Shown here: positions 1-38,826 of the stretch, one piece after another
Position numbering within the stretch: the first letter of the stretch is position 1
Layout: each line of letters starts with the position of its first letter
From: Chloroflexota bacterium
GTDB lineage: Bacteria > Chloroflexota > Limnocylindria > Limnocylindrales > CSP1-4
Direction of reading: 5' to 3'
NCBI GenBank assembly: GCA_021786385.1
Contig: JAJYNJ010000005.1
Location: 1 to 38,826, forward strand
DNA: 38,826 bases
Notes under the pieces: model-generated
The model's database searches: none
What the model saw: only the letters and a program-made list of their open reading frames with translations
What the model was told of the DNA's origin: nothing
Program-made: the position numbers and the translations under genes

Positions 1-2
1 CG

Positions 3-311
3 GCCGGGCAGCGCCTCGAGGAGCGCGCGCTGGCGGCCGTGGCCCGGCTCGTGCGTCCCTTCTACGACGTCGCCGGGCTCGCCTTCTTCAAGGACAAGTT
101 CGCGCCGCGCTGGGAGACGCGCTACGTGGCGGTTCCGTCGCGGGTGCATCTCGTGGGCCTCGCGCTGGCCCTGGCGCGCCTGCACCTCGGCAGCCTGCGG
201 GGTGCGCTCGCCCGCACCGCGGCCGACGTGGCGCGCTCGCAGGCAGCCTTGATCCGTCGCGCGAGGCGCGCCGCGGGCTGCCCGAGGCCCCCGGTGGGAT
301 CGCGGCCATGA
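3..311 (+). CDS. C-terminal part of DUF2156/LPG-synthase domain protein (5' end outside window)
   Basis: The frame is open from the window edge and ends at TGA 309-311, so only about 102 C-terminal residues are present. The motif FFKDKFAPRWETRYVAVPS is typical of the C-terminal end of the LPG_synthase_C (DUF2156) domain of MprF-type enzymes, which transfer an aminoacyl group from charged tRNA to phosphatidylglycerol at the membrane. A hydrophobic, Ala/Leu-rich stretch and a basic tail follow. Whether the missing part carries the MprF transmembrane flippase domain cannot be seen. A separate flippase-type gene lies about 550 bases downstream, so the two halves may be separate here. Family call fairly secure, exact substrate unknown. 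Confidence 0.7.
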   Translation, partial: AGQRLEERALAAVARLVRPFYDVAGLAFFKDKFAPRWETRYVAVPSRVHLVGLALALARLHLGSLRGALARTAADVARSQAALIRRARRAAGCPRPPVGSRP

Positions 312-420
312 CCTGCGCGGCGGTAGCTCGGACCCTCGCCGATCGCCGGCGGCGGGCAGGTGGCGGGTGCCCGCCAGCAGCGGAGTGGGAAGTGTGTGAC
401 CGACCGCCACGAAGGGCTAG

Positions 421-867
421 TTGCCGCCTCGCGTGGCCGCCAGGCGGCAGTGTCGGGCCCCGGATGGGGCTTCGGTCCGCATCTGCTACCGCATCCCTGG
501 CCGAGTCGACGACGCGGAGGACGTCGCGCAGGAGCGGTTTGTCACAGCCTGCCAAGCCATCGGCTCCTACCGCGGAGAACGCCTTCTGGGGGCCTGGCTG
601 GCGCGCATTGCCAGCCGACGCGTGATTGGGAGGTTCCAGCAACGGCCGAACAAGGAGCGGCCTGAGGGTGTGGTCGAGGGGGTGGCTCGGGCGAGCGTGC
701 CCGAAGACCGGCTGCACCGGACGCGTCACGTGATCGTGCCGTTCCTGCCGTACACGACGAAGGGGCGCCTGCCGCAGCATCCGCGGCTGGTGCGCGCGGA
801 CCTGCGCCTTCCGCCCGCGTGGTGGCTCCTGGGCAGTCAGACGCTGTACGTTGGTGGACGACGGTGA
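421..867 (+). pseudogene. ECF sigma-factor remnant (region 2 only)
   Basis: Between about 475 and 610 the translation contains DDAEDVAQERFVTACQAI, then SYRGERLLGAWLARIASRR. This matches the region 2 helix of extracytoplasmic-function sigma factors (consensus like DAEDLVQETF...FRGE...WLYRIA.N). The start of region 2 is missing, the residues before it (from 421) look unrelated, and no region 4 helix-turn-helix follows. Downstream, the frame runs into sequence that overlaps the start of the next gene. This is best read as a decayed fragment of a sigma-factor gene rather than a working one. It fills most of the 550-base gap between the DUF2156 gene and the UPF0104 gene. Confidence 0.5.
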
Positions 868-1907
868 GCGCCGGGGAGGCAACCGGATCCGGCCGGGGAG
901 TGCGGCGCCGCCTGGCTGCGCCGCTGGGCGTGCTCGTCAGTCTCCTGGCGCTGTACGTGGCGCTCCAAGGCGTGGACCTCCAGTCGGCGCTGGCGCGCCT
1001 CCAGCGCGCGGAGCCGCTCCCGCTGGTCGCGATCCTCGGGGTCATCGGCGCCCAGCTGATCCTGCGCACGGTCCGCTGGCGGGCCCTGCTTGCCATCGCG
1101 CGCCCCGCCATGCCGATTCGCCTGGCCACACTGCTCCCCATCCTACTGATCGGGTACTTGGGTAACACGGCCCTTCCCGCCCGCCTGGGTGAGCCGATCC
1201 GGGCGTTTCTCGCAGCCCGGGCCGAACACCTCGACTCCGGCGTGGTGTTCGGGACGGTGGTGCTGGAGCGCTTGCTGGACACCGCGAGTCTGGCGGCCCT
1301 TGCGTTTGGCGCCGCGCTCGTGCTGGGGGCGCCGGCCTGGCTCACCCAGGCGGCCGGCCTCGCCGCGCTGGGCGGGGTCGCGGTCGTGACGGCGCTGCTG
1401 GCAGGAGGTCTGGGGCTCCTCGGACGCGTCCTGGTGCGTGCGGAGGTTCGTCTGCCGTCGCGCCCGCTCGCCGGCGCCCTGCGCTTCGTGCGGTTCGTGG
1501 CGGCAGGCGCCGCCGCTAACCGCGAGCGCCGGGCAGCGGGCTTGGCTCTCACGATCAGCGGCGCGTGCTGGCTCCTCGACGGGACCACGTTCTGGCTCGT
1601 GGGGCAATCGCTGGGTGTCGAGTTCGCGCCTGCCGCTGCCCTGCTGATCGCTGCGGTCACCATGCTCGGCACGGCGCTCCCCTCGGCGCCCGGGTACCTG
1701 GGCACGTTCGAACTGGCGGCCGCCGGCACCGCCGCCGCGCTCGGTGTGCCACCATCCTCGGCGTTCTTGCTCGCGGTGCTGGCGCACGTCATGACAGTCG
1801 CCCCCTCCGCGCTCGGGGGCGCGGTCGCCCTGAGCGTCTCAGGCATGGGGATGGCCTCGCTGTCGAGCGCCGTCAAGGAGGATGCATGGATAGCCGCCGT
1901 CCGCTGA
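864..1907 (+). CDS. UPF0104 / LPG-synthase-TM family membrane protein, candidate lipid-linked sugar flippase
   Basis: A protein of about 347 residues with 8 or so hydrophobic segments, matching the lysylphosphatidylglycerol synthase TM region (UPF0104) family; typical motifs are the GYLGNTALPARLGEPIRA block (about residues 97-114) and SAPGYLGTFE near residue 275. Family members act as flippases or membrane partners of glycosyltransferases. The start is uncertain: GTG 864 was chosen because the extra 15 residues from GTG 819 do not look conserved, and neither has a clear ribosome site. Its 3' end overlaps the DprE1 start by 22 bases, so the two are translationally linked. Inference: it may move the polyprenyl-phospho-arabinose product across the membrane, a role proposed for an unrelated GtrA-type protein in mycobacteria. 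Confidence 0.75.
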   Translation: MSAGEATGSGRGVRRRLAAPLGVLVSLLALYVALQGVDLQSALARLQRAEPLPLVAILGVIGAQLILRTVRWRALLAIARPAMPIRLATLLPILLIGYLGNTALPARLGEPIRAFLAARAEHLDSGVVFGTVVLERLLDTASLAALAFGAALVLGAPAWLTQAAGLAALGGVAVVTALLAGGLGLLGRVLVRAEVRLPSRPLAGALRFVRFVAAGAAANRERRAAGLALTISGACWLLDGTTFWLVGQSLGVEFAPAAALLIAAVTMLGTALPSAPGYLGTFELAAAGTAAALGVPPSSAFLLAVLAHVMTVAPSALGGAVALSVSGMGMASLSSAVKEDAWIAAVR

Positions 1908-3232
1908 CGGGTTGGGGCAGGACCAACCCGAGCGTCGCAACGGTCCATTCGGCAGGCGATGATGCCGAGCTTGCCCGCCTGGTCACTGAAGCCGGTCGGC
2001 GAGGGGTGCTCGCTCGTGGGCTGGGCCGCAGCTACGGCGACGCCGCGCAGAACGGAGGCGGCGTCGTGGTGGACATGACCGCCCGTAACCGCGTGTTGTC
2101 GGTGGACACCGGCACGGCGCTGGTGAGCGTCGAAGCCGGTGCCAGCCTGGACCAGCTGATGCGGCTCCTGCTGCCTTTGGGGCTGTTTGTGCCCGTCTCC
2201 CCGGGCACTCGGCACGTGACGGTCGGGGGAGCGATCGCGGCCGACATCCATGGGAAGAACCATCACCTCGACGGCAGCTTCGGGCGCCACGTCGTGGCCA
2301 TGGACCTACTCTGTGCCGATGGCACCATCCGCAGGCTCACCCCAGAGTCCGAGCTCTTCTGGGCGACCGTCGGCGGTATGGGACTGACCGGCCTGGTCTT
2401 GCGGGCGACCCTGAGGATGAAGAAGGTCGAGTCGGCCTACTGTCTCGTCGACACCGAGCGGTGCGCGGACCTCGACGACCTGCTGGGGCGCATGGCCGCG
2501 GACGACCACCGGTACACATACTCCGTGGCCTGGATCGACTGCCTCGCCCGCGGCGCCTCCCTGGGGCGCTCAGTCCTGACCCGAGGCTGGTCGGCGACCG
2601 TCGAGCAGCTGCCCCGGACGTTGCGGGAGCATGCCTTGGACTTCCGGCCCAAGCAGCTGGCGGTCGCGCCCTCGGTCTTTCCGAGCGGCCTGCTAAACCG
2701 CGCGACCGTCGCCGCCTTCAACGAAGCGTGGTACCGCAAGGCCCCGCGAGAGCGCCGAGGCGAGATCCAGAGCATCGCGAGGTTCTTCCACCCCTTGGAC
2801 GCCGTGGCGCAGTGGAACCGCATCTACGGCCCCAGGGGCTTCCTCCAATACCAGTTCGTCGTGCCTTTCGGCGCCGAGGAGACGCTCCGCCGCTGCATCC
2901 AGATGCTCAGCGACACCGGGCAGGCCTCGTTCCTGGCGGTACTCAAGCGGTTCGGGCAGCCCAGCCCGGGCCACCTGTCCTTTCCAACATCCGGCTGGGC
3001 CCTGGCTCTGGACGTGCCGATCGGCGCGGCCAGCTTGGGCGGCCTGCTCGACCGCCTGGACGAGGAGGTCCTTGCGGCTGGGGGCCGCGAGTACCTCGCC
3101 AAGGACTCCCGGCTGCCGGCCTCCGCGATCGCGCGAATGTATCCCCGCCTGGATGCGTGGCGCGTCGTGAGACGGGCGGCCGACCCCCACGGGGTCTTCA
3201 CTTCTGATCTGGCCAGGAGGCTCGGGCTGTGA
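1886..3232 (+). CDS. dprE1: FAD-dependent decaprenylphosphoryl-beta-D-ribose 2'-oxidase (DprE1-like)
   Basis: A protein of 448 residues, close to the 461 of mycobacterial DprE1. It starts at ATG 1886 with AAGGAG 6 bases upstream, inside the end of the previous gene. The FAD-binding half has RGLGRSYGDAAQNGGG (about residue 40) and GGAIAADIHGKNHH (about 115), both characteristic of DprE1. The C-terminal half has YGPRGFLQYQFVVPFG and YLAKDSR; the Lys in the latter matches the essential K418 of M. tuberculosis. With DprE2 it epimerises polyprenyl-phosphoribose to polyprenyl-phosphoarabinose on the periplasmic side. Oddity: the Cys that benzothiazinones attack in M. tuberculosis (C387, context GWNICVD) is Ala374 here (GWALALD). 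The downstream dprE2 start overlaps the stop (GTGA). Confidence 0.88.
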   Translation: MDSRRPLTGWGRTNPSVATVHSAGDDAELARLVTEAGRRGVLARGLGRSYGDAAQNGGGVVVDMTARNRVLSVDTGTALVSVEAGASLDQLMRLLLPLGLFVPVSPGTRHVTVGGAIAADIHGKNHHLDGSFGRHVVAMDLLCADGTIRRLTPESELFWATVGGMGLTGLVLRATLRMKKVESAYCLVDTERCADLDDLLGRMAADDHRYTYSVAWIDCLARGASLGRSVLTRGWSATVEQLPRTLREHALDFRPKQLAVAPSVFPSGLLNRATVAAFNEAWYRKAPRERRGEIQSIARFFHPLDAVAQWNRIYGPRGFLQYQFVVPFGAEETLRRCIQMLSDTGQASFLAVLKRFGQPSPGHLSFPTSGWALALDVPIGAASLGGLLDRLDEEVLAAGGREYLAKDSRLPASAIARMYPRLDAWRVVRRAADPHGVFTSDLARRLGL

Positions 3233-3990
3233 AGGACGCCATCGGTAACGTGCAACGGATCGTCGTTCTGGGCGGTACCTCCGACATCGCCCTGGCAACG
3301 GTCGTGAAACTGACCCAGGCACGCCCCGGCGTTCAGGTCACGCTGGCCGCTCGCCCCAGCGAACGCCGCGCCGCCGCGGCGGCAGCCCTGGAAGCCCGCG
3401 GCATGCAGGTCACCGAGATCGACTTCGAAGCCACCGACCGGACCTCGTATGAGCGCGCCATCGCCTCCGTTTTCGCGACCGGAGGGGACGTCGACGTCGT
3501 CATGTTGGCGTTCGGTCTGCTCGGCGATCAGGAGCGCGCGTGGCAGGACGTCGACGCGGCACTGGCGCTCGTGCAGGTCAACTACGCCGCAGCGGTCGCC
3601 TGCGGCGTGCTGGTCGCCGCGCGGCTGCGCGCACAGGGGCACGGCGCGATCATCGCGATCTCCTCCGTGGCCGGCGAACGCCCCAGGAGATCGAACTTTG
3701 TCTACGGCTCCACCAAGGCCGGAATGGACGCCTTCTACACCGGACTCGGCGACGCGCTCGAGAGGGACGGTGTGCAGGTCCTGGTTGTTCGCCCCGGCTT
3801 CGTCCGGACCAAGATGACCGCTGGACTCGCCGCGGCGCCGCTGTCCCAAGCCCCCGAGCAGGTCGCCGAGGTCATCGTGGCAGGCCTGCGGGCTGGACGG
3901 CATACGGTGTGGGCGCCCCCGGCGATGCGGTGGGTCATGTCCGTTCTGCGGCATCTTCCCCGTCCCGTGTTCAAGCGCCTGCCGGTGTGA
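3229..3990 (+). CDS. dprE2: Short-chain dehydrogenase, decaprenylphosphoryl-2-keto-ribose reductase (DprE2-like)
   Basis: A 253-residue SDR. The N-terminal NAD(P)-binding motif is VVLGGTSDIALATV, which is the DprE2 form (GGTS-I) rather than the common TGGSSGIG. The catalytic set is visible as ISSVAG (Ser) and VYGSTKAGMDAF (Tyr-x3-Lys). It reduces the 2'-keto intermediate made by DprE1, giving polyprenyl-phospho-D-arabinofuranose, the donor for arabinosylation. It starts at GTG 3229 overlapping the DprE1 stop by four bases, as expected for partners that work together. The 3' end faces the minus-strand ubiA gene with a gap of only 22 bases. Confidence 0.88.
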   Translation: MKDAIGNVQRIVVLGGTSDIALATVVKLTQARPGVQVTLAARPSERRAAAAAALEARGMQVTEIDFEATDRTSYERAIASVFATGGDVDVVMLAFGLLGDQERAWQDVDAALALVQVNYAAAVACGVLVAARLRAQGHGAIIAISSVAGERPRRSNFVYGSTKAGMDAFYTGLGDALERDGVQVLVVRPGFVRTKMTAGLAAAPLSQAPEQVAEVIVAGLRAGRHTVWAPPAMRWVMSVLRHLPRPVFKRLPV

Positions 3991-4012
3991 AGACCACACG
4001 CCCAAGCGGCGG

Positions 4013-4876
4013 CTACAGGTACACCGAGCCCATGAGGCAGGCTACCCAGAGGCCACCGAGCAGTAGCAGCAACCGGTCGTGCAGAAGGACCTCTTCTGGT
4101 TCGCCCGCGGCACCGCCGTCGACCTCCACGGCATACCTGAGCAGGGCCACGACGAACGGGACGATGGACACGATCCTCCACTCGTTCGACGTGGCCGGGC
4201 GAATCGTGAACGCCCATAGGGCGTAGGACGTCACCAGCACCCCCGCCGACAACGTCCACACGAACCGCAGATAGGACGGGGTGTACCGCCGCAGCACCGG
4301 ACGGATGGCCGCCCCGGTGTCCTGGACCAGACGCATCTCGGCGTACCGCTTGCCGGCGGCCATGAACAGCGACCCGAAGCCGGCGACCACGAGGAACCAC
4401 TGCGACAGCCCAACGTGCGTCGCCGCGCCTCCGGCGATGGCCCGAAACAGAAACCCGGACGCGACGCTGGTGAGCTCGATGACCGGTTCGTGCTTCATGC
4501 CCAGGCAGTACCAGAGCTGGACAAGCTCGTAGATCACCACGACCACGAGCAACTGCCACGTCAACAGTGCCGAGATGACCAAAGCGCCGGTCAGGAGCAC
4601 CACCGCAGCGGTCCAGGCTGCGCGCGCCGACAACTCGCCGGACGCAACCGGGCGCCGCCGTTTGGTGGCATGCGCTCGGTCGGCCACGACGTCGACGGCG
4701 TCGTTGACCAGGTAGATTCCCGACGAGGCCAGGGTGAAGGCCATGACCGCCACGGCCATCGCGAAGGCCGCCCGCGGTTGGAACGCGACGCCAGCGGCGA
4801 TCGGTGCGGTGAGCACCAGGATGTTCTTCGTCCACTGACGGGGGCGGCACGCCCGGATCAGAACCCGCAGCCGCAT
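4013..4876 (-). CDS. ubiA: UbiA-family decaprenyl-phosphate phosphoribosyltransferase (Rv3806c-like)
   Basis: A 287-residue polytopic membrane protein. The first Asp-rich motif is NDAVDVVADRAHATKRRRP (about residues 59-77). The NDxxD...D..H..KRxRP form is the version seen in phosphoribosyl-diphosphate:decaprenyl-phosphate phosphoribosyltransferases and differs from quinone prenyltransferases. It would make polyprenyl-phosphoryl-5-phosphoribose from PRPP on the inner face of the membrane, the first dedicated step before the PAP2 phosphatase and DprE1/DprE2. ATG 4876 overlaps the stop of the upstream PAP2 gene by one base (TGATG); an in-frame GTG one codon earlier is an alternative start. Function assigned from family motif and neighbours together. 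Confidence 0.85.
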   Translation of the reverse strand: MRLRVLIRACRPRQWTKNILVLTAPIAAGVAFQPRAAFAMAVAVMAFTLASSGIYLVNDAVDVVADRAHATKRRRPVASGELSARAAWTAAVVLLTGALVISALLTWQLLVVVVIYELVQLWYCLGMKHEPVIELTSVASGFLFRAIAGGAATHVGLSQWFLVVAGFGSLFMAAGKRYAEMRLVQDTGAAIRPVLRRYTPSYLRFVWTLSAGVLVTSYALWAFTIRPATSNEWRIVSIVPFVVALLRYAVEVDGGAAGEPEEVLLHDRLLLLLGGLWVACLMGSVYL

Positions 4877-5412
4877 CACGATCGTGACAGCGCCCGGGCC
4901 CCCGCCCAGCGGCCCATCACGGCGCCAATCATGCTCCCGGCCAGGACATCGCTCGGGTAGTGCACCCCCAGCATGAGCCGGCTGGCCATCATCAGCGGGA
5001 TCGAGAACAACGGGTAGCGCCGTCCCAGCAACCTGGAGTACGCCACGGCGGCTGCCGTGGTCGAGGCCGCGTGTGAGGAGGGAAAGCTCCAGTGACTTGG
5101 CGTGCCGACGTGCACCTGGATGCGCGGGTCGCTGGGACGATGCCGACGCACCACCCGCTTGAGCACGATACTCACCGCGTGAGCGCCCACCACGGTCGCG
5201 GTGGCCCGCAGCCAGGGGCGGCGCTGCCGCGGGTCGAGCGCTGCACCCGCTAATCCCAACGCGGTCCAGCACAGAGCATGCTCACCCACGTGGCTCAGGA
5301 TCAACGCACCCTGGTACATCTTGGGCGACGCAATCAGCGATTGGAACCGGATGAGGGCGGCGACCTCGTCCTCGTGCACGTCCCAGCTGAGAGCCGACGT
5401 GTGTGGGGTCAC
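4876..5412 (-). CDS. PAP2-family phosphatase, probable decaprenylphosphoryl-5-phosphoribose phosphatase
   Basis: A 178-residue protein with the three PAP2 signatures in order: KRVVRRHRPSD (KX6RP, about residue 88), PSSHAAS (about 114) and SRLMLGVHYPSD (SRX5HX3D, about 145), with several membrane segments between. In mycobacteria the homologous gene (Rv3807c) sits beside the UbiA enzyme and is assigned to removing the 5-phosphate from decaprenyl-phospho-phosphoribose. The one-base overlap with ubiA here repeats that arrangement. The start was taken at 5412; the first residues are polar and poorly conserved, so a slightly later start is possible. Confidence 0.82.
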   Translation of the reverse strand: MTPHTSALSWDVHEDEVAALIRFQSLIASPKMYQGALILSHVGEHALCWTALGLAGAALDPRQRRPWLRATATVVGAHAVSIVLKRVVRRHRPSDPRIQVHVGTPSHWSFPSSHAASTTAAAVAYSRLLGRRYPLFSIPLMMASRLMLGVHYPSDVLAGSMIGAVMGRWAGARALSRS

Positions 5413-5484
5413 GGTCCACCTCGCCCAGCCCAGGGACCGGGATTGCGGTCAGTGCGGTTCACGCGCGCGGCCCTGGCGGGCCCA

Positions 5485-6735
5485 TCAACGCGCCAGGACC
5501 GCAACGAAGTCCCGCGACGAGGGGTGGAGGTAGCGATAGGGGTTGGGGTGTTCGTCCCGGGTGAGCAGGTGCGGCACCGCCACGCCCTTGCTTGGGTGGG
5601 TGTAGGTCATGAAGTTGGTCCACGAATAGTTGATGTCGAGTTCCATGGCGCGCACGGCTCCCGCGTCATGGACGATGTTGGCCAGCGTGCGCACCGACAT
5701 CGAGGCGCCAACCACGAAGACCAGCGAGCCGTCCTCGCGGACCCCCAAGGCAGTACGCCACACGTACTTGTGGTTGCCGATCGTGATCCCCCAGGCCCTC
5801 GTGGTCCGGCTGTCCACCTCGGGCGAGATCGTGCCGTGGTCCACCAGCAAGACGAGGTTCTGGCGTACGGCAGCCACGTCGGGGCCAGGCGTCGCCGCGT
5901 TCCACTTGACCACGTCGACGTGGCCATCCTTGTAGAACACCATCGACGCTGCGCCCTGGCGTAGCGGCGCACCGGTCTTGCCGTCCTGCCAGTAGCCGCC
6001 ATTCGCGTCGACCATGGTGAAGCCCGAGTTGAACGTCGCGAGCAGGCGGTCTCGCTCCGATGCCGGCACGTCGAAGGGCTGAGACCAGCCCGAGCCGCCG
6101 GGCACTTGGAAGCCAGGATGCAGGACCAGCTCGACCAACTTCTGATCGAGCCACGCCACCCCGACTAGATAGCTGGTGTGCAGCCGGTCCGGACGCAGGA
6201 ACGCGGCCCGGATCGCCGGTTCGCCGTGGAGGCTGACCAGCGTTTGCCAGGCGCCCTCGGATGGCAGGGGTGGCTGGACCTGGGGCGGAATCGGCGCGGG
6301 CCCAGGGCTGTGGCTGGGCGTCGGCCGCGCTGGAGAGACGGATGGCATGGGCCGTGGGAGCGAAGGGGACAGCGTCGGCCAGGTGATCGAGGCGCCGCTT
6401 TGGCTCGGCGTTGGCTGATCGGGAGAGACGAGGGGGATGCCGCCGACGAGGCTTCCGCCAACCTTGGGCGGAGCGAGCTGGTACTGGACCTGCTCCAGAT
6501 CGCTGACCACCCAACCAAGCTCGTGGTGCCGGGCCCACTCGGCCACCCGTGCGGCGGTGCTGTCGGTACCCGGAGCCATCAGGGCACCACCGATCGACCA
6601 GGCCAGCCACACCAGGAAGACCACCGTCACCGCGCCCGCGCGGCGCACCCAGGACGGACGCCGATTCGGGCGAGATGCTCCGTGCCGTGGCGGTCGGCTC
6701 CGTGGTTCGGCGTACGGGCGCCTGGTGCGAGTCAT
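5485..6735 (-). CDS. Secreted/membrane-anchored phosphodiester glycosidase (NAGPA domain) family protein
   Basis: A 416-residue protein with a basic N-terminus, one membrane segment (about residues 32-52, AGAVTVVFLVWLAWSIGG), and a Pro/Ser/Thr-rich linker (about 115-165). A C-terminal domain has NSGFTMVDANGGYWQDG, RTTRAWGITI and MELDINYSWTNFM, characteristic of the phosphodiester glycosidase family (NAGPA, PF09992). Members cleave or bind sugar-1-phosphodiesters outside the cell. It is encoded just upstream of PAP2 and ubiA on the same strand (72-base gap), so it could act on the arabinosylated or phosphodiester-linked envelope polymer made with the help of this locus; that link is inference. 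An 11-base inverted repeat lies about 35 bases upstream of the start. Confidence 0.75.
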   Translation of the reverse strand: MTRTRRPYAEPRSRPPRHGASRPNRRPSWVRRAGAVTVVFLVWLAWSIGGALMAPGTDSTAARVAEWARHHELGWVVSDLEQVQYQLAPPKVGGSLVGGIPLVSPDQPTPSQSGASITWPTLSPSLPRPMPSVSPARPTPSHSPGPAPIPPQVQPPLPSEGAWQTLVSLHGEPAIRAAFLRPDRLHTSYLVGVAWLDQKLVELVLHPGFQVPGGSGWSQPFDVPASERDRLLATFNSGFTMVDANGGYWQDGKTGAPLRQGAASMVFYKDGHVDVVKWNAATPGPDVAAVRQNLVLLVDHGTISPEVDSRTTRAWGITIGNHKYVWRTALGVREDGSLVFVVGASMSVRTLANIVHDAGAVRAMELDINYSWTNFMTYTHPSKGVAVPHLLTRDEHPNPYRYLHPSSRDFVAVLAR

Positions 6736-7077
6736 GCTGGCATCTATGGTCCGCGTGGCGTATGAAGGGCCGATGAATCAGGGGGGCCGGCAGATTCATC
6801 GGCGCTTCATCGAGCGCCTGCCAGGCTTCGTGCAGCAGTCGGCGAACGGACCCGGTATGGAGGAGCGCTCGCATGGATCTCGCACGCCTGCCCTGCGCGG
6901 CGATCGGCGATCCGGTGGCGCGGTCGCTAGCCCTGTTCCATCCGGGCCGATCCCATCAGCGACGGCCGCAGCGGCCAGCGGCGGACAGGAGCGAGGCGGC
7001 AGAAGTAGTGCCCCGGAACAGCCGGGCGCGTCCGGGCAACCCGGACCGGCTGACTCCGGCGGTAACGTCAACCAGTG
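6736..7077. other. Divergent intergenic region without a supported gene
   Basis: About 340 bases between the minus-strand glycosidase start and the plus-strand lipoprotein. Apart from the inverted repeat at 6769-6803 no motif stands out. A frame open through 6873-7280 runs into the TadE gene, but its translation is Arg/Pro-rich and looks non-coding. Promoters for both flanking units should lie here; none matches a consensus well enough to name. Confidence 0.5.
6769..6803. promoter_or_regulatory. Perfect 11-base inverted repeat upstream of the phosphodiester glycosidase gene
   Basis: GCCGATGAATC (6769-6779) and GATTCATCGGC (6793-6803) are exact reverse complements around a 13-base G/C-rich centre. 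The arms are AT-richer than the surroundings, which is unusual here. It lies 34 bases upstream of the minus-strand ATG at 6735 and could be a repressor operator or a 5' leader hairpin. No T-run follows on either strand, so a simple terminator is less likely. Confidence 0.5.
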
Positions 7078-7263
7078 ATGAGGAGGGCGTCGCTCCATCG
7101 CCTGCCGACGCCAACATGCAGCCGCAGTCTCGCGCTCGCCGGCATCCTGGCACTCCTCCTAGCGGGCTGTGGCGGCGCGGCGGCGGACCCCGGCGGGGGC
7201 TCGAACAGCTCGGCGGGTTCGACGGCTGCCCCCGGCAGGAGCGGCGTGACGGGGACACAGTGA
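7078..7263 (+). CDS. Small lipoprotein upstream of TadE/TadG
   Basis: A 61-residue protein. A basic N-terminus is followed by a hydrophobic core and a lipobox LLLAGC with Cys at residue 31, then a Gly/Ser/Ala-rich low-complexity tail. It should be exported and lipid-anchored. GTG 7075 immediately before ATG 7078 is an alternative start. Its TGA (7261-7263) overlaps a GTG at 7260 in the TadE frame, suggesting coupled translation with the pilus-type genes. No homologue is recognised beyond the lipoprotein signal; a small pilus-associated lipoprotein is a guess. Confidence 0.55.
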   Translation: MRRASLHRLPTPTCSRSLALAGILALLLAGCGGAAADPGGGSNSSAGSTAAPGRSGVTGTQ

Positions 7264-7280
7264 GGGAGCCGCTCGCTCGT

Positions 7281-7793
7281 ATGAACACGCTGCGCGGAAA
7301 GGCTAAACCCACGTGTCCTGCGGCGGACGTCCGCGGATCCACTCGCGGTGGCGGGCAGGCGTTGGTCGAATTCGCAGTAGTCCTGCCCTTCCTGCTCCTG
7401 ATCATGCTCATCATCATTGACTTCGGACGTGCTCTCTACATCTACACAGCACTGCAGAACGGAGCCCGGGAGGGGGCACGCTTTGGGACGGTCCATCCTA
7501 CGTGGATCAGCTCGGCCGACAACCCTGATCCGGACAACATCGATTACCGGACGAGCAGCGAACCGGGCAGCGCCTCGAACGGGCTGGCCATTCAGGTCAC
7601 CTGTATAGCGCCAGGCGGCGCCACCTTCGACGCCGCGACCAACCGTGCCGGATATCTGACCTGCGCAGTGTCAGGGAGCAGAGTTGAAGTCGGCGTGCGC
7701 ACGCGGTTCCAGGCCATCACGCCGGTGATCGGGAACCTGCTCCCGTCGGGCGGCATCACGTTGGCCGCGCGTACGGTCATGACCATCGAATGA
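7281..7793 (+). CDS. TadE-like pseudopilin family protein
   Basis: A 170-residue protein starting at ATG 7281; GTG 7260, overlapping the lipoprotein stop, would add seven residues. The N-terminus is the TadE hallmark: GGGQALVEFAVVLPFLLL followed by a strongly hydrophobic segment ending in DFGRALYIYTALQNGAREGAR. TadE proteins are minor pseudopilins of Flp/Tad pili, inserted in the inner membrane with a processing site before the hydrophobic stretch. The C-terminal domain is extracytoplasmic with two Cys (TCIAPG, LTCAVSG) that could form a disulfide. It directly precedes TadG. No TadA, TadB or TadC assembly genes are in the window. Confidence 0.8.
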   Translation: MNTLRGKAKPTCPAADVRGSTRGGGQALVEFAVVLPFLLLIMLIIIDFGRALYIYTALQNGAREGARFGTVHPTWISSADNPDPDNIDYRTSSEPGSASNGLAIQVTCIAPGGATFDAATNRAGYLTCAVSGSRVEVGVRTRFQAITPVIGNLLPSGGITLAARTVMTIE

Positions 7794-7802
7794 GGCATGC
7801 TC

Positions 7803-8837
7803 ATGCGTAGCTCAGGATCGAGTCGCCTCGCGCGACATCCACGGGAGCGCGGCCAGGCCGTGGTCGTCCTTGCGCTCTCCATGGTGGTGCTCCTGGGCAT
7901 GATCGGCCTCGTCCTCGACGGTGGCTTCGCATACGCCCACCGTCGCCAGATGCAGAACGCCGCCGATGCCGGCGCGCTCGACGGCACCCGCGTCTTTGCC
8001 AAGCACTTTGACAGCGTCTGTGCCTACAAGTCCGCCGCCCGACAAGCGGCCACCGACGCCGCGCTCGCCAACGGCGTGGCGACGGCGAGCGATGTGGTCG
8101 TGGGTCTGACTGACGTTTACGGCAACCCGACGCCGAACTGCGACAACGCTCGCACCAAAGGTGTGTCGGTCCGGGTAAGCCGATCCTACGACACGTACTT
8201 CGCGCCGGTCATCGGGATCAACCACATCACGGTCGGAGCCGACGCAATCGCCCGCTTCGGATTCGTGAACGCCTTGGTCGGAGCCCTGCCGGTCGTGCTC
8301 AACCGTGACTCCGTGCCGACGAACACGAACGACGGACGGGGGCACAAGGCCGTGCTCACGCCCGCCGCAGCCAACGGGATCGGGCCAGTGAACTTCGGCA
8401 CCATCGATCCGAGCAACTACGGCCAAACGCTGGCGGACGCCCTCGCCAACGGCCTCCGCGTCAGCGTGACTGCATACAAGGGTTGCGGGGTCCCACCTGC
8501 GCCGTGCACGGCCGGCAGTATCTTCTCCATCGACTCGTCCATCATGAACGCCATCCAGGCACGGATCGACAGCGCCCCGAGCGAGACCTGGAACCACCAC
8601 GCCCCGAACAGCCGGCGCGTCGCCGTGCTACTCGTGCTCAACGGCGATATCGGCAACGCAACGGTGGTGCCGGTCGGGTTCGCGGTCGTCTTTCTCGATT
8701 CGATCGCGGGGGCGCCCAATAACGCCTTGACCGTTCATTTCATTACCGACTCGATCGCAGCCACTGGCGCAACGATCGACTTCGGTCTGGCCACGGCCCC
8801 ACAGGGGACGCCCACACTCATTCAGCTCATCCGCTGA
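7803..8837 (+). CDS. TadG-like Flp pilus-assembly protein
   Basis: A 344-residue protein. ATG 7803 has GAGG at a suitable distance; ATG 7797 two codons earlier is the alternative. The N-terminus contains RERGQAVVVLALSMVVLLGM and then DGGFAYAHRRQMQNAADAGA, the signature of the TadE/TadG-like N-terminal domain (PF13400), with one membrane anchor. The rest (about 290 residues) is extracytoplasmic, with Cys residues at VCAYK, NCDN, GCGVPPAPC. Three bases separate it from the TadE stop, so lipoprotein, TadE and TadG form one operon. The role in pilus assembly or surface attachment comes from the family only. Confidence 0.75.
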   Translation: MRSSGSSRLARHPRERGQAVVVLALSMVVLLGMIGLVLDGGFAYAHRRQMQNAADAGALDGTRVFAKHFDSVCAYKSAARQAATDAALANGVATASDVVVGLTDVYGNPTPNCDNARTKGVSVRVSRSYDTYFAPVIGINHITVGADAIARFGFVNALVGALPVVLNRDSVPTNTNDGRGHKAVLTPAAANGIGPVNFGTIDPSNYGQTLADALANGLRVSVTAYKGCGVPPAPCTAGSIFSIDSSIMNAIQARIDSAPSETWNHHAPNSRRVAVLLVLNGDIGNATVVPVGFAVVFLDSIAGAPNNALTVHFITDSIAATGATIDFGLATAPQGTPTLIQLIR

Positions 8838-8933
8838 GAGCAATGGCGCCTGACCCAGCAGGTCATCGTTCGACGGAGGGCCCCGACCATGCGCCATCCA
8901 CGTCATGGTGCCATCCGCGTCCCGTTGGGCTCG

Positions 8934-8963
8934 TTGACGCCGCCCCTACCGCGCTCGTAGAAT
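8934..8963 (+). promoter_or_regulatory. Promoter of tRNA-Gly
   Basis: TTGACG (8934-8939) and TAGAAT (8958-8963) are separated by 18 bases, and the tRNA begins 14 bases after the -10 box. This is a good sigma-70-type match in otherwise GC-rich DNA. Confidence 0.7.
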
Positions 8964-8976
8964 CGCGCCACCGCGA

Positions 8977-9052
8977 GCGGGAGTAACTCAGTTGGCAGAG
9001 TGCTTGCTTCCCAAGCAAGATGTCGCGGGTTCGAATCCCGTCTCCCGCTCCA
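8977..9052 (+). tRNA. tRNA-Gly, anticodon CCC
   Basis: 76 bases with all arms. The acceptor GCGGGAG pairs with CTCCCGC, the D arm is ACTC/GAGT, and the anticodon stem CTTGC/GCAAG encloses TTCCCAA with anticodon CCC. The T arm is GCGGG/CCCGT with TTCGAAT. The 3' CCA is encoded (9050-9052). It reads GGG codons. Confidence 0.95.
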
Positions 9053-9120
9053 TTCCCTCCGGCACGACCCCAGCAGCACGTCGCGGCGGCCGTCAGCGTT
9101 GCGCACTGGGTTTCCGGTGC

Positions 9121-9152
9121 TCCGCAGCCCGCAGCCGGACTCCGCAGCCCGC
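9121..9152. repeat. 12-base direct repeat, period 20
   Basis: TCCGCAGCCCGC occurs at 9121-9132 and 9141-9152 just downstream of the tRNA. Confidence 0.6.
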
Positions 9153-9161
9153 GCCCCGGTG

Positions 9162-9355
9162 ATGCCCGAGCTCCTTCCCTTCGATCACGACACGCCCTGC
9201 CCCGCGTGCGGGATCCAGCTCCAGATCGAGCGGCTCTGCCGCGAGGCGCACCCGGTCCCCGGGGAAGCCCCGACGGAGCCCTGGCCCCGAGCACCTGCAT
9301 CTCCGCTGCCCCGGCTGCGCCTGGGCCGGAGTCCTGGCGACGGCCGGGAACCCTG
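9162..9355 (+). pseudogene. Possible frameshifted small zinc-ribbon protein
   Basis: From ATG 9162 the translation has DTPCPACGIQLQIERLC (CxxC plus a third Cys). A second CxxC (HLRCPGCAWAGV) appears at about 9292-9330 in a different frame. Two CPxC knuckles in neighbouring frames suggest a zinc-ribbon gene broken by a frameshift. It could also be chance in GC-rich DNA; no family was recognised. The stretch from 9356 to the carbonic anhydrase remnant holds nothing else supportable. Confidence 0.25.
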
Positions 9356-9482
9356 AGGCGCGAGCGGATCACTCGGGCGGCGGAGGCCCGATCCTCGGCC
9401 CAGCCACGGTCCAGGCCACCCCGCGGCCCCAGCCCGACCCGCGCCGCGGCGGGCCATTGGCGATGGATCGTCGGGCCTCGCT

Positions 9483-10138
9483 AGCGGCCAGACGCCCGGC
9501 CCCTTCCCGACCCCGCTGACGGACGGCTACCGACACTTCCGCGCCAACCGCTTCGCCGCGGATGCGGAACGCTATCGCCGTCTGGCAGAAGAGGGCCAGC
9601 GACCATCGGCGATGGTGATCGCGTGTTCCGACTCACGGTTGGCACCGTAGACGATCTTCGATGCCGGGCCGAGCGAGCTCTTCGTCGTCCGCAACGTTGC
9701 GGCGCTCGTGCCACCGTACGCTCCGGACAGGCGCCACCACGCCACGAGCGCGGCCCGGAGTTTGCCGTACTCGCGCTCGGGGTGCGCGCCATCGTCGTGC
9801 TGGGCCACGCCCGGTGCGGCGGCATCGCGGCCGTCGTCGGGCAGACAGCGCCGCTCTCACGCAGCGACTTCGTGGGCACCTGGATGAGCGACGTCCGGGA
9901 TCTTGCGGCGGCGGCGCGTGACAACGAGCCGATCGGATCGGACACGTCAGCACGCCAGACGGAGCTCGAGCGGGCCGCGGTTGCACGCTCACTCGCGCAC
10001 CTGCGCGCGTTCCCATGGATCGGCGACCGCGAGGCGGCGGGCGATCTGGTCCTGCGTGGCGCCTGGTTCGACATTGGGCTCGGAGTGCTGTACGTCCTCG
10101 ATCCGGCCGGTCACTGGCATCCGCTCTCCCTCACCTGA
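9483..10138 (+). pseudogene. Beta-carbonic anhydrase, broken by a nonsense codon and a frameshift
   Basis: From about 9516 one frame reads DGYRHFRANRFAADAERY then AMVIACSDSR, followed by TAG at 9648-9650 where CAG is expected. The same frame continues with TIFDAGPSELFVVRNVAALV. Near 9757 a one-base loss (CTG to CG in a GCGGCCCGGAG context) moves the reading to another frame, which continues EFAVLALGVRAIVVLGHARCGG and runs to 10138. The zinc ligands (Cys and Asp of CSDSR, His and Cys of HARCGG) are all still encoded, so decay looks recent. Family members hydrate CO2 to bicarbonate. Two independent lesions make a pure sequencing error less likely, though not excluded. Confidence 0.75.
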
Positions 10139-10230
10139 GAGGCACGCACAGAGCCGCCGCGGGCCCCGACATCCTTCGTGTCGGTTCCGATCCGCGCTAG
10201 CCTTGATCCGGTGCGGCGCGTGCGGGGCCC

Positions 10231-10266
10231 CGGCGGAGCGCCACCTACCGGCGGAGCGCCACCTAC
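10231..10266. repeat. Perfect 18-base tandem repeat, two copies
   Basis: CGGCGGAGCGCCACCTAC at 10231-10248 is repeated exactly at 10249-10266. Confidence 0.85.
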
Positions 10267-10267
10267 G

Positions 10268-10507
10268 TCACAGGTGCCAGAGCCGCAGCGGAGAGCGGGT
10301 ACGACGCGACCGCTCGGACGCCTCGGCGTCGTTGACGCGCGCGGCGTGCCAGGACTGCAGGGGGCCCGGCCGCGGCGGCAGCCGACGCTGGCAGTCCGGG
10401 CAGATCTCGCCCCACTCCCCGCGATCCGACTCGCAGAGCGCGACGCAGGCGGTGGTGCTGATGGTTGGGGTTGCGACAGGGCTGGACTGAGCGTTCATGA
10501 ACATTCC
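10268..10507 (-). CDS. Small Cys-containing hypothetical protein
   Basis: About 79 residues from ATG 10507 (MFMNAQSSP...), with GGGTGG about 7 bases upstream as a weak ribosome site. It contains CVALCESDRGEWGEICPDC, four Cys in a CX3C...CX2C arrangement that could bind metal. The last third is Arg-rich and less convincing. No family recognised, and it may be a chance frame. Confidence 0.3.
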   Translation of the reverse strand, partial: GMFMNAQSSPVATPTISTTACVALCESDRGEWGEICPDCQRRLPPRPGPLQSWHAARVNDAEASERSRRTRSPLRLWHL

Positions 10508-10762
10508 ACCCTGATTCTGCACCGATCGGCGCAAGCGTGTGCGAGTGGGGGATGGCGGCCGTCCGGCGACCCCGGCGACTGGGCCGTCCGCCGCCCCCGG
10601 CGATTGGGGCGGCAGACGCCCCCGGGCCATCAACAGACGCGACCGAGCGATCGTGAGGCGTGCCGCCGGCAGGTGAGGGAGGCCCGGTACGGGAAGCCCG
10701 ACGATCGCGGGCCGAACGGCTCTGGTACGCCCCCGGCCGCGCGACCTACGGTCGGGGCCGTG
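10508..10762. other. Intergenic stretch with no supported gene
   Basis: Together with 10139-10267, this sparse DNA after the carbonic anhydrase remnant has only C/G-rich near-repeats around CCCCGGCGA (10569-10615) and no convincing coding signal. Confidence 0.4.
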
Positions 10763-11041
10763 ATGAGGACGAGGACTTCGGCCCTAGCTGCTGCCAGGCC
10801 CACCCAGCGCACAGATCATCGCGGGGCACCAGCCGGGCGCGCGCTCGGCGCGACGGCGGAGGCATGGCGGCCGTCGGGCGTCGACGACGCCTGGGAGGTT
10901 CTCGACCGGATCGGCCGCTACTGCGTCTACACCTGCGAGCCGTCCGGCGAGCGATGCCGCGAAGCGGCGTGCGAGGCATGGAGACTCGAACGGCACGCCG
11001 CGGACTATCTGGTCGGACGCTGGCTCGACGTGCAGGACTGA
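10763..11041 (+). CDS. Small hypothetical protein with four clustered cysteines
   Basis: A 92-residue frame from ATG 10763 (GTG 10760 adjacent). The first 40 residues are Ala/Arg-rich. The C-terminal half looks genuinely coding: DDAWEVLDRIGRYCVYTC, then a Cys-rich CREAAC and EAWRLERHAADYLVGRWL, which suggests a CX3C...CX4C metal site followed by an amphipathic helix. No family is recognised. It is isolated, converging on the minus-strand ATPase gene 73 bases away. The start is uncertain. Confidence 0.4.
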   Translation: MRTRTSALAAARPTQRTDHRGAPAGRALGATAEAWRPSGVDDAWEVLDRIGRYCVYTCEPSGERCREAACEAWRLERHAADYLVGRWLDVQD

Positions 11042-11114
11042 GCGGAGCAGGCCGCGCAGCGCGGACGGTGGCCCCATCCCCAGTGGTCGCCGCCCTCCTG
11101 GTGACGCGCGTCCG

Positions 11115-11849
11115 TCAGTCGCGGCGAGCGGTGATCGCATCCACGATGCGACCCACGGCACGCATGAAGGTCGTGTGCGCGAGCCGCTCGACATCGCCTA
11201 ACGCCGCTTCGTAGGCGTCGTCGAACGGGATCGCTCCGAGCAGCGGGACGTCGAACCCGGCCAGCTGGGCCGCGAGCGGCGGTTCGTCGCCCCGGTGCAT
11301 GTTCTCGACCACGCCGAGCACCGGCAGGCGGAGCTCCCGGAACAGCTGCAGGGCCTTGCGGACCGTCTCGGTGGTGAGGACGGACGGTGTGGTGACGACC
11401 AGGTACTCGGCCCGCCCGAGCAGGCGCGCCGCGTCGAGGAGCGGATCGCTGAAGCCAGGTGGCATGTCGATCACGAGCCAGTCGAGATCGCCCCAGCGCG
11501 TGATCGCCAGCAGCTCGATCAGGGCGTTCGAGATCTCCTGGCCGCGCAGGGGTGCCGGTCGGTCGTCGATGAAGTGGACGATCGACATGAAGCGCAGGCC
11601 TTGCGCGATCGCGGGGACCAAGCCGCCGTCCTCGACCGGCCGGGCGTCCCGGATACCGAGGATCACGTGGGTCGACGGCCCGCAGAAGTCGAGGTCGAGC
11701 AGGCCGACCCGTTCGCCCCGTCGGGCGAGCCAGAGCGCGGCCGTCGCCGCCAGCGAGCTCTTGCCGATGCCCCCTTTGCCGCCGGTGACCGCCAGGATGC
11801 GCCGCACGCCGGCCATACGCCGGTCGATGATCTGTAGCCGCGGGTCCAC
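11115..11849 (-). CDS. MinD/Mrp-type P-loop ATPase, candidate atypical HypB
   Basis: A 244-residue protein with a deviant Walker A TGGKGGIGKSS (about residues 22-32), the DLDFCGPSTHV switch region, and DWLVIDMPPGFSD (Walker B). It belongs to the SIMIBI MinD/Mrp/NBP35 class but lacks the CPxC iron-sulfur motif that Mrp proteins have after VVENM (here VVENMHRGDEPP). It starts at GTG 11849, seven bases after the HypA stop. In Thermococcus the HypB partner of HypA is also a Mrp/MinD-type ATPase, so this gene may be the nucleotide-driven partner of HypA for nickel insertion. Typical GTPase HypB is not in the window. Alternative: a general Mrp-like carrier for metal clusters. Confidence 0.75.
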   Translation of the reverse strand: MDPRLQIIDRRMAGVRRILAVTGGKGGIGKSSLAATAALWLARRGERVGLLDLDFCGPSTHVILGIRDARPVEDGGLVPAIAQGLRFMSIVHFIDDRPAPLRGQEISNALIELLAITRWGDLDWLVIDMPPGFSDPLLDAARLLGRAEYLVVTTPSVLTTETVRKALQLFRELRLPVLGVVENMHRGDEPPLAAQLAGFDVPLLGAIPFDDAYEAALGDVERLAHTTFMRAVGRIVDAITARRD

Positions 11850-11855
11850 CTCGCG

Positions 11856-12263
11856 TCATCCTCCGATCGAGATGAGCGCGACGCCGCGCCCCGCGACGAT
11901 CTCGAAGTCCGGGCTTTCGCACGCCGGACAGGTGACGTAGATGTGGACGGTCTCGGGCAGGAGGTGAATGGCCTCCCGCTGGTCGGCTGGCAGCGCAGCG
12001 AACGACTCGGCGAGCAGCCAGGCGTGACCGCAGGCGAGACAGCGCAGTTCCGCCGGCTCGGCCTCGATGATGAACTGCACGCCCGCGAGCATCGGATCGT
12101 CGGGCGGCAAGACATGGCGGAGGGCGAACTCGAAGACCTCGCGGTCGATCTGCTGGAGCTCTCCGAGCCGCAGGTTGATCTCCCCGATCTGCTGCAGCCC
12201 TTGCTGCTGCGCGATCTTGACGGCGGTGGCGACCACCGCGTCGGCGAGCGCCCATTCGTGCAC
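11856..12263 (-). CDS. hypA: HypA/HybF hydrogenase nickel-incorporation protein
   Basis: A 135-residue protein beginning MHEWALADAVV; His2 with Glu3 is the HypA nickel site. The zinc domain has CLACGHAW and CPACESPDFEIVAG (two CxxC knuckles about 40 residues apart), and the C-terminus GVALISIGG fits the family. It delivers nickel to [NiFe]-hydrogenase or urease maturation. It starts at GTG 12263 with GGAGGG upstream. It lies between the NifX-like gene and the MinD-type ATPase on the same strand. No hydrogenase structural gene is in the window. Confidence 0.85.
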   Translation of the reverse strand: MHEWALADAVVATAVKIAQQQGLQQIGEINLRLGELQQIDREVFEFALRHVLPPDDPMLAGVQFIIEAEPAELRCLACGHAWLLAESFAALPADQREAIHLLPETVHIYVTCPACESPDFEIVAGRGVALISIGG

Positions 12264-12309
12264 TGATCGGCCCTCCGCAGCTCTCCCGACGCGCGCGGTG
12301 CGCGGACGG

Positions 12310-12645
12310 CTACGCCGAACGTGCCGCAGCCGCGGTCACCGCCGTGCGGGCGTCGCCGGCCGCACCCAGTCGAACGGCGAGCCCCATCCGCTCGAGCATA
12401 TGGTGCATCTCCTCGCCCATGTGGTGCGCCACGACGGCCTCGACGTGGTGGTCCCGCAGGAAACGGGCCACCCGCGCGTGGTGCGAACCTTCCGTGCCGG
12501 CGTCGTGAAGGTCGCCCCACCCGACGTCGAACTCCTCCCAGCGCACCAGCGTGCCCGCCTCCACGCCGGCGATTGCGACGCGGGCGGCACGTCCCCAGCG
12601 CGGATCGACCTGCCCGTCGCTCGTCACCGGCACGCAAACCACCAT
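12310..12645 (-). CDS. NifX/NifB-type dinitrogenase FeMo-cofactor domain protein
   Basis: A 111-residue single-domain protein of the Nitro_FeMo-Co family. It begins VVCVPVTSDGQVDPRWGRA and has VVAHHMGEEMHHMLERMGL, the central block that normally reads like ...GxGP.....L...GI. ATG 12645 has a perfect AGGAGG site. Stand-alone members are widespread in organisms that do not fix nitrogen and bind or carry metal clusters. It is upstream of hypA and the MinD-type ATPase, which supports a metal-centre maturation group. The His-rich HH..E..HH stretch could bind metal. Confidence 0.7.
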   Translation of the reverse strand: MVVCVPVTSDGQVDPRWGRAARVAIAGVEAGTLVRWEEFDVGWGDLHDAGTEGSHHARVARFLRDHHVEAVVAHHMGEEMHHMLERMGLAVRLGAAGDARTAVTAAAARSA

Positions 12646-12727
12646 CGAATACCTCCTGCGATTCGCCCCGCGCTGCGCTTGGCTGCAGGTCCTGTCGGAC
12701 GTGCCGCCAGCGATGCTGTCACTGCCG

Positions 12728-15399
12728 TCAGGCGCCCCGCGGGGGGATGCCCAGCAGCCCGCGCAGGCGTGCCGCGTTCATTCCGCCACGGTCACCCGCC
12801 CGGCCCCGATCCCGCGTGCGCCGCTCTTCCCACGCCATGTCGTCGAGCAACGCCTCGAGCTCGGGGCGGGCCGCGTCGTCGGCGGCTGCCTGGCGCGGCG
12901 TGAGTCCTCCGAGGGCCGGGATCGGCTGGTCGACCCAGCGCCCCTCGTAGTCGCGCATGAACGTGTCGAGGGCCGCGGCCACCTCCGGGTGGGCATCGAG
13001 GTCGATCGGCTCGGCGGCCGACCTCTCTCCCGCGGCGGACGACGCAAGCGCATCGTCGACGGAGCGCTCCTCGCGTCGAACGAGCCGCGCCCCGGGGGCG
13101 GCCTTCCGGAGCGTGCGGGCCAGCCGTTCTGCCCGCCTGGCGGAGTTCGCCTCGATCGTCGCGTGGTCGCCCGAGAGCTGGATCGTGCCACGGAGCCAGC
13201 GTTGGCCTTGGCGGGTGACGGTCTCGACGAACCGGCCGTCGCCCTCGTCGTCGAGCGTGTGGGCCAGCGCCGTGGCGGTGGCCACCGGATCCGAGACCTG
13301 GTAGGTGGCCGTGACGAAGCGGAGCGGCTCGCCCTCGGTGTTGCGCACCTCGATCGGCAGCGCGGGCGCTGCGAACCAGCGCAGCAGCGCCACGCCATCC
13401 GCGGCGCGCAACAGGTCGACCACTCGGCGACGCTGCAGTCGAGGCACGAGGAAGCCACCGGCCGTGGTGACACCGCCGGCGCCGTCCGGCAGAAGCCGCA
13501 GGCAGAGCAGGTCGAGCGGTTCGGCTCGGCTCGAGATCGTCCGGTCCGCGAGCTCCACGATCCCGTCGCCCAGCAAGTCCCTGAGCGTCACGCCCGCTCC
13601 CGGTCGCACCGCCTGGACCTCGTAGAGCGATCGACGTGACGCCAGCCAGGCGCGCCCAAGCGCCCGTTCCCGCTCCGGCAACAGGGTGCCACGCACCTCG
13701 AGGAACCGCGCCAGCTGCCCCTGGTCGAAGAGGAGGATGTCGTTCACGAGCGGTTGATCGACGAGGTCCTCGGGGGGATCACCGGCGTGTTCGTCCTGTG
13801 CCAGACGCACGAGTTCGGCCGCTCGGTGCTGGTTGTCCGGCTGGGCCAACCACCAGGAAACCTTGTGCAGTAGCGCGCTCGCGGGATCGACGCTGCTCTC
13901 CACGGGCCTCGCACGAGTTCGGCCGCTCGGTGCTGGTTGTCCGGCTGGGCCAACCACCAGGAAACCTTGTGCAGTAGCGCGCTCGCGGGATCGACGCTGC
14001 TCTCCACGGGCCTGCCGAGGTGGCACGCCTTGTATTTGCGGCCGGAACCGCAGGGACACGGCTCGTTGCGTCCGACCGCCGGGAAGGCCGGGCGGAGGAC
14101 CGTCTCGAGCCAGGCGCGTTCCGGATCGTCGGGCGGCACACCGGCGGCGCGCAGGTCCGTCAGCGCACCGCGATAGTCGCCGCGGTCGACGTCGTAGTGG
14201 GCGAGCTCCAGGCAGACCGGGCCGTAACCCGGTTCGGCGGTGGCGGCCGAGCGCAGCAGCCCTTCGGCAGCGGCCACGTCATCGCGCGCCTCAGCGCACG
14301 CGGCGAGGACGAGGTCGACGCCCGCCACGTGTCGGCCGCCCGCCGCGCGGCCGATGGCGGCAACGAACGGCTCGAGCGCGGGCTCGGTCCACGCCCGGGT
14401 CGCCACCAGGTGCGCGATCGACGGCAGGGCCAGGATCTCGGCGAGACGCGCGAGGACTTCCCGATCGGCGATGCCGCCCAGCCGTCGGTGGAGCTCGAAG
14501 GCACCCATGACGATCCGCAGGGCGTCGAGCTCCATGGGATCCAGCCCGAGCGCGCGGGCGATGGCGTCGTCCGATGCATCGTCCTCCGCCGTCCGGTCGT
14601 CGTCCGGGTCGTCGTCGTCCGCCCAGTCGTCTTCCTCTTCGTCGAACGACCAGAACTCGTCGACCAGCGACCAGTCCGTGCCGGGGAGCCCGACCTGGGC
14701 ACGGTGTACCTCGAGACCGGCCGCGCTGAACGCCTCACTGAACGGCGCGACGGGCTGCCGGAGGAGCGCCGGGTCGTCGGCCAGCGCATCGAGCACGAGC
14801 GTCTCGAGGAGCACGGTGGGCGGCACGAAGGGCAAGGCGGGGGCCTCGAGCCGTGCCTTCGCGGCCTCCGTGAGACGGCGCGCGACCATGCGCGATGCGG
14901 CGGGCGGCGGTGGCGCGGGGGAGATCTCGAGGGTGCTGCCGGCGACCCTGACCTGCACGAGGGTCCCCGTCCGCTGGGCGAGCCAGCCGGCAGGTCCGAC
15001 GAGCGCCGCGTCGCAGTCGAGCGGCACGGCGTCGCGAGCCTCGGCGTCGAAGACGAACGCAAGTGGGCGCCCATCGGGCAGGCGCAGGCCCACCGGCGCG
15101 AGCATCTCGAGGGGGGCCAGATCGGCGTCGAGCGCGAGCGCCCTGTGCTGCGCCTCTTCGCGTCGGAGTCGGTGGGTGAACGTCGCGCCGTCGAGCAGCT
15201 GGCTGGGGACGGCCCAGCGATCGTCGGTCAGCCGACGGAAGCGGGGATCGTTGCCAAGGGCGCGCGAGACGGCCCGGGCCGGCCGCTGCGCGCGTGTCCG
15301 GCCGTCTGCAGCGAGTGCGCGACCGAGCTCGTCCGCCGCCAGAACGCGGTGTTCGGCGAGGAGCTGGAGTGCGGCGTCGGCAAGTGTGGTTCGCGGCAT
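12728..15399 (-). pseudogene. SEC-C motif protein gene split by a 104-base tandem duplication
   Basis: ATG 15399 opens a frame with a winged-helix-like N-terminus (LADAALQLLAEHRVLAADEL), a very acidic stretch around 14580-14660 (DDDDPDDD), a helical repeat region, and the SEC-C zinc motif NEPCPCGSGRKYKACHLG at about 14020-14075. Just after it lies a 104-base duplication (13807-14014). Because 104 is not a multiple of three, the frame is lost and stops at 13744 (551 residues). The downstream half continues in the shifted frame to TGA 12728. Removing one copy restores a single 855-residue protein. SEC-C motifs bind zinc and occur in SecA and many proteins of unknown role; the function of this one is unknown. 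It could be a recent mutation, a reversible switch or an assembly error. Confidence 0.75.
13807..14014. repeat. 104-base tandem duplication inside the SEC-C gene
   Basis: 13807-13909 and 13911-14013 are identical over 103 bases, from GCACGAGTTCGGCC to CCACGGGCCT. The lack of any divergence points to a recent event or to an assembly artefact. Confidence 0.9.
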
Positions 15400-15715
15400 C
15401 GGTCTCCGGTTCCGTGGATCGTGCCCGGCCGGGAGGTGCAGCGCTATTGTCGCCGAAGCGGACCGCTGTGGCACGCTGTCCACGCAGCGAGCCAGCGACA
15501 GCAAGACGGCCGAGGAAGGGCGGAGCTCCGCCATCCGATCCTCGACCGCCTTGCGCGCCCGTCCAGCAGGGGATGCTGGTCCCGGTAGCGTCGCTCCGGG
15601 ATACCGGTTCGCCCCAGGGCCGATCGACGCGAATCTAGCTACCCGATCGAGCAGGGCACCCGATCGAGCAGGGCCGGCGGAGACGATCGAACGCCACGCC
15701 AAAGGTGGGCTGATC
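15400..15715. other. Intergenic region with a 17-base tandem repeat
   Basis: About 315 bases between the SEC-C gene start and the GT51 gene end. The only clear structure is a perfect tandem repeat ACCCGATCGAGCAGGGC at 15641-15657 and 15658-15674. No gene is supported. Confidence 0.6.
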
Positions 15716-16465
15716 TCAGCGACACCCGCCCGGCGCCGTCGCCACCGGCGGCTCCCTCGCCGCAGCGGCGGCCTGCGCGACCGTGACGTACCCGTCGTCG
15801 ACCATGGCGTCCAGGACCTGGGCGCGGCGTGCCAGTGCAGCCGCCGGGTGCAACAGCGGATCGAGCGCGGAGGGTGCCTGCGGCAGGCCGGCGAGCAGTG
15901 CGAGCTGGCCGAGATCGAGCTCGCCGAGTGGTCGGTGGAAGTAGGCACACGCGGCGTTCGGCATGCCGTAGCGTCCGTAGCCGGTGGGGACCTCGCTCAG
16001 GTAGTCGGTCAGCACCTGGGCCTTGCTGTAGCGGAACGCGACCTTGAGGGCGAGCACCATGTCGACGAGCTTGGTGGGACCGGCGTCGGAACCACCCAGG
16101 TAGACGTCCTTGACGAGCTGTTCGGTGATCGTCGAGCCGCCTTGGCATGCGCACAGGTGGCTCACGTCGTAGACCAGCGCACGCCCGACACCGATCAGGT
16201 CGATGCCGTGGTTTTCGTAGAAGCGCTCGTCCTCGGTGGCGATCACGGCATCGGCAAGCAGGGGTGGAATGGCTGCCGCCCGCATGAGACTCGCGTGATG
16301 GGCCGTCAGCAGGCGATCGACTCGGGCCTGCAAGTCGGCGGCCGAGGGGGTGGATATCCAGAGGAGGGCGCCACCGAGCAGCCCGGTGAGTCCCAAGAGG
16401 AGCGCGCTCCGGGCGAGCCAGCGCAGGAAGCGAGCGCCGCGGGTCGGCGCACGCGCGTCGTACAC
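15716..16465 (-). CDS. Monofunctional biosynthetic peptidoglycan transglycosylase (GT51)
   Basis: A 249-residue protein with one N-terminal membrane segment (about residues 18-36) and a GT51 domain. The catalytic motif ATEDERFYENHGID (about 75-88) carries the first essential Glu, and QGGSTITEQLVKDVYLG (about 108-124) carries the second. ALLAGLPQAPS is the usual block near the end of the domain. It polymerises lipid II into glycan strands on the outer face of the membrane. There is no transpeptidase domain, so it is monofunctional. The start is GTG 16465 without a strong ribosome site. It lies 47 bases downstream of tatA on the same strand. Confidence 0.85.
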   Translation of the reverse strand: MYDARAPTRGARFLRWLARSALLLGLTGLLGGALLWISTPSAADLQARVDRLLTAHHASLMRAAAIPPLLADAVIATEDERFYENHGIDLIGVGRALVYDVSHLCACQGGSTITEQLVKDVYLGGSDAGPTKLVDMVLALKVAFRYSKAQVLTDYLSEVPTGYGRYGMPNAACAYFHRPLGELDLGQLALLAGLPQAPSALDPLLHPAAALARRAQVLDAMVDDGYVTVAQAAAAAREPPVATAPGGCR

Positions 16466-16512
16466 GACGCCGAGATCGCCACTGACGGGGCGCGTGCGGT
16501 CAGGGTGCCCGA

Positions 16513-16710
16513 TCAGGCTGCGGGTGGCTGCGTGTCGTTCCGGCCCGCGACCCCCGGGCCATCAGATGCTTTGGGCCCCTCCGCCGCCTCCCGGAACGAG
16601 CGAATGGCTTTGCCGATCGCTTCGCCGGTCTCGGGCAGCTTGCCCGGGCCGAGGACCAGGAGCACGATGACGAGCAGGAGGAGCAGGTGCCACGGTGTCA
16701 GTCCAGCCAT
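16513..16710 (-). CDS. tatA: TatA/TatE-family twin-arginine translocase subunit (copy 1)
   Basis: A 65-residue protein. One N-terminal membrane helix (residues 5-20) is followed by the hinge LGPGKLPETGEAIGKAI and an amphipathic helix, the complete TatA layout, then a short polar tail. TatA forms the protein-conducting assembly for folded proteins. It precedes the GT51 gene. A second, very similar tatA is at 33909-34172; no tatC is seen in the window. Confidence 0.85.
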   Translation of the reverse strand: MAGLTPWHLLLLLVIVLLVLGPGKLPETGEAIGKAIRSFREAAEGPKASDGPGVAGRNDTQPPAA

Positions 16711-16864
16711 GTTCCTCTCCGATGCGCTCCACTTCGATGGGGCGCCGTTGAGAGCGGTCGCCACCGGCGGCGACCGCGCGCGGCGCGGCACGATATCCAG
16801 CATCGTACGCCGACGCGTGGCCAGCGGAGCGTGCAATCCCCCTGGCGTCAGGAGGACCGACGAC

Positions 16865-17572
16865 ATGACGAAGGACCTCAGCGCGCTGCCCGTCGGCGCC
16901 CCTGCGCCCGCCCGACCCCCCCTGCGTCTCGCGCACCGGGGCGACCATCGCCGATACCCCGAGAACACCCTCGCGGCGTTCCACGCCGCGCTCGCGCTCC
17001 CCGGCTGCGATGGCCTGGAGTTCGACGTGCGCGGCGCGCGCGACGGTGCCCCGATCGTGCTGCACGACGCCACGCTCGCGCGCGTACAGCGCCGGCCCGA
17101 GCGGGCGGCGGAGCTCGACGCCGCCGAGCTCGACGCGCTCGGGGTGCCGACGCTCGCGGCCGTCCTCGCCGCGGTGCCGCCGTCGGCCTTCCTCGACATC
17201 GAGCTCAAGGAGGACCTCGCGGCGCCCGTCGTCGCGCTGCTGCGCGCGGCGCGCGGCCCGGCGCTCGCCCATGCCGCGCTCTCCTCGTTCGACCCCGCGA
17301 TCCTCGCACACGTCCGCACCCTGGCGCCCGGCGCGCGCTGCTGGCTCAACGCCGAGGATCTCGACCCGGCGATCCTCGCGCAGGCAGCGGCGCTCGGCTG
17401 TGCCGCCGTGGCGGCGGAGTGGCACGCCATCGATCGGCGCAGCATCGCACGGGCGCACGGGCTGGGGCTGGCGGTGGTCGCCTGGACGGTGCGTCGGCGC
17501 GCCACGTTGGCACGGCTGGCGGGGCTGGGCGTCGCGGGGGTCTGCGTCGAGGGGGCGGCGCTCGACGGCTGA
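16865..17572 (+). CDS. Glycerophosphodiester phosphodiesterase
   Basis: A 235-residue protein with the GDPD signature: LRLAHRGDHRRYPENTLAAF (about residues 21-40, HRG and ENT), DGLEFDVRGARDGAPIVLHD (about 49-68, metal-binding Glu/Asp and catalytic His), FLDIELK (about 117) and AWTVRR near 205. It hydrolyses glycerophosphodiesters to glycerol-3-phosphate and an alcohol. No signal peptide is seen, so it is likely cytoplasmic. It starts at ATG 16865 after AGGAGG. It is divergent from tatA (154-base gap) and followed by the ArsA-type gene 84 bases on. Confidence 0.85.
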   Translation: MTKDLSALPVGAPAPARPPLRLAHRGDHRRYPENTLAAFHAALALPGCDGLEFDVRGARDGAPIVLHDATLARVQRRPERAAELDAAELDALGVPTLAAVLAAVPPSAFLDIELKEDLAAPVVALLRAARGPALAHAALSSFDPAILAHVRTLAPGARCWLNAEDLDPAILAQAAALGCAAVAAEWHAIDRRSIARAHGLGLAVVAWTVRRRATLARLAGLGVAGVCVEGAALDG

Positions 17573-17656
17573 CGGCTGCTCGGTGCGCCTGGGCCGAGCC
17601 GAAGCGAGCAATTCCGCCGTGCCGCAGTAGGATCGTGCCGAACAGACGGAGGCGCC

Positions 17657-18853
17657 ATGGCGCGGATCATCGTCTACACGGGCAAGGGCGGCGTCGGCAA
17701 GACCAGCGTGGCGGCCGCCACGGGCCTGCTCGCCGCCGAGCGCGGCTATCGCACGATCGTGGTCTCGACCGACGCTGCGCACAGCCTTGCCGATTCGTTC
17801 GACATGGCGCTTGGCCCCGAGCCGGTGGCCGTCGCCCCGAACTTGTGGGGCCAAGAGTCGGAAGTCACCCACAACATCGAGAAGTACTGGGGGACGATCC
17901 AGGCCTACGTCTCGAGCGTCTTCCAGTGGCGGGGCCTCGACGAGGTGATGGCCGAGGAGATGAGCGTGCTCCCCGGCATGGACGAGCTGGCGAGCCTGCT
18001 CTGGATCGCCGAACATCACGACCGGGGCGGGTACGACGTGATCGTGGTGGACGCAGCGCCCACCGGCGAAACGCTGCGCCTCCTCTCGCTCCCCGAGGCG
18101 GGCAAGTGGTGGATCGAGAAGATCTACCCGATCCAGCGGAAGATCGCCCAGGTGGCCAACCCGATCGTGGGCCGCGTGATCGGGATGCCGATGCCAGGCG
18201 ACGCCGTCTACACAGCCGGCGAGGAGCTCTTCGGCCGGCTCGAGCACATGCATGACCTGCTCGTGAACCCGGAACTCACCTCGATCCGGCTCGTCCTGAA
18301 CTTGGAGAAGATGGTGATCAAGGAGGCGCAGCGCGCCTTCACGTACTTCCACCTCTACGGGTATCCCACCGACCTCGTCATCTGCAACCGGGTCGTCCCC
18401 GACGACGCGGGCCCCTATTTCGAGGCGTGGCGGCAGGTGCAGGCCCGCTACTGGCCGGAGGTGCAGGCCGACTTCGACCCGATCCCGATCCGCCGCGCGC
18501 CGTTCTTCGAGCACGAGGTAGTCGGTATCCCCATGCTGCGGGAGCTGGGTGGCGCCCTGTTCGGCGACGAGGACCCGACCGCGTTCTTCTACCGCGGTCG
18601 GCCCTACAGCGTACACCGCGAGGACGGGGCCTTCGTGCTTTCGCTCGAGCTGCCGTTCACCGCGAAAGACGAGGTCCGTCTCCGCCGCAGCGGCGACGAG
18701 TTGGTGGTGCAGGTGGGGTGGTGGCGGCGCAACCTCATCCTGCCCCGCGTGCTGGTGGATCTGCCCACGGCCTCCGCGGGATTCGACGATCATGTGTTGA
18801 AGGTCAGATTCGCGGCGAAGCCGCATAGGCAGGCAGGAGCGTCGAAGCAATGA
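17657..18853 (+). CDS. ArsA/Get3-family ATPase with C-terminal HSP20-like domain
   Basis: A 398-residue protein. Walker A GKGGVGKTS (about residues 10-18), switch motif STDAAHSLADSFD and Walker B-like VIVVDAAPTGETLRLL place it in the ArsA/Get3 family. The last 80 or so residues (from about 310, YSVHREDGAFVLSLELPF...) form the HSP20-like domain (ArsA_HSP20). Such bacterial proteins are not arsenite pumps with certainty; their real cargo is mostly unknown. GGAGG lies just before the ATG. Its TGA overlaps the ATG of the next small gene (ATGA), so both are made together. Confidence 0.85.
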   Translation: MARIIVYTGKGGVGKTSVAAATGLLAAERGYRTIVVSTDAAHSLADSFDMALGPEPVAVAPNLWGQESEVTHNIEKYWGTIQAYVSSVFQWRGLDEVMAEEMSVLPGMDELASLLWIAEHHDRGGYDVIVVDAAPTGETLRLLSLPEAGKWWIEKIYPIQRKIAQVANPIVGRVIGMPMPGDAVYTAGEELFGRLEHMHDLLVNPELTSIRLVLNLEKMVIKEAQRAFTYFHLYGYPTDLVICNRVVPDDAGPYFEAWRQVQARYWPEVQADFDPIPIRRAPFFEHEVVGIPMLRELGGALFGDEDPTAFFYRGRPYSVHREDGAFVLSLELPFTAKDEVRLRRSGDELVVQVGWWRRNLILPRVLVDLPTASAGFDDHVLKVRFAAKPHRQAGASKQ

Positions 18854-19104
18854 CCGATCTCGAAGCGCAGTTGGCAGCACTCGAGCAGCGACTCGCGGCC
18901 GTCGAGGCACGGGCGGAACGCGAGCCCGGAGGACTCCTCGGGCTCTGGCGGGAGGTGTTCCCGGCAGAGGCCCGGGCCCACATGCGTGCGGCGCGCAAGG
19001 AGCAGCTGCTGGCGGCCAGGGCCTTCCTGGACCACTGGATTGCGCGCCTGGAGAAGGAGCCCAGCGAGAGACTTCCGCGCCGGGAGAGCATCTCGCTCGA
19101 CTAG
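18850..19104 (+). CDS. Small coiled-coil protein coupled to the ArsA-type ATPase
   Basis: An 84-residue protein. The first 25 residues (LEAQLAALEQRLAAVEARAE) are a clear heptad coiled coil. The rest has LWREVFPAEARAHMRAARKE and a second helix FLDHWIARLEKEP. It overlaps the ATPase stop by four bases. No named family is recognised; the coupling suggests a physical partner of the ATPase. No Cys and no signal peptide. Confidence 0.65.
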   Translation: MTDLEAQLAALEQRLAAVEARAEREPGGLLGLWREVFPAEARAHMRAARKEQLLAARAFLDHWIARLEKEPSERLPRRESISLD

Positions 19105-19112
19105 GGCGCGTC

Positions 19113-19193
19113 GGCGGCCTGTTGCCGGCGGATGGCGTTGGCGGCCTGTTGTCGCCATATCGCGCTGGCGGCCTGTTGCCGCCGTCTGTTCCG
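19113..19193. repeat. 27-base tandem repeat, three copies
   Basis: Copies begin at 19113, 19140 and 19167, each opening with GGCGGCCTGTTG and diverging in the second half. They fill the gap before the archease gene. Confidence 0.75.
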
Positions 19194-19223
19194 GCGGCGC
19201 CAGCGCTGCAGGGGAGGGAGCGG

Positions 19224-19664
19224 ATGGGCGCCCAAGAGCGCTCGCATGCGTTCCTGCCGCACACGGCGGACGCGGGCCTGGTGGCCCATGCTGCCACGCT
19301 GGCGGAGCTCTTCGAGGAGGGGGCCCTTGCGCTCGCCGAACTGGCGGCCGACACCGCTGGCGCGGCGGGAGCTCCCGTCGTCGTCGGCCCGCTCGCCGCC
19401 GACGATCTGGCCGGGCTGGCCTTCGCCTGGCTCAACGAACTGATCGGGATCGCCGAGTCCGAGGGGCGTGCGCTGGTCCGAGCGCAGGTGGAGCGAGTGG
19501 AGGGGACGGCCGACGGCTGGACCATCGCGGGTTCCGCGTTCCTCGCGCCGTACGACGCCCCGAGTGTCCGAGCGCGCCGGCAGGTCAAGGCGGTCAGTTT
19601 TCATCGGCTGGGGGTGGAGGAAGGGCCCGACGGGTACGCCCTGACGGCCTACGTGGACGTGTGA
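19224..19664 (+). CDS. Archease (RtcB cofactor protein)
   Basis: A 146-residue protein starting at ATG 19224, with AGGGGAGGGAG upstream. It begins HAFLPHTADAGLVAHAATLAELF, the archease N-terminus (F.DHTADI), and ends DGYALTAYVDV, with the metal-binding Asp near the C-terminus. Archease promotes guanylylation and turnover of the RNA ligase RtcB. Its stop overlaps the GTG start of rtcB (GTGA), a direct link to that partner. Confidence 0.88.
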   Translation: MGAQERSHAFLPHTADAGLVAHAATLAELFEEGALALAELAADTAGAAGAPVVVGPLAADDLAGLAFAWLNELIGIAESEGRALVRAQVERVEGTADGWTIAGSAFLAPYDAPSVRARRQVKAVSFHRLGVEEGPDGYALTAYVDV

Positions 19665-21181
19665 ACGCGCGACGCGACCGGCTACGACCGTCTGCCCGAA
19701 CCGAGTCACCGCTCGTCGGTCCAGCTCGTTCCGAGCAGGCGCCGCTGCGCCTCGAGCGCATCGACGCGTGGCGCTGGCGGATCCCCCGGGACGAACGGCG
19801 CGGGATGCGCGTGGACGGCTTCGTCTTCGCCGACGATCGCCTGATGGCGCGCCTCCGCGACGATCCGGCGCTGGTGCAGGTCGCCAACGTGGCGACGCTG
19901 CCCGGGATCGTGGGGGCTTCGCTGGCGATGCCTGACGTCCACTGGGGGTACGGCTTCCCGGTGGGGGGCGTGGCGGCGACGCTCGCCGATGGTGGCGCGA
20001 TCAGCCCGGGCGGCATCGGCTTCGACATCAACTGCGGCGTCCGCCTGCTCCGCACCAGCCTGCTGCGCGGCGATCTGGAGCCAGTCGCGGCGCGCCTTGC
20101 CGACGAGCTCTTCCGGGCCGTCCCGTCGGGGGTTGGCGCGCACGGCGGGCAGCGCCTGGCGCAACGCGATCTCGACGGCGTGCTGGCCGAGGGTGCGGCC
20201 TGGGCCGTGCGGCACGGCCTGGGAAACGCCGAGGACCTGGAGTTGACCGAGGAACGCGGGACGCTCGCCGGCGCGGACCCCGTGGCGGTCTCCGACCGGG
20301 CGCGGCAGCGCGGCGGGGATCAGTTGGGGACGCTTGGGTCCGGCAACCACTTCCTCGAGGTCCAGGCCGTCGACCGGATCCTCGACGGCGATGGCGCCCG
20401 GGCACTGGGGCTCGCGCTGGAGCAGCTCGTGGTCCTGATCCATTGTGGATCGCGCGGCCTCGGGCACCAGGTCTGCACCGATCACCTGGCGGTGATGGAT
20501 CGCGCGGCCGGTCGGTACGGCATCGTGCTGCCCGACCGCCAGCTCGCCTGCGTCCCCCTCGGCACGCCCGAGGCGAACGCCTACCTCGCGGCGATGGCCG
20601 CGGCCGCCAACTTCGCCTGGGCCAACCGCCAGGCCATCACCCACGCAGTACGCGGCGCGTTCGGACGGGTCTTCGGCGCCGGCGTGGCTACCGCGATGGG
20701 GCTGGTCTATGACGTCAGTCACAACATCGCCAAGCTAGAACGCCACCAGGTCGCCGGACGCGAGCTCGAGGTCTGCGTGCACCGCAAAGGTGCCACTCGC
20801 GCCTTCCCAGCCGGGCACCAGGACGTGCCGCTGCGCTACCGCGCGGTGGGGCAGCCGGTCCTGATCCCAGGGGACATGGCCCGCTACTCGTTCGTGGCAG
20901 TGGGTGCCCCGGGGGCCATGGAGCTCTCGTTTGGATCGACGTGTCATGGGGCCGGGCGCGACCTCTCGCGACACGCGGCGATCCGCGAGCTGCGCGGCGT
21001 CGACATCGCGGCCCAGCTGGCGCACGAGGGGATCGTGGTCCGCGCCCAGCGGCCGGACCTGCTCGCCGAGGAGGCCGCCCTGGCCTACAAGGACGTCGCG
21101 TCCGTGGTCGAGGTAGCCGCGGGGGCGGGGCTGATCCGTCCGGTGGCCCGCCTGCGGCCGCTCATCGTGATCAAGGGCTGA
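19661..21181 (+). CDS. rtcB: RNA-splicing ligase RtcB
   Basis: A 506-residue protein. Family blocks in order: PDVHWGYGFPVGGVAA, GGIGFDINCGVRLLR (Mn-binding Cys), LGSGNHFLEVQ, HCGSRGLGHQV, VYDVSHNIAKLE, VCVHRKGATRAFPAGH, and GSTCHGAGRDLSR with the His that takes up GMP. It joins RNA 2',3'-cyclic phosphate and 5'-OH ends using GTP. It starts at GTG 19661 within the archease stop. The open frame extends further upstream, but that part is antiparallel to nothing conserved and covers archease in another frame. A hairpin at 21183-21201 follows the stop. The native substrate (tRNA halves, damaged RNA) is unknown. Confidence 0.92.
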   Translation: MNARRDRLRPSARTESPLVGPARSEQAPLRLERIDAWRWRIPRDERRGMRVDGFVFADDRLMARLRDDPALVQVANVATLPGIVGASLAMPDVHWGYGFPVGGVAATLADGGAISPGGIGFDINCGVRLLRTSLLRGDLEPVAARLADELFRAVPSGVGAHGGQRLAQRDLDGVLAEGAAWAVRHGLGNAEDLELTEERGTLAGADPVAVSDRARQRGGDQLGTLGSGNHFLEVQAVDRILDGDGARALGLALEQLVVLIHCGSRGLGHQVCTDHLAVMDRAAGRYGIVLPDRQLACVPLGTPEANAYLAAMAAAANFAWANRQAITHAVRGAFGRVFGAGVATAMGLVYDVSHNIAKLERHQVAGRELEVCVHRKGATRAFPAGHQDVPLRYRAVGQPVLIPGDMARYSFVAVGAPGAMELSFGSTCHGAGRDLSRHAAIRELRGVDIAAQLAHEGIVVRAQRPDLLAEEAALAYKDVASVVEVAAGAGLIRPVARLRPLIVIKG

Positions 21182-21182
21182 G

Positions 21183-21201
21183 GCGCGGCCGACAGCCGCG
21201 C
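21183..21201. terminator. Hairpin after rtcB
   Basis: GCGCGGC (21183-21189) pairs with GCCGCGC (21195-21201) around CGACA, two bases after the rtcB stop. No T-run follows. It lies between convergent genes. Confidence 0.45.
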
Positions 21202-21213
21202 GGGTGGGCCGCA

Positions 21214-21259
21214 GCGCGCGAACCCACCGCCCCGCGCGCGAACCCACCGCCCCGCGCGC
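21214..21259. repeat. 20-base tandem repeat between rtcB and treT
   Basis: GCGCGCGAACCCACCGCCCC at 21214-21233 is repeated exactly at 21234-21253, with a further GCGCGC after it. Confidence 0.85.
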
Positions 21260-21272
21260 CTCTCGGCTGCGG

Positions 21273-22544
21273 TCAGACGACCTGGCCCGTCGGCACGAGC
21301 GCGGCGTCGCCGAGCCGCAGCGCGTTGAAGAGCGCGAGGTCGTCGCGCAGGTTACGGGTCGAGAGGAAGTTGCGGCGCACACGTTCGCGCCCAGCCTCGC
21401 CGAGCCGCTGGCGCAGATCCGCGTCGGCCAGCAGCTCGAGGCACGCCTCGGTCGCCTCGTCGTTGGTGGTGACCAACCGTCCGCCGATCCCCTCGCCGAT
21501 CTGCATCGGGATCCCACCGACGCGCCCGCCGACGACCGGCACGCCCTTCCAGAGCGCCTCGCTCACGGTGAGCCCGAAGCCTTCACGGAGCGATTTCTGC
21601 AGCACCAGATCCGCGGCGCGTTGAAAGGCGTTCACCTCGAGTGCGCCCACCCCGTCGAGGTTCGTGAGGATCGTGATATCGGGGTCGTCGTCCGCGTAAC
21701 GCACCACGTCCCGGTAGATCTCCCAGCCCTCGGGATCGTCGCTCGCCATCGAGCCGACCAGTGCGAGCTGGACGTCGGGGATGGTGCGTTTTACGGCGCG
21801 GTAGACGTCGATCACGCCTTGCGGGTCCTTCCAGGGATCGAAGCGCGAGACCTGGAGCAGGAGGGGGCGCTGCGGGTCGACGCCGAGCCGATGGAGCACG
21901 TCGTCGACCAGCGCGGGCGCGAGCGGCATGTTCTTGGGAGAAAGCGGGTCGATCGACGGCGGGATGAACGCCAGCACGTCCAAGCGCAGATCGGGCTTGA
22001 CGTAGTCAGGGAGGGTGAAGATCGCGGCATCGTAGGCCTCGACCAGGGGGCGCAGAAAGCCCCAGACATCTGGGTTGGCCGCCGTCAGATCGATGTGACA
22101 GCGCCAGATCCATCGGCCCGGCGCCTCCGACCGTAGGGAGCGCAGCGCCGCGGGTTGCGGGTCGTGGACCACGACGTAGTCGTAGGTGCCCTCGAAGGCG
22201 GTGGCCAAGCGCCGGCTCGTGCGTTCGTAGATCTGGCGCCGCTCCGCCTCGAGCGCCACGTCCATCCCCTGAAGGCCGTTGTGCATCAGCTTCGTGACGT
22301 TCCAGAAGCTGTCGTCGCCGGGCATCAGGCGCCATTCGGGCTGGAGCCCCACGTCGCGCAGTAGGCCGGTGAGGGTGGGCAAGATTTCGGCTACTCCGCC
22401 GCCGAACTTGGTGGCGTTGACGTGCAGGACACGGGCGCCGCGCAGCGGCTCGGCCAGGCGCCTGATCTCGGCGATCGCGTCCTCGCCGGCGATCGCGCCG
22501 TAGGCGTCCAGCGATAGCGGCGGAACGTGGACTTCTTCGAGCAT
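21273..22544 (-). CDS. treT: Trehalose glycosyltransferring synthase (TreT-type GT4)
   Basis: A 423-residue GT-B glycosyltransferase. ATG 22544 was chosen because GAGGAG lies 7 bases upstream; longer versions begin in poorly conserved sequence. N-terminal blocks LHVNATKFGGGVAEIL and LMPGDDSFWNVTKLMHNGLQ, the central WRCHIDLTAANPDVW and the C-terminal LREGFGLTVSEALWKGVPVV match TreT-type trehalose synthases, which join NDP-glucose and glucose to trehalose. It is divergent from a LacI gene and close to a sugar importer, suggesting control by sugar supply. Other GT4 functions are possible but the N-terminal blocks favour TreT. Confidence 0.8.
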   Translation of the reverse strand: MLEEVHVPPLSLDAYGAIAGEDAIAEIRRLAEPLRGARVLHVNATKFGGGVAEILPTLTGLLRDVGLQPEWRLMPGDDSFWNVTKLMHNGLQGMDVALEAERRQIYERTSRRLATAFEGTYDYVVVHDPQPAALRSLRSEAPGRWIWRCHIDLTAANPDVWGFLRPLVEAYDAAIFTLPDYVKPDLRLDVLAFIPPSIDPLSPKNMPLAPALVDDVLHRLGVDPQRPLLLQVSRFDPWKDPQGVIDVYRAVKRTIPDVQLALVGSMASDDPEGWEIYRDVVRYADDDPDITILTNLDGVGALEVNAFQRAADLVLQKSLREGFGLTVSEALWKGVPVVGGRVGGIPMQIGEGIGGRLVTTNDEATEACLELLADADLRQRLGEAGRERVRRNFLSTRNLRDDLALFNALRLGDAALVPTGQVV

Positions 22545-22653
22545 GCCTCTGCTCCTCTCCGCGCCGGACCTCGGTCGTCCCGGCGCCCCGGCCGCCCAGG
22601 ACGTCACCTGCGGAACATCCTGGCGGAGAGCGCGGCAACTCCTGAAAAACGGG

Positions 22654-22683
22654 TTGACGCGCGTTAGTAACGCGCGTTAGTCT
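22654..22683 (+). promoter_or_regulatory. LacI-gene promoter with overlapping operator-like palindrome
   Basis: TTGACG (22654-22659) is a good -35 box; TAGTCT (22678-22683) at an 18-base spacing is a weak -10. Between them TAACGCGCGTTA (22668-22679) is a perfect 12-base palindrome with central CG, the form bound by LacI-family proteins. The half ACGCGCGTTAGT is also present as a direct repeat at 22657 and 22670 (period 13). Autoregulation, and control of divergent treT, is inferred. Confidence 0.6.
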
Positions 22684-22740
22684 AGCGACGCTCAAGCTCC
22701 GGTCAAGCCCCTGCGGGACAGAACGAGGAGGCGGACGCCG

Positions 22741-23796
22741 ATGGCGATCCAGAAACGACCGACCAGCACCGACGTGGCTCGGTTGGCCGGCGTCTCCCGC
22801 ACGACCGTCTCGTTCGTCCTGAACGACCATCCCGCTGCGCAGATCAGCGCGGCCACACGCGCCCGAGTGCTGGCGGCGGCCGAGGCGCTCGGCTACGCTC
22901 CCAACGCCTCGGCGCGCACGTTGGCGGTTGGTGCGAGCCTGGTGCTCGGCCTGGTGCTGCGGCAGCGTCCGGAACAGGTCGCCGTCGATGCCCTGCTGCC
23001 CGAGACACTCCGCGGCCTGACCGATGCGGCACGGGAGGGTGGCTACCGGGTGATGGTCGAGCCACTCCCTCCGGGCGATCACTCGTACACGACGCTCCTG
23101 CGGGCGCACCACGTCGACGGCCTGGTGGTCTCGGGGCCGCGGGCGGACGACCGTGCCCTCGTCGAGCTCCAGGAGGACGGTTTCCCGCTCGTGTTACAGG
23201 GTTCGCTGCCCGGCGTGGCGATCCCGAGCGTGGACGTCGACAATGTCAGCGGCGCACAGCGGGCGGTCGAGCACCTGATCGCCGTCGGGCACCGACGGAT
23301 CGCCTGCATCACGAATGCGCCACTCGCCTACACGGCCGCCGCCGAACGGCTCGCCGGGTACCGCGCCGCCCTCGAGGCCGCCGGCATTCCGTACGACGAG
23401 CAGCTGGTGGCGCACGCCGACTTCGACGCGGCGAGCGGCCATGCGGCCATGGGGCGGCTGCTGCGCCGTGGGGCGGTGTTCAGCGCGGTCTTCGCCGCGA
23501 GCGACGTCGTGGCGCTCGGGGTGATCGGAGCAGCCCGGGCCCATCGGGTCCGCGTCCCCGAACAGCTCGCCATCGTTGGCTTCGACGATATCCCGCTCGC
23601 GGCGCATTTCGACCCACCGCTCACCACCGTCCATCTTCCCGCCTATGAGCTCGGCAGCAGTGTCGGCCGGGCGCTGATCGATCGGATCGCTGGCCGGCCG
23701 GTGCCCCCGCGGTCCGTTCTCGAGACCCAGCTGGTCGTGCGTGGCTCGGCGCCGGGCCCGCACGGTGGGGAGGCCGGCGGGAATCCGCCGGCGTAG
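22741..23796 (+). CDS. LacI-family transcriptional regulator of sugar uptake
   Basis: A 351-residue protein. The N-terminal helix-turn-helix is TSTDVARLAGVSRTTVSFVL (about residues 8-27), followed by the hinge helix region (NASARTLA) and a periplasmic-binding-protein-like effector domain ending with VGFDDIPLAAHFDPPLTTV. AGGAGG lies about 10 bases before the ATG. It lies between treT (divergent) and the ABC importer (same strand, 72 bases), so its likely inducer is a glucoside such as trehalose or maltose. The effector is inferred from neighbours only. Confidence 0.85.
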   Translation: MAIQKRPTSTDVARLAGVSRTTVSFVLNDHPAAQISAATRARVLAAAEALGYAPNASARTLAVGASLVLGLVLRQRPEQVAVDALLPETLRGLTDAAREGGYRVMVEPLPPGDHSYTTLLRAHHVDGLVVSGPRADDRALVELQEDGFPLVLQGSLPGVAIPSVDVDNVSGAQRAVEHLIAVGHRRIACITNAPLAYTAAAERLAGYRAALEAAGIPYDEQLVAHADFDAASGHAAMGRLLRRGAVFSAVFAASDVVALGVIGAARAHRVRVPEQLAIVGFDDIPLAAHFDPPLTTVHLPAYELGSSVGRALIDRIAGRPVPPRSVLETQLVVRGSAPGPHGGEAGGNPPA

Positions 23797-23868
23797 CTGA
23801 GTCCGGGTGCTGCCGGTGCGGTCTACGGTCGGGTCGGCAGGGATCCCGGAGATGAAAGGAGCACGGAC

Positions 23869-25314
23869 ATGACCTATAGAGCATCGCGCGGGATCCGGAT
23901 CGGAGCACTGGCCGCCGTCGTTGCGCTGGTCGCGGCGGCGTGCGGCGCGGCGGCGTCCCCGTCTCCGCCCGCATCGGCAGCGAGCCCGGCACCCTCCGCA
24001 GCCGCATCGGCAGCGCCGAGCAGCGCGCCGGCCAGCCCTGGCGCCAGTGCCGGGGCTTCGACGGGCGCCACGATCAACGCCGCGGCCATCGCCGCGGCCC
24101 AGCAGTATGCCGCCACCCTCGGGCACATCGGCGGGTCGGTCAGCGTCCTCGCCGTATGGGGCGGCTCCGAGCAGCAGCAGTTCCTCAGCATGGTCAAGCC
24201 GTTCGAGGACGCAACCGGGATCACGGTCAACTACACCGGCACCCGTGACGAGCCCGCGGTCCTCACGACCGGCATCGCCTCGGGCCAGCTGCCCGACATC
24301 GCGGGCCTTCCCGGGCCTGCCCAGATGGTCCAGTACGCCAACGCGGGCAAACTGATCGACCTATCCGGCGTGCTCGACCTCAATGCGTACCGGTCGCAGA
24401 CGCCGGCCTCGCTGGTGCAGCTGGGCACGGTCAATGGCAAGCTCGTCGGCGTCTTCCTCGACGTCTCGGCCAAGGGACAGATCTGGTACGACCCGAAGGT
24501 CGTGGGCGACCTGGCGAGCAGCCCGCCCAAGACCTGGAGCGACTTCCAGACGCTGATCGCGCAGGACAAGGGCAAAGCCCAAGCGCCCTGGTGCTTCAGC
24601 GTCGAGTCCGGCGCGGCGTCTGGCTGGCCCGCCACCGACGTCGTCGAATCGTTCGTGCTGCACACCGACGGGCCCACCTACTACAACAACTGGTGGCAGG
24701 GCAAGGTCAAGTGGACGGACTCGGGGATCAAGCAGGCCTGGCAGGATCTCGGCCAGATGGTCGCCCAGAGCTACGGCGGCTCCAACCGTGTCCTGACCAC
24801 GAACTTTGCGAACGCGGGCGATCCGCTCTTCACGACGCCGCCCGGCTGCCTCTTCCTGCACCAGGCGAGCTTCATCACCGGGCTGGGTCAGTTCGCCCAC
24901 GAGCAGAAGCTCGTCGACTACAACTTCTTCCCCTTCCCGGCGATCAACCCGCAGTACGCCGGGGCTGTCGAAGGGGCCGGCGACCTGTTCGGCATGTTCC
25001 ACAACACGCCGCAGGCGGCCGCCCTCATGAAGTACCTGGTCAGCGCGCAGGCGCAGACGCTCTTCGTCGGCGGCGGCGAGTTCTTGTCGGCCAACAAAGG
25101 CGTGGCCAACTACCCGAACCAGATGAATCAGCGCCTGGGGCAGATTCTGTCTGGCGCCACCTCATTCGTCTTCGATGCGTCGGACCAGATGCCGACGCCG
25201 ATGCAGACGGCGTTCTACCAGGGGCTGTTGAAGTATATCCAGTACCCGAGCCAGCTCGACTCGATCCTGCAGAACCTCGACTCCGTGCAGTCGAGCGCGT
25301 ACACCACGCACTAG
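23869..25314 (+). CDS. Carbohydrate ABC transporter substrate-binding lipoprotein
   Basis: A 481-residue protein. The signal sequence ends in a lipobox VAAAC with Cys25, followed by an Ala/Pro/Ser linker. The mature part begins with SVLAVWGGSEQQQFLSMVKPF and DATGITVNYTGTRDEP, typical of family 1 extracellular solute-binding proteins for sugars. AAAGGA is 8 bases before the ATG. It captures sugar outside the membrane for the two permeases downstream. A duplicated hairpin separates it from them, an arrangement commonly used to keep the binding protein in excess. Confidence 0.85.
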   Translation: MTYRASRGIRIGALAAVVALVAAACGAAASPSPPASAASPAPSAAASAAPSSAPASPGASAGASTGATINAAAIAAAQQYAATLGHIGGSVSVLAVWGGSEQQQFLSMVKPFEDATGITVNYTGTRDEPAVLTTGIASGQLPDIAGLPGPAQMVQYANAGKLIDLSGVLDLNAYRSQTPASLVQLGTVNGKLVGVFLDVSAKGQIWYDPKVVGDLASSPPKTWSDFQTLIAQDKGKAQAPWCFSVESGAASGWPATDVVESFVLHTDGPTYYNNWWQGKVKWTDSGIKQAWQDLGQMVAQSYGGSNRVLTTNFANAGDPLFTTPPGCLFLHQASFITGLGQFAHEQKLVDYNFFPFPAINPQYAGAVEGAGDLFGMFHNTPQAAALMKYLVSAQAQTLFVGGGEFLSANKGVANYPNQMNQRLGQILSGATSFVFDASDQMPTPMQTAFYQGLLKYIQYPSQLDSILQNLDSVQSSAYTTH

Positions 25315-25330
25315 TCGAGCGTTGACCACG

Positions 25331-25364
25331 CGTGGGCGGGGCCGCACTCGCGGCGCCGCCCACG
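25331..25364 (+). terminator. Hairpin between binding protein and permease, copy 1
   Basis: CGTGGGCGG and CCGCCCACG pair, continuing inward as GCCGC/GCGGC with one mismatch, about 16 bases after the binding-protein stop. Without a T-run it may act as an RNA-stabilising or partial-termination element rather than a full terminator. Confidence 0.55.
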
Positions 25365-25436
25365 CCACTACCCATCCGGAGGCAGACCGATGGATCCCCG
25401 GCTGATCACGGCGATCATCGTCGTGGTCTGACCAGG

Positions 25437-25470
25437 CGTGGGCGGGGCCGCACTCGCGGCGCCGCCCACG
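25437..25470 (+). terminator. Hairpin between binding protein and permease, copy 2
   Basis: Exact second copy of the same inverted repeat, 26 bases before the permease start. Two strong hairpins in series now precede the permease genes. Confidence 0.55.
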
Positions 25471-25495
25471 CCACTACCCAACCGGAGGCAGACCG

Positions 25496-26473
25496 ATGGA
25501 TCCCCGGCTGATCACGGCGGTCATCGTCGTGGTCGGCGTCCCTGCGGTGCTGGTCGGATACATCGTGGCCACCGAGCAGCTCCTCCGGATCTTCCCGGAA
25601 CGCGTGCAGCCGCGGATCCGGCCGTGGCTCTGGCTGGCCCCCGCCCTCGCGTTTCTGTTCGTCTATCTCATCTACCCGACCATCGGGACCGCGGTCCGCA
25701 GCCTGCAGGACCAGCTGGGCACGCGTTTCGTTGGGCTCGCCAACTACGCCTGGTTCTTCTCCGACAACAGCACGCTGCACGCGCTGAAAAACAACGTGAT
25801 CTGGGTGGTCCTGCTGACAGCGCTGACCGTGGGCCTTGGGCTGGTCATCGCGGTCCTCGTCGATCGCGTCCGCTACGAGCCGGTTGCCAAGTCCGTCATC
25901 TTCCTGCCGCTCGCGATCAGCGCCACGGCGGCCAGCGTCATCTGGCTCTTCATGTTCGCCTACCAGCCGCCGGGCGCGCCGCAGACCGGCACCTTGAACG
26001 CGGCCCTGGCGCCGCTCGGCGTGGGGCCGGTGCCGTGGCTCATCATCAGCAACTTCAGCTTCAATACGATCCTCCTGGTGGTCGTGATGGCCTGGATGTG
26101 GACCGGCTTCTGTATGGTCATCATCTCGGCCGCGCTGAAGGGGATCAACCCGGAGCTCCTCGAGGCGGCGCGTGTCGACGGCGCGACCGAGTGGCAGGTC
26201 TTCCGCAACATCCTCCTGCCCCTGCTGACGCCGACGCTGGCGGTGGTCTCCACCACGATGATCATCACGGCCCTGAAGGCGTTCGACATCGTGTACGTCA
26301 TGACCAACGGGAACTTTGACACGCAGGTGATCGCGAACGCGATGTACCAAGAGATGTTCAACTTCGACGATTTCGGCCGCGGCAGCGCCATGGCCATCGT
26401 CTTGATGCTCGCGATCATCCCCGTCATGGCCGTCAATATTCGTCGCTTCCAGGCGCAGGAGGCCATCCGATGA
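25496..26473 (+). CDS. Sugar ABC transporter permease (MalF-type)
   Basis: A 325-residue protein with about seven membrane segments. The EAA loop that contacts the ATPase is EAARVDGATEWQVFRNILLP (about residues 222-241). The start is ATG 25496 in the second duplicated copy, with CCGGAGGCAG as the ribosome site. It overlaps the next permease by four bases (ATGA). With the MalG-type partner it forms the membrane channel of a carbohydrate uptake 1 family importer. Confidence 0.88.
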   Translation: MDPRLITAVIVVVGVPAVLVGYIVATEQLLRIFPERVQPRIRPWLWLAPALAFLFVYLIYPTIGTAVRSLQDQLGTRFVGLANYAWFFSDNSTLHALKNNVIWVVLLTALTVGLGLVIAVLVDRVRYEPVAKSVIFLPLAISATAASVIWLFMFAYQPPGAPQTGTLNAALAPLGVGPVPWLIISNFSFNTILLVVVMAWMWTGFCMVIISAALKGINPELLEAARVDGATEWQVFRNILLPLLTPTLAVVSTTMIITALKAFDIVYVMTNGNFDTQVIANAMYQEMFNFDDFGRGSAMAIVLMLAIIPVMAVNIRRFQAQEAIR

Positions 26474-27396
26474 CGAGCGTGGCGGCGTCGGGCCTCGCCA
26501 GCGGTGTCGTTTCCGGGCGGTGGCGCCGCCGGATGCGCAAGCTGCCCACGCACTTCGTGGTGCTCCTCCTGGTGTTCATCTGGCTGATCCCGACCATCGG
26601 TCTCTTCGTCAATTCGTTCCGACCGTCGCAGGCTGTGCAATCATCCGGCTGGTGGACCGTCATCGTTCAGCCGTCGCAGATCACCCTCCAGAACTACGCG
26701 TACGTGCTGGCGCAGAGTGGCCTGTGGCCGGGTTTCATCAACAGTCTGTTCATCACGATTCCGGCGACGATCATCCCGATCTTCGTCGCTGCGTTCGCCG
26801 CGTACGCCTTCGCCTGGATGAGTTTCCCGGGGCGCAATGTGCTGTTCGTCGCGATCGTGGGGCTGCTGGTCGTCCCACTGCAGACGACGTTCATCCCGAT
26901 CCTGCAGCTGTATGCGTCGATTCGCATCAATCTCGGACCGATCCAGATCCCCAACGGGCTCAATGGCCAGTTCCTCGCGGTCTGGCTCGCTCACACGGGC
27001 TACGGGTTGCCGTTCGCGATCTATCTCCTACGCAATTTCATGGGTCAGTTGCCTCGCGAGGTCTTCGAGTCCGCCGCGATCGACGGCGCCAGTCCGGTGA
27101 CGGCGTTCTTCCGGTTGGCGCTGCCGATGAGCGTGCCGGCGATCGCGGCACTGGCGATCTTCCAGTTCCTCTTCGTCTGGAACGACCTGTTGGTCGCGCT
27201 GATCTACATCGGCGCCGCCAGTCCGCAGAACCAGCCGTTGACGATCGTGGTGGCGAACCTGGTGAATTCGCTGGGCAGCGGCTGGTGGTACCTCGCCGCC
27301 GCGGCGTTCATCTCGATGGCGTTGCCACTGGTCGTCTTCTTCTCGCTGCAGCGCTACTTCGTGCGCGGCATCGTGGGGGGCTCCGTCAAGGGATAG
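26470..27396 (+). CDS. Sugar ABC transporter permease (MalG-type)
   Basis: A 308-residue protein with six membrane segments after a basic N-terminus (GRWRRRMRKLPTHF). The EAA loop reads ESAAIDGASPVTAFFRLALP (about residues 198-217), and the C-terminus RYFVRGIVGGSVKG is the usual MalG/LacG ending. It is translationally coupled to the MalF-type gene. No ATPase gene follows, so the importer must borrow one encoded elsewhere (MsmK/UgpC type). Confidence 0.88.
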   Translation: MTSVAASGLASGVVSGRWRRRMRKLPTHFVVLLLVFIWLIPTIGLFVNSFRPSQAVQSSGWWTVIVQPSQITLQNYAYVLAQSGLWPGFINSLFITIPATIIPIFVAAFAAYAFAWMSFPGRNVLFVAIVGLLVVPLQTTFIPILQLYASIRINLGPIQIPNGLNGQFLAVWLAHTGYGLPFAIYLLRNFMGQLPREVFESAAIDGASPVTAFFRLALPMSVPAIAALAIFQFLFVWNDLLVALIYIGAASPQNQPLTIVVANLVNSLGSGWWYLAAAAFISMALPLVVFFSLQRYFVRGIVGGSVKG

Positions 27397-27434
27397 GCGA
27401 GCGCGAGCGCTCGGTTCGGCGGCATACTGCTGCC

Positions 27435-28283
27435 ATGGTGACGATCGACGAACCCGATGGGTCGGGACTGCTCCATCTGTCTGCCGGGGCGGCTTCGGCG
27501 ACTGTCGTTCCGGCCGGTGGTGCCCGCATCGGATCGCTCGAGGTGGCCGGGCGGGAGCTGCTCGTGACCGAGGCCGCGAGCCCGTACGGCTGGGGCATCT
27601 TCCCGATGGTGCCCTTTGCCGGCCGCATCCGTCGTGGAATCGTTCGCTTCCGCGGCCACACGTACACGCTGCCCACGACACTGCCACCGCACGCCATCCA
27701 TGGCACGTTGAGCGACGCCACGTGGACGGTGCTAGGAGCACCCCGCGTCGACCACGTCGTGCTGACCGCAGCGCTCGGGGCGCCATGGCCGTTCCGAGGC
27801 CGGGTGATACACCGCGTGCGCCTGGAACCCTCCGCGCTCCACGCCTCGTTGGAGCTCGATGCGGAAGAGCCGATGCCGGCCTGGGTCGGCTGGCATCCGT
27901 GGTTCCGTCGGTCTGTCGAAGGCGCGCGTGACGAGGTCGAGCTGCGTGTGGAACCCGGCTGGATGCTGGCCCGGGACGGGGAGGGGATTCCCGCTGGTGA
28001 ACGGGTCAGGCCCGGGCCGCGACCGTGGGACGACGCGTTCACAGGCCTGCGGGAGGCCCCGCGGTTGCGCTGGCCCGGGGTGGTCGAGCTCACCGTGGAG
28101 TCGAGCTGCCGCTACTGGGTGATCTACGACGAGGAGCCGCACGGGATCTGCGTCGAGCCGCAGACGGCGCCTCCGGATGCGGTGAACTGGATGCCCGAGG
28201 AGGCGGTGCTGGTCGAGCCGGGACGGCCGCTGATCGCGACACTGACGCTGCGCTGGAAGCCCGATGGGGGCGCCGGGCGCTGA
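27435..28283 (+). CDS. Aldose 1-epimerase (mutarotase) family protein
   Basis: A 282-residue protein of the galactose-mutarotase fold. Visible are GWGIFPMVPFAGRIRRG (about residues 54-70), HAIHGTLSD (catalytic His region, about 88), GWHPWFRR (second His, about 155) and EPQTAPPDAVNW (catalytic Glu, about 240). It interconverts alpha and beta anomers of aldoses. It follows the importer by 38 bases, with an inverted repeat GCGAGCGCGAGCGCTCG-like stretch between them, and is likely part of the same sugar-use unit. The exact sugar is unknown. Confidence 0.8.
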   Translation: MVTIDEPDGSGLLHLSAGAASATVVPAGGARIGSLEVAGRELLVTEAASPYGWGIFPMVPFAGRIRRGIVRFRGHTYTLPTTLPPHAIHGTLSDATWTVLGAPRVDHVVLTAALGAPWPFRGRVIHRVRLEPSALHASLELDAEEPMPAWVGWHPWFRRSVEGARDEVELRVEPGWMLARDGEGIPAGERVRPGPRPWDDAFTGLREAPRLRWPGVVELTVESSCRYWVIYDEEPHGICVEPQTAPPDAVNWMPEEAVLVEPGRPLIATLTLRWKPDGGAGR

Positions 28284-28310
28284 CAGGGGCTATGGGGTAC
28301 CTGGGCCGGG

Positions 28311-28329
28311 CCAGCGGCGACGCCGCTGG
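28311..28329. terminator. Bidirectional hairpin between convergent genes
   Basis: CCAGCGGCG and CGCCGCTGG are exact reverse complements around one base, between the epimerase stop and the mobA stop. No T-run. Confidence 0.45.
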
Positions 28330-28369
28330 GCGGAGGCCGCGATCGGTCGGGCGGCGCAGGCGGTCTGGC

Positions 28370-28993
28370 CTACGTCGCCAGCCAACCGCGCGCCGGCAGA
28401 TCGACGGGCCCCGCCAGGTCCTCGGGTCGGTCGACGTCCTGCAGGCTCTCGCCCGCAGGGTCGACGGCGCGCCACTCGAGCTCAGGAAGGGGCGCGACTC
28501 CCAGCTGTTCGAGCAGCGCGAGCAGCGAGCCGTGGGGCCGTTCAGCGACTTCGCGGGCGGCGGCAACCCGCACCGCGCAGGGGAGGGGCTGGAGGACCCC
28601 GCAAAGGATCGCCGCAGCCGCACCGCGGTGGTCGGCGTCGAGGCGTTCGAGCAGCAGCTCTAGGAACGCCGGCTTCAGCCAAGGCATGTCGGCACCGACC
28701 ACGACCGCCAGCGGGTGCGAGGCGGCGCTGGCCCCTGCCAGCAGCCCGGCGCGCGGCCCGGCGAAGGGCTCGGCGTCGTGGATCACGTGGAGCGGCACGG
28801 CCGGCATCTCGAGCGACGGGGCCGGCCCCTGGCCGACGACCAGGATGATCTCGTCGCACACCGCCGCGGTGGAGGCGAGCGCGTGTTGGAGGATCGGCCG
28901 CCCGCCGAAGGTCGCCGCGAGCTTGTCGGAGCCGAAGCGCGACGCAGCGCCACCCGCCAGTACGATCCCCGTGGCCCCGCTGCGGTGGCTCAT
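28370..28993 (-). CDS. mobA: Molybdenum cofactor guanylyltransferase (MobA-like)
   Basis: A 207-residue protein. The nucleotide-binding motif IVLAGGAASRFGSDKLAA (about residues 10-27) and VVGADMPWLKPAFL (about 95) with the metal-binding Asp fit MobA. The Arg in LAGGxSxRFG is kept. MobA joins GMP to molybdopterin; related MocA-type proteins use CTP and cannot be excluded by eye. No other cofactor genes are adjacent. It ends a long minus-strand series. Confidence 0.72.
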   Translation of the reverse strand: MSHRSGATGIVLAGGAASRFGSDKLAATFGGRPILQHALASTAAVCDEIILVVGQGPAPSLEMPAVPLHVIHDAEPFAGPRAGLLAGASAASHPLAVVVGADMPWLKPAFLELLLERLDADHRGAAAAILCGVLQPLPCAVRVAAAREVAERPHGSLLALLEQLGVAPLPELEWRAVDPAGESLQDVDRPEDLAGPVDLPARGWLAT

Positions 28994-29110
28994 GGTCGCA
29001 GCGTAGCGGGCCGTGCCCGCACCTGCAGGCGGCGCCCGCCGCCGGCAGGCGGCGCGTCCTGGCTAGCGGCACGCTCCGCCACGCGGCCCGTCACGCGGCC
29101 GCAGTTCCCC

Positions 29111-29164
29111 GCCACGCGGCCGTAGCCCGCCACGCGGCCGTAGCCCGCCACGCGGCCGGCTCCC
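29111..29164. repeat. 18-base tandem repeat, three copies
   Basis: GCCACGCGGCCGTAGCCC at 29111 and 29129, and GCCACGCGGCCGGCTCCC at 29147; related CCACGCGGCC elements occur at 29079 and nearby. They fill the gap between mobA and the MEMO1-type gene. Confidence 0.8.
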
Positions 29165-29202
29165 GCCGCCCGGCCGCAGCTCCCCCCGTGGCCCATGTCG
29201 GC

Positions 29203-30105
29203 CTACGCGAACCCGATCGCCGCGTAGCCCACGGTACGCTCTGGATCGCCGTGCGGCACGTCCGCCGACGTCCCCGCGGCGAGGAGCGTGCCCGCCCGCA
29301 GGCCCATCGCCCGGAACGCACCCAGCGCGAACACCACCGGCTCGATGCCGCACATGCCGCACACGAGGCCCGGGATCCCCGCCTCGCGCAGGTCCGCCTC
29401 GCGCCGTGCCAGCTCCTCCCCGTCCAGCGCGAGCAACGGTGGCAGGAGCGCCCGCGTCACGGCCTCGGCGTCCGGGGCCGGCGGATAATGCGCGAAGTCG
29501 GAGCTGGCCACGAGCGCGATGTCGTGCCCGCTGTCGCGGAGGCCCGCGAGGAGCCGTCCGAGCTGCGCGCCCGCTGCCAGGCCCGCGCGCGGGTCCTCGA
29601 ACGAGACGAGCAACGGCACGATCTCCGCCGTGGGGCAGCTCCGCACGATGAAGGGCAGCTGGACCTCGATCGAGTGTTCGCGGCGATGGGCGGCGGGCGA
29701 TGCCCCGAACGGTGTCCCCAGGGCGAGGATCCGTGACGCCACCGCCGCGTCCACGGGCACGTCGCCGAGCGGCGTCCGCCAGGCGCCGTCCGGCCAGATC
29801 GCGACCCCGCGCAGGCCGGCCACGTAATGGTTGGTGCCGGCGAGCACGATCGTGGCCGGCGGGCGTGCGGCCAACGTTGCCCAGGCTGCGGCTGCGATCG
29901 GCCCCGAATAGACGAGCCCCGCGTGGGGCACGACGAAGCCGACCCAGGACAGCCCGGGCCGCGCCGCCACGGCCTCCGCCAGCTGCGCGTCGACCAGTCG
30001 GCGGAGCGCCTCGGGGGCCGCCGGGTAGAAGGTGCCCGCGTGCGCGGGGGGCCGGATCTCCCCGCCGCCTGCGTGGGCCACAGCGCTGTCGTCTCCGCCG
30101 TTCAC
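29203..30105 (-). CDS. amrB: AmmeMemoRadiSam system protein B (MEMO1 family)
   Basis: A 300-residue protein of the MEMO1 family. PPAHAGTFYPAAPEALRRLV (about residues 19-38) is the family opening, followed by VVPHAGLVYSGPIAA (metal-type His), ILAGTNHY, REHSIEVQLPF, ALVASSDFAHYP and GMCGIEPV. GTG 30105 was chosen because GAGGAGG lies about 8 bases upstream; upstream extensions are Arg/Pro-rich. It lies 35 bases downstream of the radical SAM partner on the same strand. The biochemical role of this conserved pair is not settled. The third member (AMMECR1 domain) is not in the window. Confidence 0.85.
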   Translation of the reverse strand: MNGGDDSAVAHAGGGEIRPPAHAGTFYPAAPEALRRLVDAQLAEAVAARPGLSWVGFVVPHAGLVYSGPIAAAAWATLAARPPATIVLAGTNHYVAGLRGVAIWPDGAWRTPLGDVPVDAAVASRILALGTPFGASPAAHRREHSIEVQLPFIVRSCPTAEIVPLLVSFEDPRAGLAAGAQLGRLLAGLRDSGHDIALVASSDFAHYPPAPDAEAVTRALLPPLLALDGEELARREADLREAGIPGLVCGMCGIEPVVFALGAFRAMGLRAGTLLAAGTSADVPHGDPERTVGYAAIGFA

Positions 30106-30140
30106 CTCGCGCCTCCTCTTGCCCTCCGTTCCTCCGTTGC

Positions 30141-31343
30141 TCAGCCCGCAGGCGACCCAGCCTCTGGCGGTGCCGCGTCGAGGACGATCCCGGCGAGTGG
30201 GTGGCCGCAAGCGGGGCACGCACCATCCCGTAGCGCGACGCGGCTGACCCGATACCCGGAGCGGCGGATCAGCACGCGCCCACACCCCGCGCAGCGCGTG
30301 TCGGTGTCATCCTCGCCCGGCGCGTTCCCCACGTACACGTGGCGCAACCCTGCCTGCCGGCCGATCTCGGCCACTCGGCGCAGTGTGGTCACCGGCGTCA
30401 CCGGCACGTCGGCCATCCGATAGGCGGGGTAGAAGCGGCTCAGGTGCCACGGCGTCTCCGGCCCCAGTTCGCGCGCGATCCAGTCGGCCGCCGCCGCCAG
30501 CTCGGCAGGATCGTCGTTCCAGCCGGGGATCACCAAGGTGGTCACCTCGACCCAGATGCCCAACCGGCGCATGCCGACCAGCGCGTTCTTGACGGGTTCC
30601 AGACGCGCTCCGCAGACCTTCCGGTAGAACGCGTCGTTGAACGCCTTCAGGTCGACGTTCGCGGCATCGAGGACCGGCGCCAGCAGCTCGAGGGCCTCCG
30701 GCGTCTCGTACCCGTTGGTGACGAAGAGGTTGAGTAGCCCCGCGGCACGGGCCAGCCGAGCCGTGTCGAGCGCGTACTCGAGGAAGATGGTGGGCTCGAC
30801 GTAGGTGTACGCGACGGACCGGGCGCCCGCCGCCAGCGCCTCGCGCACGACCTGTTCGGGCGGCAGCGTCCGAGTCGGCAGCCGGAAGCCCTCGCGGGGG
30901 GCCTGCGAGATCTCCCAGTTTTGGCAGTAGCGGCAGTGGAAGTTGCAGCCGACGGTCGAGATGGAGTACGCGTCGGTCCCGGGCGCCACGTGGAAGAAGG
31001 GCTTCTTCTCGATCGGTTCCACGTGGACGGCGACAGCTTCGCCGTAGACCAGGCTGACCAGCGTGCCGCCCCGGTTCTCTCGGACCTGGCAGATCCCCGA
31101 GCGTCCCTCGCGGATCACGCAGCGGTGGGCGCAGGCGTCGCAGCGGACGGTCGGGGCGGCCGTGTGCCCCGAGAGCCGGGCCAGTGGATCCTCGATCGGC
31201 GTCGCCAGCACGGCCGGGGCGATCCCCCGGCCGTGGAGCGCCGAATCACGCGGGCGGCGGGGGTCGGGCGGCGTGCCGGCCTCGACGCCCGGCACCGCCG
31301 GCGCGTTCGTGTAGGTGTCCTCGATCTGCGTGCGCAGTGTCAT
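30141..31343 (-). CDS. amrS: AmmeMemoRadiSam system radical SAM enzyme
   Basis: A 400-residue protein. An N-terminal Cys set (CDACAHRCVIREGRSGIC) is followed by VSLVYGEAVAVHVEPIEKKP and the radical SAM motif CNFHCRYCQNWEIS (CX3CX2C, about residues 130-137). The TIM-barrel blocks AYTYVEPTIFLEYALD and FVTNGYETPEALELL follow. The C-terminus adds a zinc-ribbon (CAGCGR...CPACGH). Start ATG 31343 is tentative; an in-frame ATG 13 codons upstream also exists and neither has a strong ribosome site. It is paired with the MEMO1-type gene as in other bacteria and archaea. Confidence 0.85.
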   Translation of the reverse strand: MTLRTQIEDTYTNAPAVPGVEAGTPPDPRRPRDSALHGRGIAPAVLATPIEDPLARLSGHTAAPTVRCDACAHRCVIREGRSGICQVRENRGGTLVSLVYGEAVAVHVEPIEKKPFFHVAPGTDAYSISTVGCNFHCRYCQNWEISQAPREGFRLPTRTLPPEQVVREALAAGARSVAYTYVEPTIFLEYALDTARLARAAGLLNLFVTNGYETPEALELLAPVLDAANVDLKAFNDAFYRKVCGARLEPVKNALVGMRRLGIWVEVTTLVIPGWNDDPAELAAAADWIARELGPETPWHLSRFYPAYRMADVPVTPVTTLRRVAEIGRQAGLRHVYVGNAPGEDDTDTRCAGCGRVLIRRSGYRVSRVALRDGACPACGHPLAGIVLDAAPPEAGSPAG

Positions 31344-31638
31344 CGACCAAGTATGTGCCGCACACCCACCCTCGTCCTCCATCCTTTCTACCATCGATGA
31401 ACAGCGCGTCGCCCGCACGACATCTGCGCGCCCTGGCATCCTCGCGCGACCCGAAACCGAGGCGCCGCGGCGGCCCCAGCGGTGCCGCAGCACCCGCGCA
31501 CCGGGGCCCCGAGTCGACCGGGCGGGGCGCGTCGCTGGTCAGCGCTCCGCTGCTGCAGGCGCGCCGGCGAGCAGACCCTCGTCCTGCCCGGGGGCTGTTC
31601 ACTCATCGTCGAATGCTGTCGCGGGGCGAGCCTCTGGG

Positions 31639-31662
31639 CGAGCGGCGGGGCGAGCGGCGGGG
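31639..31662. repeat. 12-base tandem repeat
   Basis: CGAGCGGCGGGG at 31639-31650 is repeated at 31651-31662, followed by a further CGAG. Confidence 0.7.
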
Positions 31663-31679
31663 CGAGACGCTCGTCTCGC
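31662..31679 (-). terminator. Hairpin downstream of the thioredoxin gene
   Basis: GCGAGACG (31662-31669) pairs with CGTCTCGC (31672-31679) about 88 bases past the thioredoxin stop. It plausibly ends the tatA-protease-thioredoxin unit. Confidence 0.4.
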
Positions 31680-31766
31680 GCACCGCGGCGACCGATGCTG
31701 CCGCCGGGTCGAGCGCGGCGAGTCCAGCGCGAGCGGCAGCACGGCCGCGTCCCCGGGTCCCGCGGC

Positions 31767-32420
31767 TCAGTGGCGCAGCAAGTGCGGAGTCAGGCGGACC
31801 GCGAGCTGAGGCTTGGGCAGCGCGCCCACGATGCGGTCGACGACGCGGCCGTCGCGGAGGACGACGAGCGTGGGGATGCTGAACGCCTGGAAGCGCTGGG
31901 CCAGGGCCGGGTTCTCGTCGACGTTGACCTTGATCACCTTGAGCCGTCCGGCGTACTCGCGGGCCAGCTCCTCGAGGATCGGCGCGACGAAGCGGCAGGG
32001 AGCACACCAGGGAGCCCAGAGGTCGACGACGACCGCAACGGGCGCCGCGGCCTCCACGTCGAACGTCCCATCGGTGGCGTGGACGAGCCATGGCAGCGGC
32101 GCCTTGCACGAGGCGCAGACCGGCACCCCGCGCGTGCTTGGACGGATTCGGTTCTTCGTGCCGCACGCCGCGCAACTCAGGATCGAGACGGGTCCCTCCG
32201 CGACGCCCGGGCGGTCCGGCGCTCCCGAGCCGCCTGCCCCGCTCGAGCCCATCGACCCGCCTGGCGCACTCGACCAACCCGAGCCGCCTGCCCCGCTCGA
32301 GCCCGTCGACCCGCCTGGCGCACTCGACCAACCCGATCCGCCTGCCTGCACCGGCCCGTCGGACGTCGGTCGTGCCCCGTTTGCCCGCAGGTGTTCCGGC
32401 CCCTCGTGCGTGTCGCTCAT
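31767..32420 (-). CDS. TrxC-like thioredoxin with zinc ribbon and repeated Gly/Ser linker
   Basis: A 217-residue protein. The first 67 residues are low-complexity, with two exact-length 18-residue repeats (GGSGWSSAPGGSTGSSGA, then the same with Met for Thr). Next is a zinc ribbon CAACGTKNRIRP...CASCKAPLPW as in thioredoxin 2. The thioredoxin fold has active site LWAPWCAPCRFVAP: WCAPC instead of the usual WCGPC. The cis-Pro (FSIPTLVVLRDG) is kept. It reduces disulfides in the cytoplasm. Its ATG overlaps the stop of the S41 protease gene (ATGA). Confidence 0.85.
   Translation of the reverse strand: MSDTHEGPEHLRANGARPTSDGPVQAGGSGWSSAPGGSTGSSGAGGSGWSSAPGGSMGSSGAGGSGAPDRPGVAEGPVSILSCAACGTKNRIRPSTRGVPVCASCKAPLPWLVHATDGTFDVEAAAPVAVVVDLWAPWCAPCRFVAPILEELAREYAGRLKVIKVNVDENPALAQRFQAFSIPTLVVLRDGRVVDRIVGALPKPQLAVRLTPHLLRH
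32227..32334. repeat. 54-base in-frame tandem repeat in the thioredoxin gene
   Basis: Copies at 32227-32280 and 32281-32334 differ by one base and encode the 18-residue Gly/Ser linker repeats. A third, partial copy follows. Confidence 0.9.
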
Positions 32421-33841
32421 GACGGCTTCGAGAGCAGTGCGACCGCCCGCAGCAGCTGCGTATCGCCGCTCGCGGCGAGCTGGGCGGCGCTCATGTGTGA
32501 CAGGTCGGAAGGGGTCAGCGGTGACACGGTGGAGGGCAGCGGCACGACGTCGTTCGGTTGGATGCCCTGGTGCCAGATCTGGTGCCCCAGCGGCGTCAAC
32601 CATTCTGCCACACCGATCCGCACCTCGGAACCGTCGCGCAGGGTGAAGGTCTCGAGCACGGTGCCGGTGCCGAACGTCTTCACGCCCACGATCGGGGCGC
32701 GCCCGTTGTCCTGCAGCGCCCCAGCGAGGATCTCGGCCGCGCTCGCCGTCCCATCGTCGACGAGCGCCACCAGCGGGATGCGGGTGGCGACCCCGCCGGC
32801 CGCCGTCTTCGAGGTCGTCTCGCGACCGCTCGCGTCGCGCTGGATGAAGACGACCTTGCCGGCCGGCAGGAACTGGGACGCGGCGCCGACGGCTTCCCCG
32901 ACGTAGCCGCCGGGGTCGCCGCGCAGGTCGAGCACGATCGCCGTGGCGCCGGCCTTCTCTGCGGCTTGCAGGGCGCTGGCAAGCTGCCCGGCGGCGTGTT
33001 GCGCGAACTGCTCGAGCCGGACGTCGGCGATGTGCGAACCGGGCAGCATGGCCCAGGTCACGTTGGGCACCTTGATCGGTGCTCGCGTGACGGTGACCTC
33101 GCGGCTGACGGAGGCGCCCGGATCGAGGACTCTGATCCGGACGGTCGAGCCGCTCGGGCCGCGCAGTTGACTGGCGAGCGTGTCGAACGAGTCGGTGGTG
33201 ACGTTCTTGCCGTCCACGGCCAGGATCAGGTCGCCGGGACGGAGTCCCGCCTTCTGCGCCGGACTGCCCTCGAAGACCGAGACGATCGCTGGCCCTTCCT
33301 TCTTGATCGAGATCTCGACGCCGATCCCCTGGTACTGCCCGGAGAGGTCGGCCGAGAGCGCGGCGGCCTGTTGGGGCGTCAGGAAGTCGGTGTGGCCAGT
33401 GTCGCCGAGCGCCTGTACGAGGCCGCGGATCGCCCCGTAGGTGAGCTGCGTCGGGTTCAGTGCCGCCCGGTCGACGTAGTGCTGCTCGACCAGGTTCCAC
33501 GCCTCGTAGAGGAGCCCGATCTCGCTGCGCGCATCGGCGGGTGGTGCGGCGTCGAGCTGCGCACCGCCAGGCGCCAGCGTGCCGCGTTCGTAGCCGACGC
33601 CGGCCATGAACCCGGCCGCGGCGACGATGACGACGATCAGGATGCTGGTCGCACCACGCAGCACGCGACCGGGACGCCCGGACCTCGTCGGCTGCCCCGC
33701 CAGGGGCACGGGCGGCTGCGACCAGAGGAGGGGCTCCCGACCCGGTTCGGCCGGGTGCCACGCCGGCTCCTGGTCCGATGGCACGTCGGGCACACGGCCG
33801 GACGTCGCCGCTGCAGGCCGTGACACGTCGAATGGATCCAT
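32417..33841 (-). CDS. S41-family C-terminal processing protease (CtpA-like)
   Basis: A 474-residue protein. A Pro-rich cytoplasmic N-terminus and one membrane anchor (about residues 63-85, ATSILIVVIVAAAGFMAG) are followed by a PDZ domain (VSVFEGSPAQKAGLRPGDLI) and the S41 protease domain. VLDLRGDPGGYVGEAV, DDGTASAAEILAGALQDNGR (catalytic Ser) and GVKTFGTGT (catalytic Lys) are all present. It degrades or trims exported proteins at the outer face of the membrane. Start ATG 33841 (MDPFDV). It lies between tatA and thioredoxin on the same strand. Confidence 0.9.
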   Translation of the reverse strand: MDPFDVSRPAAATSGRVPDVPSDQEPAWHPAEPGREPLLWSQPPVPLAGQPTRSGRPGRVLRGATSILIVVIVAAAGFMAGVGYERGTLAPGGAQLDAAPPADARSEIGLLYEAWNLVEQHYVDRAALNPTQLTYGAIRGLVQALGDTGHTDFLTPQQAAALSADLSGQYQGIGVEISIKKEGPAIVSVFEGSPAQKAGLRPGDLILAVDGKNVTTDSFDTLASQLRGPSGSTVRIRVLDPGASVSREVTVTRAPIKVPNVTWAMLPGSHIADVRLEQFAQHAAGQLASALQAAEKAGATAIVLDLRGDPGGYVGEAVGAASQFLPAGKVVFIQRDASGRETTSKTAAGGVATRIPLVALVDDGTASAAEILAGALQDNGRAPIVGVKTFGTGTVLETFTLRDGSEVRIGVAEWLTPLGHQIWHQGIQPNDVVPLPSTVSPLTPSDLSHMSAAQLAASGDTQLLRAVALLSKPS

Positions 33842-33908
33842 CCGCTGGTGGCCTAACGGCGGCGCGGGCCGGGGCCCCGCCGATGCGCCGCGGCCAGCGA
33901 CGTCGTCT

Positions 33909-34172
33909 TCAGTCGACCGGGCGCTCGGGCGGCTGCGCGGGCTGGGTGGGCGCGGCCGGGTTCGCGGGGCTGACCGGTGCGAGCGGGCTGGTCGCGGCGG
34001 TGGTCGCGCTCGGCCTCGTCGAGACCGCGTCGTCACGGCCGTTGACCGCATCTTGGAAACTGCGGATCGCCTTGCCGATGGCCGCGCCGGTCTCGGGCAG
34101 CTTGCCAGGGCCCAGCACGATCAGCGCAATGCCGAGCACCAGGAGCAGATGCCAGGGTGAGAGGGCGCCCAT
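33909..34172 (-). CDS. tatA: TatA/TatE-family translocase subunit (copy 2)
   Basis: An 87-residue protein: membrane helix LLLVLGIALIVLGPG, hinge GKLPETGAAIGKAIRSFQDA, then a longer Ala/Pro/Thr-rich tail than copy 1. GGAGGAG lies 6 bases before the ATG. It is about 70% identical to the tatA at 16513-16710 over the first 45 residues by eye. It lies upstream of the exported S41 protease. Confidence 0.85.
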   Translation of the reverse strand: MGALSPWHLLLVLGIALIVLGPGKLPETGAAIGKAIRSFQDAVNGRDDAVSTRPSATTAATSPLAPVSPANPAAPTQPAQPPERPVD

Positions 34173-34312
34173 GCAGTTCTCCTCCGTCGATGATCGCACA
34201 AGAGCATACCGCATCGGTCGGGCCGCAGCTCCTGCCATCGAAGTTGCGGTGACGATCGCAGCGGCGTGTCAAGCGGCCGCCCACCGCTGGTAAAGAACCC
34301 CCAACGCACGCC

Positions 34313-34406
34313 ACGGTCTGCGCCTGGCAGGTGTAGGTGCGGCTAGGCCGGTACGGTCTGCGCCTGGCAGGTGTAGGTGCGGCGGGGCCGGTGCGGCGGG
34401 GCCGGT
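34313..34406. repeat. 40-base tandem repeat between tatA and xthA
   Basis: 34313-34352 and 34353-34392 are the same unit (ACGGTCTGCGCCTGGCAGG...GGCCGGT) with two mismatches. A 14-base partial third copy of its end abuts the xthA stop. Confidence 0.88.
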
Positions 34407-35173
34407 CAGTCGGCCAGGTCGGCCACGACGGGGGCGTGGTCGGACGGGATCGGGTTCTTGCGCGCTTCCCGGTCGATCTCCGCCGCCACCAGCCGCGGCA
34501 CCAGCGGCCGCGTGGCGAGCAGGTGGTCGATCCGCATGCCCTGACCCTTGTGAAACGAACCTGCGCGGTAGTCCCACCAGCTGAACCGTCCACCCTCGGG
34601 ATGCCGCAGGCGGTAGACGTCGACCAACCCCCAGTCGAGGAGCGCGGCGAACGCCGCGCGTTCCTCGGGCGTCACGTGCGTGGCGCCGGCGAAGGCAGCG
34701 GGGTCCCAGACGTCCAGGTCGGTCGGGGCGACGTTGAAATCGCCGCCGAGCACGAACGACGCGGCGGGGTCCTGCGCCGCCAGCCACGCCCGCAGCCGCA
34801 CGTACCAGTCCAGCTTGGCGGTCCAGAACGCGCTGCCCACCTCGCGGCCGTTTGGCGCGTACAGGCTGGCCACGCGGATGCCGCGGCAGACCGCGGCGAT
34901 GAACCGGGCGCCCTGCGGATCGGGGCCACCACCGAAGCCGCGCTGCACCTCGGCCAGCCCGACTCGGCTGGCGATCGCGACGCCGTTCCAGCGGCCCTCG
35001 CCGTAATGGGCCAGCTCGTAGCCGACTGTGCGGAACGGCACCTCCGGCGCCGCGTCGTCGGCGAGCTTGGTCTCCTGCATGAGCAGGACGTCGACCCCGT
35101 GACGGGTGAGCCAGTCGATGACCTTGGGCAGCCGTGCCCGCAGCGAGTTGACGTTCCACGTGGCGATCCGCAT
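34406..35173 (-). CDS. xthA: Exodeoxyribonuclease III
   Basis: A 255-residue protein. Signature blocks are MRIATWNVNSLRARLPKV, LLMQETKLADD (catalytic Glu34), ASLYAPNGREVGS, LGGDFNVAPTDLDVW (catalytic Asp/Asn), RFSWWDYRAGSFHKGQGMRIDHLL and the final PSDHAPVVADL (catalytic His). It cuts abasic sites and removes 3' blocks during base excision repair. It stands alone between repeat-rich gaps and is followed downstream by the tatA unit. Confidence 0.92.
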   Translation of the reverse strand: MRIATWNVNSLRARLPKVIDWLTRHGVDVLLMQETKLADDAAPEVPFRTVGYELAHYGEGRWNGVAIASRVGLAEVQRGFGGGPDPQGARFIAAVCRGIRVASLYAPNGREVGSAFWTAKLDWYVRLRAWLAAQDPAASFVLGGDFNVAPTDLDVWDPAAFAGATHVTPEERAAFAALLDWGLVDVYRLRHPEGGRFSWWDYRAGSFHKGQGMRIDHLLATRPLVPRLVAAEIDREARKNPIPSDHAPVVADLAD

Positions 35174-35238
35174 GCCGAGATCAGTCTGCCACGTGGAGAC
35201 GCGCGTGAGGGGCCTGCGCCGCTCCGCGCGGCGCGGCG

Positions 35239-35682
35239 CTAACCGACGAGGGTCGCTTCGACGGAGATCGAGACGTTTCCGCGCAGCGCCCGCGAAACCG
35301 GACAGCCATCCTTGGCGGCGTTGGCTGCGCCGCGGAACGCGTCGGCCGTGATCCCAGGCACGTCACCCATGACCCGTAGCTCGGAGGTCGCGACTGTCCA
35401 TTGCCCGGCGACGCGGTCGAAGGTCACCGTGGCGCTGACCTCGAGCCGTCGGGCCGGGGTGCCGCCCTTGGCGAGCTCGTTCGAGAGGGCCATCGAGTAG
35501 CACGCGGCGTGGGCCGCCGCGATCAGTTCCTCGGGGCTTGTGCGGCCGTCGGCGCTCTCGGTGCGCGAGGCCCACGTGACCGGCAGGTCGGCGAACGCAC
35601 CGCTGGTGGCGGCGCTGACGATGCCGGAGCCGGACATGAGGTCCCCCTGCCAGACGGCCTGGGCGCGACGGATGGCTGCCAT
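35239..35682 (-). CDS. OsmC-family peroxiredoxin
   Basis: A 147-residue protein starting at ATG 35682 after AGGAGG. The OsmC/Ohr fold is visible with TSPEELIAAAHAACYSMALS (first redox Cys, about residue 61) and AKDGCPVSRALRGNVSISV (second Cys, about 126). It reduces organic peroxides with two thiols. Divergent from the ACT-domain gene (187-base gap). Confidence 0.88.
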   Translation of the reverse strand: MAAIRRAQAVWQGDLMSGSGIVSAATSGAFADLPVTWASRTESADGRTSPEELIAAAHAACYSMALSNELAKGGTPARRLEVSATVTFDRVAGQWTVATSELRVMGDVPGITADAFRGAANAAKDGCPVSRALRGNVSISVEATLVG

Positions 35683-35869
35683 GGCGTTCCTCCTGGGGCG
35701 GTTGCCCGCGTTGTCAGTGCGCGCCGGCAGGCGCCGAGCGTGCGCTGCGGCCATCCTCCCACAGGTGTGCGCCGTGCGCGCGGGGTATCCTTCCCGACCG
35801 GATCGAGAGGCGACCGACCACGCTCGGACGAACGGCCGCGTGCGCGCGAGTCGCCAACAGGAGGGCGGC

Positions 35870-36160
35870 ATGGCGATCTGGTTCACGGTCCGGCTCGACG
35901 ATCGTCCGGGTTCGCTTGCGCGGCTCGCCTCGACGCTCGGCGATCGCGGGATCAACATCACCGGCATCGTCGGCGTCGCCGAGGACACCGACGGGGCCCT
36001 GATGCTCACGACGTCGGACGCGGCCGGCACCCGCGCTGCGCTCGGCGCTGCGGGGATCGCGTTCGTGGAGCACGACTCGTCGTCCGAGGCGGCGCCGGAG
36101 GGCTTCGCCGGGCTGCGCCAGGGTCTGGCGGAGCGAGGCATCGACGTGGAGGCGCGCTAG
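35870..36160 (+). CDS. Stand-alone ACT-domain protein
   Basis: A 96-residue protein. The ACT fold has LDDRPGSLARLASTLGDRGINI (residues 9-30) and IVGVAEDTDGALMLTTSD. The domain fills most of the protein with a short C-terminal helix (GLRQGLAERGIDVEA). ACT domains bind amino acids and regulate enzymes; single-domain forms have no assigned partner here. GGAGGGCGGC lies before the ATG. The ArsC-like gene follows by 60 bases. Confidence 0.75.
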   Translation: MAIWFTVRLDDRPGSLARLASTLGDRGINITGIVGVAEDTDGALMLTTSDAAGTRAALGAAGIAFVEHDSSSEAAPEGFAGLRQGLAERGIDVEAR

Positions 36161-36220
36161 CGGGCGGCGGCCGCGGCGGCGGTTCCGACAGCAACGGCTC
36201 CGACGGCGACCGCTCCGGCC

Positions 36221-36607
36221 ATGCCCGCCGATCTTCGGCAAGGGGTGCAGATCTTCGGTCGCCGTGACTCGCGCGACACCCAGAAGGCGCTGCGCTTCTT
36301 CCGGGAGCGGCGCGTGCCGGTGCACTTCGTCGACATCGCGCTGCGCCCGCCGGCACCCGGTGAGCTGCGCCGTTTCGCCCAGCGACTCGGGACGGCCGCG
36401 CTCCTCGATGCCGGTGGGCGGCGCTACCGCGATCTGGGCCTGGCCTATCTGCGCGTCACGGACGAGGAGTTGTTCGAGCGGTTGCTGGGGGACCCTGGGC
36501 TGCTCCGGTTGCCGCTCGTCCGCGCCGGCAACGCGTTCACGGCGGGCCTGGCGGAACCAGACTGGACGGCCTGGGTTCGGGCGGCGGCCGACGTCCGCGG
36601 CGGCTGA
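36221..36607 (+). CDS. ArsC/Spx-family protein lacking the catalytic cysteine
   Basis: A 128-residue protein. It begins VQIFGRRDSRDTQKALRFF and continues ERRVPVHFVDIALRPP, the opening of the ArsC/Spx thioredoxin-like family; VTDEELFERLLGDPGLLRLPLVR corresponds to the usual LL..P.L...P...... block. The reference Cys (IFGTKKCxDT-type) is Ser17 here, and the whole protein has no Cys. A redox role is therefore unlikely; it may be structural or regulatory. The start ATG 36221 has no clear ribosome site. Confidence 0.75.
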   Translation: MPADLRQGVQIFGRRDSRDTQKALRFFRERRVPVHFVDIALRPPAPGELRRFAQRLGTAALLDAGGRRYRDLGLAYLRVTDEELFERLLGDPGLLRLPLVRAGNAFTAGLAEPDWTAWVRAAADVRGG

Positions 36608-36612
36608 GAGGC

Positions 36613-36628
36613 GCCCGCGGACGCGGGC
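36613..36628. terminator. Hairpin between convergent genes
   Basis: GCCCGCG (36613-36619) pairs with CGCGGGC (36622-36628), just after the ArsC-like stop and 30 bases from the stop of the minus-strand surface protein. Confidence 0.4.
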
Positions 36629-36657
36629 AGCGGCGCCGTGAGGACGACGGGACGCCC

Positions 36658-38574
36658 TCAGAACGGATCCACGGTGTCCCAGCGCAGCGTTGGGTCGAGC
36701 ACGCGGATGGTGGCACGGAACGCCGTGCCCGTGGAGATGAACTGGTAGAGCCGGGTCCCGGCGTCGCCGGCGTTGTACAGCACCACGAGGTCGCCGCGGC
36801 CATCGCCGTTGAGATCGGCAGCGGCGATCTTCGAGGCGCTGGTGCGGAAGGCCGTCGAAGTCCAGAGCGTCGTACGCGCGAAGCTCTTCCCGGTCGAGAG
36901 CAGCCCCACGAGCTGGCTGCCCGCCGCACCGAAGGGGCGCAGCAGGACGACGTCGCTGCGCCCGTCGCGGTTGAGGTCCTCCACCACGGTCCGCGCCGCC
37001 GCCTGGGTCGTGTCGGTCAGGTCGATCCAGTCGTCGAGGGGGCCAAACGAGCCGTCAGACATCGCTGGCGCGACCGAGAGCCGGATGCCGATCGGCAGCT
37101 CGGTGCCGTCGGGAGCCAAAGTGGGCGGGGCGGTTGCGGCCGGGGTCGCCTCCGCGGCCGGGGTCGCTTCCGCGGCGGGCAGGTCGGCGGGGTAGAGGTC
37201 CGCTTCGACCACGAAGTCGGCGCGGCCGTCGCCCGTGGCATCGGCGGCGAAGACTTGGGCACGGCTCACGTCCAGCGGCCCGGTCCACCAGGTCTGCGGC
37301 GGCGCGAAGCTGCTCCCCGTCGAGCGCAGCACGAAGAGCTTCGCCTCCGGCACTACGGCTGGGATCGCGGGCGTCCCGTTCGGGCCGGACGCGATGGGCG
37401 GTCTCCCGGGGATGCCGGCCAGGATCGCCGCATCGTCGACCCCGTCCCCGTCGAAGTCGCCGACGAGCAGGCGCACCACCGCGTCGGGCGCCAGGTCGAA
37501 CCGCGTTCCGACATTCGACCACCAGGTGGCGGCCGGGCTGAAGACGCCGTTGCCCTGCGAGAGCGACACGGTGATCCGGTAGCCGGCGGTACCCATCCGC
37601 AGCAGGCGGACCAGATCGGCCCGCCCGTCGCCGTTGAGATCGCCGAACGCCCAGCCCAGCGTCGTGACCGGGTCGAGCGAGCTGCCGGACGGGAGCGCTG
37701 CCGGCTGCCACGGCTGTTGCGGCGCGTCGGTCCAGACGAGGTCGTAGAAGGTGGGCACGGCCGACGGGCCGGGTGTCGGGCCGGGGGCGGCGGATGCTGC
37801 AGGCGATCCGGACGCGCCCGGCACGGGCGACGCGGACGGCAGGGGCGTCGGCGTCGGCAGGACGCCGCCGGGGGCGGGACCCGTCCCGGGGACAGCGATG
37901 CCGATCGCCCCCAGCCCATCGCCGTTCGGGTTGGGCAACCCGGGGCGCACGATCTCGAAATGCGGGCCGTAGTAGGTGCGCAGGATCTCCGGGTAACGCA
38001 TGCCCTGCAGGGCGCAGCGGTAGGCACTCGCCTGGTAGAGGCGCCATCCATCGGCGTCGGCGCCGCACGCGGTGCCCGGCACGCCGGGCCGGTAGCCCGT
38101 GAGCAGGAAGCCGCCGTTCTTACGGACACTCACCGGCCAGGTGTCGAGCACCGCTTGCCGCTGCCGGTCGTTGGCGTCGTACCGCTCGGGCCAGTAGACC
38201 TGGTCCCAGCTGTTGTCCAGCACGTCGTAGCAGCCGGCCCCATGTGGGGCGGTGCGACCGCGCCAGACCATCGTGTAGAACCAGCCGTACTCCTTCACCG
38301 CGACCGCGCCGGCACGCAATGCCTCCGTTGGCGCGGTCGGACCGAACTCTGCGGCGACCACGGTGGTGACGTACTGCTGGAATGGCACGACTTGCACCGT
38401 CCCGCGCGCCGGCCCGAACGTCCGATAGACCCGGATCGTGGGCGGCGGCACGTATTCGTTGCTCCACCCCGTGCAGGTACCGCCTGCCGCGAGGGCGAAC
38501 GGTGACGCGGGCGGCGCGACGAGGAGCAGGACGAGGGCAACTACAACCGATCCTGCCGCCAGGCGGCGGAGCAT
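36658..38574 (-). CDS. Secreted SpoIID-domain protein with FG-GAP/VCBS repeats
   Basis: A 638-residue protein. ATG 38574 has AAGGTG 6 bases upstream. A signal peptide (about residues 4-30, AGSVVVALVLLLVAPP) precedes a SpoIID-type domain (about 40-190): VQVVPFQQYVTTVVAAEFGP and TEALRAGAVAVKEYGWFY, with the Glu matching the SpoIID catalytic Glu. A Pro/Ser/Thr linker (about 215-260) follows. The rest contains at least five Asp-rich repeats with a DxNxDGxxD-type Ca-binding core (DLNGDGRADLV, DFDGDGVDDAA, DATGDGRADFV, DLNRDGRSDVV, DLNGDGRGDLV), i.e. FG-GAP/VCBS beta-propeller blades. Likely an extracellular cell-wall-associated enzyme. Substrate unknown. Confidence 0.8.
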   Translation of the reverse strand: MLRRLAAGSVVVALVLLLVAPPASPFALAAGGTCTGWSNEYVPPPTIRVYRTFGPARGTVQVVPFQQYVTTVVAAEFGPTAPTEALRAGAVAVKEYGWFYTMVWRGRTAPHGAGCYDVLDNSWDQVYWPERYDANDRQRQAVLDTWPVSVRKNGGFLLTGYRPGVPGTACGADADGWRLYQASAYRCALQGMRYPEILRTYYGPHFEIVRPGLPNPNGDGLGAIGIAVPGTGPAPGGVLPTPTPLPSASPVPGASGSPAASAAPGPTPGPSAVPTFYDLVWTDAPQQPWQPAALPSGSSLDPVTTLGWAFGDLNGDGRADLVRLLRMGTAGYRITVSLSQGNGVFSPAATWWSNVGTRFDLAPDAVVRLLVGDFDGDGVDDAAILAGIPGRPPIASGPNGTPAIPAVVPEAKLFVLRSTGSSFAPPQTWWTGPLDVSRAQVFAADATGDGRADFVVEADLYPADLPAAEATPAAEATPAATAPPTLAPDGTELPIGIRLSVAPAMSDGSFGPLDDWIDLTDTTQAAARTVVEDLNRDGRSDVVLLRPFGAAGSQLVGLLSTGKSFARTTLWTSTAFRTSASKIAAADLNGDGRGDLVVLYNAGDAGTRLYQFISTGTAFRATIRVLDPTLRWDTVDPF

Positions 38575-38690
38575 GGGCGGCACCTTACTCGGCTCGGGCC
38601 GCGTTGGCAACTCGGCCGCCCAGCCGGAGCCGTTTCACCGTCGACACGGAGGGGTGCCGCGGGGTCGTGTCGAGGGCGCCGCGCGGGGGA

Positions 38691-38729
38691 TCAGCACGCG
38701 GGGGTCAGCGCGCGGGGGGTCAGCGCGCG
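38691..38729. repeat. 14-15 base tandem repeat
   Basis: TCAGCACGCG (38691), TCAGCGCGCG (38705) and TCAGCGCGCG (38720) occur in a row with G-runs between. The last copy overlaps the stop codon of the LysM gene. Confidence 0.6.
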
Positions 38730-38826
38730 GGGATCACCAGACGCTGCCCGGTGTAGATCGTGTTCGGGTCGCTGATCCCGTTTGCGGCGGCGATCGCCTG
38801 CACGCTGACGCCGTACCTGGCCGCGA
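38720..38826 (-). CDS. C-terminal end of a LysM-domain protein (rest outside window)
   Basis: Read on the minus strand from the window edge to TGA 38722-38720: [17 protein letters not shown], then [16 protein letters not shown] and stop. This is the second half of a LysM carbohydrate-binding module (…GV....I...N.I..P..I..GQ.L.IP). The protein ends with this module. LysM binds peptidoglycan or chitin-like chains. Its upstream part and function are not visible. Confidence 0.75.

Follow-up and report, generated by a model that had tools for sequence, protein, structure and literature searches.

In the canonical bacterial system, nickel insertion is the task of HypA (TIGR00100) and of HypB (TIGR00073), which is a G3E GTPase. 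In Thermococcus kodakarensis, by contrast, HypA is paired with a HypB that is an ATPase of the Mrp/MinD type, as described from the structures PDB 3vx3, 5aun and 3a43 (Sasaki 2013 and Watanabe 2015, as cited in PMC7055735 and PMC9164220). In the literature examined, the ATPase type of HypB is described as archaeal. A locus in a Chloroflexota bacterium, where hypA lies between the genes for a Mrp/MinD-fold ATPase and a NifX-like protein, raises the question of whether a bacterium can use the archaeal kind of nickel insertion, and whether the NifX-like protein takes part in it. It is very likely that hypA and the ATPase gene are a horizontally acquired archaeal-type nickel-insertion pair, and that they provide the only HypA and HypB of this bacterium.

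The locus and the archaeal type of its two Hyp proteins

The genome under study (G000) is a 2.68 Mb draft of 100 contigs, 95.8% complete with 1.88% contamination. The window, meaning the whole stretch of 38,826 nucleotides that was analysed, belongs to contig C18. Three open frames lie on its minus strand, in the 5' to 3' order NifX-like gene, hypA, ATPase gene:

11115..11849, minus strand: ATPase of the archaeal HypB type ('mmHypB'), 244 aa, GTG start; assigned by its match to T. kodakarensis HypB (TkHypB, 3vx3) and by the tree
11856..12263, minus strand: HypA of the archaeal long type, 135 aa, GTG start; assigned by NF003008 and its match to TkHypA
12310..12645, minus strand: NifX-like (Nitro_FeMo-Co) protein, 111 aa; assigned by PF02579

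The three genes at 11115–12645 are those of the preliminary description, and all three products score above the curated Pfam cut-offs (NUBPL/ParA-type P-loop ATPase, 173 bits; HypA, 76 bits; Nitro_FeMo-Co, 43 bits against a cut-off of 26.3). The G+C pattern over codon positions favours coding by both hypA and the ATPase gene; the NifX-like frame was missed by a simple filter of this kind, and is called on its Pfam match. Only 6 bp separate hypA from the ATPase gene, and upstream of hypA a gap of 46 bp follows the end of the NifX-like gene. No hydrogenase operon adjoins the pair.

Elsewhere in the window, a 104-nt unit is perfectly duplicated in tandem at positions 13806–14013, within a gene that has a SEC-C-like motif (CPCGSGRKYKACH); the length of the unit is not divisible by 3, and the duplication therefore causes a frameshift. 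The gene at 17657–18853 encodes an ATPase of the Get3/ArsA type that has an HSP20-like domain at its C terminus (ArsA_ATPase, 290 bits; ArsA_HSP20, 70 bits), and at 19122–21181 a gene for archease precedes one for an RtcB RNA ligase.

Among solved structures, the best match to the ATPase is TkHypB (3vx3, E 1.8e-67, residues 1–233), and the TkHypB entries 5aun–5auq match as well; the best Mrp comes next, at E 3.6e-36. The protein has a deviant Walker A motif, GGKGGIGKS, and a DMPPG switch, motifs with which it would be expected to hydrolyse ATP. No TIGR00073 or G3E GTPase profile is found among its 17 NCBIfam matches. In a maximum-likelihood tree of 81 sequences, which include 29 Mrp proteins and among them the bacterium's own, the ATPase groups with TkHypB and the archaeal HypB ATPases, apart from the Mrp clade (support 100/100). 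Three bacterial sequences, from G000 and two further genomes of its family (G031 and G256), form one clade (100/99) within the archaeal group. The ATPase is therefore of the TkHypB type by both its grouping and the adjacency of its gene to hypA, and is neither a Mrp/ApbC carrier nor a canonical HypB GTPase.

HypA is of the matching type. It exceeds the cut-off of the NCBIfam equivalog NF003008/PRK03824 (154.9 bits against 125) and falls under that of the general bacterial TIGR00100. Its only PDB match is TkHypA (3a43/5aun, E 1.7e-26), which has been crystallised in complex with the TkHypB ATPase. The protein has the MHEW nickel site, the zinc cysteines CxxC...CxxC and an insert (IHLLPE) with the counterpart of TkHypA His98, here His100; in the Thermococcus HypAB complex, His98 and the MHE motif coordinate nickel (PMC7055735). 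With its profile score, the MHE motif, two CxxC motifs and the insert, it belongs to the archaeal-type HypA family (PRK03824). The His98 counterpart, MHE and the four cysteines are kept in 48/48 archaeal-type HypA proteins, the three bacterial ones included, and the insert is missing from all 7 ordinary HypA proteins. The canonical HypA thus has the fold, MHE motif and zinc site in common with this protein, but not the His98 insert. The HypA tree agrees with that of the ATPase, placing a bacterial clade (98/99) among archaeal-type HypA.

The remaining parts of a nickel pathway are in place. The genome encodes three [NiFe]-hydrogenase large subunits:

C53: group-1-like [NiFe]-hydrogenase with its small subunit
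C83: Vhu/Mvh-like [NiFe]-hydrogenase near HdrA
C62: sulfhydrogenase-like [NiFe]-hydrogenase

HypC, HypD and HypE are confirmed by profiles, and HypF was read from the sequence of contig C54. The HypA at 11856..12263 is the only one in the genome; a second, weak Pfam HypA match spans just a zinc-finger-like stretch of a 924-aa frame. A canonical GTPase HypB gave no TIGR00073 match at E 0.001, although at 95.8% completeness such a gene could sit in a gap. The search suggested in the preliminary description, for canonical hypB and for [NiFe]-hydrogenase genes, thus returned the hydrogenases and HypCDEF and no hypB. Together with the grouping of the ATPase with TkHypB, this bears out the proposal that the locus is a bacterial version of the atypical HypA–HypB system of Thermococcus.

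Distribution of the pair and its NifX-like neighbour

The pair is rare in the bacterial family and phylum sampled. The ATPase occurs in 3 of the 107 genomes of the bacterial family (G000, G031 and G256), and in the phylum sample archaeal-type HypA was found in 2 of 400 genomes and the ATPase in 2 of 201. The pair was found in 20/295 genomes of one archaeal phylum (that of locus L067) and in 76/300 of another (that of L068). In the scan of named genomes, the archaeal relatives among the matches listed are in Methanophagales, Bathyarchaeota, Methanosarcinales and Nitrososphaeria. The pairs of Methanophagales, Bathyarchaeota and relatives (L067, L068 and L069) also have the two genes adjacent or nearby, with ATPases 49–54% identical to that of the bacterium, and lie near hypE or hydrogenase genes; they differ in their lower G+C and in their archaeal hosts, a group where the pair is widespread. 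Viral contigs held nothing like the ATPase: partial matches reached at most 47%, comparable to those of ordinary Mrp relatives. Among plasmids, there was no match at E 1e-35.

The association of the two genes is close wherever it was seen in bacteria: they are 3 and 2 bp apart in G031 and G256, the copies of which are diverged (53–59% identity). The pair and canonical hypB are mutually exclusive among the genomes sampled. Within one genus (g2), the pair is present in G031, where no canonical hypB exceeds the cut-off, and G131, G240 and G250 have canonical hypA–hypB; four archaeal genomes with the pair likewise have no hypB over the cut-off. G256 is of the same genus as G000, but in the tree its ATPase is joined to the one encoded by G031, a genome of the other genus (100/98), so the history of the pair in the family is not simply vertical, which suggests that it has been exchanged within the family.

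The preliminary description had taken the NifX-like protein as a metal-cluster carrier within a distinct three-part module, in which it would pass nickel or a cluster to HypA–HypB. The same strand and the short upstream gap make it probable that its gene is co-transcribed with the pair, and its 9 histidines in 111 residues make a metal role thinkable. It also matches the MrpORP profile weakly, and the NifX-like domain included in that profile shows that such domains are elsewhere associated with Mrp-type ATPases. Against such a module, the pair has no NifX-like neighbour in the two other bacteria (G031 and G256) or at the 51 archaeal loci, and permissive thresholds brought no convincing match; moreover, the archaeal pair works without a NifX-like protein. 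These neighbourhoods rule out the protein as a conserved partner of the pair, and a three-part module is improbable. Slightly less probable still is the fuller version of this idea, that an archaeal ATPase-driven HypAB replaced the native machinery and serves the three [NiFe]-hydrogenases with the His-rich NifX-like protein recruited as nickel donor. The NifX-like protein has no PDB match, and its single-sequence fold prediction was poor (pLDDT 57). Its gene may be no more than a passenger, or it may have been added locally. Because the neighbour does not recur, the pair is best regarded as the known archaeal system in a bacterium, and not as the new kind of nickel-insertion module that had been envisaged.

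Probable displacement of the native hypA genes

Related genomes indicate what the pair has probably replaced. In G224, G237, G263 and G247 (of the genus of G000), the protease and ACT-domain genes behind a Vhu-like large subunit (3c operon) have an ordinary hypA between them. At this site in G000 the protease and ACT genes are present and hypA is missing. A second site is found in G139 and G268: there, a protease gene and hypF flank a divergent hypA-like gene. In G000 this hypA-like gene is gone, and the protease frame ends in what appear to be its last codons. This relic corresponds to the last 33 nt of the hypA-like gene, with 29/33 nt as in G268 and 24/33 as in G139; none of 5000 random segments was as good as the 29/33 match to G268. 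In these six relatives (G139, G224, G237, G247, G263 and G268), all of the genus of G000 and most of them 60–91% complete, ordinary or divergent hypA was found and no HypB of either type.

The likeliest history is that the archaeal pair was gained and both native hypA copies were lost. We infer that the transfer went from archaea to the bacterium; this direction is drawn from the distribution of the pair and not from the tree, because archaeal monophyly without the bacteria was not rejected by an AU test (p 0.28).

A different origin of these observations would be that the contig is a contaminant or a product of strain mixture, so that the pair comes from a cell other than the one holding the hydrogenases. 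The assembly is a draft of 100 contigs, and C18 (at window positions 1–284) has a 284-bp end in common with C83, at 96% identity and with different DNA beyond, which makes some strain mixture in the assembly possible; the shared end is taken to be either repeated sequence or a difference between strains. However, the contig's G+C of 71% and its tetranucleotide profile resemble those of the other contigs (r about 0.90) and are unlike those of archaea (r below 0.2), the diverged copies occur in two more bacterial genomes of the family, and both native hypA sites are empty in G000 itself. This explanation is accordingly very improbable. The C83 end that matches the window carries part of a gene that adjoins the operon of the Vhu-like hydrogenase.

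The remaining alternative, an ordinary iron-sulfur carrier of the Mrp/ApbC kind that lies beside hypA by chance, is scarcely credible: the ATPase belongs to the P-loop ATPase superfamily of the Mrp/ApbC/NUBPL and MrpORP carriers, and MrpORP and ApbC are its nearest NCBIfam models, but its scores are far below their cut-offs (154 against 450 and 139 against 348), it stands outside the clade of the 29 Mrp proteins, and hypA adjoins or is close to the gene of its archaeal counterpart at 43/51 archaeal loci and lies beside none of 29 Mrp genes. As had been remarked at the outset, the CPxC motif of Mrp is also lacking; the ATPase has a single cysteine (C56) and no CxxC, while the genome encodes a separate, genuine Mrp with the motif (FVCPHCGE; C62:166259-166786). 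Tree, profile cut-offs and motif rule out an ordinary Mrp, as far as sequence can tell.

Proposed mechanism and implications

In the Thermococcus model, an ATP-bound HypB dimer and two HypA form a nanomolar nickel site, hydrolysis frees Ni-HypA, and HypA delivers the nickel to the large subunit (PMC7055735, PMC12134894). By analogy with this complex, the ATP-bound ATPase dimer of the bacterium would bind two HypA, and binding would reshape HypA such that the N-terminal MHE and His100 form a high-affinity nickel site. ATP hydrolysis would then free Ni-HypA, which would load nickel into large subunits where HypCDEF have already installed Fe(CN)2CO. The sequence motifs for each step are present in HypA and the ATPase, and both complex formation and nickel transfer would be expected to take place in G000 as in Thermococcus.

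The likeness to the T. kodakarensis system extends over the full length of both proteins, and includes the adjacent genes, the nickel and zinc ligands with His98, and the lack of a GTPase HypB. The bacterial pair differs in its host, in an ATPase of about 52% identity, in its NifX-like neighbour and in the apparent displacement of native hypA. A literature search, which reached the primary Thermococcus papers through citations, found no paper naming mmHypB, or HypB, MinD, hydrogenase and Chloroflexi together; the novelty of the pair in bacteria is thus provisional.

Since the bacterium has an archaeal HypA/HypB pair and no ordinary HypB was found, and since its own hypA genes have been lost, the core metal-insertion step of hydrogenase maturation appears to have been swapped for the archaeal one. 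For annotation, a missing hypB need not imply that hydrogenase maturation is missing, and a 'Mrp' gene beside hypA probably encodes HypB. The emptied native hypA sites, together with sister genomes that keep the ordinary system, amount to a natural replacement experiment, and pose two questions: can unrelated hydrogenase large subunits receive their nickel from a foreign HypA, and can ATP-driven and GTP-driven insertion of nickel replace one another?
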